64,000 nt of DNA from Coriaria nepalensis. Lineage: Eukaryota; Streptophyta; Magnoliopsida; Cucurbitales; Coriariaceae. The DNA lies in assembly GCA_027186245.1 (NCBI GenBank), contig CP114490.1:2991001-3055000 (forward strand), read 5' to 3'. Shown here piece after piece: positions 1-64,000 of this stretch. Made by a program: the position numbers and the translations under genes. The notes beneath the pieces are model-generated. The model was not told the DNA's origin. It did not search any database and saw only the letters and a list, made by a program, of their open reading frames with translations. Each line of letters opens with the position of its first letter. Position 1 is the first letter of the stretch.

Positions 1-341
1 TCTCTTAGACTTCTAATATATTACAATAAACATGTCATGTTCTTTTAGATATTGTACAATTTAAAGCACTGAGTAGCGAGAAGAAAGACTCCACTTATTT
101 AAAGATGCACTGCGATTTTTTAACAACTCAAAACAATCATACATTACTGTTCTCACATTACGTACAGCCCAATTCTAACTGGGTTTCACATAATTATCAA
201 ATGATATATCGCTCTTACATTTTGGATTAGTGAAACCAAAAATTAACAACCAGATCGCAATGACTAATCATTCAGATTTAAGACATTAAATATATAATCA
301 CTCTTATATTTAAGAAAACGAGAAGACAGGTGATGAATTGA

Positions 342-2515
342 TCAGGTCCGGTCCGAGTCCAGAGCCATGATAGTGCTGAGATTCATTGGGCTCATGTACT
401 GAGTTGATCCAGTCAAGATCTGTTGGACGATGATCCTGTTTGCCCTCTCTGATGGATGAAATGGGTCCCAAAATGCGTACAGATCTCTGTTCGGGCACAA
501 GTTGGACAACCCGGTGCAAAGCCCAACTCCATTGTAAGGTCCTTGCCCACAGCATGCCACCTTTGATGTGATAAATCCTGTCCCAAAGTTATTGCACATT
601 CGGTTATGTTAGTTAACCACCTCCTATCGATTCTATCGGTTTTTTAGTATCACGTGACATCATCTCTATCATATAAAAATACGTATGGATTCACGTGACT
701 TGATTCGAACTAAGGTACGGTTGGACCTAAGTAAACATATCATGCTATATTTTTACACTGTGAATAAAGAAGAAACCGTACTTGGGTTTGAGAATTAATG
801 AAATTTCATACCATATGCTTGAGGATCAAAAACAAAATCTGAGTGCATTTGCTGTGTGTTAACGGCAATGAAGACTTGTCCGCCGATTTCATTGTTGAGT
901 TGGTTTATCATTTGTCTAAGCCGCGGGTTGAACAGGGCTGCAGCTCGTTGGAGCTCGACAGCGCACTCACCGTTTGTACTACGCATGGCCAATTCTGCCG
1001 GAACACAACCAAGTGGTCCCGTTCCCGTCACCAGTACTCGCCTTGCTCCCAGATCAAACAGTCTCTGCAAGCATTAATTCATAACTCATCTTAACCAATG
1101 TTCAAATTTGATAAAACTCGGAATGGATTATAAATTCTTAAGTGAACTCGGCTAATTAATTAATAAAAATTACAAGAGTTTTTGTTTTACTCAAGAATTG
1201 ACAATTCATACAGTTAATAACTTTACAAAACTTTCTTTCTAAAAGAAAAAAAAAACACAGGAATAAGATGTACTTGCCTGTCACGTCAAGCATTCTGACC
1301 ATGAAAAGCATGCAATTATGAAAGTGCTAAAAAAAACAGTATAATGCACATGAAAAATCTTGTAGTACACCATAACTATCTGTCTGACCTCAAAATCATA
1401 ATAAGTATTCACCTTCTTCTCATTATCTTATTTCCTACTTTCCTGTGATATATACTGTTGCCGACGTTACCTCACATTAATCATATATGCTAGCTAGTGT
1501 AACATGTTTACTTGACTCTATACGCAGGAATGACATTTTTTTTTAAACTCGTCTTAGTTAATTCTAACGTAATGTTACTAAGAAATCAAATTATAAGATA
1601 TGAGGACATGATATTTCTGATAATCGATCCGTAAATGATATATGAGTTTAATCGGAGGGTTGAAGTGACGATCACCCGTAAGACTTTCCGGTACTCGGAA
1701 ATGAGATAGACGACGTAGTCAGGGAGAGAGAATTGGCGAGATCTTGCTGAGAATGGGACCAAGTAGTAGTTGTTCACAAAGTCATTGCCGCCGACAGTTA
1801 TGAGCACTAAGGCCCCATTTACTAGCCTTATCGTCTCTTCTCCTCCAATTAGAGAACTCACCCTGCTTTGGTACTGTTGAAAGTACTCTAATTGCTTGTA
1901 CATTCGGATTATGTTTAGCTGCAAAACGATCGAACATAGAATCCCTAATTGCTTAGATCTTTTGTTTTGGGACTTCATTCTTTTGGTTCACATAATTAAG
2001 CATGCCATGATTAAGCATTGCAATTAATGGACAAAGCTAGATTAGTGCTTACAAATTGAATTCCTGTGTCATTAAGAATCCCAATTCCAGCAGAAGCAAA
2101 GTTAGCACCAACTAGCAGTCTCTGTCCAGAAAGCAGTGGACTCAAATATGGCAATGTGGGTTCCATCCCAAGTCTCTCACCTGAAAGTACAAAAATCAGG
2201 CAACATTGCTTATAACAAACACATTTTACAAAGTTCTACAATGAAGTTAACAAAGGTGAAGAGTGAGGTAACCCTACTGATAATGTCAGGGATATTGAGC
2301 CCGTTAGAGAACCGGCCAGTTGGTGTATGAGTTGGATAATCGATCCCGTATGGGTAAGAGTCGGCACGAGCCGTGGTGGCTAAGAAGTCATTGTTGCCAT
2401 TGTCCACTAGAGAGTCTCCAAAAACGAAGAAAGCTCGAGCCTCAGCTTGATTGGCGCTAAAGAGAATTAGCGCTAAAGTACTTAGCAACGAAACTAAGAT
2501 AGAGGAGGTATCCAT
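342..2515 (-). CDS. GDSL esterase/lipase (LTL1-like), five exons
   Basis: A secreted SGNH/GDSL hydrolase that cleaves ester bonds in lipids. Exons on the minus strand are 2515-2278, 2180-2053, 1918-1676, 1064-812 and 577-342. They sum to 1,098 nt (365 aa) with the frame kept at each GT-AG junction. A hydrophobic signal peptide (about 27 residues) is followed by the block I nucleophile motif [13 protein letters not shown]. Block III is seen as [10 protein letters not shown] and the C-terminal catalytic Asp/His pair as [11 protein letters not shown]. The length is normal for plant GDSL lipases and no lesion is visible. The closest family I recall is Arabidopsis LTL1 (lithium-tolerant lipase), so a role in extracellular or cuticle lipid turnover or stress is an inference. 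A TATA box lies 53 bp upstream of the start codon. Confidence 0.93.
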
Positions 2516-2567
2516 GATGACGAAGATTATGAGAAAGATTATGATCTTGGTATAATGGGTAGATGGG

Positions 2568-2575
2568 TTTATATA
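2568..2575 (-). promoter_or_regulatory. TATA box of the GDSL lipase gene
   Basis: Read on the minus strand this is TATATAAA, 53 bp upstream of the ATG at 2515. The distance fits a short 5' UTR of roughly 20-25 nt. Confidence 0.6.
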
Positions 2576-2599
2576 AGTTTATTTGTAAGCACATTAATT

Positions 2600-5280
2600 G
2601 CTGATTCCAGCTACCTCTATTGGAAGTTGATGAGAGTAGAACCCTCTTTACTAGGGACGCTGAAGCTACTCAAATCTACTAATTCTTACTTAATTTTAAG
2701 ACCAATAATAATGGATTAGTGAATGAATGAATGAGTGAATGATTTGTTATTCGCATAGTATCTATAGTAAACCGGACAGTCGATCGTCTAGTTGTTTCTA
2801 TATCATCAAAATGATTAAAGTTATGAAAACTTTGTCATAACAGCTCTTAACTAGGAAGATTATGTCGGTTGATTGATGTTTAGAACTAAGAGTCTTATAA
2901 AACTTAGTTAGAGTAGTAGAATGAGAAAACATATATATTATGGAGAAAGGCATCATCGATATAGCATTGTTAACTAACTATCTACATCACTTCTAAAATA
3001 TTATAATTAAGTTTATAATCAAATCTTTATAGTATTTATATCCATCGAAAAAGGTCACGTTCGCTATATTATAGAACTAAATATCCACATCAGTTCTAAA
3101 AGATTATAAATTTATAGTCGAATCTTTGTAGTGTGTGTATCCATTAAAAAGGGTTGCTATTAATTAATGTGATTTTATGTTTTGAACAATAATTAATCAA
3201 TCTCTGTCACACTTTGGCACATTCAATCACTCATTCATTTTCCTAAAGTTTTTTAGGTAGTCCTTCCACTCATGATTTCACTAAGTAGATTACTATTTCA
3301 CCAGAAATTGTTCTATGAAGCTGATTTAGAGAGGACCTAAGTCAGACTATATATATTAACAATATAGTAAGTGGAAATGATAAAAAGAAATTATTCAATT
3401 TTTAATCATAGAATATATTATAATAAAGTAAATTCAAAATGCATTCAAGTCCATCATGCAATTGACCTAAATTTGCAGCTCTATCTTTATGTCGCGGAAA
3501 ATTAGATACTTGTAGAAGTCAGCTGTTTCGTCCCTTCAATGGAATTAAAATTAATGGTCTGAGAATTTAATTTTTCTTACAAAAATGTCATTTTCAATGT
3601 CTCTATAGCATTAACAATGTCGATCTACCCTAACTTACTGTCTTAACATCTTACGTCGTCAGGCAAACTTATGATAAACATTCACATGCACATTGCTTCT
3701 TGATAATCAAACCCACTTTCGACTTTCACAGTAATTATTATAACTATTACTATTCCGCTTGATCGAGGAAAAAATTAATCACCAGCCACTAATTAAAACG
3801 TAATTAATACCTAAACCAAATCAGTCAAGTTTGATTCTTCTCTATAAACTCGATTTAGAGGGACATGGTCGAATATTGGATGGCTTGCTAGCTAGCTAGC
3901 TAGATAGACCAATGAAAAAGGAGAGATCGTTAAGAGTGGCCACGTGAGTACAATAAATGGCTAGCTGATCATTTACTTAACATGGCCAAAACATCTCTTG
4001 TACTATTTAACATAAGACTATTAATACGATATTAAAGTTTAAGGAAGGTCCATGACCAAAATTTAATTTGGTAAACGAAAGAGTTCTATAACTATAAGAA
4101 TTCATGTATATATATATATATATCGATTTTCTTGTATCGAAATTATTTAGATGGTTGAATATTTGGTGAGAAGCACGTGTTGGCTAGCTGATCAATGAAT
4201 TCTTGGGAAAAAAAAAAAAGAGGTAATCATACGCCACTTGTAGCATCAGGATTCTCATTACTCTAAGGAAATGTGATCCCATTCCATGATGAAATATACA
4301 ATTAAACATACAACAATCTGTATTGTGTACAGTGTTGCATGCATGCAGATCGCAGATTGCAGATTTATCTAGTATATATAAAGACTTACAAATGGTTTTC
4401 CTCTCTTTCTCTCTCTCTTTAGTCTCTTTTGGACGTTCAATATGGGCATTAAATTCAGTAGAATTGAATGCTGTCAAAAGCAGAGAAGGGAGCATAGTGC
4501 TATTAAGAACTCTGAATTGATATGATATGTAGAAGAATATTTCCCAAAAACACAGTTTCTGGCACATGCATGCATATAAGCCTTCACAGTACATCACTGT
4601 AAATAAATCTATTAACTCTCAGTCTCAGTATATGTATGGGGTCCAGATAGGCAGATATTAAGACCAAGACGTGTGAAAATTTTGAGATACAGATTACTCT
4701 CACACCACAGTAAAGTGTAGTATACTAGTAAAGGGAAAAGAGCATATTCGAGCCGGCAGAGAGCTCCGAGAATGATCGCCGGAAAGGGAAGGGAAGAATG
4801 GAGAGAAGAAAAATGGAAGATAAGGATCGAGAATATTGTTATTGCTTACCCTTTCACTCGGTTACGCTTTGAATATATATATATATCAATAACATTTCAT
4901 CCATTTTCTTACTTGTCACGGTTCCATGTGCCGACATGTAGTATCTTCGGGAAGTACTTGGCCGACATGTAGTCCACAAACTTGTTAGGAGCTCGGTTGC
5001 TACACCTGGCCCAGCTTTGAAACACATACACACAATTAGGGATATGTGTCCCCGTTGTACTTCAATTCTCCTTCAACAAAAGAGTAACTAATGAATATCT
5101 AATGTTACCCCTCTGATTAGTACGTATGAATTAGGAATCAAATTATACTAAACACATTGAAAGAACGTCATACAAACGTATTAGGTAGAAATGATTAGCG
5201 ATATAGTAGTTGATTAAGGGTTCTTATGTAATTTCCTTTAGTTAGTTAACTGCTAACTATATATTTTCATTCTCATTGGC
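2600..5280. other. Gene-poor AT-rich interval
   Basis: I see no convincing coding exon. Short open frames at 4184-4597 (minus) and 4772-4972 (plus) are low-complexity and lack family motifs. The interval holds a diverged tandem repeat (about 2970-3156), a GCTAGCTAGCTAG run near 3888-3904 and an AT dinucleotide run near 4110-4123. Confidence 0.5.
2970..3156. repeat. Diverged two-copy tandem repeat, about 100 bp unit
   Basis: The stretch from about 2973 to 3055 recurs with many substitutions at about 3073-3155. Shared blocks include AACTAAATATCCACATCA-type and TTCTAAAA-ATTATAA-type words, then ATCTTT(G)TAGT and TATCCAT. No function is seen. Confidence 0.5.
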
Positions 5281-5332
5281 TCATGATTAATTAATCAAGT
5301 CTTTCTCTCTCTCTCTTTGCGTCATCCTAACA

Positions 5333-7910
5333 TGGTAACAGAGTCGAGAGAGAGAGAGAGAGAGAGAATCGTTTTTTCAGTTACGATCTTGTTTTTTCAT
5401 TTTCTTTTGTTTTCCTGCCAACCAAACACTTCTCTTCCTCGTGATTTTTATCACGGTTCTTGATCTTTTTTTCTCTTCGAATTTTTAAAAACCTGTTCGA
5501 AATCGATTCAATTTCACGAATCAATCTTCAATTTTATGTTTCCTTCGTCATTTGAAGATTTTGCATTTGATCACCTCCGAGCTCAAGAATGATGTCAGCA
5601 CCTATTTCAGCTACAGAGCATGCAGAAGACATCTCCAACACCACGAATCCTCCTCTTGTCGATCTTTACCTTCGTCTTTCACCTCAAATTAAACCTCGTT
5701 CTCCTCTGTACATCCATCCTGTAGACACTCCAGGACTCGTTCTTGTTTTGAAGATTCTTCTCGGTAACGAAAACTATGGAGTTTGGATCCGCTCCATGAA
5801 GCATGCTCTTCTGTCTAAGAACAAATTAGGCTTCTTTACAGTCAATTTGATAAACTAGAAGCGAATTCTCCTTTCATGATGCAGTGGGGGAAATGTAACG
5901 CGATGATATGCTCGTGGATACTTAATTCAATTTCCAAGGAATTAACCAGCAATGCTGTTTTCGCCTCAAATGCCAGATTACTTTGGGAAGGTCTGCAAGA
6001 ACGATACAACAAAGTCAACAGATCTAAGAACTACGCAATCCAGAAAGAAATTGCTACTTTGCATTAACGAAATTCGTTGATCTCCAACTACTACACAAAG
6101 ATCAAGTCTCTGTGGGATGACCTTTCTACTTTGATCACTCTTCCAAATTGTCAGTGCTCTATTGCTACGATTTATTCACAAATGGATCAACAGTAAAAGT
6201 TAATGTTATTTTTAATGGGTCTAAATGTGAGTATTGTCATGCATTAGACCAAAAAAATAAAAGATGCATGCTACAAACTAGTTGGATATCCTTATAGGCC
6301 ATAGACTTTACAATCCTAAGTCCAACAAGTCACAAATTTCTAACAATGCACAGATCCAATGGGGCGTTTCCATCTCAGTTAACTCATGATCAACATGCTC
6401 AGATTCTTAACTTGCTTGGACAAGACAATCTCCCAAGCACTCAAAATTCTTCTCCTCAAGTCTCCAACTTTTCCTAGTGTGTGGTCTAAGGACTACACTT
6501 TTCCTAGTCAATCCATCAATTTAGCTAAGGCTTCTGTCAAATACCCCATTTTTAATGCCATTTGTTATTCTCATATGTCACCGACATAATCAATGTCTTC
6601 TTGCTAATCTATCCATCTTTTCTAAGCCTACTTCCTATCATGAGGCAATTATGGATGAAATATGGATAAATTCTATGACTTGTCAGATTAAAGCTTTGGA
6701 GAATAATAGTACATGAACACTAGCTCATCAAGGAAAATAGGTTATAAGCTGTCGTTGAGTCTATAAAGTTAAGTTGAACTCAGACGGTACTTTAGAGAGG
6801 TTCAAAGCACAATGAAGAGATTTACATGCAACTTCCACAAAGGTATGGTTTTGAGAGGGAGACACGAGTGTGAAAGCTTATCAAGTCACTCCATGGCTTG
6901 AAACAAGCTTCACGTCTATGAAATCACAAGTTCACCTCTGCTCTACTTCAACGTGGCTTCATTCAGTCCAAAATGACTACTCCTTATTTACTAAGGTTGT
7001 TGGTTCCACATTCATAGTACTTCTAGTTTATGCGGACGATATATTGATCACTAGGAATAGTTTGAGTGCTATTAATGTTGATAAACAATTCCTTAAGTCT
7101 TGCTTCTTTATTAAAGATCTAGGTCTTATGAAGTTCTTTCTAGGTCTTCTGGAATTTGTCTCACTCAATGCAAGTATGCCTTGAAACTTCTGTTAGACAC
7201 GGGTTTGATTGCTTCCAAGCCCGTTGCCACTCCTCTTGAACTAAATCTCAAGATCACTTCCAAAGAGTATGATACTGTCGTCGGTGATGATGGTTCAAAC
7301 GCTTTACTTGCTGATCCAACCATCTATTAGAGACTTATTGGTCGCGTGATATACCTCACTATGACTAGACCTGACTTCAGTTTTGTTGTCCAAAATCTTA
7401 GTCAATACATATAACATCCTAAACAATCTCACTATGATGCTGCTCTTAGGGCCATGCGCTACATAAAAAAGCAATCCTGGCATGGGGTTGTTCTTTAGTG
7501 CATCTTCTGACCTGAAACTTGATGCCTACTGTGATGTTGACTAGGCATCATGTCGTATGACTAGAAGTGTCACAGGTTATGCTATTAAGTGTGGTTCATC
7601 TCTTGGCTCTAAGAAAACTAAAAAGCAGGCTACCGTGCTCAAATCTTCTGCTGAGAGTGAGTATAGGCTTATCGTGCCATGACAGCTATTAGTGACTGCT
7701 GGACTTGCTACGTGATTTGCAGCTTTCTGATCTTACTCTTGTCCCTTTGAATTATGACAGCTCTTCTGCCCATCAGATAGCCGCCAACCCTATCTTTCAT
7801 AAACATATGAAGCACATGACATTGATTGTCATATTTTGCGAGAGAAAGTTTTGTTTGGAGCCATTCAGTTACTTCACATTTCAACTAGTCATCAACCTAC
7901 TTAGTTAGTA
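5333..7910 (+). mobile_element. Decayed Ty1/copia retrotransposon
   Basis: A heavily mutated copia-type remnant. A primer-binding-site-like word, TGGTAACAGAGT (5333-5344, close to the tRNA-iMet complement), directly follows a CA that could end a 5' LTR. A gag start at 5589 has the copia pattern of an N-Y-x-x-W motif followed by a K-x-x-L-x-x-K-N-K stretch. The reverse transcriptase core is readable around 7020-7060 (LLVYADDILI), followed by KDLG-x-x-KFFLGL. RNase H-like pieces run to about 7900 (KAESEYR-like and KHMKH-like words). Stops and frameshifts are frequent and most of protease/integrase is missing, so an internal deletion is likely. I could not find a matching 3' LTR. It cannot encode its own proteins. 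Confidence 0.8.
5342..5367. repeat. GA microsatellite
   Basis: A run of GA dinucleotides directly after the primer-binding-site-like word of the decayed copia element. A CT run sits about 30 bp upstream at 5302-5318. Confidence 0.8.
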
Positions 7911-9018
7911 ATTAAGAAACCACTCTTGCAAAGTTACATTCTGTTTTTTAATGGTTTGTTACAGACTTTTAAGTCTTTATATTCCAGCAAAGAATGAAGT
8001 GGTTTTATATTTTGGATTATAAAATAAAATAATAAATTAATAGAAAAAAAAAGTGAAAATAATAAAAAAAAGTAAAAATAATAATAATAAATAATAAATA
8101 ATTTTTAATGATATAACATATTTGTTGAGCGTGTCAAATTAATTTAATCAACGAAAAAAATTATAAGAATAATTAAAAAATATCATTTAAATTATATAAT
8201 ATATAAAAACAATTATAAATAAAAAAATTTATAAAAATTGAATTACACGTAAATAAAAAAATAAACTTATCCAAAATAAAAATATCTAAGCAAAAAAGAC
8301 GAAAAAAATCTTCAAATTAAATACCTGAAATAGCAAAATTGTTGTCCCTTGTGATCTTGTCATGTCCAACACATTTCAAGTTAACTAGCAGGAGACGGTA
8401 GTTACTAGTTACCTGAACCCAACATGTTCAGGCTCTAACAGGCACGTGTACAAACTGGATTGAATTTCAACAAGTCATTTACATATTCCCATGAAGGATT
8501 GAGTATACATACATACTCTTCGCATGCATTTGCATGTTTTAACTTTGTCAAAAAGATTCTCTTGAGGTGGGGCCCCGGGTCGGAGTTTCTAAAAGATTCC
8601 GAAGACATGGGCCCAAAATTATGAAGATCAATGCCGAATCCAAGACGATGTAAGCCCTTCTACCAATCAAAGCCCAATATCTTCTTTTTTTTTTCTTAGC
8701 AAAAACTTGGAAGGCTTTGATTGCTAGAACAAAACAAAACAGGAGATCTATGCACTGATGCATCGCTGAGCTACGTGGAGTAGAGGATGACGCTATCCAC
8801 ACGAAGAGTGATATTGTTCTGAGGTGGCAACGCCCCATTGGTCCAACACAGAGTTGAGAATTTCCTGTGGACCAAATAATCCCACAAAAAAATGAGAAAG
8901 GAGATTAGTTTTTCTTCCAATCCATTGGATCTTATCATTTCATTATTTTTTATTTACATATTTATTTTTCTTATCCAAAGGAACTCGAAGAAAAAGTTAA
9001 CTAGAGCAACGCAATCTA
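7911..9018. other. AT-rich interval and PsaE upstream region
   Basis: From 7980 to 8340 the sequence is very AT-rich (A-runs, TAATAATAA). Nearer the gene, a CTTATC (I-box complement) sits near 8970, about 45 bp before the PsaE start codon, which would suit a light-regulated promoter. No gene is seen; the open frame at 8548-8838 (minus) has no recognisable motif. Confidence 0.45.
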
Positions 9019-9862
9019 ATGGCTACAGCTTGTAAAATGGCCTGCGTTGCCTCTGGAATCGTGTTCACATCAGGTTTGGCATCAAACGCAGGTTCCTCAT
9101 CTAGGAATTCTGGAGTTTCCTTTCCCAAATTTAACGGGAACAATCGCTCTGGAAGGCTAGTGGTTCGTGCCGCAGAAGAAGGGGCACCGCCGCCACCTGC
9201 TGCCGCCACTACTACCAAGGATGCTCCAGCTGGAGAAGCCAAGCCTAAGCCACCTCCAATCGGACCCAAGAGAGGCACTAAGGTACGTATAGAGTTAACT
9301 AGTGTTTGGAACTAATTAATTCTAATATTCAAATAATAATAACAATAACAAACAAATATTCAAATACATGTTATCTTTCAGTCGCTGTGGATATATTAAT
9401 GTTTATACATGTTCATGATCGTGTATTTCTTATATCCGATTATTAATATTTTTCAGAAACTATACGATACTTTTCATATTATATATATATATATATATGT
9501 ATATGTATATGTATATATAAAGGGATCCACCTTAAGTTTTTCGAATTAAAGATTAAAGAACATTCTTTAACGTTCATGTATCATTTTGTAACAGGTGAGA
9601 ATTCTGAGAAGAGAATCATACTGGTACAAAGACATTGGATCCGTTGTCGCAGTTGATCAGGTCAAACCCTTTCCATTTTGTGACGAAAAGACAAAAACAA
9701 AACTTCTTATTTGAAGTAGAATGCTAATAATGTCCATGTTTTTTTTGTTGTTGCATGCAGGACCCAAAATCAAGGTACCCAGTGGTGGTTAGATTTAACA
9801 AAGTAAACTATGCAAATGTGTCAACTAATAACTATGCACTTGATGAGATTAAGGAAGTCTAG
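9019..9862 (+). CDS. psaE: Photosystem I reaction centre subunit IV (PsaE), three exons
   Basis: PsaE is a small stromal-side subunit of photosystem I that helps dock ferredoxin and supports cyclic electron flow. Exons are 9019-9282, 9595-9660 and 9761-9862 (432 nt, 143 aa, phase 0 junctions, GT-AG introns). The N-terminal half is a Ser/Thr/Asn-rich chloroplast transit peptide ending near a VVRAAEE cleavage-type motif. An Ala/Pro-rich linker follows, then the SH3-like core: [49 protein letters not shown]. Length and core match plant PsaE. No lesion is visible. It is a nuclear single-gene unit with no operon context. Confidence 0.96.
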
Positions 9863-10342
9863 TAGTGAGCTTTTCTGTATGTAATTAAGTTCCAAGGACA
9901 AGTACCATATTGTGTATCGCTCTCTATTATTAAATCTCCTCCTTATACTATGTTCACATATTCCTCAACTTCTCCTAAATTATTTCAGCTCATTCGTATG
10001 CGGATGATAGTAAATTCACTTTCTTAATCCCTAAGACGACAATTGATCGGAGCATTATTTTTCCGTTTCATTCGATCTTTTTTTATCAATGTATCTAGCC
10101 TTTCAATACAATTATCTATGAAGAATTTTATGAAAAACCGGGTGCGAATATTCTAATCGTGCTACGAGTTAGAAAATATAGAACTTGGATTACAGATAAT
10201 AGAATCCTCTTATTCAAATTTACTAACATGGTAACATTACGGATAATACATCCATATAATTTTATTGTTTAAAGGACATAACTATGGTTTATGGGATAAA
10301 GTTGTCATATATATATATATATATATATATCTATATATAAGT
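9863..10342. other. Convergent 3' region between PsaE and the RNase T2 gene
   Basis: No coding exon is seen. The segment contains the presumed PsaE 3' UTR (about 9863-9990) and an AT dinucleotide tract at about 10308-10340 next to the stop codon of the opposing gene. Confidence 0.5.
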
Positions 10343-11402
10343 TTAGAAAATAGGAAACTTTATTTTTTCTGGGCATATTTTCTGTGGGTTTATCTTGATC
10401 GTTGGGCAGTTTATAGGTTTGGATCTTGACTTGTCTGCGCAGAAGTGAACCTCGAGTAGCTGATGGTGACCATATAAATTTTTGTTGCAATAAATGACTG
10501 GACTAAACCCAATTTTTTTGGTCAAGATGCTATGTATCTTGTCTAAACTATAATGAGCTTCTTCATTTGGTACAATTCCTGCCGCCAAAAATTAATTTTA
10601 CTGTAAATTTTTTATTAATGTAGTGTTGTTTATCTTTGTAACTAGCTGTATGTAATATCATTATCATTGCATGCTAAACTTATATTACCTGCGCCTTCAA
10701 GAATTTCAAAGATTTTCACTTTCTTCTTCAAGTTGAGTGCTGCTTCAAAGTACTCGACTTGGTCGAGGCCGGAACACGTTCCGTATTTTAACCAGTTACG
10801 TGACCATTCGTTTACGTTGTCGCTACTCGGGCAGTCCAACGATGGCCAATCTCGTACAAGATCATCCACAAGATTAAACACCTTGAAGATGAAAAACATA
10901 AAAAAATATAAACAGTATGATTTAGAAGACAATAATAAGAGAAAACCAAAAAGTATTTATTAGTCATAAAGGTAAATTGCATTGTTGTCTTAAAACTCTA
11001 AGAGATCATAGTACCTCAATCAAACTTAGCGGGCTAGTAGATGTACAGTAAGTAAGATTTCTCTCATGCTCATGCTTGCAAATTGGGACCAGCCTCTTGA
11101 TGAGAAAATCAGTTTCGGGTTTCCCGCTCCATGGAAAACAACATTCTTCGATGGAGCGACAACGTGCTCCCGGCCACTACATCGATTAAGAAGATGATTC
11201 GAATCGATACTATGATGATTTGTGAACATCACTAATTGATTTGGTGAAAAATTCACAGATAGTATATATATATATAGATAGATATAATTTGACTCACATA
11301 TTGTTCGAGCAAGAAGCCATGTAAATCATCATGTGAAAGAGTAGAACATGCAAGCAAATGAATTAGGACAAGATATATCCAAATTATAGATCTGTTTTCC
11401 AT
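10343..11402 (-). CDS. RNase T2-family protein lacking catalytic residues, four exons
   Basis: Related to S-like RNases, secreted enzymes that cut single-stranded RNA. Minus-strand exons 11402-11298, 11176-11015, 10881-10689 and 10578-10343 give 696 nt (231 aa), normal for the family, with all junctions GT-AG and in frame. A signal peptide starts MENRSIIWIYLVLIHLLAC. Structural landmarks remain: EECCFPWSGKPETDF, DWPSLDCPS, WLKYGTC, YFEAALNLK, and the C-terminal cysteines. The active-site blocks do not. CAS I, normally F-x-I-H-G-L-W-P, reads FLIKRLVP. CAS II, normally W-x-H-E-W-x-K-H-G-T-C, reads WSRNWLKYGTC. Both catalytic His, the Glu and the auxiliary His are replaced. Catalytic loss with a clean frame suggests a non-enzymatic role such as the RNase-related storage proteins known in some plants, but a young pseudogene is possible. 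Expression is not shown by sequence. Confidence 0.82.
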
Positions 11403-14074
11403 ATTCTTGTCGACTTCTTAGTTCAATGTGGTATTAAGCATTTTTTTTTTAATCAATATCTTGCTAATTACATTATTTATATGTGTAATTAGCAATGATT
11501 GGTAACTGTGTTGGGTTACCTTATCCTCTCACCATACAATCTGGCCTATTTCAATTTTTTTTCTTTTTCTCATTTCGTTCACTCTTTTATCTTCATTATT
11601 TTAACGGCAGTATGGCACAATGGTGGAGTGTAGAGCCATTGTATAAGAAAACTCCACGCAGCCAATTGTGGGTCATCATCTATTGGCCCAAGAAACTTAT
11701 GGGCTATCAAGTTTTTTTTTTTTTTTTTTTGTTTCCCAATGGGCCATGCATGACATTAGGCTTAGTTTTAAAACCCTAATGAACTAAAGAAGATGGATTA
11801 TTATTATTATTAATTTTTAAAAGTAAAATATGTATGTGTAACTCAATCATGGTAGTAATTGACTTTCTGGATGATACATACTGATTTAAATTCCGAGCAT
11901 ATCATTTTTATGATAATATTCTTGACGTATTTTTTATAATAGAAATAATTGTATATTTTAAACTTATTTTATTTAAATTAATATGATCAAATTATATTAA
12001 TATTTAATAGTAAAAATTATTTATATGGCTTAATTTTGTTGATTGGAGTATAATATTTTTGGAATAAGAAATTATATCTCGAGTTTTACGGTTCTCTTAC
12101 AATTTATATTTCATTATTGAAGAGTTATAGAGAATCGAAAGAAAAAATTATATAAAATAAAAAATGATATAAGAATTTGACATGCGTGTAGGATTTCTTA
12201 GATCTATATATTATACATAGATCCTTTAATGCATGCTTTGAAAGGTCAATTACGTGAAACTCTAGTATAATTATATGCTTCCTCTCTAAACATGTTCTCT
12301 TGCTAGGTGTCTTGTTTGTCCAATGTCCACTTCGATTTTGTCTTGATGAAAGAAAACAGAGCAAAACAAATAGACAAAGCACAATGGTTATGAATTGGGT
12401 AGAGGTTATATATATTTTTTGGTGTTTTCTTGTTATGTAAATTTCATCTTACTATATATAATCTTTCTAATCAAGTAGGAGAGAGATTTAAACAATAGTC
12501 GTGTCACAATCATCTGACGTGGAAAAACCTACCAGCTTTCTGGCAACATCATAAAAATAATATCCAAGAAAATTGACACAAATTTGATGCTCTCTAGCTA
12601 GTTTGACTGCCCCTCAGAATTCCCAAAAGGCTCCTAATCCATTTGTTAATGATTTTTCTCAAGATCCTTACGATGAACATTATTTGAGCTTCTTTTTCCT
12701 TGTTCTCTATGATGATCAGATTAACAATCAATTTATATGGCCATGCCGTGTGTTTGAAAAATGAATCCTATGAGATGGGGTATAACATCGATATGAGGGA
12801 GAATAGTGAGTTTGGTATGGGACTCATGTGACTATATCATTTCTTATATGAGTGTTATCCTCCCATCTCACATGATACATTTTCGTGTATTTGACTCCAA
12901 TTTATCATGTTTTTAAAGGAAAATTGATATCTAGATCGGCCTGCGATTACGTTGGTGAGCACAATTCCAAGATGGTAAGATACTTTGTTTTTGAGTGATT
13001 AGCAATTGGATGCCAAAAGAGCCATCACTGTGGAGTTCTGTAACTTTCCTTAACGTTTGACTTGAGAAAATGACATATATAGAGGCAAATAGTTCTTGGA
13101 TTAATTTGTACAAAAAGAACGACTGTGCTTTGATGATAGTGCTTCTGTAGATTGTTCTTCACGTGAGAGGGTTTTATGAATCTACTAGACTTCATGTACA
13201 TGTCCGAACGGAGAACATTCGAGCAATTTACTTGCCCCATTTACTTACTTGGTGGTGATAGCATGATGTCTGAGGTGCATCTTAATTAGTGATACTAACA
13301 TTAAATTTGATGGTTATAGTCTTTAAGATATGTTCGGGTTGATTAATCTCCTAAGAAATTGAAAACAAATATGATGAAAATAAGAATGATAATTTTTTGT
13401 ATCCATTTTATAGTATATAAGATAAATAAAATAATAAATTTAAAAATAAATAAAAGAATAAAGAATTATTAGACCGCTTTTATGTTTCATTTCATTCTCA
13501 AAGAACATAACTAATAAAATATTTTTCATTTCATTCTCATTAAAATTCAATTAGTTTAGAATGGGGAAGAAGATAGAAGATAGAAGATAGAAGATAGAAG
13601 GAGATAGATTGAGACATTATCATAGTAGAATTAAGACAACTTTAGATTTAGTTTATATGATTTAAAATTAAATCATTAAATCTATTTTAAGCTATATATC
13701 CTTCTATAAATAAACTCCCCAAGTGGACTAATTACAAATAAAATTAGATAAAAATAAAATAAAACATGGTTAATGTTTTCCCGCCACTTATTGTCCTAAT
13801 AAAGAAACTCCAACTTGAATGGGATTATAGAATGATTAGACTTGAAAATGATGTTCCATTTCATTATTTCCTCCTTTAATTTGACTTTTTGGTCGTAATT
13901 AATAATAAGAGAGTTTTAATTATAATTTATTGTTTCTCAACTTCACTTATTTCAACGAGTGGGTTTATTTTATAATTTGGATTCTTTCTTTATGCTTCTC
14001 ATAGTAAAACACATATAATGATATTGTTGGTCATATTCAAATCTCCCTATATTATACAATATATTTCCTTGCAC
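11403..14074. other. AT-rich intergenic interval
   Basis: No supported gene. An open frame at 13025-13240 (minus) and an overlapping one at 12931-13113 have no family motif. There is a T-run at 11711-11730 and a short GATAGAA/AGATAGA tandem tract at 13572-13601. The region 13370-13900 is strongly A/T-biased. Confidence 0.45.
13572..13601. repeat. AGATAGA(AG) microsatellite
   Basis: About four tandem copies of GATAGAA-type units. No associated feature. Confidence 0.7.
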
Positions 14075-14080
14075 TATAAA
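14075..14080 (+). promoter_or_regulatory. TATA box of the AMT1 gene
   Basis: TATAAA lies 63 bp upstream of the ATG at 14138. Transcription from it would start downstream of the earlier in-frame ATG at 14018, which supports 14138 as the true start. Confidence 0.6.
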
Positions 14081-14137
14081 TTCAACCATTATACTTTGGC
14101 TTTCGATCGCACCCTCCTACTTCAACCATTATACTAC

Positions 14138-14365
14138 ATGGCCTCCCTTTCTTGTTCGGCTTCCGACTTGGTCCCCCTCCTTGCCGCCAACTCAAATGCT
14201 TCCTCCACCGCCATAGCTGAATTCTTCTGTTCCCGGTTCGACACCATTTCCAACAAACTCACCGACACGGCTTATGCCGTGGACAACACATACCTTCTAT
14301 TCTCGGCTTACCTAGTCTTCGCCATGCAGCTCGGGTTTGCCATGTTATGTGCCGGATCGGTCCGG

Positions 14366-14400
<35 letters not shown>

Positions 14401-15649
14401 GCTCGATGCAGCTGCTGGAGGACTCTCTTACTATCTCTTCGGCTTCGCCTTTGCCTTTGGTGCTCCTTCTAATGGTTTCATAGGTCGCCACTTTTTTGGT
14501 CTTAGGGATTTTCCTTCTCCTCTAATGGGGGACTATAGCTTTTTCCTTTACCAGTGGGCTTTTGCTATTGCGGCTGCGGGGATAACTAGTGGGTCCATTG
14601 CTGAAAGGACCCAATTTGTAGCTTACCTTATTTATTCCACCTTCTTAACTGGTTTTGTGTACCCTGTAGTTTCACATTGGTTTTGGTCAGCGGATGGTTG
14701 GGCCAGCCCAACCCGACCCGATGAATTGTTATTTGGTTCGGGTGTGATCGATTTCGCCGGTTCCGGGGTTGTCCACATGGTTGGGGGTATTGCCGGTTTG
14801 TGGGGTGCTTTAATTGAAGGCCCACGGATCGGTCGGTTTGATCATTCAGGCCGGCCCATTGTGTTACGTGGTCACAGCGCATCATTGGTCGTACTCGGTT
14901 CGTTTTTACTATGGTTCGGTTGGTATGGATTTAACCCGGGTTCATTTCTAACCATCTTGAGGAGCTACGGTGATGGTGGGACATACTACGGCCAATGGAG
15001 CGCCATCGGGAGGACAGCTGTCACTACGACACTGGCCGGATGCACAGCTGCCCTCACAACTTTGTTTGGCAAACGCTTGCTGGTGGGGCACTGGAGTGTG
15101 ATTGATGTTTGTAACGGGCTCTTAGGGGGCTTTGCTGCAATCACATCAGGATGTTCTGTTGTAGAGCCATGGGCCGCAATAGTTTGTGGGTTTGGAGCAT
15201 CATGGGTTTTGATTGGGTGGAACAAGGTAGCAGAAAAGCTTAAGTATGACGACCCATTAGAGGCGGCCCAATTACACGGTGGTTGTGGGGCTTGGGGTTT
15301 AATATTCACAGGCTTGTTTGCTACAGAGGCCTATGTAAAAGAGGTCTACCCAGGAAGGCCGGGCCGGCCATATGGACTACTCATGGGCGGTGGTGGGAAG
15401 CTCTTAGCAGCCCAAATCATCCAGATTCTAGTGGTATTGGGCTGGGTCACGGCCACTATGGGCCCATTATTTTATGTTCTGAACAAACTGAAGTTGTTGC
15501 GGATATCGAGAGATGATGAGATGGCAGGCATGGATTTAACAAGGCATGGTGGGTTTGCTTACGCGTACCATGATGAAGATGATCCGTCTAGTAAGCCTGC
15601 CTTTATGATGAGAAGAGTGGAGCCCACTGATGGAAGCCCTACCGTCTGA
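14138..15649 (+). CDS. AMT1: AMT1-type high-affinity ammonium transporter, intronless
   Basis: A plasma-membrane ammonium uniporter that takes up NH4+ in roots or leaves. The frame is 1,512 nt (503 aa), the usual AMT1 length, and has no introns as is common for this subfamily. An earlier in-frame ATG at 14018 is rejected because the TATA box lies between the two and homology begins at [11 protein letters not shown]. Eleven hydrophobic segments are apparent. Signature regions include [32 protein letters not shown] and GGCGAWG. The cytosolic tail contains [10 protein letters not shown], whose Thr corresponds to the conserved phospho-switch (T460 in Arabidopsis AMT1;1) that shuts the trimer. I cannot assign it to AMT1;1, 1;2 or 1;3 without a tree. 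Confidence 0.95.
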
Positions 15650-17047
15650 TCTACGTCGCCCTCCACTTGCTGTTTGGAAATAGGGATACGTATGTTTACT
15701 CATAAATAATTACTTTGAACTACTCAGAAATTGTGCTACATTAGACCTTAAAATCATAAAATGAAATAAACAAAAAAAATTATTATAGACTTAGAGGATG
15801 AAGAAAAAAAAAAAAAAGAAATTAAATTTCAATAAGATTAATCAAATCTATATAATTTTAATCGGACTTGATGATTTTGATCGAAGTAGGTCCCCAAACG
15901 AAATTTCTTTTTATATTTTGGTAACTCCTTTTATTTTACAAAAAAAATTATTTAAAAAGAGAAATTTAAGGATAAATATATCGTTAATATTTATTTATTT
16001 TCTTTTCTTCCTTCTTCTCTTTTATCAATCTCCGTGTTCCGATGGATACCAATATTGGTTAGAAGATTCCACGGAGGTAGTCAGGGGCTACCTGTGGGAC
16101 ATTGGTTTGGTACAAACAAACTTCGGTTTGCACGGTGTTTGCTGTTTCTTATTATAATGTCCAATTTTTAGTGATCAATCTTGTTTTCTTTTATCATGAA
16201 CTTACTAATATGCCCTTCCCACGTTAAGAGAGTTAAATGTGAATTTTTAAAATTTTGAAATTATTTCACTACTAATCTTTTAAGATGAAATATTATATTT
16301 GTGATACATAAATAATTGGACGACGAGGAGTTGAGACAAAGAACAAGAGTACTACGGGTCAACAAAGAGGGCCTCGAAAGAATCGTTTTGTTGGGCGGGT
16401 TACAAGTCAACGAGCCATACAGGCCCAATATGAAATAGTGACTAAGAGGCCCAAATATCAGCTCATAACATTCTCGCAGTTTAGTAAAATGTAACTGTTC
16501 ATTAACAAACTTCTTTGCAGTAGAATGTTTGTAATACGGAGGAGGTAACGAGTAATCAACAAAGTCTTCTTCCCCTCAAATTCTCTCTAGTTCTCTCTCT
16601 CCCCCTCCTTCCCCCCCCCCCCCCCCCCACCACCCTCTCTTAGGAGTTCCACATCTAGACTTGAATATAGCTGTAACAATTTAATGCTCTCATTGAGAGT
16701 CAATGCAGCAGAAGTGATGATCTAAAAAAAAGCTATCTAGTGCTCATAAGACTCCGAAGTAAAAGCCGTCCATAGTAGATCATCACTTATATAAGTCAGT
16801 TACTATGAATTTTTAAAACCTTAGAATTCTCTCGATCTAAATCTCTTAGGACGAAATCTTTTTTTAACACTTAACCTTAAATTTCCCATTAGTCATTCCC
16901 ATTTGATCACTTCATAAAACAAATAAAAAAAGATTGAAAGACATCTAGCCAGACAGAAGAGTGAATAAATCGACAATATTTTATTAAATATTGTGTATTA
17001 TTGAACAACGTGAAGCATCTAGTAATTGGTCTTGTAGAATAAGTAAA
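15650..17047. other. Interval between AMT1 and the defensin-like cluster
   Basis: No supported gene; the open frame at 15798-16157 is mostly low-complexity. Homopolymers occur at about 15801-15816 (A) and 16611-16628 (C, 17-18 bases). From about 16890 the sequence is paralogous to 18390 onward and forms the left end of the tandem duplication of the defensin-like genes. Confidence 0.5.
16611..16628. repeat. Poly-C tract
   Basis: A run of about 17-18 C residues preceded by CT-rich sequence. The exact length is uncertain in such homopolymers. Confidence 0.75.
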
Positions 17048-17404
17048 TTAACTACAAGGGCAAGGGCAAGGGCAAGGACAAACACAACTAGGGGGCCTCG
17101 TAAAGTAAAAACATGTACCATAAGATTTTGGTCCCAATAGTTTTGATACAGCCTTCGTTGCATTGGGACAACAGCACACAAACTCCTCTATACAATCCCT
17201 TATCACATTTCCCATCCCCATTATTCACTCCTATCATCTTCTCATTACTTCCTACAAATTTATATAAATATATTTATCGTCACTTATATGTCACATATAA
17301 GTTTATAACCTTTTCTTTAAGAAAATGCATGGGATGAACTATAATTTACCATTGAAGATGAAAAGAAGAAGCAAGAGCCTGGCCGGAATCGAGATGTTCT
17401 TCAT
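17048..17404 (-). pseudogene. Frameshifted defensin-like gene copy
   Basis: A paralog of the gene at 18574-18912. Exon 1 is 17404-17350 and encodes a signal peptide starting MKNISIPARLLLLL. Exon 2 starts at 17251 after a TAG acceptor. Both splice sites are intact. Relative to the sister gene there is one extra G in the run at about 17133-17135. It throws the frame, so translation ends early at a TAG near 17089 and loses the last four cysteines. The old frame continues readable to 17048, where a CCTTGC hexamer is repeated so that the tail reads Cys-Pro-Cys-Pro. A peptide with an alternative C-terminus could still be made, but loss of the disulfide pattern argues for a pseudogene. A base-call error is the other explanation. 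Confidence 0.75.
17058..17077. repeat. GGGCAA hexamer repeat inside the defensin-like pseudogene
   Basis: About three tandem copies. On the coding strand they are CCTTGC repeats encoding alternating Pro and Cys. The intact sister gene has no such expansion. Confidence 0.7.
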
Positions 17405-18339
17405 GGCTGGATTCTTGATCTTGTGCAGCTGCAGATAGTGAAGAAGGGGAAATGTTTTTGTGTTGTAATGTATTGGAGTGCGAGAGCAAGTATTTCAGAT
17501 AGGGAATCTGAAACTCTTTTTTCATTTTTGTCCTTTTTTTACAATACTTTTAAGAAAATATTATTTGTATATTTATAAATGGACGACAACTTTGATTTTC
17601 CTTAGAAGAGTCAATGTTTTTTTTTAAACCTATAAAACATAATTATAGAGAATATTGTATCATATCGAAAATCGAAAGCTTCAAATTATACATAACATTG
17701 AAGATAAATAAATCTCTTCACTAATTATCGATTGATTCGGATCGGAGAAGTCATTTCTTTCTTATTACCAGTTATTTTAAGCTTTCCATTCTGTGATTCA
17801 CTATTCTTACATAATTTATTCTATTTTTCTATTGAATTCATTCAACACTCCAAATATTTTTCTCTCTTCCAGAAGCCAGCAGCAAAGAAACAAAAAGTAC
17901 TACGTTGGTTCAATGTAAACCGATCTCCTGTTTGCACTAAACCGGTTTTTGCTCTTCCTTTATTATGAACTCAATTTATATTTTTTGGGGGCAATAGTAG
18001 AAATTGACAGTCATTTCCATTTACTAACCAATGAAACTATGTCATTTTGGTGTTATTTTAAAGTAGGAGTCGTAACTAAAGAAGAAAAAAGCGTATTAGA
18101 CGGCTATTAAGTATTTTTTTTTTTAAATTTTAGATTGATCATATTTATAATAGACTGATTCATTTTAATTATATATAAAATTTTTAAACTTTTTTTATAA
18201 ATCATGTTTATGATAGAATTAAATATTTTAATATCATTTAAAATTGAGATAATGTTTAGAGATAATATATATATATATATATATTATATAATTAAAATTA
18301 ATCAGTTCGATATAAATATAATTTATTAAAAACTTTCTA

Positions 18340-18366
18340 ACTCCGTTTTTTTTTTTTTTTTTTTTT
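18340..18366. repeat. Poly-T tract
   Basis: T-run between the two duplicated units, close to the start of the right-hand unit. Confidence 0.6.
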
Positions 18367-18573
18367 CGACCGGTCATTAGGTGTTGAATTACTCATAATA
18401 AATTCATTCCCATTCATCACTTCATTATAAAAATAATCGAAAGATAGATCTAGGAAGGTGGATAGAATAGTAATAGATCAACAATATTTTATTAAACATT
18501 GGATATTATTCATTGTCTATTGAGCAATACGAAGCATGCATGCAGGTAGTTGGGGTGGGGTAGAATAAGTTAA

Positions 18574-18912
18574 TTAACTACAAGGGTAACGACAAAGACA
18601 AGTATCGGAAGGCTTCCTAAAGAAAAAACATAAACCATAAGCTTTTGGTCCGAATTTTTTGATGCAGCCTTCGTTGCATGGAGCATCCACACAACCTCCT
18701 CCGTACAATGCCTTCTCACATTGCACCTGGCCATTCACTCCTATCATCTTCTCATTACTTCCTGCAAATTCCATGTATTTATCAACTTATATGTTAGATA
18801 TATAGGTTTTTAACCTCCTCTTTAATAAAACTCATGGGATAAACTATAACTTACCATTAAAAATGAAAAGAAGAAGCAAGAGCATGACCGGAATCGAGAT
18901 GTTTTTTTTCAT
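18574..18912 (-). CDS. Defensin-like secreted cysteine-rich peptide, two exons
   Basis: Exon 1 is 18912-18855 and exon 2 is 18761-18574, giving 246 nt (81 aa) across one GT-AG intron. The first exon encodes the signal peptide (MKKNISIPVMLLLLLF...), the usual intron position for plant DEFL genes. The mature part has eight cysteines: QCEKALYGGGC, APCNEGC, GLC, DTCLC and YPC. This fits the plant defensin / SCR-like cysteine-stabilised alpha-beta fold. Such peptides act in the apoplast in defence or in pollen-pistil signalling; which one cannot be read from sequence. It is the intact right-hand member of a tandem pair. Confidence 0.87.
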
Positions 18913-19549
18913 GGCCGGATTCTTGATCTTTTGCGGCTGTGGATAAGAGTGAAGAAGAGAAAATGTTTTGTGTTGTGAGGAATTGGAATGCGAGAGCAAG
19001 TATTTAAGCATGAAAAAAGGATACTCTTTTATGAACTTTCCTTATATTTTTAGATACAGTCATGAAATCTTGACACTTATTTCCATTTGTTGATGGATAA
19101 AATATGTCTCTTTGAAACTCGATTTTCTTTGAAAGAGAAAATTATTTTTTAAACTTATGAACCATAAATGTTGAGTATATTTATATCGTATCGTATCATA
19201 TAGTATCAATATTAATTGATTTCGATTGTGATTGTTCAATATTTATTACAAAATTTGTTACTTTTTTATCTTTTTTTTCCCGTTGATTTCATTAAGGCCG
19301 ATAATTAGCCAATTGCCCATTCAATTCTTTCATTGAAACTCATTCTATCATTCAACGCTTCAAAGATTTTTCTCCTATAGAAGGGCAAACCGCAAGTTTG
19401 GCCAAAAAAAAAACAAACAAACAAGCAAGAAGAACCAAACGTGCAAGGGATACTTTATTCGACACTACACCAGTCAGATCTATCTATTACAACATAATAC
19501 AACATGTAACTATTAGCACTAATCAGTTACTTAGTTCATGATCTTGTCT

Positions 19550-19768
19550 TCAATGCACCCTATGCACACAATCATTCAGAAGAAGCTTGAATCCCTCAGC
19601 AGCATGCATATGTGCGATTTCTTCATAGCTTTGAACCGCACGATTGCCATAGCAAACTCCAACCGGTCCATAGCTGATGTAATCATATGGACGGCCGGGA
19701 TCAGGGAAATAGACTGAAAGTGCTACAAAGTAAAGCAGTATGAACAGTGTAACCGAAACTTTCTTCAT
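19550..19768 (-). CDS. Small putative secreted peptide, unknown family
   Basis: A 72-codon open frame with a clear signal peptide (MKKVSVTLFILLYFVALSVY). The mature region of about 50 residues is Tyr/Gly/Pro-rich at its N end (PDPGRPYDYISYGPVGVC) and contains only two cysteines. I do not recognise the family. It lies about 640 bp from the defensin-like gene on the same strand, and the sharp signal peptide argues against chance. A further exon cannot be ruled out. Its function is unknown. Confidence 0.5.
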   Translation of the reverse strand: MKKVSVTLFILLYFVALSVYFPDPGRPYDYISYGPVGVCYGNRAVQSYEEIAHMHAAEGFKLLLNDCVHRVH

Positions 19769-20555
19769 GTTTCCTCTGGCTTGTGATGTTAATTATAATA
19801 TTGTATACGTGTAGTGACCTCTTCATCATCTACAACTTCTACGTTAGAAACTTGTGTCCTTTGATGAGGTGATGTGTTTAATTCTGATTACATACTAATC
19901 GCTGGTTACGACTAATCGGACGTGCAACAAGTTGTATGGGTTTGCTTGTTCTACGTGCGGTGATGGCTAATCGACTCTTCAAAAGGTTTAGAGTTGTATA
20001 CTGTTAATGTAACTGTCGACAAATAAACATATATATAGATTATAGACTATTTAATTTCAAGTTTAAACTAAATTTACCTTAATTTTATGTCACCTACAAA
20101 TCTCATTAATATAATATACTATTATAATCACAGTCATATTTCAATAATATTATTATAATTATCACATGTCGTTTAGAAAAAAAACCCGGTTCATATATAA
20201 ATATAAAATTCTATTTTTCTTTATAAGATTTTTTTTTTAAAATTAATAATTCAACTTTAAAATTTTAATATAATATCAAAATTAAATATAAAAAAAAAAC
20301 AAATATCATTTATTAGACTCTCAAAATAGTCCGTTTATAAATAATAAAAAATGTTATAATTATTTTATATCATTTAAGGAAAATAAATCATATAAATACG
20401 AAAGATAAGACAAGAAGACACCTACGCCACAGTAAAGGGTGCTAATGTGCTTACTGCCAGTGATAATTTCTCTAATATTATAAAACGTATGCAGTGCTCA
20501 AGTGATAATACGTGAAGAATACCCCTGTTATAAGAGGAACGATCCTAAATTCCAC

Positions 20556-21103
20556 GTGAAAAGGGATGGTCATTTTTGAAACCTTACTTACAAGAACGTG
20601 AGAAGAAGGTTCTGATGATAGTGATACCATTACAAGTGATGGAAAACCTAGCTTACGTTGTTATATCAGAAACGGGCCCCGCAACAAAACAATGGATGAC
20701 GTGGAATCAAATATTCTTAGTGATGGATGTGATCTGTTGCTGTGCTGTGTTTTTTCCTATTATCTGGTCAATTAGGAGCTTGAAAAGTGGATCTAACACT
20801 GATGGGAAAGCGGCAAGAAATCTGGAAAAGCTTACCCTTTTCAAGCAATTTTACGTTGTTGTGATCGGCTACTTGTATTTCACAAGGGTTATGGTTCCAG
20901 CGGTGGTAGCTATTGTGAGTTATAGATATGAATGGACTGCTTATCTTGTGGCTGAGGGTGCAAGTTTGGCCTTTTACTTGTTTGTTTTCTGCAAATTCCA
21001 ACCCATTGATAGAAACCCTTACTTGGAACTTGATCGTGAAGACAAAGAAGAAGGTGATGCATCAGGTGGTCAGAGATTTGAGGAGGACCCATTTGAGCTC
21101 TAG
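20556..21103 (+). pseudogene. 3' fragment of a GPR107-like seven-transmembrane receptor gene
   Basis: The frame encodes the C-terminal half of a lung-seven-transmembrane (GOST) protein of the GPR107/GPR108 type, called CAND6/CAND7 in Arabidopsis. Recognisable parts are GWSFLKPYLQEREKK (homology starts at about 20556, before the first ATG at 20576), VIPLQVMENLAYVVISE, TWNQIFLVMDVICCCAVFFPI, KAARNLEKLTLFKQFYVVVIGYLYFTR and an acidic tail ending FEEDPFEL. The N-terminal luminal domain and first membrane helices are missing, and the 700 bp upstream is AT-rich and non-coding. The remaining 175-codon frame is uninterrupted, so it is either a recent 5'-truncated copy or a short expressed derivative. 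Full-length family members act in Golgi/endosomal traffic. Confidence 0.75.
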
Positions 21104-23231
21104 GTGTTTAATTAACAAAAATTATCGAGCAAGATTATTCTAACTTTTGAGTCTAGCTACTTTTGGACAGCTAATTTCATATATATATAAGACAATTAAA
21201 TCTGCACAAAGGAAATGGAAGTTGCTCTACAGATTTGAGTCGATTATTCTAAGAATACGACTAGTGATCAAATATAGTTAATTAATAGGATTAATATAAA
21301 TCGTTTGTATATAGCATGTTAACATAGAAGTGAACAAAAGTCACAATACCGATACGAGTCCAATTTTAGCCACGATATTGATAATGAGAATGATAATCGA
21401 GATTATGATCAAATTTCAAATCGTTAATACCATTTTATCTTAGTCCGATCGAGACGTTTGTGCACCTCTATATTAATATAACAATTGCATAGTGTTTAAC
21501 TTCTCTAATCTTCATTACAATACACATCTTACTAAACCATTCTAATTTTTTGAGGTGAGAGATTAATTAACCATTTTTATAACCCGAACGTGTGTCTCTT
21601 AAGAAGATCAGTCTTAACAATGGAAAGTAACACGAGGTTAATTATTATCGAACTGGTCAGATTGTCATGAAGCATAGCTTACCAACTGATTACCTTGGCA
21701 TTTAACGGGTACGGTTTTCAAAGAAAATATGTTTTATTTTTCTTTATAAAATGTCATTTAGGACTTGTCATTAAAATAAATATTTTTAATTATTAATTAT
21801 TAAATTTTTTGGTGAAAACTACAATATGGTGGAGAATCTTTTTGCTAGCTTATTTTATTATTAATTAATTACTACCTTTAATGATTCGATTAATTAGGGA
21901 TTAATCCCGGATTCAGGACCACCACGATGCATCGTACCGTAGGGGGTATAATATTCATTCGTTTACTTATTTTTAATTATTATTAATATCTATCATAAAT
22001 AAAAAATTCCGGTTTATTTGACTTATATCTGAATTTTTTTTTAATGGATCATATTTATGATATTATTATTTAATTTGACAAATAAAATGATCATATTATT
22101 TAATATAACATGGAAATAATGTCATAAATAACTACTATTATCTCATCTATCATATTACAAACGGATATAACAAGCATGTGAAGCTTTAACCTTTTCACTT
22201 GTTAAAGTCGAATGATTTTCAGGTACAAAGTGGATAAGGCCGGGGCAATAAAATCTGATTGTCTGTATTCTAATTTGTGGGGGCAAATTGGTCTTCGAAT
22301 TAAAGCGTTTCAACATAGAATTATAAAAGCTTACTTGGATAAGCACTAGGAATCTGACCTAACTTAGGCAAGGGCGTCGTCCTTCATTGATTAATGGGGT
22401 TAACTGTGGAGCTTTATCTATTCAACCATGGCCAATTACACCATCATTAAGCTTTTTCATTTATTAATGTCATTGACTTTAATCATGATTCCACTAGATC
22501 TTTTGCATATAGTTAAAGAAGCAAAATGTGATTGATAGGACCTTGTGTTTATCTAACTCCACAATGCCCATACTAAGATCTCTTTAACAGAAGGCTGTTT
22601 AGAATTCTGAAAGCTCTATTTGACCTTATAGCTTGTTCTATTGTTTGGTTATAAACATAAAAAGGACCATTCATAACGCCCTGGGATTCCTTACACCGTT
22701 CAGATTCGATGAACAAGATAATTAATAAGTTGTCTAAGTTTTGTTTAAGGGTGGTTCATGTAGTATTACCCAGAGGAAAATTCCCGACAGTTTGTACATT
22801 TAGGATTGTGAGGGACACAAATTTAGGGAAGAGTGAAGTTAGGTGCTGATATGTTTAGGAGCATGGCAACGATAGTGGATAGGTACAAAGCAAAGCACGC
22901 TCCATTGAGATGAGGACATACGTAAATTACGGGAATCAGATACTATCTTACTGTGAGATTAGTATAAAAGGCCACTTGAATCCTCATGACCTAACAGAGA
23001 AAACAATAACAGAGCGAGATCTTCCTATGAAGATTAAGGTTGACATTAAACTGATCATCATGTCTACCAATATTCGGAGCTTTCTAGGATGAATCATCCA
23101 CGACAACCGATCAGAATGTCATGTCCAATGAGCCACCACAAATAATACTTACTCGTAGTGCTCAAATTGTCAAAGGTTCTCACCTGATCATAATTAAAAC
23201 TCTTAATCAATCTACTGGATCTTATTAAGTG

Positions 23232-23563
23232 GACATTGATTAATATCATATACTCTAAAACCAAATACGAATCGTCTTTTCCTCTTGTTAATCTTGTCAT
23301 TTTATGACATACATAGTGGATACGAATTAGATAGTTCACCTTAGATTCCCCCCCACTACGCTTGAATTCCTTTTTACCTAATGGGATATTCCCTTTAGAC
23401 ATTGATTAATATCATATACTCTAAAACCAAATACGAATCGTCTTTTCCTCTTGTTAATCTTGTCATTTTATGACATACATAGTGGATACGAATTAGATAG
23501 TTCACCTTAGATTCCCCCCCACTACGCTTGAATTCCTTTTTACCTAATGGGATATTCCCTTTA
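23232..23563. repeat. Exact tandem duplication, 2 x 166 bp
   Basis: Copy 1 is 23232-23397 and copy 2 is 23398-23563. Both begin GACATTGATTAATATCATAT and the first bases of a third unit (GACATT) follow at 23564. I see no mismatch, and the internal C7 run is the same length in both. It is either very recent or an assembly artefact. Confidence 0.88.
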
Positions 23564-25305
23564 GACATTATTTATTCATTACAAAACACAAACGTATTAA
23601 CTTATTATTTAACCGTGCCAAGTAGGGCTCACTTCCACGTGCCCCAATTCCTCCTTCCCTACCGCACCCCACCCCCCCAAAAAAAAGAGAGAGGGTAAAT
23701 GGTACATCATCCTGTTTTGCTTCGTCTAGAACTAAAGAGAGATCCATTCATGTAATCATATATTGATCTATGCCTTTATAAACATCACCGACAACTCCAA
23801 CAAGCCCTACCTATCTTTCCTTCTAGGCGAGGTAGTTGACTTCTTTTCCTCTTATACATCCTTTGCTCAATTCTTCTAGCTTGGTTGGAAGAACCAGGTT
23901 TTTCGTTTTGTTGTGCACATACTATTTGGAAGAGATGAAAGGAGAGCATGTTGCTTGCGAATCATCCCAAACAAGGATGCGGGTTAATCGAGTTTGGCAG
24001 GCGGGTTCGCTAGTGAAGTTTGATTGGCCATGGATGAAGGCTAGCTAAATCGTGAATTCGAGGAGTCGAGGGAATGCTACCTCTCTCTAGGCAAGTCTGA
24101 TGCTTGGCTTCATGGATCTATATCTTCCTTGCTTAATCAATTAATAATAATCGTCCTAGTTTTTCTGGGCTTAAAGTTTCTTCCTTTTCCTTTTTCCCTT
24201 TTTTGCCTAGAAATTGATTTGGACTAAGGAAATAGTTACCTTTAATTAAGTAGACTACGTATCAAGTTCTTACTCTAGATTAAATTATCATTTTCCTATC
24301 TCTTACCTCTTCTTCACGTGTCTGCAAGGATTTTTATGGATCTTAATATATCATATATCTATTTTTGGGGGTCAAATTGATGAGAATGATTAATTGGTTC
24401 TTGATCCATAGATAAAGCTTATAGCAGCACTAAATGCATTTGATGAAAAGAAGGGGTAAATATTTGATCATATGCCCTAGTTTCTTCTTTCTTTGAACAT
24501 ATATAGTACAAAATAGAGATATTTATTCAATCATTGTGTATATCCGATCTCCATTTTCCATACGACTCTTTCGTACCAGAAGCCTATACAGTATTGCCTA
24601 AATGCTTTTGGTTGTATATATAATAACTCCGAGAGATTGAAATGATATAGTGAAAACAAAAGAGAGGAAAAAAAAAATTGATGTAGTTTATAATTAAGGA
24701 TGAAATATTTAATATACAAGTATCGGTATGATGGTATGCAATACAAGCCCGATATGCAATAGCGGAACTTGGAATCTAATAATAAATGTAAATAATATTC
24801 TCAAAACCGAATATAACATTATATTATAAATTAAATTTAATCGATTTGATCATAAGAAAATGAATATTTTATATAATGATAAGTAGTATATTAAAATACT
24901 TAAATATAAATTATTTTATTTTATAAAAAAGGAAAATAAAAAATATATGGCGAAGATCAGGAGTTGAAAGTTCGAATATTTTTTAAAAAAGAAATTAAGA
25001 AAAAAATAACTTTATTAGAAAAGAAAAAAAGAAAGAAAATTAAAATACTAATTTTATTAATACGTAATTGAATAAGCAATAAAAAATAAATGAAATAAAT
25101 GAAATAAATGAAGGAAAAAAAATAAGTTAAGGAAATAAAATTGAAAAACTAATTTTATTTAAAAAAAAAAACAATTAGTGGGTATTGAATAAGTAATAAA
25201 AATTGAAGGAAATAAAAAAAAGAAATTTCCAAAGTGGAAGCGATCAAATCATGATTTCTAATAAGTTTAATAATAATATTTTTTTATTTATAAATTTAAA
25301 TAACA

Positions 25306-25307
<2 letters not shown>

Positions 25308-25337
<30 letters not shown>
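25308..25337. repeat. ATT/TTA microsatellite
   Basis: About nine to ten tandem ATT units. Confidence 0.85.
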
Positions 25338-26080
25338 TTCTGAGTGTGCCCAAGCCGGCCACTTGCCGACATAATAGAAGAAACGCAGTTCATTTTGAAA
25401 TATTGGTACTTGATTGGAGAGACTGTTTTGAAGCGTGGATAATTAATTGGCTTTGTATTTGAATATAATTTCAAGTTTACCAGAACACATCCACGAAGAT
25501 CAAGTTACTTGGGCTTAAGCCTAATTGGGCTGGATTGTGACATTGATCCATTTAGAATAAGCCTACTGTATGTTAAGGGACCAAATTGAATTCGACATGA
25601 ATTATGTTGGCCCAATATTTGAAATGGATTAATAACTCGTACAAATTACTTTTCGGCCCAGTCTGTTTCTTTGGATGGAAATGGGAGAAAAGAAAAAAAA
25701 AAAAAAAAAAAAAAAAAGGGGGAGGGAAAGGAAAATGTAAGTGAATCCAAATATAGGTTTTAAAAAGATAAGAAGAAATTAACTCATTTTGTTCTATAAA
25801 TAATATATACTAAGTCTCTCATGATATGAAATGGACAAGGACAAAACTGTCATATGAATTCTAAACCAAACAAAGCCTTAAAGTATACGATGATGTCTTA
25901 CAAAAAAAAAAAAAGATAACATATTAAATAAAAAATAAATTTAAATTTAATATAATGAATATGACTCTTTCGAACCAATCTGGACTCAGGATTAAAATTA
26001 ATATCGAAATCTAAACTCTTTATTAATTCATAATTTGAATTAAGCAACATAATTAAACGAAAAGAAGAAGAAAAAAAAAA

Positions 26081-26697
26081 ACAGTTTTCTTGTATCAGAA
26101 ATGAAAAAAGTAAAAAAAGATCAAAACTTTCCCTCCTCCCGAAACGAGGTCGACTGAGCTTCCCTCCTTGCCCTAATTCGCTCAGGTGAGCTCTGTAACT
26201 CAGTTCCTCGTTTTTTTCTTAATGAATTTCGAGCTTCCTTACTCGTTCCGAGTCGCACTCTTACTCAATTTTCTATTATCAATTGGAAGATTGCTCTCTA
26301 TTTGGTTCATAAATCTGGTAAGAGGAAGGACTGGGTAATTTGGGAATTTGAGTCGTTGGACATTGTTTTGCTTTATAGCAGAAAGTATGCATGTTTTTCA
26401 ATGATATGATCATTCTTCAACAATCTCAATATTTGATGTATACTTTTATATTCACCTTTTTAAGAATGAGCATTTTTGCTTCCGATAAATCAAACACGGA
26501 TTGAGTATGTTTATGCAAGCATAGTTTAATGAGTTTGTTTTAAACTCCCAAATGTAGTGGTAGTTGAATTTTGGATCTAGAATGTTTTGGTTGATCTGTT
26601 TATTGTAATATGGCCGTATGATTCTCAATTGATGTCAACTATGCATTACTCGAGTAAAAGATAATTGATGCAATGTGTAGGGTCTTGAGGTTGCAAG
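26081..26697 (+). promoter_or_regulatory. Leader region of the ATRX-like gene
   Basis: A probable 5' UTR exon (about 26110-26185, ending at the CAG|GTGAGC donor) is followed by an intron. That intron ends at a TAG acceptor around 26680, about 18 bp before the ATG. The upstream sequence has no TATA box that I can place confidently. Confidence 0.4.
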
Positions 26698-29600
26698 ATG
26701 GAAGAACACCATGAAGCTGACGATGTAGGGAGTATCTCCAGTGATTCTTTCATAGATGACTCAGATGATAGGCCATCAACCGAACTGGAGGATGAATTGC
26801 CTCTTGAGGCAAGTCAATAAATTTCATTTTCAATTTGTTGTAAAAAGCTTCTTCTTTTACTATAAGCTGTGGATAGTGTCTCTTCTTTTCAGAAAATTCT
26901 CTCTGTTTGATTTTCATGTTCTTTCTCGAAAGTGTCTGACACGGTTTTTTTAATATTGTACAGGAACCTCTGACTGAAAAAGATATTGATGAATTAGTTT
27001 CCGAGTTCTTAGAAGTTGAGAGCAAGGTAATATTATACTGATTCCCTTAGGCTAAATAGGCGATCATGAATTCAATTCTATGTTTGTGTCTATGATTTTC
27101 TATGAAGAACATTCATGAAGATTCACTAGTATTAGGCTGCAGAGGCTCAGGAAGCACTTGAAAAGGAATCTCTTGCTAAAGTGGAGAATGAAGTTAGAGA
27201 TGAGTTGGCACAAACTCTTACTGGAGATGAGGTTAGTTTTTACTCACTCCTTCTCTTTGGATTTTTGTTACCTGGCAAGCCCTTATCTGTTTCGCTTGTG
27301 CATAGTTGGAAACAGCTGTTGCAGATGAGATGGATACTCTTACAGAAGAGTGGGAAGCTGTGCTTGATGAGCTTGAGACTGAAAGTGCTGATTTGTTGGT
27401 ATGCTTTTCTTTTCAATCAGAGTAACGACTTTGTTCTAAACAGATATTTGAATACTCATGTTGATGTGAGTGGCTACTTTTGCCACATTAACTAAACCAC
27501 ATACCGTACATTGACTACTGTATCAGATACATTTCTCTCATTTTTTTGAGTTCTTCTTCTTTCAACAGGAACAACTGGATGGGGCTGGTATTGATTTACC
27601 CAGCCTTTACAAGTTGATTGAAAGTCAGGCTCCCAATGGTTGCTCTACTGAAGCTTGGAGAAAAAGGATACACTGGGTGGGATCTCAGGTGACTGGTGAT
27701 CTTACTGAATCAATAGCTGATGCCGAGAAAACTCTTCTAACCCAAAGGCCCGTAAGGAGGTATGATCAGCTCTTTTGGCACTGTTAGTTTCCTTTTAGCT
27801 GTTGTTTATCTCATATGCTTCTACTTTGTGGGCGTAGGCGACACGGTAAACTGCTGGAAGAAGGAGCCAGTGGATATCTACAGAAAAAAATTTCTGGGGA
27901 TGGGAGTAATGAAGCAACTGTGGCAGAAACTTTCGAGGTAGATTGGTGCTCTTTGAACAAGGTATTCTCTGAAGGTGCTTCGGAAGAAGGCACTTCATTT
28001 GGAAGCAAGCACTGGGCTTCAATTTACTTGGCCAGTACTCCACAGCAAGCTGCATTGATGGGACTCAAATTTCCTGGTGTCGATGAGGTTTCCATTTATT
28101 ACTATCGTTATCATTTTTATCATTTTTATTGTTGTTATTACTGTTGTTGTCTATGTTTTAAAAAGGACATTTTTTTTTTCAATCAGGTGGAGGAGATTGC
28201 TGATGTTGATCCATTTGTTGCAGCAACATTAGCCAACGAAAGTGAATTAGATCTGACTGAAGAACAGAAGAAAAAATTTAGAAAGGTATGCCAATACTCT
28301 CCTGAAGCCATTGTTTCTTTCTGTCTTAAAAATGCATGTATGAGCTGACTCAAGATATGAATATCACTCATCTTGCATGTAATGGTCTCTGTCAAAGGTG
28401 ATTTCATTTTGAGAAATATAATCACGGTTACATTGGAGAGTCTAACAAATTAGGATTTTGAGGCATATTTATTCATGACGTGTTTCTTTCTTTCTTCCCT
28501 TTTTATTTTATTTTATTTTTTATTATTATTATATTTTTTATGGAAGTTAGAATCCACTTTCCAAATTTTCTTTTGCTACCTGGTTGAGCTTTGTTAGTTT
28601 AAGAATTTTTTTTTAATTCATTTCAACAGGTTAAAGAAGAAGATGACGCCAACATTGACAGGAAACTCCAAATTCATTTGAAACAGCAGAGACATCGGAA
28701 GAGGTGTAAAGAGGTATAGTTAGTGTGCATCGTTTTGTTCTCTTTATATTTTATCAGCCTGGACTACAAAATATTGAAATGCTCTTAAGTTATTATTCAC
28801 AAATATCGACCTGCAGAATATCTTATTTATATCAAACAAAGGTTATTATAACAGACTAACTTTGACTATACTAGGGGTCCTATTCAGCTGCGGGATTAGC
28901 ATAACACTCTATATGTGATTTTCTATGAGATAAATAACTATAAGCTCTTTTTTAGTTGGTTTGCATACATGCTAATTACATCAAATTGCTACCGTGATTT
29001 TTTGAAGTAGCTGTTGTTTGTAGGGGAATTGTGAAGCCGCTAAGATGATGTTAGACCCGTCATTATTATTAGTATTAGTATTATTATTAGTATTATTATT
29101 ATGGGGCTATTTTAGTAATTGGTTGTTAGTAGTATAAATAGCAGTAGTATGGTTAGGGTTTAGGGGGGGATTAGATTTTGGAGAGTAAGAACTCTTACGG
29201 AGAGACGGTCTACCTCTCGAATTGTAGACCATCCTATGTTATTTTGATTATTTTGGTGATTGCAGAACAAAGTTTAGCCCTATTCGTAATTATCTAGACC
29301 GGGTCCTATTAGATGATTAACATAAAATACTGCAAGTTGTTGGTTGCATTACATCTTATGACTGGGCAGTGTAGGAGTTTGGACCATGTTTCTAGCTGAT
29401 TCTATGTGGCAATTGATTTGCTAGATGTGGCTTTTCCCACTTTTTGTGGAATTATTCATATGCCATGTTGCTAAAGATGGTCTATTTGTTCCTATTTTGA
29501 CATCTCTTGTTATTCATTTGGTGATATAGGAGGTCCTTCAAAATGAAGTTTCTGCAGCTGATAGGGTAACACAAAGCAATGCAGATCAACTTGCTTCTAT

Positions 29601-32600
29601 GGTTGACAGTTTGAACCATGTTCTAGGGGTTGGAAAAGCTCTTTCTAATGATAAAAATGAGGTTACTTTACAGAATCAATTGACCAGTGTGCATGAAGTT
29701 TCTGATGATTCTAGCCTGCTCATCAATGGAAAGTTATCAAATAATGATGCTTATACATTGTCTTCTTTCCCTGGTTTAATTTCAAGCCAAGGATCCAAGC
29801 GTCCAATTGGAGACGAGGAATTAAACAGTGAAAATAAGAAGAGTCGAACTGTTATCACTGGTATTGAAGACCAATCCCCTTCAACAAAGGAAAAGCCAGT
29901 TTGTGATGTAACTAAGATGGACAACCTGAAGGAAGAAATTGACAGCTTTGGAGATGATGCTCTTCTGTCAGAGGGTGGGATTGAGGAGTTCCGTTGCACT
30001 GCTTGTGGAAATGTAGCTATAAAAGTGCATACACATCCACTTCTTAATGTAATTATTTGTGGGGACTGTGATTGCTTATTGGAAGAAAAGAAGCGCAAAA
30101 AGGTACTTGGAAAATCATATTTTTGTTGCATTAAAAGTGCATACACATCCACTTCTTAAAGTAATCATTTGTGGGGACTGTGATTGCTTATTGGAAGAAA
30201 AGAAGCGCAAAAACGTACTTGGAAAATCATATTTTGGTTGCATTACATAGATACATTCATGAATTGTACATATTATTTTGAAGATTTTTTCCTTAGTTGA
30301 CATAATATTGCCCCCCCCCCCAAAAAAAAGCCACGCACACAGAGAAAATAAAATATAAAGAATCTATAGCAATAGTTTAAGTTGTAAACTATATTGGTAT
30401 TGCCTTTGGTTTTGGTGTTTTTTTTTGGTTGAATGGGATGTGGACATATAATTTCTTCCAAGTTCCTAACTATCAAAATCTCATGTAGAAATAGAGAAGT
30501 AAAGAGAGAAACATGAGACCAGTATTCTGTTGCTTTGTCAAATGACCCATGAAGGAGGAAAAAGTGGAGAAAGAAGTTAATTAGTGTACTTTAGTGACTC
30601 TTATTAGATTAACATTATTCTAAAATTAAGGCGACAGCCTGATTTTCTAACATAGTCTTTGTGACTTAGAACCTAACCCCCTACCTGAAAGAAATTCAAG
30701 ACTGTTTCAAAATGCTCCAGGAAATTTGTTCTATAGATTTTGTGACCCAGGAGGATTAGCACTTGCGTTTGTCTAATAAAATTACTCAAGTAAGTAACAA
30801 GGAAGTTGGTCTGTCAAGCCCTTTTCTTTCTCTTTATTTATTTATTTTATTTTGCTGTATCTATGTGATATAACGCTCAATACCCCATCCCTGAGGATCA
30901 TGGCCAATTTAAGCATACAAATGTTGTGATCTGTGAGAGCTTATGCTTATGTATACTTGCATGTTTGGCGGTTGCTTTAACTTTCAATATTCTGTGCTTT
31001 TGTTGGAATTATATACTCGACTCTGCTGCTTGGCAGTTAAGCTGAATGTTTGAGTAAGAAGTTCCATTTGGATGAGTTTTTCTAATTCATTTTGGTTTAT
31101 GTGCTTGTCGGAATTGCTGCAGGATCTTGATTGCACCCAATGTTATTGTGAATGGTGTGGACAAAACAATGAATTAATTAGTTGTAAATCATGCAAAACA
31201 TTGTTTTGTACCTCTTGCATAAAGAGAAACATTGGTGGAGAATCCCTGTTGGAAGTTCAATCCTCTGGTTGGAATTGCTGTTGCTGTCGCCCGAGCCTCT
31301 TGCAAAAGTTAACTCTGCAGTTGGAAAAAGCTGTTGGATCTAGAAATTTGACAGATTCCTCAAGTTCTAGCTCTGATGGTGATTCAGATAATTCAGCTGC
31401 TGGCATAAATGTTGCTATACCGTATGTTTACGTTGCCTTCTTAACTGAGATCTTGAGAATGTTGTTAATATAAATTTTGTTCTGGCTTCTTGCTTTTAGT
31501 TGTACATATGTTCCATTTTAGTTCCTAAGAGGATATGGGGGCACTCATAATGTTGAATTGTATATGATTGTGTATATTGTAAGCGTTAGCTTTTTCATAA
31601 AATAAATAGAATAGGCTCACTCTGTTATTCTCTGAGGGAACACTAAAGTTTAGATATTCTACAAATTTTCTATCTATAAGGAGGAAAAGAAAAAAAAAAG
31701 AAAGAGGGAAAAGAACTTGGCTTCTTGATTTTTATTCTAATATTGCATTACTAATTTTCACTAGGTCAAAGAGAAAGCGTAAAAAAAAGATTCGGAGGAT
31801 ACTTGATGATGCTGAGTTAGGAGAAGAGACCAAGAGAAAAATAGCAATAGAAAAGGTATGTTCTTTGAATATATATATATTTATCAATTTTTTACTTTTT
31901 TCTGTTTGGGGAGTTAAATTTATTTAACCATTTTTTCAAATTTTTTAGGAACGTCAAGAACGTCTAAAGTCCTTGAAAGACCAGTTTTCTGTCAAACCAA
32001 ATGTTATAAGCTCTCTGACTTGTAATGGGAGCTTACCTGAAGGTACAACAGTTGAAGTACTCGGTGATACGTCAACAGGTTACATAGTTAATGTCGTGAG
32101 GGAGAAGGGAGAAGAGGCTGTTAGAATTCCCCCAAGCATCTCTGGAAAACTGAAAGCCCACCAGGTTACTCTCTTATAGTGGGTTTAGGATTTCAATCTT
32201 TACTTCTAATATTTTGAATGTCAGTGGCATTGCTTATTGTTAATATCTTTTTGGTTCTTTTTCTATTGTTATATATATACACATTTTGTGCGACCTACTA
32301 ATAATCTCATACTCTGCATATTCTGAATACTAGGCCATGCACAACAAAGGTTTTGCATTTATCATTTATTGTGTAGATTACTTGGTATGATAATCCTTCA
32401 TATCCTGAACAACAGGCGTGTCATTTAAATTTTCTTTATTCTCCTTAATGTTAAGCACTTAGTGGGTCTCTTCGTCAAATGTTACCCTGTATTGTGTTGG
32501 ATGGGTTTTGGTTGATTTTTCTATCAGTAATCATTTTCAATGATGATAAATTTGACATTGCGCTGCAGATTTCTGGAATACGATTTATGTGGGAAAATAT

Positions 32601-35600
32601 CATACAATCAATTCGAAAAGTGAAGTTGGGTGATAAGGGTCTTGGATGCATTCTTGCTCATACCATGGGCCTTGGTAAAACTTTTCAGGTACTTTGTTAT
32701 CTCTCTCTCTCTCTTGTCTCTTCTATGGGTCCTAAACTTGATTAGTAATTGCATGCGAGGCTAAGCAAATGATAATATAGGTCAGCCTGAGTTCTGATGG
32801 GGATTGAAATCTCAAACTATTGCATGTTTGTGCAATCTACGCCACTCTCGCATGTCTGAAATTGTGAGGTTGACTAGGTCATTTGGGTATTCTGGACACT
32901 CTCAATTAAAGTTTAGAGAAGTTGTTATGTGCTTGAACATAGGACTTAATGATTGTTAAACTTGCATTTTTTTTGGATTTAAATCACAAGTTCATCGGGT
33001 TTCTAGAAACTTTTAAACTGAAAGAAAGTGAATGAAATGGCACGTCTCCAAATGAGATTTGTTCATTGTACTTGTCACATATTCCAATTGTCTATCATAA
33101 CTTCGTTCTGTGATTGGTGATACAACCAAACCCTATATATAATCATCTTTCTCAACATTGGATGTGTATAATATATATTCTTAGAGCTCCAGTTCTGGTG
33201 TATTGTGAAGAATTATTACTTGGCACTCCCCAATTAGATATCTTTGTGCTCATCTTAAAGTTTTTTACATGCTCTTATGGATTTTCTATTTGTGTATTCT
33301 CCAGTAATTTCAATTATCTAAGATCGTTATCTTCCATATCCAAAACTTGGGGATCATTTACATATTTCGACAAGTCCAGCAGCTTGCTGCCTTATAAGCT
33401 TCATGATAGTATTTGATTGCCTTCGTTTCTTACTTACTTTTCCGATGATTGGTGAACTTGGCTGGACTGCTTTGTTAAATTGTATTTGCAGGTTATAGCA
33501 TTCTTGTATACTGCAATGAGAAGTATTGATTTGGGATTGAGAACTGCACTAATTGTCACACCAGTTAATGTGCTGCATAATTGGCGGCAAGAGTTCCTGA
33601 AGTGGAAACCTTCAGAATTAAAGCCTCTTCGTGTCTTCATGCTTGAAGATGTACCTAGGTCAATAAACAATGCATTATTTTTCATGTTTAGTTATTATCA
33701 CCAAGTCTCTTACAGTCTTACTAGCTTTGTTGTGTTCCAACGGTGGATGTCATGTTCTCAGATCTCTTTCTTTTTGTTTTTTCAAGTTTCTCTGTATGTT
33801 CTCTGAAACAAGGAGAAAAAAAGAGAGAAAAATGAAAAAAGGGAATTAAAAGATATCAAATTGTGTGCATTCCTTCATGTTGACTTGACATTGCATTTTG
33901 CAACTGCTGACCTGATTCATCTTCACAGGGAGAGAAGAGCAGAATTACTGGCCAAGTGGAGAGCAAAAGGTGGGGTCTTTCTGATTGGATACACTGCTTT
34001 TCGGAATTTATCCTTTGGAAAACATGTGAAGGATCGACACATTGCGCGAGAGATTTGTCACTCTTTGCAGGTGATTGATACTGATTACTAAGAGGCTTAT
34101 ATATAAATAGAATGTGTATATATATATATATATATTTGTTTATTTATTTATACTTTTTTTTTTATTATTTTATTTTGAGTCAGTTATAAGCTGTCAGTGA
34201 TAGTGTTCATTTCTTTTCTCCCCTTATTTGATGTAATATCACAAAATAACTGGTGTTTTTGTTATGATGAAAAGGGTGTTATTTCATATTTATGATTGCC
34301 TCTTTAGGGTACAGATTGCTAAAATTATCTGGCACTCTCACTTATCTGGAAAATCATTGTTTCATGCTGTTTTAGCTGTATGTTTCTGTGTAGACGTCAA
34401 ACTCTTTCCCATCTAACACTTTCAATATATACTTGTCATCTCTTTACCATCCATGATTTTCATGTTTTAATTAAATAAATGATATTTCTTGCCAGATTAA
34501 AATAATAATAATAACAATGATAATAATAATATGTAAAATTGTAGAATACGATTTTCTTTTTCTTTTTCTTTCTGTGTTAAATCCATTTCTTACTGTGGAG
34601 CTGCTTTCTTTCCCATTTACTTGGCAGGATGGACCTGATATTCTTGTTTGTGATGAGGCCCACATGATTAAGAATACTAAAGCTGATATAACCCAAGCAT
34701 TGAAACAAGTGAAGTGCCAGAGAAGGATTGCATTAACTGGATCACCTCTTCAGAATAATCTCATGGAATATTATTGTGTAAGTTAAATAACAGCCCTGAA
34801 TTTCAGCTGTTTACATATTCTTATTTGAGATTTAATTCATCCTGCATACTTATCTTGGACAGATGGTTGATTTTGTGAGAGAAGGTTTCCTGGGAAGCAG
34901 CCATGAATTTAGAAACCGGCAAGACAACACCCGATATAATTCCCATCTCAATAAGTTATTTATTTATACATATCTTGACTGAGGCTGGTTTTCTTATATA
35001 CAGCTTCCAGAATCCTATAGAGAATGGACAGCATACTAATTCAACTCTACACGATGTAAAAATTATGAACCAAAGGTCCCATATTCTCTACGAAGAGCTA
35101 AAAGGTTTTGTTCAAAGAATGGACATGACTGTGGTCAAGAAGGACTTGCCACCCAAAACAGTCTTTGTGATAGCTGTAAAGCTTTCTGCCTTACAGAGGA
35201 AGTTGTACAAGAGATTTCTTGATGTGCATGGATTTACTGATTACAAGGATCCTAATGAAAAGATAAGAAAAAGATCTTTTTTTGCTGGGTACCAGGCCTT
35301 GGCTCGGGTATATTCTTAGTCTCTTCTAAGAGATTGCTTAATCCCAATTATGGCACAAGTACATGCAATTATTCTTGTAAATGATATTATTCCACCTTTG
35401 TTTTCCTCCTTTTCCTCTTAACCCTTGCTATATTGATTAATAATTTTACCCATATAGATATGGAACCATCCTGGAATCTTGCAATTAACAAAAGAAGACA
35501 AAGACTATGTCAGACGTGAAGAAGCTGTCGAAAATTTTCTTCCGGATGACAGCTCCAGTGATGAAAATGTGGATTATAATGTGGCAATTGGAGGTACTGT

Positions 35601-38465
35601 TTTATCATGTCAAAATCCTTACTCAGACTTGATTAAAGTTTTCAAATAACCAATTGTCTCAAAAACTTTATTTCTTAGGAAATTGACACACGAATGTATA
35701 TCATGCCTACAGAATGATCCTGACTTTCTCTCTACATTGAAGATCTTATTAGACATGATACTAATAAGTATTGGATAGTACTCATTTCTAAGTAAAAGCT
35801 TGTTGTTAGTTTTTTCAACAAGGGTTAGGCTGCTTTGTTTTGTGATATGTGTTTCTTTGATTCTCTGCAATCTGTTTGCCTATGTCTTATGCTTTCTCTC
35901 TGTGTTTGTGCTTGCGTTATTTGGTACTCAGAGTCACTTATGTTTCATTCTTAGCAGATAAGTCTAAGGACGTTTCACAAGATAAAGGTGATGGCTTTTT
36001 TCAGAAGGTATGTCATTGCTTATGAGTTCTCTGTCTTTCTCATTTCAACCTGCTCTGGCACTCATCCTCCTATGTTGTGTTTTCCAATTCTTGTAACTGT
36101 GCCAATGGGTCAACTTCTTAAAAATAAGTTTGGTAGATATTATCATTTTTCATTTTGATACTTTAGTTCATTGTCCTTTTATCGCTATATTTCTCTCTTT
36201 TTCTTTTCTCCAGGGTTGGTGGAATGATCTGCTTCAAGAAAATAATTTTACAGAGAAAGATTATAGTGGGAAAATGGTTTTGCTGCTAGAGATCTTAACA
36301 ATGTGCTCCGAATTAGGCGATAAAGCATTGGTGTTTAGCCAGAGCATTCCTACTCTAGACCTCATTGAGTATTATCTTTCAAGATTATCTCGACATGGCA
36401 AGAGAGGGAAACTGTGGAAGAAGGGTAAAGATTGGTATAGGTAGGTATAGCTCACAAATAACACTTTCGAACCAGGAACACTACTTTTTATTTTCTTTCC
36501 TTTACTTCTCCAAATACTATTTCTTCTTAAACATCATGAGGTATGACATGCCTGACCCTCCCTCTTGTTATAAGAAGTCTACAATTTGTTCCAGCTTGAG
36601 CCCTGTAAATGCATCAGATGGGTTTTGGATTCTTGTGTTTTATTTTTTGATTTTGTCAAAACTCTATTTTCCTAGTACTTTAACAGGTGCTTGATGCTGC
36701 TTTGAGGTTCTTCCTTTGATCACTGATAATTGTAGATTGGCCAAAAAGTGATGTCTTTTTTTATCCGTCTTCTTTTATCCATCTTTTTTCCTTTGCAGGC
36801 TAGATGGAAGAACTGAGGGTTCTGAAAGGCAGAAGCTCGTTGAGAGGTTTAATGGACCTCTAAATAAGAGGGTAAAATGCACTTTGATTTCAACCAGAGC
36901 TGGATCATTGGGTATTAATCTTCATTCTGCTAACCGTGTAATCATAGTAGATGGTTCTTGGAATCCAACATATGATCTTCAAGCTATTTACCGAGCTTGG
37001 AGGTAGGTTTATCTTCCTTCTTTTACTTGTAGTCATTTCAAATGGCCTTTTATCAGATTGTATTTACTCTGTTTCCGAGTCAGATCCATAAAAACTCCTA
37101 GGGTTTGTGTAGATTAGCTAGAGAAAAGAGGAAGAAAAGTATTCTATTGGCATCATATGGATCTCAAACTTGAATTAGATCTCTACCCATATGAAACATG
37201 AATCAGGAAACTCCATGCAAAAGCAGGGACAATTTTCTGTTGATCCTCATGGGATTTCGTCGATGAACTCTGACAATCTAATCTGATTTTGATCCATTAT
37301 AGAAACAAATTCTCCAAACATTGTGAATATCTACAGCTTAAGCTCACTTATAGTTTGTGACATCTCAACAGACATTCTGATAGTGTTGCATATCGATTTT
37401 GCAGGTATGGGCAAAAAAAGCCTGTGTTTGCTTATCGATTGTTGGCCCATGGAACTATGGAAGAAAAAATTTACAAGCGCCAGGTAATGATGGATACAAG
37501 CACTTTGTTCTAATTTTAATTTTTTCACTGCTATGGAGTCTCATTTCAAGTATAATTCAAATAGGTGACAAAGGAGGGGCTGGCTGCTAGAGTAGTGGAT
37601 CGACAGCAGGTACACCGAACAATATCTAAAGAAGAGATGTTACATCTCTTTGAATTTGGCGACGAGGACAACCCAGATGCTTCAGCTGAGCTAGGTCAAG
37701 GGAATGGACATTCATGCAATAAGAATATGGCAGGCCTGGAGGGTAATGTATTGAAACAGAAGCAGCATCTTTCTGACAAGATAATGGAAAGTTTGCTTAA
37801 CAAACATCATCCAAGGTAGTTTCTTTCCCCTGTGAAATACTTCTAAATGTATATTAACATTAGCATTACATTGGATCATTCGGTCTAGATTCCCTGCAAA
37901 TTTAGTACTTTAAATTTATGGTGATGTGGATTCACGCACAATGAATAATCCTCGATTGCAGATTTTGTTGCTAGAATGAGGTTGGATTTTCGTTTTTTTT
38001 TTCTTTGCATTTCCTTGGGATGTAAGAAAATTGTGAGTTCTTCTGCAGTACAGACTGATACATCTATTGATGTCGTATTATTTCAGGTGGGTTGCCAATT
38101 ATCATGAACACGAAACTCTTTTACAGGAAAACGAAGAAGAAAAATTGTCTAAGGAAGAGCAAGACATGGCTTGGGAAGTATATAGAAAAACGTTAGAATG
38201 GGAAGAAGTTCAGAGAGCTCCACTTGGCGAATCATCTGCCCCAAAACCGAACATCTCAAACCGACCCCCACCTGCCCCAGAAGCTAGTAGTCTTGCCCTA
38301 TCAAAGGCGAGGATCCGTTCTTTCCAGAGAAAATGCACCAACCTTTCTCATTTGTTGACCCTTAGAAGTCAAGGGATAAAAGTTGGTTGCAAGACCATAT
38401 GTGGAGAATGTGCTCAAGAGATCAGCTGGGAAGATCTCAATAGAGACAGTAAGACCCCAAGGTGA
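26698..38465 (+). CDS. ATRX: ATRX-like SNF2 chromatin remodeler (CHR20), 25 coding exons
   Basis: Nuclear Swi2/Snf2 ATPase related to ATRX, which with HIRA deposits histone H3.3. CDS exons: 26698-26808, 26964-27026, 27136-27231, 27306-27398, 27569-27759, 27838-28087, 28187-28285, 28630-28713, 29530-30102, 31123-31421, 31765-31855, 31949-32164, 32569-32688, 33492-33658, 33929-34070, 34628-34777, 34863-34918, 35004-35307, 35458-35593, 35958-36007, 36214-36440, 36799-37002, 37405-37483, 37565-37815, 38087-38465. The sum is 4,431 nt (1,476 aa), close to Arabidopsis ATRX. An acidic N-terminus is followed by a Cys-rich ADD-like zinc region across exons 9-10 ([27 protein letters not shown]). The ATPase has motif [10 protein letters not shown], motif II DEAH, motif [12 protein letters not shown], and [17 protein letters not shown] plus AIYRAWRYGQ in the C-lobe. 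Introns 1 and 17 use GC donors. A 5' UTR intron ends just before the start. No lesion is seen. Confidence 0.93.
29000..29290. mobile_element. Possible solo-LTR-like insertion in ATRX intron 8
   Basis: Within the intron between exons 8 and 9 lies a segment with an ATT/AGT microsatellite (about 29050-29100), a TATAAATAG box near 29131 and a downstream GAGAGTAAGAACTCT / TCTCGAATTGTAGA stretch. This order resembles the U3-R-U5 layout of a plant LTR. I could not identify matching terminal motifs or a target-site duplication, so this is tentative. Confidence 0.25.
30021..30244. repeat. 112-bp tandem duplication spanning the end of ATRX exon 9
   Basis: Copy 1 is 30021-30132 and covers the last 82 nt of exon 9, its splice donor and the start of the intron. 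Copy 2 is 30133-30244, now intronic, with a few mismatches. Both copies carry a donor (AAG|GTACTTGG in copy 1, AAC|GTACTTGG in copy 2). The unit is not a multiple of three, and reading through copy 1 reaches a stop at about 30157. Confidence 0.88.
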
Positions 38466-39138
38466 AAAAAATCCATCTTCTACTTTGCTTCAATTTATTG
38501 TAATTGGTGTGATTTCATGATGTTGTACATGGGAGCTGCTTCTGTAAGTTCAATACCCCCTTGAACGGAAAATACTACAAATCTTTTTTGTAGGGCTTCT
38601 TGAGCTCTAAATCTCAGCCCCACCAATTTTCCGCAGCATTTGTTTTTTGTTTGTTTCTTCGGAAAAGTGGAAGGGGTTGTCTTTGTTCTGGAAATAGTTC
38701 GAGAGGGTTTCATGCCTGGAATTAGGGCTGTAAATTTGATACTTCTAATCCATGTAATAATATTTGATTATATTCTGGAAGTAATAATACTTCAAATGAA
38801 ATGAAGAAGACTACACATCTAGCCCCATATAACATTCATTAGTGTTTGTGATAGTAGAATCAATAGTTACATCAAATTAGAGGCTTTGCTTTGATGGACC
38901 TCTCAATTCTCATCCTTTGTTTTTTTTAATAGAAAATCTAAAGACAAAGTAAGTTGTACTAGGAATGAGATACAATAAGTAAGAAAACGAAATGAAGATC
39001 AAAATGGAGGGAAAAAAAGAAAGAGAACAAACTAGGGAGAGATTGGAGGTTTTACCTCGTGCCATATTTGCGTGACATTCGTAAAGCTCCCATTTAATCA
39101 GACCCTAACTTTTTATTTTCGTTTTGTTCTTTTTTTTG
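38466..39138. other. 3' region of the ATRX-like gene and convergent spacer
   Basis: Contains the presumed ATRX 3' UTR (to about 38780) and then AT-rich spacer. No other gene is seen. Confidence 0.45.
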
Positions 39139-40309
39139 TCAAAGAGTGGATTCATCAAAGGTAGGTTCTGATGTGGTAGGAGCGTTTCCACCACCAATCT
39201 TCTTATTTTGGTTACCCCCACCACAAGTAATCGAAAATTCACAACCGTAAGCTGTTCCGAAACAAGAGAACAATCCTCCTCCTTTTCTTCTATGTGGTTT
39301 CTTATCCTTCATTCTTCTACTAGTGGTGGCACGAAATTTACTAATGTCGTGTTCATATGCTGTCGGATGCTCCGATCTCCAACTCTGAATTTTTTGTCTT
39401 CAACCCTTTCGTGCTCTCTTCCTCGGTCCAATCCTCCAGTATCGAGCTCCCCATCTCCTTAGGAATTGGATACATCCCTTTCGCTATTGCTGCTGCCACC
39501 ACCGATGGAGAGGGCCCCAGATCGGATATCTGCTCTGATCCATTTCTTACTTACTCGTTATTGCAAGCGGACCTGCTCGGTATCTCGGGATAATTATAAT
39601 TGCTAATTTTGTTACAAGTGTCACTGTCGATTCTTTCGCTCTTGTTACGTAGTAATGGGATCTTATTAGCAATGCCCTTTTTCTTATCTTTACGTGTTGA
39701 TGTTTTCTCATCCTTGTTTAAATCCCAGTAATCAACGGCGGAAGTGCTTAGATCGCTATAAAGGGGCAAGCTTTTCATGTTGCTATCTAACAATGTCACC
39801 CCTACGTTCAATACGCCTTGTGGACGACCAGAAGGTCGACGAACTTGAAGGTCAACTAATCTCATTCTCGGAGTATCACTACATCTTGAAGATGGCGGAA
39901 CGAGGCTGCTAAGGAAAACTCCGACAGTTCCTATCAACGTGTCCTGTCGCCAGGCTAAGGCATAGATTTCAATCGTAATGCTTGCAGTTTCTGAGGTGAG
40001 AAATTGTTCATCGATTTGAAAAACAAAATTTTCGTTCCATGTAGGGTTTGTTTGACCGTGTTTACCGATCGTAGACATAAGTTTACGTTGAGGATGAATC
40101 CATGCAACTAGGAACGTTTTCATGGACTTTGCCACAGGTGCTAGGTCTTTTGCCGATATCACATTGATTTCAAGAAGCTTGAAGGAGGCGTCCAATGGCA
40201 TCCTTGCTGATGAAACCCTGATAGAGTGTGGACGCCCTTTATTCTTACCGTGATAGTGACGGTGATGGTGCCGCTGGCTCGTGATTTTGATCACGGTGGC
40301 CAACGCCAC
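39139..40309 (-). pseudogene. C2-domain protein gene, disrupted by a stop and a frameshift
   Basis: A single-exon plant C2-domain (SRC2/BAP-like) gene. The N-terminal 252 codons (40309-39551) are open. A C2 calcium/lipid-binding domain is seen as LEINVISAKDLAPV, WIHPQRKL, NPTWNENFVFQID and IEIYAL, followed by RRPSGRPQGVLNVGV. An in-frame TAA ends this frame at 39551, yet family-type sequence continues beyond it in the same frame (LGPSPSVVAAAIAKGMYP, ILEDWTEEES, to about 39400). After a run of six A at about 39391-39396 (minus sense) homology moves to another frame and ends with GGGLFSCFGTAYGCEF at about 39220, stopping at 39139. Two lesions imply a pseudogene. The intact C2 domain could still be expressed as a truncated protein. 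Confidence 0.78.
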
Positions 40310-40590
40310 TGTGAGCGGATGAGAAAAAGGTGTGATTAAAAAGAGAAAAAAAAAAATTTATTATGTACAAGGTACTAATTTGCTTTTTGGGTGTTTGGAT
40401 ACACAAAAGAGAGATGATTTCGTGGAGAGAAGGAGGCTAGGTTTCTACTGAAGGAGAGGTTTTTGTAAGATTAACATTTATCGGTTAGTTAGTTACTAAT
40501 TTCTTTTTTGGAACCGTGTTTTGTCTTAACGACTATATTTTGAGATTACAAAAAGCATTTTGTTTTTTATTTGCTGTGGAAGAAGTAAAA

Positions 40591-40762
40591 AACAATTTGA
40601 CAGAGAAACCCATTGATTTGTTGATTCATCAACAACAATTTGACAGAGAAACCCATTGATTTGTTGATTCATCAACAACAATTTGACAGAGAAACCCATT
40701 GATTTGTCGATTCATCAACAACAATTTGACAGAGAAACCCATTGATTTGTTGATTCATAGTT
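40591..40762. repeat. 43-bp minisatellite, four copies
   Basis: Direct repeats start at 40591, 40634, 40677 and 40720. The unit runs from AACAATTTGACAGAGAAACC to GATTCATC. Copies abut without spacers and differ by about one base (TTGTTG versus TTGTCG). It lies about 280 bp upstream of the C2-domain gene start. Confidence 0.9.
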
Positions 40763-41450
40763 TCTAATTAATGAAAAAACCAAGAAATACCCTTGCAAAA
40801 ACGATAATTTACCCATATTTTGGGTATATAGAGATGGGTAGTATAGTAAAATGCGAGTTCAATCCTAAGAATTTGTTTGTAGTTTAACATGGGCTTCATT
40901 CTCTTTCTAATCTAGTTTCAGAAGGTTCCTCCGCTTAGATTTCAGACAGGAGCGGAGTTGGAAATTTTTTTTTTATGGCAGATAAAAAATATATTAAAAT
41001 TAGAATATCTCTATAGATGTTTAATAAAAAAATTATGGATTGGTTTATAAGTATTGATAGTTTTAGAGTAGAAATTTTAATTTTTATAAAGTTCAAGATG
41101 TTCATTTAAGGATGTACTTATAAAATTTTAATAATTTTAGGATGAAATTTTTAATTTTGACAAATATAAGGGCCGCAACCCTTGTCTCTGCCAAGGATTC
41201 CAGATGTCTTTTGCTCCTATTTTCCTGTTAAATTTAGAGTTAGAACAACAAACGGTACTTTACAATGCCTCCTTAACCAGTGCCAAGTTAATTAGGTGAG
41301 GTAGAAGAGAAACTAAATAAAAAATCCTCAAGTATTGTCTAAGAAATTCTCAACATTAAAACCATCAAATCAACCAATTAAGCAAACCAACACCAGCTTT
41401 TTGAAAAACCAAACAAGCCCATAATCGCCAAAACGGAATATGATTTAACC
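40763..41450. other. Spacer between the C2 and DUF26 pseudogenes
   Basis: AT-rich, with no supported gene. The segment 40960-41180 has a degenerate inverted/tandem flavour but no terminal motifs that I can define. Confidence 0.4.
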
Positions 41451-42887
41451 TTGAAGAAATATTCATCACTACCTCTTCTATGTTTCATGCTGCTGCTACA
41501 ATCAAGTAAGTCCCTCTCAAACCTAAGTTCCTTAGTCTACAATGTTCATTTGACAAACCAAACATCCATAACATCAATCATCCCCACTAGAAATAACAGT
41601 TCTCATTCCCAAACACTCTCTTCACTCTTCCAATAACTCATTTCCCACTCCTCCCAAAGAAAGTTCTTCAAAACAACTCATCTCATTAATGATGATCACG
41701 GCCATGAAATTGCTGCCGCCCTCTAGCAATGCCGAGGCGACATCGACTTCCAAGACTGTTACAATTGTGTTACCGAACTCCCAAAATGTTCAACACTTTG
41801 TTTGAGAAGCCGCTTCTTGTCGCATTCAACTTCAAGGTTGCTGTATGCACTATGAGCCTGATCATAATAACAGGTTTCTTAAACATGATCTGATCATCAA
41901 TACTAAGCATGAGCTGCTTCACAAGATTTGTGTGGAATCAAACGGAAATTTGGGTGGGTATGAAGAGAAGCTAAGTGAAGCTTTTGAAGCATTGGAAGAG
42001 GGTGTTCTGAGTAGTGCGGACGGATATCATTCGACGAGGTTCGAATCGGTGCAAGTGATGGCTCAGTGTGAAGGGGATTTGGATGGTTGTGAATGTGGAG
42101 AATGTGTCAACAATGCAGCGCAGATTGCTATGGATGAATGTGGTGAGGCAGCTTCTGGTGAAATTTATTCAGACAAGTGTTATTTGAGCTTCACTTGGTC
42201 TTTGGATGGGAAACAAGGAAACCCTTATCCAGGTAAAACCCTAGGAAAAAAAAAATTCTCATAAATCAAATGTATATATATTACCGATGTGAGAAAGTTC
42301 GAGTACCGATCGAGACTAACTCACATAGAACCCAACAGTTGATCCTCTCACTTACACAAGATATAAGAGATAGTTTATCGGTCAAACATTTATTACTTTG
42401 GTGTTATGGATTCTATATTTCATTATTACTATAAACTCTTTGCTCAGCTGAGTCTTGCTTTTTTGTTCATTTGAGAGAAAAATAAGAATATGTTAAGAGT
42501 CTCGATAATAGATAATATAATTGAGTCGGTTTCTTATCAGATTAAAATTTTAAGATAATCATTAACTTAACATAATAATATAGAGGTATTTTTAAGTTCA
42601 AATCACAATCGTTTCTTCTTTTATTTTTTCTACATATAATATGTTTTTTAAATTTTATTTATTATGTATTTATATGTATAAAGTGTATATTATTATCAGA
42701 TCAAAATTTTAAAATAATCGACCATAACAAAAATAGCATATAAAGAGGTGGTAATTGTCTTGGGAGGGGTGGCAGCTCTAGGCCTTGGTTTCATCGTCTC
42801 TGTGTTCATCAAATCTTGTGGGAAGAAAGACGATGTTTTGAGTCTTTCGTTTAATTACGTGATACATAATCCAAATTTGACTTAATA
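41451..42887 (+). pseudogene. DUF26 / plasmodesmata-located-protein-type gene, disrupted
   Basis: Remnant of a cysteine-rich repeat secretory or PDLP-type protein: signal peptide, two Gnk2/DUF26 domains, transmembrane helix. A signal-like start (KKYSSLPLLCFMLLLQS) at 41451 leads into SLVYN...QTLSSLF. In-frame stops occur at about 41635 and 41725. The first DUF26 C-x8-C-x2-C motif (CRGDIDFQDCYNC) is readable after them. A frameshift near 41790-41845 follows, and the second domain is then open (ELLHKIC...CEGDLDGCECGEC...DKCYLSFTW, to 42264). A membrane segment (VVIVLGGVAALGLGFIVSVFI) appears in a later exon at about 42750-42815. Loss of the first domain makes function unlikely. Family members sit at plasmodesmata or the plasma membrane. 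Confidence 0.75.
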
Positions 42888-43770
42888 TTATACAGCTTTC
42901 TCATCTCTAATCTGTAATTACCTACATACATTATAATATACTTTTCTTACATCTACTAAACCTTTTTACAAATCATCTGCTCTTGTCGATGAATGACGTG
43001 CATAGTTTTCGAGTTTTTCTATGGTTTGGTAAGCAGATTTCTATAGCAAATCGTATACATGCTTTACATTCTTTTCTTTATGGTAGATGGCTGAACTCCC
43101 ACCATCTTCAACTTACTGGGAGAAGAAACAAAATTGCATACGGGTTAATGGAAAAAACAAATGTACAAGCTCTTGTTTAGGACATCATATGAGGTTTCGT
43201 TTTATGTTTTTTCGACTTTCTTCAGATTAGGAAGTTTTTATATGTAAGTACTTTGTAAATAATGTAATTTATTTTAAAAACGAGTATCTTTTGATAAAAA
43301 AATGAAATTATTCATTTATTTATGAGAATCTTTTATGTATTGTTTAAATTTTGTTGTAACTATTTAGTAATTTTCAAAATTTTCTTCTTTTAAACTTTAG
43401 AATTGGTCAAGGACGAAATCAAAATCATTTTTTACTAGTCATCCTCTCTATACAACTAAATAGTTTTAATAAAATTACTAATTACATTTTTATTCACAGC
43501 GAGAGAATCGAATCAAATGCCCAATAAATTTGATAAAAAAAATATTTTAATAACTATTTTAATAGATAATTGAAAACTATGGTCAATAAATTGTATCCAA
43601 ATTTATTTGATAACTAAACATAATTATATAGTTCAAACCAAAAGAAAAATAAAAAATAAAAAATAAAAAATAAAAAATGAACCCTAAGATTACTTACTCA
43701 TTACTGGCAGCAAGAAAAGAAAAATGGTAAAAAAAAAGAAGAAGAGAGGCTGTAGTAGCAGTAGCTGGCC
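42888..43770. other. AT-rich spacer
   Basis: No supported gene. AAAAAT tandem units occur at about 43648-43677. Confidence 0.45.
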
Positions 43771-45124
43771 TTAGCCCATCTTGCCGGACGCACCCTTCTG
43801 CACTTTGGCAATATATTCAAATAAGCTACCATCAAAACAACGTCTCACAGCTTCCTTTGGTAAGAAGCCTTCCTCATCCTTTGCAAGATAATATAGGGTC
43901 AACCATTCCAATTTACTTGCAATGCTGCAAAAATTAATGAACATTGCTTACTGTTAGTTTAGAAATCATATACTATATGGTAGTTTTTAATGAATGATAT
44001 ATATACTATCACCAGCCAAAGAAATCAAAAGCGTCACGATTGGCCTCGGTCATATTCCAAAGCTCTCCTAATTTGAGCTTGTCCGGCACGGTACGAGCAT
44101 ATTTACTGAACATGATCTCTAGATTCGCTGGAATAAATCTGCATTTGTATTATATTAAGTATAGGATCATGCATTAACTGAATATTCAAATCATTCTAGA
44201 AGTGCTAATTAACTGTATGACTCGCCTTCCCTCGGTATCATAGGCGCCGGAATCACTTCCATGCTTAGCCCTATGCAAGTTCTTTATATATATTGGGAAG
44301 GAAGGTGAAGGTAACCAAGTCTGTCAAAATACAGAAAAACACATAAACATAATCAAAATGTAATCAAACAGTCTAAGTTTGATGCTAATCAACTGCATGG
44401 TCTCGATTAAAACATTGATTAATAATGATAGTGTGCTTACCGGAAGAGTAGCGTAACTCATTGCGACATGAACAAGAATCATGAAGATCAAAGATGCAAT
44501 GGGATTGAACCCTAAAGCTCGAAACCCTATAAAATTCGAAAGCACGTAGGATAGAGATGCTCCAAAAAAATATCTAACTGTTTATATTTTTCATTAAACT
44601 CGATCGATGTACCTCCAAAAGTCTCGAAAGGGTATATAATGCCATTATTGTCTAGATCGAAGAAGGCTGCATGTTGCTGAAGCACAGTCATGTTCTGATG
44701 TTTATGGCCCCTTGTCCCATTGATATTTTCTGTATCAGCTGCTACCAACGCTCTAGGTAAATCTGTAAGATTAATCAATCACATACACAATTACTTCAAC
44801 ATTAGAAATAACTGCCGATATGGATTAAGTACTTAATTAACGGGACGTAAAAGATGAAAAATGTTAAGAAACAGATTCAACAATGTATATATACACACAT
44901 GTTAAGAACTAATTTGATCATGCATGTTAAGAACTTCTCAATAATGATTATTATTAAGAAGGGATCAATTAGTTGAAGAGGAAGATTGAGATTATAATGA
45001 ATCAAAATTACGTACAAGGCTTCGGAAGCTTGGTCTCCAGATCAGCACGGACCTTCCTCTCGGCAGTAACGGGTGCCATTTCAGCCGTTGTCGCCATGGA
45101 TTCATTCGTCATGGCTTTGGCCAT
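43771..45124 (-). CDS. Caleosin / peroxygenase, six exons
   Basis: Caleosins are lipid-droplet or ER membrane haem proteins that bind calcium and oxidise fatty acids with hydroperoxide (peroxygenase). Minus-strand exons 45124-45016, 44762-44613, 44526-44441, 44320-44226, 44138-44013 and 43924-43771 give 720 nt (239 aa) in frame. Seen motifs: [21 protein letters not shown] (conserved haem-linked His plus single EF-hand), [29 protein letters not shown] (membrane segment with the second conserved His), the proline knot PSPSFPIYI, and [18 protein letters not shown]. The exon 5/6 junction encodes FFGCIASKLEW where many relatives have FFGWIASKLEW. Intron 4 has a GC donor (AG|GCGAGT). A CT/GA microsatellite (45125-45147) lies directly upstream of the ATG, in the presumed 5' UTR. 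Confidence 0.92.
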
Positions 45125-45147
45125 CTCTCTCTCTCTCTCTCTCTCTC
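45125..45147. repeat. CT/GA microsatellite in the caleosin leader
   Basis: About eleven CT units on the plus strand. They read as GA repeats in the 5' UTR of the caleosin gene. Confidence 0.8.
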
Positions 45148-46062
45148 ACTCTCAGTCTAAAACTTGCTAATTGTCTAATTTGCAACTAAACTAGTTGATT
45201 AAGCTCAGCTGCTGATCCCTAGTCTTAAATACTAACAACAAGATTATAGATATTTATAAAGAAGCATAACAAACTGCAGGTGATCCGGAACGCATATCAG
45301 TTATCATATGTTCACTCTGGAACGAGGTTGGTGGAATCAGTTCAGGAGTAGCAATTTACTATTATTTTTACTTTTTTTTTTTAATGATGTTGACTAAAAA
45401 TTAATTCGCACGTGACCAATTCATTGTTCATGTACTTGTCTAAATTTCACATACAATAATGTTTGGATGTACTTATTAGTACTTACTTTTATGCACCAAA
45501 AGTGATTAAAACCCTAGAAAGGCTGTTTGGACACGTCATCATCCACGTAATCAACAGGCACATAACATAGGAATTAAGATAATATACTTCTATAAGAGCT
45601 ATTATTACAAACTTAATTTTGTCACTTTGTACATGTGGGTGATGCATCTCTAATACTTTCAATGTGTGTTGAAATTATGATATCATGCAATAATTTATTA
45701 TGGGTTTATTTAATTATGTATTAAGATTAATTTTAATATTAAGTAAAAATTAAAATTAAAAATTTTAATTTAAAATTAATAAATAATAAATGAAAAGGGT
45801 TTTTGATGAATTAAAATTTTAAAATAAAATAATATTCTCAATAATAAAAAGTAAATTATATTTAATATATATATTTTAAAATCGTACTCCTGTCACCTCT
45901 GTATATTATTCTTACAAAATGTCTATACAACAGTCGTCATCATCAGTCACCACTCATGATGTCTTATTTGACAAACCGCAACTCTATTCTCATTGATTGG
46001 GTATAATATTTTGCCCTTGCATTAAGTTATTATTACTTTTATTCCTTTACTTTAATTTTCTA

Positions 46063-46097
<35 letters not shown>

Positions 46098-46380
46098 TTA
46101 ATATAAGATATTATTAAGTTTTGATAAAAACATAATATTTTTCAACGACGGGGGAGAGGATTCTCAGGCCGAGTCTGCTCTGCCACAAACTCTTGTTAGC
46201 AGCCTTTCTTAATCCAAAGGGCCAAGTAGTAAAGCAGAAACAGAACTGTTTTACCAAAGAAGACAAATTTCCCCTCGACCAATCAAACACGACCCGCCAC
46301 CTGTCACGATCGACGGTCTTAAACCGACGACCTGTCAAGACCGTACGGCTCAGATCCGCTTCTCTGCTAATCATATGGTG
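45148..46380. other. Divergent intergenic region
   Basis: AT-rich spacer between the caleosin gene and the MYB-CC gene, with an ATT microsatellite at 46066-46095. The GC-richer stretch 46150-46380 carries open frames on both strands. It is probably promoter or first exon of the MYB-CC gene rather than a separate gene. Confidence 0.45.
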
Positions 46381-48042
46381 AGAGAAAGAGGGGATGGATA
46401 AAGCTAAGTACTTGAAAGAGACTTTTTCTAAAATTATTGCGTTTTTATTTATTTATTTTTTTCTAGTTGGGTCAAGAAGACAAAGCCATTATATCGTGTT
46501 CGTGAGAATATTTTCCATTTGCTTTTCTGCTGCTCCTTTCGTGCGGGTCGGGTTCGGCAGCTACGGAGCAGCTACTTTATGAGCAAAAGGTTCGAAATTT
46601 TGCAGCTTCCGAGGATTGATTTGCTCTCTTTCTTCAATTCTGAGTAAAATTTGTAAATACCCACCTCAAAATCTCTGATTTTATTTGTTTATTTCTGTTT
46701 TCCTGTTTGTACTTGCTAAGAGAGCAGATTTGCATGGTTGCGTATTGTTTTAAATTTGGAGAAATCTATGCTTTTTTAGAGTTTATGATTTGTTCTAAAA
46801 TGGGGATTTTTTTTTTTTTTTTCTGCTGTGGAATTATATATATTTTTTTTTTGGTTTTTGTGTTCTTGGGATTCTCTTTTTCTATATTGGTAGCTTAATG
46901 GGAATTTGATTCCTGCTTATCTGCGTGTTCTTAAGTACGAATTTTATGATATTCTCATCTTGGAATATAATTTTCATTTGTACTTTTAAAGCATAATGGT
47001 GTTCTGTTAGCTTCTCTCTCTATAGTTTGTGAGCTGGAGGATTTAGAGTAGGATTTAGCTTTGATGTCATAGTATGATATGAATTTTTGGTTTAAATAGT
47101 ACTGATTGTACGGATTTTCTGTTTTGATGATTGGGCGGAGAAGTAAAATCATGGGCTTAGTTGAAGGGTAGACTTCTATTAGAAGGTAGTTGCAAACTTG
47201 AGCTGGTGTGAATAAACTGGAGTTCGATCAAACTATATTTTGGTAAACCGTGATGTGAACAGGAGTTTGCAGTTGGGTCTTTGAAAAATTGGAGTGCATA
47301 TCCAAACATGATTTTGAGTTGGAATGAGTGTGTGGTTATGTGTGATCAAAAAATTTCTTTGTCAAGTTTAAGGTTATATATAATCATACTACTTGAAGTA
47401 AGCAATAAGAAGAAGAGAATATTAAGATGGGTGAATGATAATAGGTGAAAATATCTATCAAGAGATGAAAGCACATAAAAAGCTGGACATGGCATCTTTC
47501 TAGGATAGGATGAGAGAATGTAATCTGATTATTATTTGGGGCATATCCATCATATATATACCTATGAATAAAATCAATGTGAAATGCTAAAGGGATTCAG
47601 GTAGAATGAATAAAAAGAAGGCCCATCATCATGTCAGTTATCCAAACCCAACTATCTTGTGCTTTCGCTGTTTTTTTTTTTCCCTCTTCCTAATGGAATT
47701 AAATTCGCCTAATTAGTTGGTCATTTGTAGTTGATTGAGCATTCTATGTTGTGTTCCAGGAAACCACCAGTCTTATGAGATTGTGGTTGTTAGTGTGCAT
47801 TTGGCAAAGAGTTTGCAAACTAGAATTTAGCTAAACTCTGTTTTTGTTATATTGACGGGCAAATTGGATTTTGGATGAAAAGCATTTGAACAGAGTTTTG
47901 GACAAACTGGAGTTTCAAGGGCTTCACCAATATACAAGCTTAGTCTCTTGATACAACCATTCTTAACATTTGACTGGAATTGTGTTTTTTAGGTACAAAA
48001 TCAGCTGAAAACTTTTTTTTGCGGGGGAGGACTCTCTAATCT
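46381..48042 (+). promoter_or_regulatory. Probable 5' UTR and leader intron of the MYB-CC gene
   Basis: A leader exon around 46400-46640 followed by a long T-rich intron ending at TTTTTTAG near 47991 is the simplest reading. The coding start is at 48043. The exact transcription start is not visible. Confidence 0.4.
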
Positions 48043-50494
48043 ATGTCTTCATCTTACCCTGTTCTTCATATGCCTATGGAAGACAAGTATCCAAAAAGGC
48101 CAGAACCATTTGAAGTTTTTTCAGAAAGGGAACTTATGAAGAAGCCCCTTTCACAGGCTCCCACTATGGTTTCAAACACCCGAACTGTGGGCCATCTTTT
48201 TTCATCACCCTCGGCATTTCCGTATGATATCCATTTCCCTTCACTTTCGCTGCATGAAGGGCAATCTCATCATTCCCCATTTATTTCTCAGTCTGCAAGT
48301 GCCCGTAATTCCCAGCCAGTAGTAGTACAATCTACAGCATTAACTGACCCAGATGAACAGAATATTCCCTGGTCTGGGGAGCCACTTCAGGATCTTCTTG
48401 ACTTTTCGGACAATGTCCCACCTGGACAGAATGGCCAGGGGGAGTTCATTGCGGGCCCCATGACATCAGACGACCAGTCCAAAAGAACAGATTGGCCAAC
48501 TTGGGCTGATCAGTTTATCTCAGTTGATGATAGTCTGGAAGCAAATTGGAGCGAGATTTTTGCTGACTCTACCATTGCTGATTCTAAATTAGAGGTTTGT
48601 TTTCAATTCAATTTGCATTTGATTCAGGGTTTGAAAACTAGGGTGCATTTGGGTAGGTATTTCAAATGGTATTTTGACACTAAAATCCAATTTGAGACCA
48701 AAATCCAGTTTCAAAATACACTAAGTTAAGAAGACCCACAAAATCTTAGATTTTTGTTTAGCCAAATTATTGTCTCAATCACTTCTCCAAATGTGCCCCA
48801 AGTTTTGTGGGCCCAAAATAGATTTTAGATTGATGGCCAGTTTGTCTGGGCATTTATACAATCCCTTTGGATTGATTTCAATAAATTTCCAAATTCATAA
48901 ATAAATATGCCACATCAATATAAATCTAATCTTATAAAGAAAATCCAGTTTTAGAAATTCAGTTCTAAACCAGTTTATGCAAACTGGTGTCTCATATTTT
49001 GGAGTTTTTGAACTCTAGACCAAAATGGACCCTGATTACTGACTTGTGTCATCATGTGCCATATCTTCGTTTCTTGGTCCCTTTTATCATTTGATATCTT
49101 GTAAGCATTGTTTCTCAGGTGCCAAAGCCATTATCTATTCTTCAGGGACCACAGGCCCAAATCGGTCAAAGGGAGATACAACCATCTGGGGAGCTCCAAT
49201 CTCCTAACTCCTCATCCGCCACGCCTGCAACGCGACCCCGAATGCGGTGGACCCCAGAGCTTCACGAGGCCTTTGTGGAAGCTGTCAATCAGCTTGGTGG
49301 CAGTGAAAGTATTTTCACCTTCTTTACTTATTTCTATTTAATCAATGAAAAAAAATCATAAGGCTTTCTCTTGACTTTCGATGTTCTACTTAAAAGGAGC
49401 CACTCCTAAGGGGGTTTTAAAGCTCATGAATGTTGAAGGCCTGACCATATATCATGTAAAAAGCCATCTCCAGGTAACTTGACCAGCTTATCCTTGTTTG
49501 ATTTTCCTTCTCTCTGAGAAGCTTGTTATCAATATCACAATTTTTTTTCTTTTTTTCAATTCAGAAATATCGAACCGCCAGATACAAACCTGAATCATCA
49601 GAAGGTAGACTGTTGAATTTTCATCCATCATGTATCCTATATTGACCTTTATGCTTGGAAAATATCGTGTATCGCGAATTTTATTATTTATTCAGGAAGA
49701 AAAACAAAGCAGTTGGACAATTTGCTAAATTTGTGTGACTTGCCTCTCTCTATTCAGGGACTTCAGAGAAGAAACTGACTCTCGGTGAAGAAATGAAAAC
49801 TCTAGACTTGAAAACGTAAGTGTGTGTATATATATATAAATATATAAGCTACAATTTTTCATGTTATGCTATTTACATTGGATTGGAATTACAGGAGTAT
49901 GGGCATAACCGAAGCATTACGATTGCAAATGGAAGTGCAGAAGCGGCTCCACGAACAGCTCGAGGTATGCACTTGCATTTCATCTTTGCATTTTATTTTT
50001 TATTCTTATACTGGATGTAAATATTATGAACAGAGGTAAGGCTTCAAATTTTTATAAACAAAAGTCAAATATTTTTTGTTTTCTTTGTATCATTTCTATT
50101 GATAGTTTGGCTTTTATTGAATAAAAAACAGATTCAAAGGAACTTGCAGCTAAGAATCGAAGAACAAGGCAGGAATCTTCAAGAGATGTTCGAGAAACAA
50201 AGAAAGATGGAGAACGAGAAGTTTTCAAAGGTCGATGACTTATCGACCTCAGTTCAAGTTAATGATCAATCAGAAGAAACCTCCGAGCCAGGTCAAGACA
50301 TACCAGATATAGGGACAAGTAATGCCAAAGTAGCCACACAGGAACACGGTTCTAGGTCCGAAAATAAGAAGCAAAAGGCCCGAGAAAGCACAAGCAGCGA
50401 GAAAAATGAACAGTGCAATGAAATTGGTGGGGAGTGTAGTGGCCCGGACACAAAACGAGCAAGAACAGCAGATGAAACAGTGACATCATCATAG
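48043..50494 (+). CDS. MYB-CC transcription factor, PHR1-like, seven coding exons
   Basis: Nuclear regulator of the phosphate-starvation response class, which binds P1BS elements as a dimer and is restrained by SPX proteins. CDS exons 48043-48594, 49119-49308, 49397-49473, 49565-49604, 49758-49815, 49895-49964 and 50132-50494 total 1,350 nt (449 aa) in frame. The N-terminal 220 residues are Ser/Pro-rich. The single MYB/GARP repeat reads [21 protein letters not shown], then [21 protein letters not shown] and [10 protein letters not shown]. The coiled coil follows with [16 protein letters not shown], the CC-family signature, and continues through [20 protein letters not shown]. The C-terminus is acidic and Ser-rich. 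Whether it is PHR1 or a PHL paralog needs a tree. Confidence 0.93.
48640..49033. mobile_element. Possible MITE in intron 1 of the MYB-CC gene
   Basis: A 394-bp segment is bounded by imperfect terminal inverted repeats, AGGGTGCATTTGGGT at the left and (reverse complement of the right) AGGGTCCATTTTGGT, 13 of 15 matching. It has no coding capacity. No clear target-site duplication flanks it, so the call is tentative. Confidence 0.4.
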
Positions 50495-51194
50495 ACTGGC
50501 TGAATTTGTGCTGGTTGTGCTCTTAGAACTAGGATTTCTACGGGACACGGGGTGAGCCTCATTTGTTTGGACGGAACCAGGACAGGGTCAGGTTTTCCAT
50601 GTTTCTCTGCAATATGTAAATTATTATGACATTCTTGTTTTGCTTTGTCATCAATGAAGGATTCATATTTTCTTTTTGTCTAGTATAGTGATTTTCTTAT
50701 TCTCTTCCAATTAGGTAGGAATTTTTTAGCGGACTTCATGAACTAGTGATGTTCTCCAGGCCATGATTATATGTATAATATAATAAGCTATATCTCTAAT
50801 AAGAGATTTTATGTGGATATATTTAGTTTTTTTCCCTCCGTAATCAGAGATATTCAGACTAGCTGATTTAAACATGGCAACAGCTGACCGGCACACTGGC
50901 AATACCGGATTAATCCTCCCAGAGCCCGGCCCGACCATCCCGCCGTGGATATTTTAGGTATTTTTTGGGACAGTTTCAGAACTTACTTTTAAAGAGCATC
51001 CAACCTTTGTTTTATAGACACTAATAAAACAATCGTACATGTTTTTATCTTACATTTTGATTTAAAAATAAAAAATAAGATGAAACAGAGCAGTTATGGG
51101 ATAAGAAGTAGAGAGACAGAAGATCGCTTTTCTCTGTAAAATCTTAAACGAGATTTCTCAAAACAACTTTGATCGAGGAAGAAGAAGAAGAAGG
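50495..51194. other. 3' UTR of the MYB-CC gene and upstream region of the PEX12 copy
   Basis: No separate gene. The segment 51100-51194 has a GA-rich stretch (GAAGAAGAAGAAG) directly before the PEX12-like start codon and may be its retained 5' UTR. Confidence 0.45.
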
Positions 51195-53600
51195 ATGTTG
51201 TTTCAAGTAGGAGGGCAAGGGACACGTCCCACGTTCTTCGAGATGGCCGCGGCTCAGCAGCTCCCTGCTAGTCTTCGCGCCGCTATCACTTACTCCATCG
51301 GCGTATGCTTCTCCCTCCTTCTCTCTCTCTGAGAGATGCATCTATTGGGTATTTATCATTTCTCTTTTGCTTAGAAGGTTCAGTGTGATATGCATTTTAT
51401 TTTAACAGGTATTAGCTCTTAGAAGACCTTTCCTCCATAGGGTGTTAGACTATGAAGATGAAGTCTTTGGTCTACTAATGCTGGTTCTTGATACTCATAG
51501 CTTACGTGTTGCAGGAAATTCCTGAGTTCTGACGCACAATTTTATGTGTTTTATTGCAGTCTTCTTTGCCTAAATATGGTTTATGGTTTCAAACTTTCTT
51601 CAGATGCCTCTTTTTCTTAGTCTTTGTATGGATTACGGAGGGCAGCGGTGAAGATAAAAATGAAGAGGGATGATACCCTTTTGAAATCAGGGGATGGAAT
51701 TCATCACACTGGATTAGAAAGACATCAAAAAGTTCTTTCAGTTGTTTTCCTGGTACAGTCTCTTGGTCTTGATCATTTTTTGTTTAACTTAATTGTCTCT
51801 GCCTCTTCCCTCGAAGATATTTCAAATTTCTCATATTATTTTGGTTTGTATTAGTCATTATATATAGAGTTTTATGGTAAATAATTTTCTTCCTAAAAGA
51901 TTTATCAAGAGAATTGAGAAATGATTTCTGAACTGGAATATGTGGTTAGGTTGTGTTGCCTTATTTCAAGTCAAAGCTGCATTCAATCTATAATAGAGAA
52001 AGGGAAGCCAGGCTCCAAGCTAGTTTATGGGGGGATGATGATGACAGATACAATGATTTTGAGCATCACAATGGAGGAAGGGATTCTTTTGTTTCTAGGA
52101 GAACTTTGAGTTCAGATGCATCAGTCAGAGCACGTTTGGTGAAGAGGATTCAAAAAATTGTCGGAGTTTGTTACCCATGGCTACATGCTAGTGGTGAAGG
52201 TAGCCTCCTTAAGTATCAGTTAAGTTCATATAATATAGTCCACGTCAATCATGAAATGTTACTAATACTAAATGTGTTATTAGGCTTTAGTACTTTCGAG
52301 TAATAGAAGTGAAATTGAAAAAAAAATAAATAAATAAAATCCTGAAGTTTGTATTTGTTTAATAACCATTAATCTAGTGATTGGTGAGATCCTGTGCATC
52401 AATTTCCATTACCCTGACTAGAACTACAATTACGTGGTATATGGAGAGATCTATCCCACATAGATTCTAAATTGCCTCGTGAGCTTGCCAAGAATCTTTA
52501 AATTTTTTTCCTATCTAGTCATGTAATTCTCAGTTGTGAATATGTAAATTCTATTGTAAAATATTTCACTGCAAGCTAGATTTATCCAAAAATGCAGGGC
52601 TGTCATTTGCTTACCAGCTGTTATATTTGCTGGATGCTGCTGGATTCTATTCTGTAGGACTACAATTAATCGGGATTCATGTCTGTCGAGCTACAGGCCA
52701 AGAACTGGTAATCTTGCCAAGAATTGTAGTGAAATTTGTGGAGGGTGATGCATTCATGCTTTTATTGTTGACAGTAGTATCTGCTATTTTTGACCACCAG
52801 CTTCCGTATTTTTCTCTCCTTCCTACCTTGTCATTAGGCCTATTAAACTTAGGTTACTAGTGTGTGAAAGGGATTCCAAGATTGCTCCCGAAGAAGTTGT
52901 AATCACCCAAAAATGCTGAGTCACGAACCTGTGATATTTTTGTAGGAGTGACATTCAAATGGATTCTAAGGAATTCCTCTCTTTAATTCAAAATCTTGTA
53001 GTGTCTAAGTGTTAGTGGAATGGATAACATCTCAAGGGCATTTTAGTCTAGTAGAAAATATCGTCATGCCTCACGTAATTTTCTTGAGATACCTTGCTTG
53101 CAACGTATCCAACCTTAAGATGTTTTCTTATTGTGTTTGGGTCTTCTATCCCTAGTACATTAAACTTTTGTCAAAATAACAACTCTGGCAGATGAGTAAG
53201 TATTGCACTGAGCAGTTAGCAGAAACATTAGAGTATACTGCTCCAAGATATTGATACATCAATCATAGATATGATATAATTTTATAAACTTATCCTGTTT
53301 TGGTTAAAGCTACTGGATAGGTCAGTTGTCCTGTTTAGTGAAATTAGACATTTATTAATTTTAAAAACTGCATTGATGGATTCTTCTTGTTGGATGTTGA
53401 TCTTTGCTCATAGCCACATACATGGTTACATTGTATTAGGTTCTATAGATAAACCATACAGTGGTTATAAGTCCCTTACCATTTCTCATTTCTTAGTATG
53501 CAATCTTTTTTTGATGTCAAGGTAGATGGACACTTCGTCCAGAATTTCGAAGATAAGAAGCCATGAACGTAACAGACTCCGTGGCCCTCCATGGTTGAAG
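51195..53600 (+). pseudogene. PEX12: Truncated non-processed copy of PEX12
   Basis: Matches the N-terminal two thirds of peroxin 12, a peroxisomal membrane RING-finger ubiquitin ligase of the matrix-protein import machinery. Exon-like blocks are 51195-51302 (MLFQVGGQGTRPTFFEMAAAQ), 51409-51514, 51604-51752, 51950-52199, 52598-52707 and 53526-53600 (MDTSSRISKIRSHERNRLRG). Introns are retained, so this is a DNA-level duplicate. Three faults are seen. The donor after 51514 reads GA where GT is expected. A TAG at 51618-51620 sits in frame in exon 3. After RGPPWLK at 53600 I find no further exons, so the last membrane segments and the RING domain are missing. A truncated product is not expected to work in ubiquitination. 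Confidence 0.85.
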
Positions 53601-54830
53601 GTTCTACTTCATTTCTTTTCTTTGATCGGTCTAGTCAGTATACCTTATTCTCTGGTTTCAATGTAGTGTTCCTTACAAAAGGAACCGAGCTCGGCGTCTA
53701 TGAATGCTTCAATATTGATCTCCTTTACGCAAGGATCCAAATGATCAGTGAAATACAAAAGGAATAACTGCTGAAATGAATGTGGAGAAGATTCACTAAC
53801 AAAGCAGGAAGAAGAAAAATGTTCAATTAGCAAACCGTCTTATAGGATTCCCTTACATGGTCAGTTTTTAGTTTCTTAGTGTTTCTCTCTATATTTCTAT
53901 GTTTCTGTTGTATTATTATTCTAGATATACGTCTGTATATTCATCTTAGTTTGAAAATTATTTGGGGTCAAAATCCTAATTATTTGAAAGTTGATGGTGC
54001 CAATAACTTTTCACTTTTTAAAGAATGGTCCACCGTACATGATCTCCTTTCCCAAATCCCTTTCTCCGTTAGTCACATATCCAATCATGAGCCCCCATTA
54101 AAGACCAATTATATGTCTTTCAAAGTTAGCAATTCGTGTAGAATTTTTTTTATGAAAAAAAGTCAGACTTGTCTTATTACTAACTCCGAGACCAAGTCCA
54201 AATTACTGTCAGAACTACAGAGCCTGTAGAAATATGAAACAAACTGGGTTCGGTCAAACTGGGCTCACGATTGGAACATTGTCAAGAAAGTATGTAATAT
54301 GCGTTTGCAGAAAACTGAAAACGAAAATCACAGTTTGGAGTTGCTTTTAATCATATATTTTTCATTATTTATATCCCAAAAAAACGCGTTAAGTGAAAAA
54401 ACAAGAAAACAAATTTTTTTATTTTTTTTTCCCCTTCTGTTTGGCCATCAAGAAAACAAGATGGTGGTGGGAGAAACTTCAGAGAAAGAACGTGCATATC
54501 AAATCATAGAACAAGCCTTACCCGTAACATTCTACTATCATCTCTTTTTTCTTCTTTTTTCTACTATTATCTACTAAATTGGGAAATTAAGTTTGATTAA
54601 TTAGCAGCCGAAGAAGAAAAAGTCTGTTTTTTTTCATAGTTTACTTTTATTATATATATATATATATATATATCGACATCTTCCAGAAAATAAAAATAGC
54701 AATAAGTACAATTTTCTTGGTGGGTACTGTTTCCTCTTCATTCTCCCTTATCTGTTCATATTTCTGCCATAGCCATATAGCCATAGCCATTTTTAAGCTT
54801 TCAAAACACCATTATTTGTGCTACCAAATT
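53601..54830. other. Interval with no recognised gene
   Basis: This is where the missing PEX12 3' end would be expected. Open frames at 53879-54229 and 54299-54577 show no family motif. An AT dinucleotide run lies at about 54652-54673. Confidence 0.4.
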
Positions 54831-55978
54831 GTATAGAGAGAGAGAGAGAGGAACTTTTCATTGATCTACCGGTTTTCAGATCTCCCTAATTTACTTGAAT
54901 TCAGGGTGTGATCTTACTTTTGCTTTTTCTCTACCTTGAGAAAACACAAACTGCAATCAACTAAGAAGAAAGGAAGAAGACAAACGGGAAGAGAAGAGCA
55001 TTATTGTCTGGTATGTTCTCCTTTTAGTAATTACTATCTCCTTCCAAGCTATTACTTAATTCACAAGCAACCATGAAAAAAAAAAATTCATGTAGAAATG
55101 GTGAAGGAAATCTGTCTATCAATCTACATGTGTGTATAGGAACTATAAGATACAACTTCTAAATCATTCATGAATTTTTTTTAGGGGTGAACAAAAGTCC
55201 CAATTTCGGGACGATTTCAAACCTGATAATGATAATTGAACTGATTTTAAAAGTACTAGTTAATATTAAAAAGAGAGTAAAAATATATACATTTTTCTTC
55301 TTCTTTTCTCCTCCTTATCTTCTTTTCTTCTCTTTTCTTCTCTTTTCTTCTTATTAGATATAATTCACTTTTTAATCCTTATATAATTTAAATTTTACAA
55401 ATTCATCCATATTTTAACTCCGATGAACCTTTTTAGCCTTTATTTTGTTAAAATCAAACTTTTCGATTATTACAATTATTTTTTTTGATAAAAGAGCTTA
55501 AATGGCATTTTTAAATACGTCAACATATATAATTAGACAACATGTGTAAATTCCAATTTTTAATATTACCAAGCTAACAATAAAATATTAAAAGTATAAA
55601 TTTGATCTAATTTAATCTGTTTTCTTTACAACTTTGTCCAAAAAAAAAATTTTATGTTATATTTTCTTCCCCTTTAATTTTTTTTTTCTTTTTCCGCCCC
55701 ATCTCGTAGCCATGGCAGCAGCTTCCGGGATTGGTACTGGGATAGTCAAAACTGGGTTGGTACTACTCTCCCGGACCGATGGGACTTTTGCCCACCCTAA
55801 ATTTTTATTCAACATCTTACTTATGGATAATGGACATCAATAAGTTAGAGGCTTAACTGATTTCCAATAATAGAATTTTCTATTTATTCGTTGGGAAGGA
55901 AGTGATTCCTAGTTCCCTACTACTAAAATAATCACATCACTACATGTTCGTGACATTGTTATAATGATATATACGCAG
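54831..55978 (+). promoter_or_regulatory. Leader exon and leader intron of the NLR gene
   Basis: A GA microsatellite (54835-54850) lies in the presumed 5' UTR exon, which ends near 55013 at CTG|GTATGT. The leader intron runs to a CAG acceptor at 55976-55978, placed so that the start codon is the first triplet of the next exon. The open frame at 55634-55843 lies inside this intron and is not supported as coding. Confidence 0.5.
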
Positions 55979-58900
55979 ATGGCGGAGATCGCGGCAACTG
56001 TTGTGGGCCCCATAGCCGAAAAAACAACAGGATATGCAATCAACCAGATTGTCCGACAAGTTGGTTACTTAGTTCACTACAAGAGCAACCTTGATGAATT
56101 CAAAAAACAACTCAAGAAGCTAACTGACAGAAAGGACAGCATCCAACATGCAGTTGATGAAGCAAAACGAAATGGGAAAGAAATCGAACCTGCAGTCCTA
56201 AACTGGTTTGGTAATGAAAACTTTTCTAATTGTTTTTCATTCATTGAATAGAGGCATCCTGATTCCTCTTATAGAGGAGAAAACACAAAAAATAGGAAAC
56301 TAAAGAAAATAGGAAACTAACCTAAAATTAGCTATCTAGCTGTACTAGTAACTTCCTAATTTACACCATTGACTGATTTTCATTTACAGCTAACGGTCCT
56401 CTATAATTACATATATTTCTTTCCTTTTCTACACTTCCCCTCAAGCTGGTTGGAAGATATCCTCCATAGCTAGCTTGCCAATTAACTCGTTGAATTGTTC
56501 ACTGGGAAGCCCCTTAGTAAGCACATCTGCAACTTGCTGAGTAGTGGGAATATAGGGCATACAGATCAGTCCTTTTTCTATTTTTTCCTTGATGAAGTGT
56601 TTGTCGACCTCCACATGCTTTGTTCTATCATGGAGTACTGGATTATGAGCAATTGAGATTGCAGCTTTATTGTCACAATACACTTTCATAGGTAGTGGAT
56701 TAGAAACTTTCAACTCTTCCAGTAGTCTCTTAATCCACAAGACCTCACAAATCCCATGAGCAACTGATCGAAACTCAGCTTCTGCGCTACTTCTTGCCAC
56801 TACATTCTGCTTCTTACTTCGCCATGTAACAAGATTGCCACCAACAAACGTGCAATAGCCAAAAGTTGATCGTCTATCAACAACACTTCCAGCCCAATCC
56901 GCATCAGTATAGGCTTCAACTTGCAAGTGCCCACGATTCTTGAATAACAAACCTCTTCCAGGAGTCCCCTTTAAATACCTGAGAATTCTATAGACTGCAT
57001 TGAAGTGTTCTTGTCCGGGCAAATGCATAAATTGACTAACCATGCTAACTGCAAATGCTATGTCTGGACGAGTATGCGACAAGTAAATTAGTTTGCCAAC
57101 AAGTCTCTGGTATTGTTCTCTGTTCAGAATTTCTTCAGGTTTAAGATGCTGTAATTTGATATTGAGCTCAATAGGTGTTTCCGCTGGTTTACACCCTAAC
57201 AAGCCTGTTTCATTAAGTAAATCAAGAACATATTTACGTTGATTCACAAATATACCTGCTTTGGATCTAGCAAACTCCATTCCAAGAAAGTATTTTAGTG
57301 TTCCTAAATCCTTGATCTCGAAGTCGGTTGCAAGTCTCTTCTTCAGTTTTTCTAGTTCTTCACTATCATCACCTGTCATGACTATATCATCCACAGAAAC
57401 AATTAGTATAGCAACTCTACCTCCTCTACCATGTTTATAGAACATAGTATGATCAGCTAGGCTTTGACAATACCCACAATTCTTTACAGATTTCCCAAAT
57501 CGTTCAAACCAAGCTCTAGGAGATTGCTTGAGACCATACAATGATTTCTTTAGTCTACAGACTTTCTTTGATCCCAAATTTTTCTCAAACCCGGGTGGAA
57601 GACTCATAAAAACTTCTTCCTCAAGATCACCATTTAAAAAAGCATTTTTTACATCCAATTGATGTAATGGCCAGTTCAAATTTATAGCAAGAGATAGTAA
57701 AATTCTGATTGAGTTTATCTTGGCTACTGGAGCAAAGGTCTCCTGATAATCAATCCCATAGGTTTGAGTAAACCCCTTAGTTACTAATCTTGCCTTATAC
57801 CGTTCTATGCTACCATCTGCTTTACACTTCACAGTAAAGACCCATTTGCATCCTACAATCTTCTTCTCCTTAGGCAAGTCAACTATCTCCCGAGTACCAC
57901 TTCTCCTAAGAGCATTCATCTCTTCCATCACTGCTAATTTCCAATTTGGATCACTAAGAGCTTCCTGAATGTTTCTCGGGACAAACAAGTATGATATTTT
58001 TGAGGTAAATGCCTTATGAGTGTGAGAAAGTTTGTCATATGAAAGATATTGAGCAATGGGATATCTAGGAATCCTAGTGCAATTTCGGATTCCTTTTCTA
58101 ACAACAATGGGAATATTAAGATTTGATGATTCTTTGCTAGGGAAAGTGATGGGAACTAAAGATGAGTTAGGATCGGAAATACCTGTGATAACTGCAGGGC
58201 CAGTCCCCAAGGATTGTGATTGATCATTACTAAGAGTAACTTGCTGCCTTTGACTCTTTTGATGATGTTTTCTCCGGGTATAAACCAAGAGCTCACTGTT
58301 AGAATCATTTTTATCCGGCTGTAGTAGTGATTCTTCCCCTGTTTTAGATACAATACTGTTTGGCATTATATTACCATCACTTCCTTTATTGTTCTCAGTA
58401 TCATCACATTGCTCCAGACTTTGAAGATCATTAATGGTAGGATGATAGGAATGAGGTATAACAGTCAAGATTACTTTTGGTAAAGGGTTAGGAGATCAAT
58501 CCCAAAAAATTTCTTCCATTACCTCATTCTCCCCCTGAAGAGTATTTTTGTGAAAGTAGGATTTATTTTCAAAAAAAGAGACATCCATATTGACATACAT
58601 TTTTCCTGTTTGGGGATTATAACACTTATATCCCTTTTTATTTGAGGCATACCCTATGAACACACATTTTTCTGCCCTTGGATCAAGTTTAGATTGAGTG
58701 TTATTAGGTATACGAACAAAAACAATACAACCAAAAACCTTTAGAGGTAAATCGGAGTACATTCTAGAAAAGGGAAAACAGTTTTTAAAACATTCTAGAG
58801 GTGTGCTATATTTTAAAACACGTGTAGGCATTCTATTAATTAAGTAAGTTGCTGTTAGAACAGCTTCTCCCCAAAGATATTTTGGAACATTCATCGAAAA

Positions 58901-61900
58901 CATTATAGCACGTGTTACTTCAAGTAAATGTTTATTTTTTCTTTCAGCAATCCCATTTTGCTGAGGAGTATCTACACAAGTAGACCGGTGATGAATACCT
59001 TTTTCTTTCAAAAATTTTTCCAAAATACCTTTATAGTACTCAGTTTCATTATCACTGTGAAGAATTCTAATTTTCTTTTGAAATTGAGTTTCAACCATTG
59101 TGTAAAAATCTTTAAATATTTTTTCAACTTTGGATTTTTCACTCATTAAGTAAACTCAACATAAACGAGTGTGATCATCTATGAATGTGACAAACCATTT
59201 TTTCTTTGAAATAGTGGTTACTCTTGAAGGTCCCCAAACATCACTATAGATTAAATAAAATGGTTTTGAAGGTATATAAGTTTTTGGCAAATAAGTGGTA
59301 CGGTGACTCTTAGATAAGCAACAACTTTCACAATAGAATGATGAAAAATCCAAACCTTTAAATAAAGTAGGAAACAAATGTTTAAGATAAGGAAAGCTAG
59401 GATGTCCCAGTCTTTCATGCCAGAGCATTATTTGTTCATAAGCGGAATTAGAACTAACACTACTAAGGCCCTGAGCTTTTTTATTCCCTAAGAAATCATC
59501 ATCAAAGTAGTAAAGGCCACTAATCAACTTAGCACTGCCAATCTTCTTCCCCGAGGTCTGGTCCTGAAATTCACAATAAGAATCACAAAAAATCACTCGG
59601 CAATTAGAGTCTTTAGTTATTTTACTCACAGATAAAAGATTACAAGCTAACTTGGGAACATGGAGAACAGAGTTAAGGTTTAATTTTTCAGATAATTTAA
59701 TCAAACCTTTCCCTGCTATTGGTGAGAAAGTGCCATCTGCAATTCTTATTTTGTCAAGGCCAGAACATGGTGAGTAAGTGTGAAACAAATTTGAAAAATT
59801 GGTCATATGATCAGAAGCTCCTGAATCTATGATCCAAGGAGCATGATATGAACAGGAAGAGAGAGCATTAGGTGTGATACCTGTTTGTGCAAGAGAAACA
59901 GTAGGAATACTACTTGGTGATACCATGGGTTTTAACAGTTTTAGAAGATGATCCATCTGCTCCTTGGTGAAGGGACTTGTCTCGGCTTCATTTGCCGTAG
60001 GAATGAACCGGGTATTTTTATCACCAGGCTTGCTGTTTTTCCAATTTGACATCTTTCCATGGATTTTCCAGCATGTTTCTCGGGTATGACGTGGTTTGTT
60101 GCAATAGTCACACCATACCCGTGGCTTCTCTTCAGGTTTTTGCTGAAATCTGGATGTTTTGTTAGCAGTAGCCTCGACACTAAGAAGAGCAGAACTTTTA
60201 GCAGGCTCGTTAGTTGCCTTTTTTCCTAGCATGACATGTCTGCGGCTCTCTTCTCTTCGAACCTCAGCAAACACCTCGCCAATTGGAGGAAGTGGCGTCC
60301 TGCCAATGATCCGCCCTCGAACCTCATCAAACTCAACATTGAGTCCCGCAAGAAACTTGTAAATGCGAGAAGCCTCAACAATGCGGTTGTAATATTTTGC
60401 ATCTTCTATGGATTTCCATTCATAATCATTGAACAGATCCAAATCTTGCCAGAGACGTTTTAATGAATTGAAATACTTGGTTACCGAGTCTTGTCCTTGC
60501 CGGATTTCACCAAGTTTTAGAGTCAATTCATAGACTTGAGACTGATTTCCCAAGTCAGAGTACATTTGATTCACGTTGTCCCAGAGTTCCTTGGCTGTGG
60601 AGTAACACATATAATTCGAACTAATGTCCTCATCCATAGAGTTCACTAGCCAAGTCATTACCATCGAATTTTCTGCATCCCAGGTTGCATACATTGGATC
60701 CTCTATTGCTGGTGCCTTCTTGTCTCCAGTCAGGTATCCAATCTTCCCTCTCCCTCTAATATACATCCGAACTGATTGAGACCACCGTAAATAGTTGTCA
60801 CCATTAAGGCGAATAGTGGTAACTTGGATTGGATGAGTATCAGTATTGGGAGTTTGTGTTGGAGGACTGGTTGTAAGAGGCAGGTTTGAGACAATCTTAG
60901 ACATGATCAGTTTGGGCAGAAGAGAAATTTTTTTTTATTTTTTATTTTTTATTTTTTTCCAGTTTGGCTCTGATACCATGAAAACTTTTCTAATTGTTTT
61001 TCATTCATTGAATAGAGGCACCTTGATTCCTCTTATAGAGGAGAAAACACAAAAAATAGGAAACTAAAGAAAATAGGAAACTAACTTAAAATTAGCTATC
61101 TAGCTGTACTAGTAACTTCCTAATTTACACCATTGACTGATTTTCATTTACAGCTAACGGTCCTCTATAATTACATATATTTCTTTCCTTTTCTACAGGT
61201 AAAGTGGACGATTTCACTGAACAAGTCAATGATTTCTTCGCCCAAGATCAAAAGCGAAAAGACACTACTTGCTCATGTCCAAATCTTCGTTCAAGATATA
61301 AACTAAGTAGAAGAGCAAAGAAAATGACTCAAGAGATAGTTGAGCTCAATCAAGAAAGCCGGTTTGAAAAAATTGGTCGAACGATACCTCTACGAGGAGT
61401 GGGGACCACAATGGTAAAAGGGTACCACGAATTTGAATCTAGAATGCCAATTATTAAGGACATTTTGGAAGCTCTAACCGATGCTCATACAACCATGATT
61501 GGGGTTCACGGAATGGGTGGAGTCGGGAAAACCATGCTGGTCAAAGAAGTAGCAAGACAAGCTCGAGAAGGGAAGTACTTTGATGAAGTAGTAATGGCAA
61601 CTATAACTCAAACTCCAAACATGAAAAAAATCCAGTTGGAAATTTCTGAGCCTCTGGGGTTGAAGATTAAGGAGAGAACTAATATAGCAAGAGCGGATCG
61701 GGTTAGAGAAAGATTGAAGGCTGAAAAAACGGTCTTGGTCATCTTAGACGATCTTTGGGCGAATATAGACTTGGAAGAAGTAGGGATTCCAGTTGGAGAA
61801 GATCATAAAGGGTGTAAGATCCTCATGACATCTAGAAAACATGATGTTTTATCCAATGAAATGGATACTCAAAAGAATTTCTTGGTGGAGGAGTTGTCCA

Positions 61901-63780
61901 AAGAAGAGTCATGGAACTTCTTCAACAAGATAATGCCGAACATCGAATCTAATGAGGTGAAAGAAATTGCAAGTAAGGTGTCAGAAGAATGTTCCGGATT
62001 GCCTCTTGCACTAGCAGCTGTTGCGAATACATTGAAAGGAAAAGATTTACCGATTTGGAATGATGCATTACAACAACTCAAAAACAATGAGATGAATGAA
62101 AGTGTTTATTCTTCTCTCAAGTTGAGTTACAAGTCTTTGAAAAGTGAAGAAGCGAGGTCCATTTTCTTGCTTTGTAGCTTGTTTCCGGAAGATTATCAGA
62201 TCAATATCAAGTACTTGTTGGTATATGCTATGGGAATGAGGTTATTACATGGTGTTGATGACTTACCTATGGCAAGAGATCGGATTCTTTCTTTGGTTCG
62301 GAATCTCAAGGATTCTTGCTTGTTGCTAGATGGGATCAACAACGACTTTGTGAAAATGCATGATGTTGTTAGAGACTTGGCCATTTTGATTGCATCGAAG
62401 AATCAGTCGAAGTATTTAGTAAAGCATGGGGTTAATGGACAAAACGGTTGGCCGAAAACGGATACGGTTATAGAATATACTGCAATTTCATTAGGCTGTG
62501 GAGAACATTTCGAGCTTCCAGAAGAATCTACGTGTCCAAAGCTCAAGTTCTTACTGCTAGTTGGAACAAGATCACATTTGAAAATACCCGACAATTTTTT
62601 CGAAGGAATGAAAGAAGTTACAGTCTTAGACTTGACGGGTCTTTCTATTTTACATAATATTCCATCATCTATCCGAGGGCTCCAGAATCTTCACACGTTG
62701 TGTATAGATGATTGCGTTTTACCAGATTTGGCTATAATTGGGGAGCTAAAGAAGCTTGAAATTCTTAGCTTTAGAGCATCCGATATTGAGGAATTGCCTA
62801 GTGTAATAGGGCAATTGACTCATTTGAAAATGTTAAACTTAACTGATTGCTCTAGACTCAGGGTGATCCCTCAGAATTTGATATCCGGGTTGACAGAATT
62901 GAGCGAGTTATATATGGACAACAGTTTTTCAGCATGGAATGAAGGATCAAGCAACGTGGGAATTACAGAATTGGACAATCTATCAAATTTGACCACCTTA
63001 CACGTACATATTCCAAATGCTATGATTCTTCCAAAAGAATCAATCTTCAAAGGGTTAAAAAGTTATAGAATATTGATCGGTCCTAACTGGGATTGGTCTG
63101 GTAAATACGAAACCTTTACGAGGACATTGAAATTGAAGCTTGATAGAAGCCTTCAGAAAGAGTATGGAATTCAAGCATTGCTGAAGACAGTTGAAGATCT
63201 TCATCTAGATGAGCTAAAGGGTGTAAAGAGTCTGGTTTCTAGTCTAGACCCGAATGAAGGTTTTCCAAATCTAAAGCAGCTTTGTGTTCAAAGCAGTGGT
63301 GAGATATTATCTATTATTGACTCCGTGCAATTAGAGCATCACGCACCAATTGTGTTCCCTCTAATGGAGTCCATATCATTGAGAAATCTTATGAATTTGG
63401 AAGTGATATGTAATGGGAGAATTTCAGGTGGGTCCTTCCGGAACTTGAAGAAAGTTAATGTGGAGAGGTGTAATAGATTGAGATTTGTGTTCTCTTCTTG
63501 CATGGCTAGAGGCCTTCCAGAACTTCAAGAATTGCAAATCAGTGAATGTAGTACACTGAAGGAGATAGTAGTTGCAAAGAGAGATGAAGAGGCGCTTACA
63601 GAAGACAGTAGTGATGGCATTTTTGATGTTACGAAGAAGTGGATAGAGTTTCCTCAACTTCGCTCTCTGATACTAAAACAGCTACCAGCACTCCAGGCCT
63701 TTTATGCACCGATTCCGGAAAACCAACATGGGTTTCACCCTCTATTCAACCAAGGGGTATGTATGTTTATACGAGTGTTG

Positions 63781-63816
<36 letters not shown>

Positions 63817-64000
63817 TTTTGTTTGTTTGATATTGATGTCAACTTTGTTTTATTTTTGCAGATTTCCTTTCCTAGCTTGCTGACATTGAAACTTTCGGCT
63901 CTGAACTTAGGAAAGATATGGGAAGAGAGCTATGAATTTCCCACAAGCCTTTCATCCATATCACAAAATCTGACTTCTTTGACAGTAGAAGATTGTGCTA
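55979..64000 (+). CDS. CC-NB-LRR (CNL) disease-resistance gene, interrupted by a copia element; 3' end outside the window
   Basis: Cytosolic immune receptor of the RPS2/At4g27190 type. Blocks: 55979-56210, then 61199-63756, then an exon from 63862 past the window end. With the element spliced out, the first two blocks give 930 codons in one frame. The coiled-coil part is about residues 1-150. NB-ARC landmarks: P-loop GMGGVGKT (about 182), kinase-2 VLVILDDLW (about 258), RNBS-B KILMTSR, GLPL CSGLPLALA (about 344), RNBS-D LLCSLFPEDY and MHD VKMHDVVRDLAI (about 464). LRRs start near residue 520. The last intron (63757-63861) contains an AT microsatellite and its junction reads QG|ISFPSLLTLKL. 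Without splicing of 56211-61198, translation ends at about 56251 after roughly 90 residues. Apart from the insertion no lesion is seen. Confidence 0.88.
56210..56214. repeat. Left target-site duplication of the copia element (GGTAA)
   Basis: GGTAA directly precedes the left LTR (TG at 56215). The GT at 56211-56212 also forms the presumed splice donor TTTG|GTAATG. Confidence 0.93.
56215..56433 (-). repeat. 3' LTR of the copia element (minus-strand sense)
   Basis: 219 bp, differing from the other LTR at three transitions (two near 56256-56259, one near 56327). Adjacent on the inner side is the polypurine tract. Confidence 0.95.
56441..60904 (-). pseudogene. Copia gag-pol polyprotein with two in-frame stops
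   Basis: One reading frame from ATG 60904 to the stop at 56441, broken by stop codons at 59156-59158 (within integrase) and 58496-58498 (between integrase and reverse transcriptase). No frameshift is involved: the open pieces 60904-59156, 59146-58496 and 58468-56441 are in register. Domains in order are a copia gag (N-Y-x-x-W near residue 38), a CCHC zinc knuckle (CDYC...H...C, about residues 264-277), an aspartic protease DSG motif (about 358), the pre-integrase LWHERLGHP, the integrase core, reverse transcriptase and RNase H. The reverse transcriptase motif reads SVDD where the family usually has a Tyr before VDD. The element is not autonomous as read. Movement would need proteins supplied by another copy. 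Confidence 0.93.
60966..60978 (-). other. Primer-binding site of the copia element
   Basis: On the minus strand TGGTATCAGAGCC directly follows the LTR terminus (CA at 60979-60980). It is complementary to the 3' end of initiator tRNA-Met, the usual primer of plant copia elements. Confidence 0.9.
60979..61197 (-). repeat. 5' LTR of the copia element (minus-strand sense)
   Basis: 219 bp. On the plus strand its right end is pyrimidine-rich (TTTCTTTCCTTTTCTACA). Together with the following G it forms a good 3' splice site for the host gene. Confidence 0.95.
61198..61202. repeat. Right target-site duplication (GGTAA)
   Basis: Identical to 56210-56214. Its first G completes CAG, the presumed splice acceptor of the interrupted NLR gene. 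Confidence 0.93.
63782..63811. repeat. AT microsatellite in an NLR intron
   Basis: About fourteen AT units in the short intron 63757-63861, between a GTATGT donor and a TTTTTGCAG acceptor. Confidence 0.85.

Follow-up and report, generated by a model that had tools for sequence, protein, structure and literature searches.

In the Coriaria nepalensis window (the whole 64,000-nt stretch of DNA analysed), an antisense Ty1/copia-type element of 4,983 nt (56215-61197) interrupts the putative coiled-coil exon of an NLR gene of the RPS2/At4g27190 type. Once 56211-61198 (4,988 nt) is taken out, the flanking blocks of 232 nt (55979-56210) and 2,558 nt (61199-63756) form a single frame of 930 codons with 0 stops. 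The insert has GT-AG borders, and its removal gives back the pre-insertion frame. We regard it as evenly balanced whether this insert acts as a candidate intron, removed from at least some transcripts by joining 56210 to 61199 so that the receptor is unchanged. The coordinates and lengths of the element and its target duplication, as well as the exact in-frame junction, had been given in the original prediction, and recomputation reproduced them to the base. The features discussed are as follows.

55979..56210, plus strand: first NLR coding exon, putative N-terminal coiled coil with ATG start; open frame, 232 nt
56206..56207, plus strand: competing GT donor; matrix 6.77, U1 duplex -5.0; with acceptor 61198, predicted stop after Trp76
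56210..56214, plus strand: left GGTAA copy, candidate donor G/GTAATG at 56211; matrix 4.28, U1 duplex -5.1
56215..61197, minus strand: Ty1/copia-type LTR retrotransposon; LTRs, and gag, integrase and reverse transcriptase domains on minus-strand pieces
56215..56433, minus strand: left LTR in the window, the element's 3' LTR
60979..61197, minus strand: right LTR in the window, the element's 5' LTR; its antisense end gives the acceptor's pyrimidine tract and CA
56441..58495, minus strand: pol piece, reverse transcriptase (RVT_2, E 8.6e-74)
58496..59155, minus strand: pol piece, part of integrase (SH3_retrovirus, rve); in-frame TGA at 59156-59158 and 58496-58498 at its bounds
59156..60934, minus strand: gag and pre-integrase piece (Retrotran_gag_2/3, Pol_BBD, gag_pre-integrs)
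61154..61158, plus strand: CTAAC, branch-point-like, starting 45 nt upstream of the intron end
61198..61202, plus strand: right GGTAA copy; its first G completes the acceptor CTACAG/GTAAAG
61199..63756, plus strand: second NLR coding exon, with NB-ARC, LRR and the remainder of the putative coiled coil; domain matches, open frame
63757..63861, plus strand: native intron, GTATGT...TTTTTGCAG, used as the reference for the splice-site scores
63862..64000, plus strand: exon 3, truncated where the window stops

Anatomy of the insertion

The LTRs are 219 nt each and differ at 3 positions (1.4%), a divergence that at plant substitution rates corresponds to ~0.5-1 million years and places the insertion recently. 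The target duplication GGTAA (56210-56214 and 61198-61202) adjoins the LTR ends on both sides, without other intron sequence between. Traits of the Ty1/copia type include the TG...CA ends of the LTRs, this short duplication, and a minus-strand order of gag/pre-integrase, rve plus SH3_retrovirus, and RVT_2, which is the copia order, with integrase upstream of reverse transcriptase. The gag-pol frame is not intact, as pol is cut by two in-frame TGA codons; these breaks concern the activity or autonomy of the element and leave its family membership untouched.

The sense strand of the element carries AATAAA motifs at 59254 and 59361, and other strong splice sites are found within it (for example, acceptors at 58947 and 60962 and donors at 58005 and 58747); both kinds of signal weigh against exact removal of the element. 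A second copy of the element is absent from the window by blastn with the LTR and two element pieces, which returned, self-matches aside, five matches of 24-34 nt involving one element stretch, and a pattern search of the window allowing <=3 mismatches found no LTR ends besides the element's own.

The interrupted receptor gene

Exon 2 encodes an NB-ARC domain (PF00931, E 2.9e-45) followed by LRRs (PF23247, LRR_RPS2, E 7.1e-24), both of them intact as far as the window reaches, and the closest named match among those listed is an RPS2-like protein of Cucurbita (54%). For the ammonium transporter, the best of the 120 matches listed reach 86% and come from several plant orders; the two comparisons point to a dicot host, probably a rosid. 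Exon 1 alone matched zero Pfam families; homologues do align over it, and their proteins begin at or near its Met. The 976 visible residues align to positions 1-993 of a 1361-residue Cucurbita relative, which places ~27% of the receptor beyond the window, so the proposal that the receptor is otherwise free of lesions holds up to base 64000 and does not extend to that remainder. A point against an unimpaired receptor is that it deviates at 4 of 77 conserved columns, and the five nearest homologues at 1 each. Searches of the window with both exons (blastn) and with the first 189 residues (tblastn) gave no second NLR copy that could serve as a natural empty site.

Candidate splice sites at the borders

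The proposed explanation is that a copia-type retrotransposon inserted recently, in antisense, at a GGT site in the putative coiled-coil exon of this CC-NLR gene, and that the duplicated target and antisense LTR together would form a candidate spliceosomal intron. The candidate donor would consist of the left target copy and the first LTR bases, and the right LTR would give the pyrimidine tract, the branch-point-like motif and CA, with the last G coming from the right target copy. Some transcripts would, most likely, be joined at 56210/61199 and encode an unchanged receptor, and the others would use a donor at 56206, run into the element, or end inside it. Splicing, its precision, and the expression and function of this NLR are in each case predictions from DNA.

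The acceptor at 61198 ranks 1st among the 544 AGs in 55979-63756; across the window, 7 of the 3724 AGs score at least as high, this one among them. Pyrimidines make up 17 of the 20 nt ahead of its AG, a richness equalled or exceeded at 36 of the 3724 window AGs, which bears out the earlier description of a pyrimidine-rich right LTR end finishing in CA. The donor at 56211 scores 4.28 (rank 68 of 380 GTs) and the native donor 8.88 on a splice matrix that was not trained on this host. By these scores, the 3' splice site appears excellent and the 5' site mediocre. The donor is mediocre because the TG of the LTR fixes its +5 and +6 positions as T and G, and as a general rule a copia insertion at GGTNN will always have T and G there. 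It had been proposed that such insertions gain a GT donor and a CAG acceptor automatically; both are indeed present here and the acceptor is very strong, but the donor is handicapped. The element's own 3'-side contribution may well decide whether splicing works at copia insertions of the GGTNN type.

Alternative outcomes of the insertion

A tenable, if doubtful, possibility is that this is a loss-of-function allele, in which the element is retained or transcripts end within it, and the frame downstream would owe its intactness solely to the recency of the insertion. Retention would bring a stop at 56249 and a 90-residue product, and this outcome is consistent with the weak donor at 56211, the sense-strand AATAAA motifs, and the frequency of truncated transcripts from exonic ONSEN insertions (PMC12112155), whereas the very strong, correctly placed acceptor and the intact 930-codon frame argue against it. 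The neutral probability of finding no lesion is ~0.13, with a range of 0.002-0.65 across the limits of LTR divergence (indel rate and transition weight assumed); the central value and that at the low limit (0.65) favour a null allele, and that at the upper limit (0.002) opposes it. As evidence for use of the gene, the intact frame is therefore weak, and the original prediction that the gene is intact and so used keeps its open frame but is tempered by this neutral probability and by the gene being cut at the window end.

It is distinctly improbable, in our estimate, that the element is spliced mainly from an older GT at 56206, 5 nt upstream of 56211, which with the acceptor at 61198 is predicted to place a stop directly past Trp76 and would make the allele null or nearly so. 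This donor outscores 56211 (6.77 vs 4.28) on the splice matrix, which is not host-trained; the U1 duplex values are a near tie (-5.0 for 56206 vs -5.1 for 56211), and U1 pairing in register favours 56211, with five consecutive bases (GGUAA) vs three.

Retrotransposons do occur in NLR introns, as in RPP7 and Sr22b, but a pre-existing intron into which the element merely landed is effectively ruled out by LTR ends that lie flush with the target duplication on both sides, which means that other intron sequence is absent, and by relatives that read through the site. Among the 120 homologues listed, 117 align across the junction (16 of them gapped near it), and relatives are uninterrupted at the site. 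Judged by eye, at least 7 of the 30 homologues shorter than 1000 aa run past the end of exon 2, as unspliced genomic ORFs would, which is their probable origin. Since these proteins read unbroken through the insertion point and beyond the end of the following exon, the ancestral site was very likely without an intron, and there is no sign in these relatives of an unrelated intron at this exact position, a possibility that had been raised earlier.

Relationship to known systems

The principle of the candidate intron is already in print, in the AGGT model, Introners, ONSEN, and the retrotransposons in NLR introns (RPP7, Sr22b). For example, nanopore cDNA revealed that a full-length exonic ONSEN element (Ty1/copia) of Arabidopsis thaliana had become an intron and was removed by splicing (PMC12112155; the host gene is AT5G32415 in its section 2.3 and AT4G34215 in its section 3.4), and chimeric transcripts were commoner from exonic than from intronic insertions. 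As far as its available text goes, that report commits to no mechanism ('LTRs may consist of splicing sites', 'unique context') and contains no discussion of target-duplication splice sites. In both cases the exonic insertion is a full-length copia element whose removal as an intron is observed (ONSEN) or candidate (here); ONSEN was a new laboratory insertion, whereas the present element is natural, older, located in an NLR and known from DNA alone. The ONSEN insertion is a closer precedent than RPP7. LTR elements that serve as newly gained introns do not figure in the available portions of PMC3281118 and PMC12124190.

In the AGGT model of intron gain (PMC3443670), as here, a target duplication supplies both junctions and the coding sequence is unchanged, but the model target is AGGT, whereas the present target reads GGTAA and the LTR end has to supply the A of the acceptor AG. 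Some Introner families also bring their own 3' splice site and derive the 5' one from the duplicated target (PMC9860276). Introners are multi-copy and mostly DNA-transposon-like, with none reported in land plants in one large survey (PMC9860276), whereas the present case is one locus with an autonomous-type LTR element.

The parallel with RPP7 drawn in the original prediction applies in that COPIA-R7 is also a copia element located inside the transcription unit of a CC-NLR, where control through EDM2, proximal polyadenylation and H3K9me2 has been shown (PMC7529245; PMC8116057). The parallel stops at position, because COPIA-R7 occupies the first intron, upstream of the whole coding sequence (PMC7529245), whereas the present element interrupts coding sequence. 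Sr22b of Triticum monococcum, a functional CC-NLR, likewise has a large retrotransposon (13.8 kb) that is absent from cDNA, but this element is Gypsy-like and lies in the second intron, not in an exon (PMC8882774). In soybean FT2a, a copia element inside an intron is spliced out with that intron (PMC4719747). If the Coriaria element is spliced, it would add one more immune receptor with a heterochromatin-prone intron.

This locus, which displays each proposed step of intron gain at single-base resolution, provides a clean test case for how introns arise in land plants. A broader idea, unlikely to hold, is that the antisense end of this copia LTR, with its pyrimidine tract, branch-point-like motif and CA, may be a portable 3' splice site that makes the whole element an exact intron at any GGTNN, here in a working receptor that would have been placed under transposon-silencing control from the start. 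Should further copies act in this way, they would form a land-plant family of LTR retrotransposons with Introner-like character. The site required is GGT, which starts at 41 of the 2788 positions of the joined coding sequence (1.5%), and the four target classes that allow an exact intron, when pooled, account for 90 of 2786 positions (3.2%); one insertion of this sort is uncommon, yet hardly astonishing across a plant genome.

An LTR retrotransposon in the putative coiled-coil exon of an NLR gene

The window (64 kb, 35% GC) cuts a CC-NLR gene on its + strand, and several gene-like open frames of ≥150 aa place this gene at the edge of a gene-like stretch.

Features of the window
14138-15646, +, single-exon ammonium transporter (AMT1;2-like), ≤86% identity to plant homologues among those listed
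20549-21103, 27788-28348, 29530-30159, 41806-42264 and 48040-48729, +, open frames ≥150 aa
39551-40357, -, open frame ≥150 aa
55979-56210, +, NLR exon 1
56215-61197, - (antisense), LTR retrotransposon between NLR exons 1 and 2, 4,983 nt, GGTAA on both sides
61199-63756, +, NLR exon 2, NB-ARC and LRR_RPS2
63757-63861, +, native NLR intron, directly after exon 2
after the native intron, +, NLR exon 3, incomplete, the window ending within it

Both the insertion itself and the intron-ready layout of its borders are genuine. The element's paired LTRs (219 nt each) differ at 3 positions, every one C/T, and its minus-strand coding pieces (gag plus pre-integrase, integrase, reverse transcriptase) share a single frame broken by two in-frame TGA codons (59156-59158 and 58496-58498). 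The reverse-transcriptase piece is related to copia-type polyproteins of plants (≤82% identity over 72% of the query among the 120 matches listed).

As the original prediction had it, removing 56211-61198 restores the frame: 232 and 2,558 nt fuse into 930 stop-free codons. Exon 2 encodes NB-ARC (E 2.9e-45) and LRR_RPS2 (E 7.1e-24) domains, and the nearest homologues among the matches listed are Cucurbita and Cucumis proteins annotated as disease-resistance (RPS2-like; 54%), with three further unnamed proteins at 54-55%. The claim that the receptor is otherwise intact holds for the ~73% inside the window, because the 976 visible residues match residues 1-993 of a 1361-residue Cucurbita protein; the remainder lies beyond the window end.

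Also on the + strand are an in-frame ATG (55964-55966) 15 nt 5' of the assumed NLR start, a CAG immediately 5' of ATG 55979 (55976-55981) that resembles the end of a 5'UTR intron, and a TA-repeat run (63782-63811) inside the native intron.

Splice sites

By splice-site matrices not trained on this host, the acceptor at 61198 scores 10.94 (native acceptor, 11.45), the highest of 544 AGs in 55979-63756 and one of 7 among 3724 window AGs that score ≥10.94. Pyrimidines fill 17 of the 20 nt before it, and a CTAAC motif starts 45 nt before the end of the candidate intron. At 4.28, the donor at 56211 ranks 68th of 380 GTs and falls below both the native donor (8.88) and an upstream GT at 56206 (6.77); use of the latter is predicted to place a stop immediately after Trp76. 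U1 duplex energies are -5.1 (56211), -5.0 (56206) and -8.4 kcal/mol (native donor), and in-register U1 pairing forms a longer unbroken run at 56211 than at 56206. Retention of the element would give a stop at 56249.

The earlier account of the donor lacked a constraint that the sequence itself implies: since the LTR's TG adjoins the left target copy, a copia insertion at GGTNN must supply T and G at donor +5/+6. Intron gain without loss of function, as first proposed, is plausible but unproven. The chances for and against some exact splicing of the element are about even, the doubt arising mainly from the weak donor and a competing GT that creates a stop.

On the same matrices, the element also contains further strong sites (acceptors 58947 and 60962; donors 58005 and 58747) from which poison exons could arise, and the right-hand CAG/GTAAAG (61198-61204, +) is itself a strong donor (8.85) directly at the candidate acceptor. 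Use of a second AG at 61203-61204 (+) would keep the frame and lose two residues.

Chance expectation and precedents

Within the joined coding sequence a GGT begins at 41 of 2788 positions, and the four duplication classes permitting exact excision account for 90 of 2786, so exact-intron geometry is expected in 1.5-3% of exonic insertions before any selection filter. This site ranks 12th among the 41 in donor strength (same matrix).

An AGGT transposon-insertion model of intron gain was set out in a 2012 review (excerpts of PMC3443670). In some Introner families the target duplication provides the 5' splice site and the Introner carries the 3' site, and this source reports none in land plants (PMC9860276). 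Sections of PMC12112155 describe an exonic full-length ONSEN insertion removed by splicing in Arabidopsis (the gene is named differently in two of them), chimeric transcripts being more frequent for exonic than for intronic insertions; splicing of an intronic ONSEN copy in ABI5 is aided by IBM2 (excerpts of PMC4791638). RPP7 (PMC7529245; PMC8116057) and Sr22b (PMC8882774) are described in excerpts as NLRs with intronic retrotransposons; searches of one open-licence library yielded no description of an LTR element constituting an intron of an NLR coding exon.

Ancestral state of the site

The LTR ends adjoin the target duplication and leave no space for an older intron at the insertion site. 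Alignments span the junction in 117 of 120 listed homologues, 16 of these with a gap nearby. Thirty listed homologues have fewer than 1000 aa, and 9 of them terminate ≤25 residues from the exon-2 end. On visual inspection, at least 7 of the 9 (P0003, P0004, P0005, P0047, P0052, P0053, P0082) extend past it with V, the expected product of a GT donor read through. These at least 7 are probably open frames read from genomic DNA, with intron-retaining transcripts as the alternative, and all are uninterrupted over the insertion site.

Is the gene in use?

A neutral-decay calculation, with assumed indel rate and transition weight and the 3 LTR differences as clock, predicts ~19 substitutions and ~2 lesions in the coding sequence; the probability of no lesion is 0.13 (0.65 to 0.002 at the 95% limits of the LTR count). 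The joined protein departs from 4 of 77 columns conserved at ≥95% across 120 homologues (L/V, L/V, L/I, A/V). Homologues depart at a median of 1 of these columns (the five nearest at 1 each; 19 of 120 at ≥4), and the four departures are compatible with either a functioning divergent receptor or slightly relaxed constraint.
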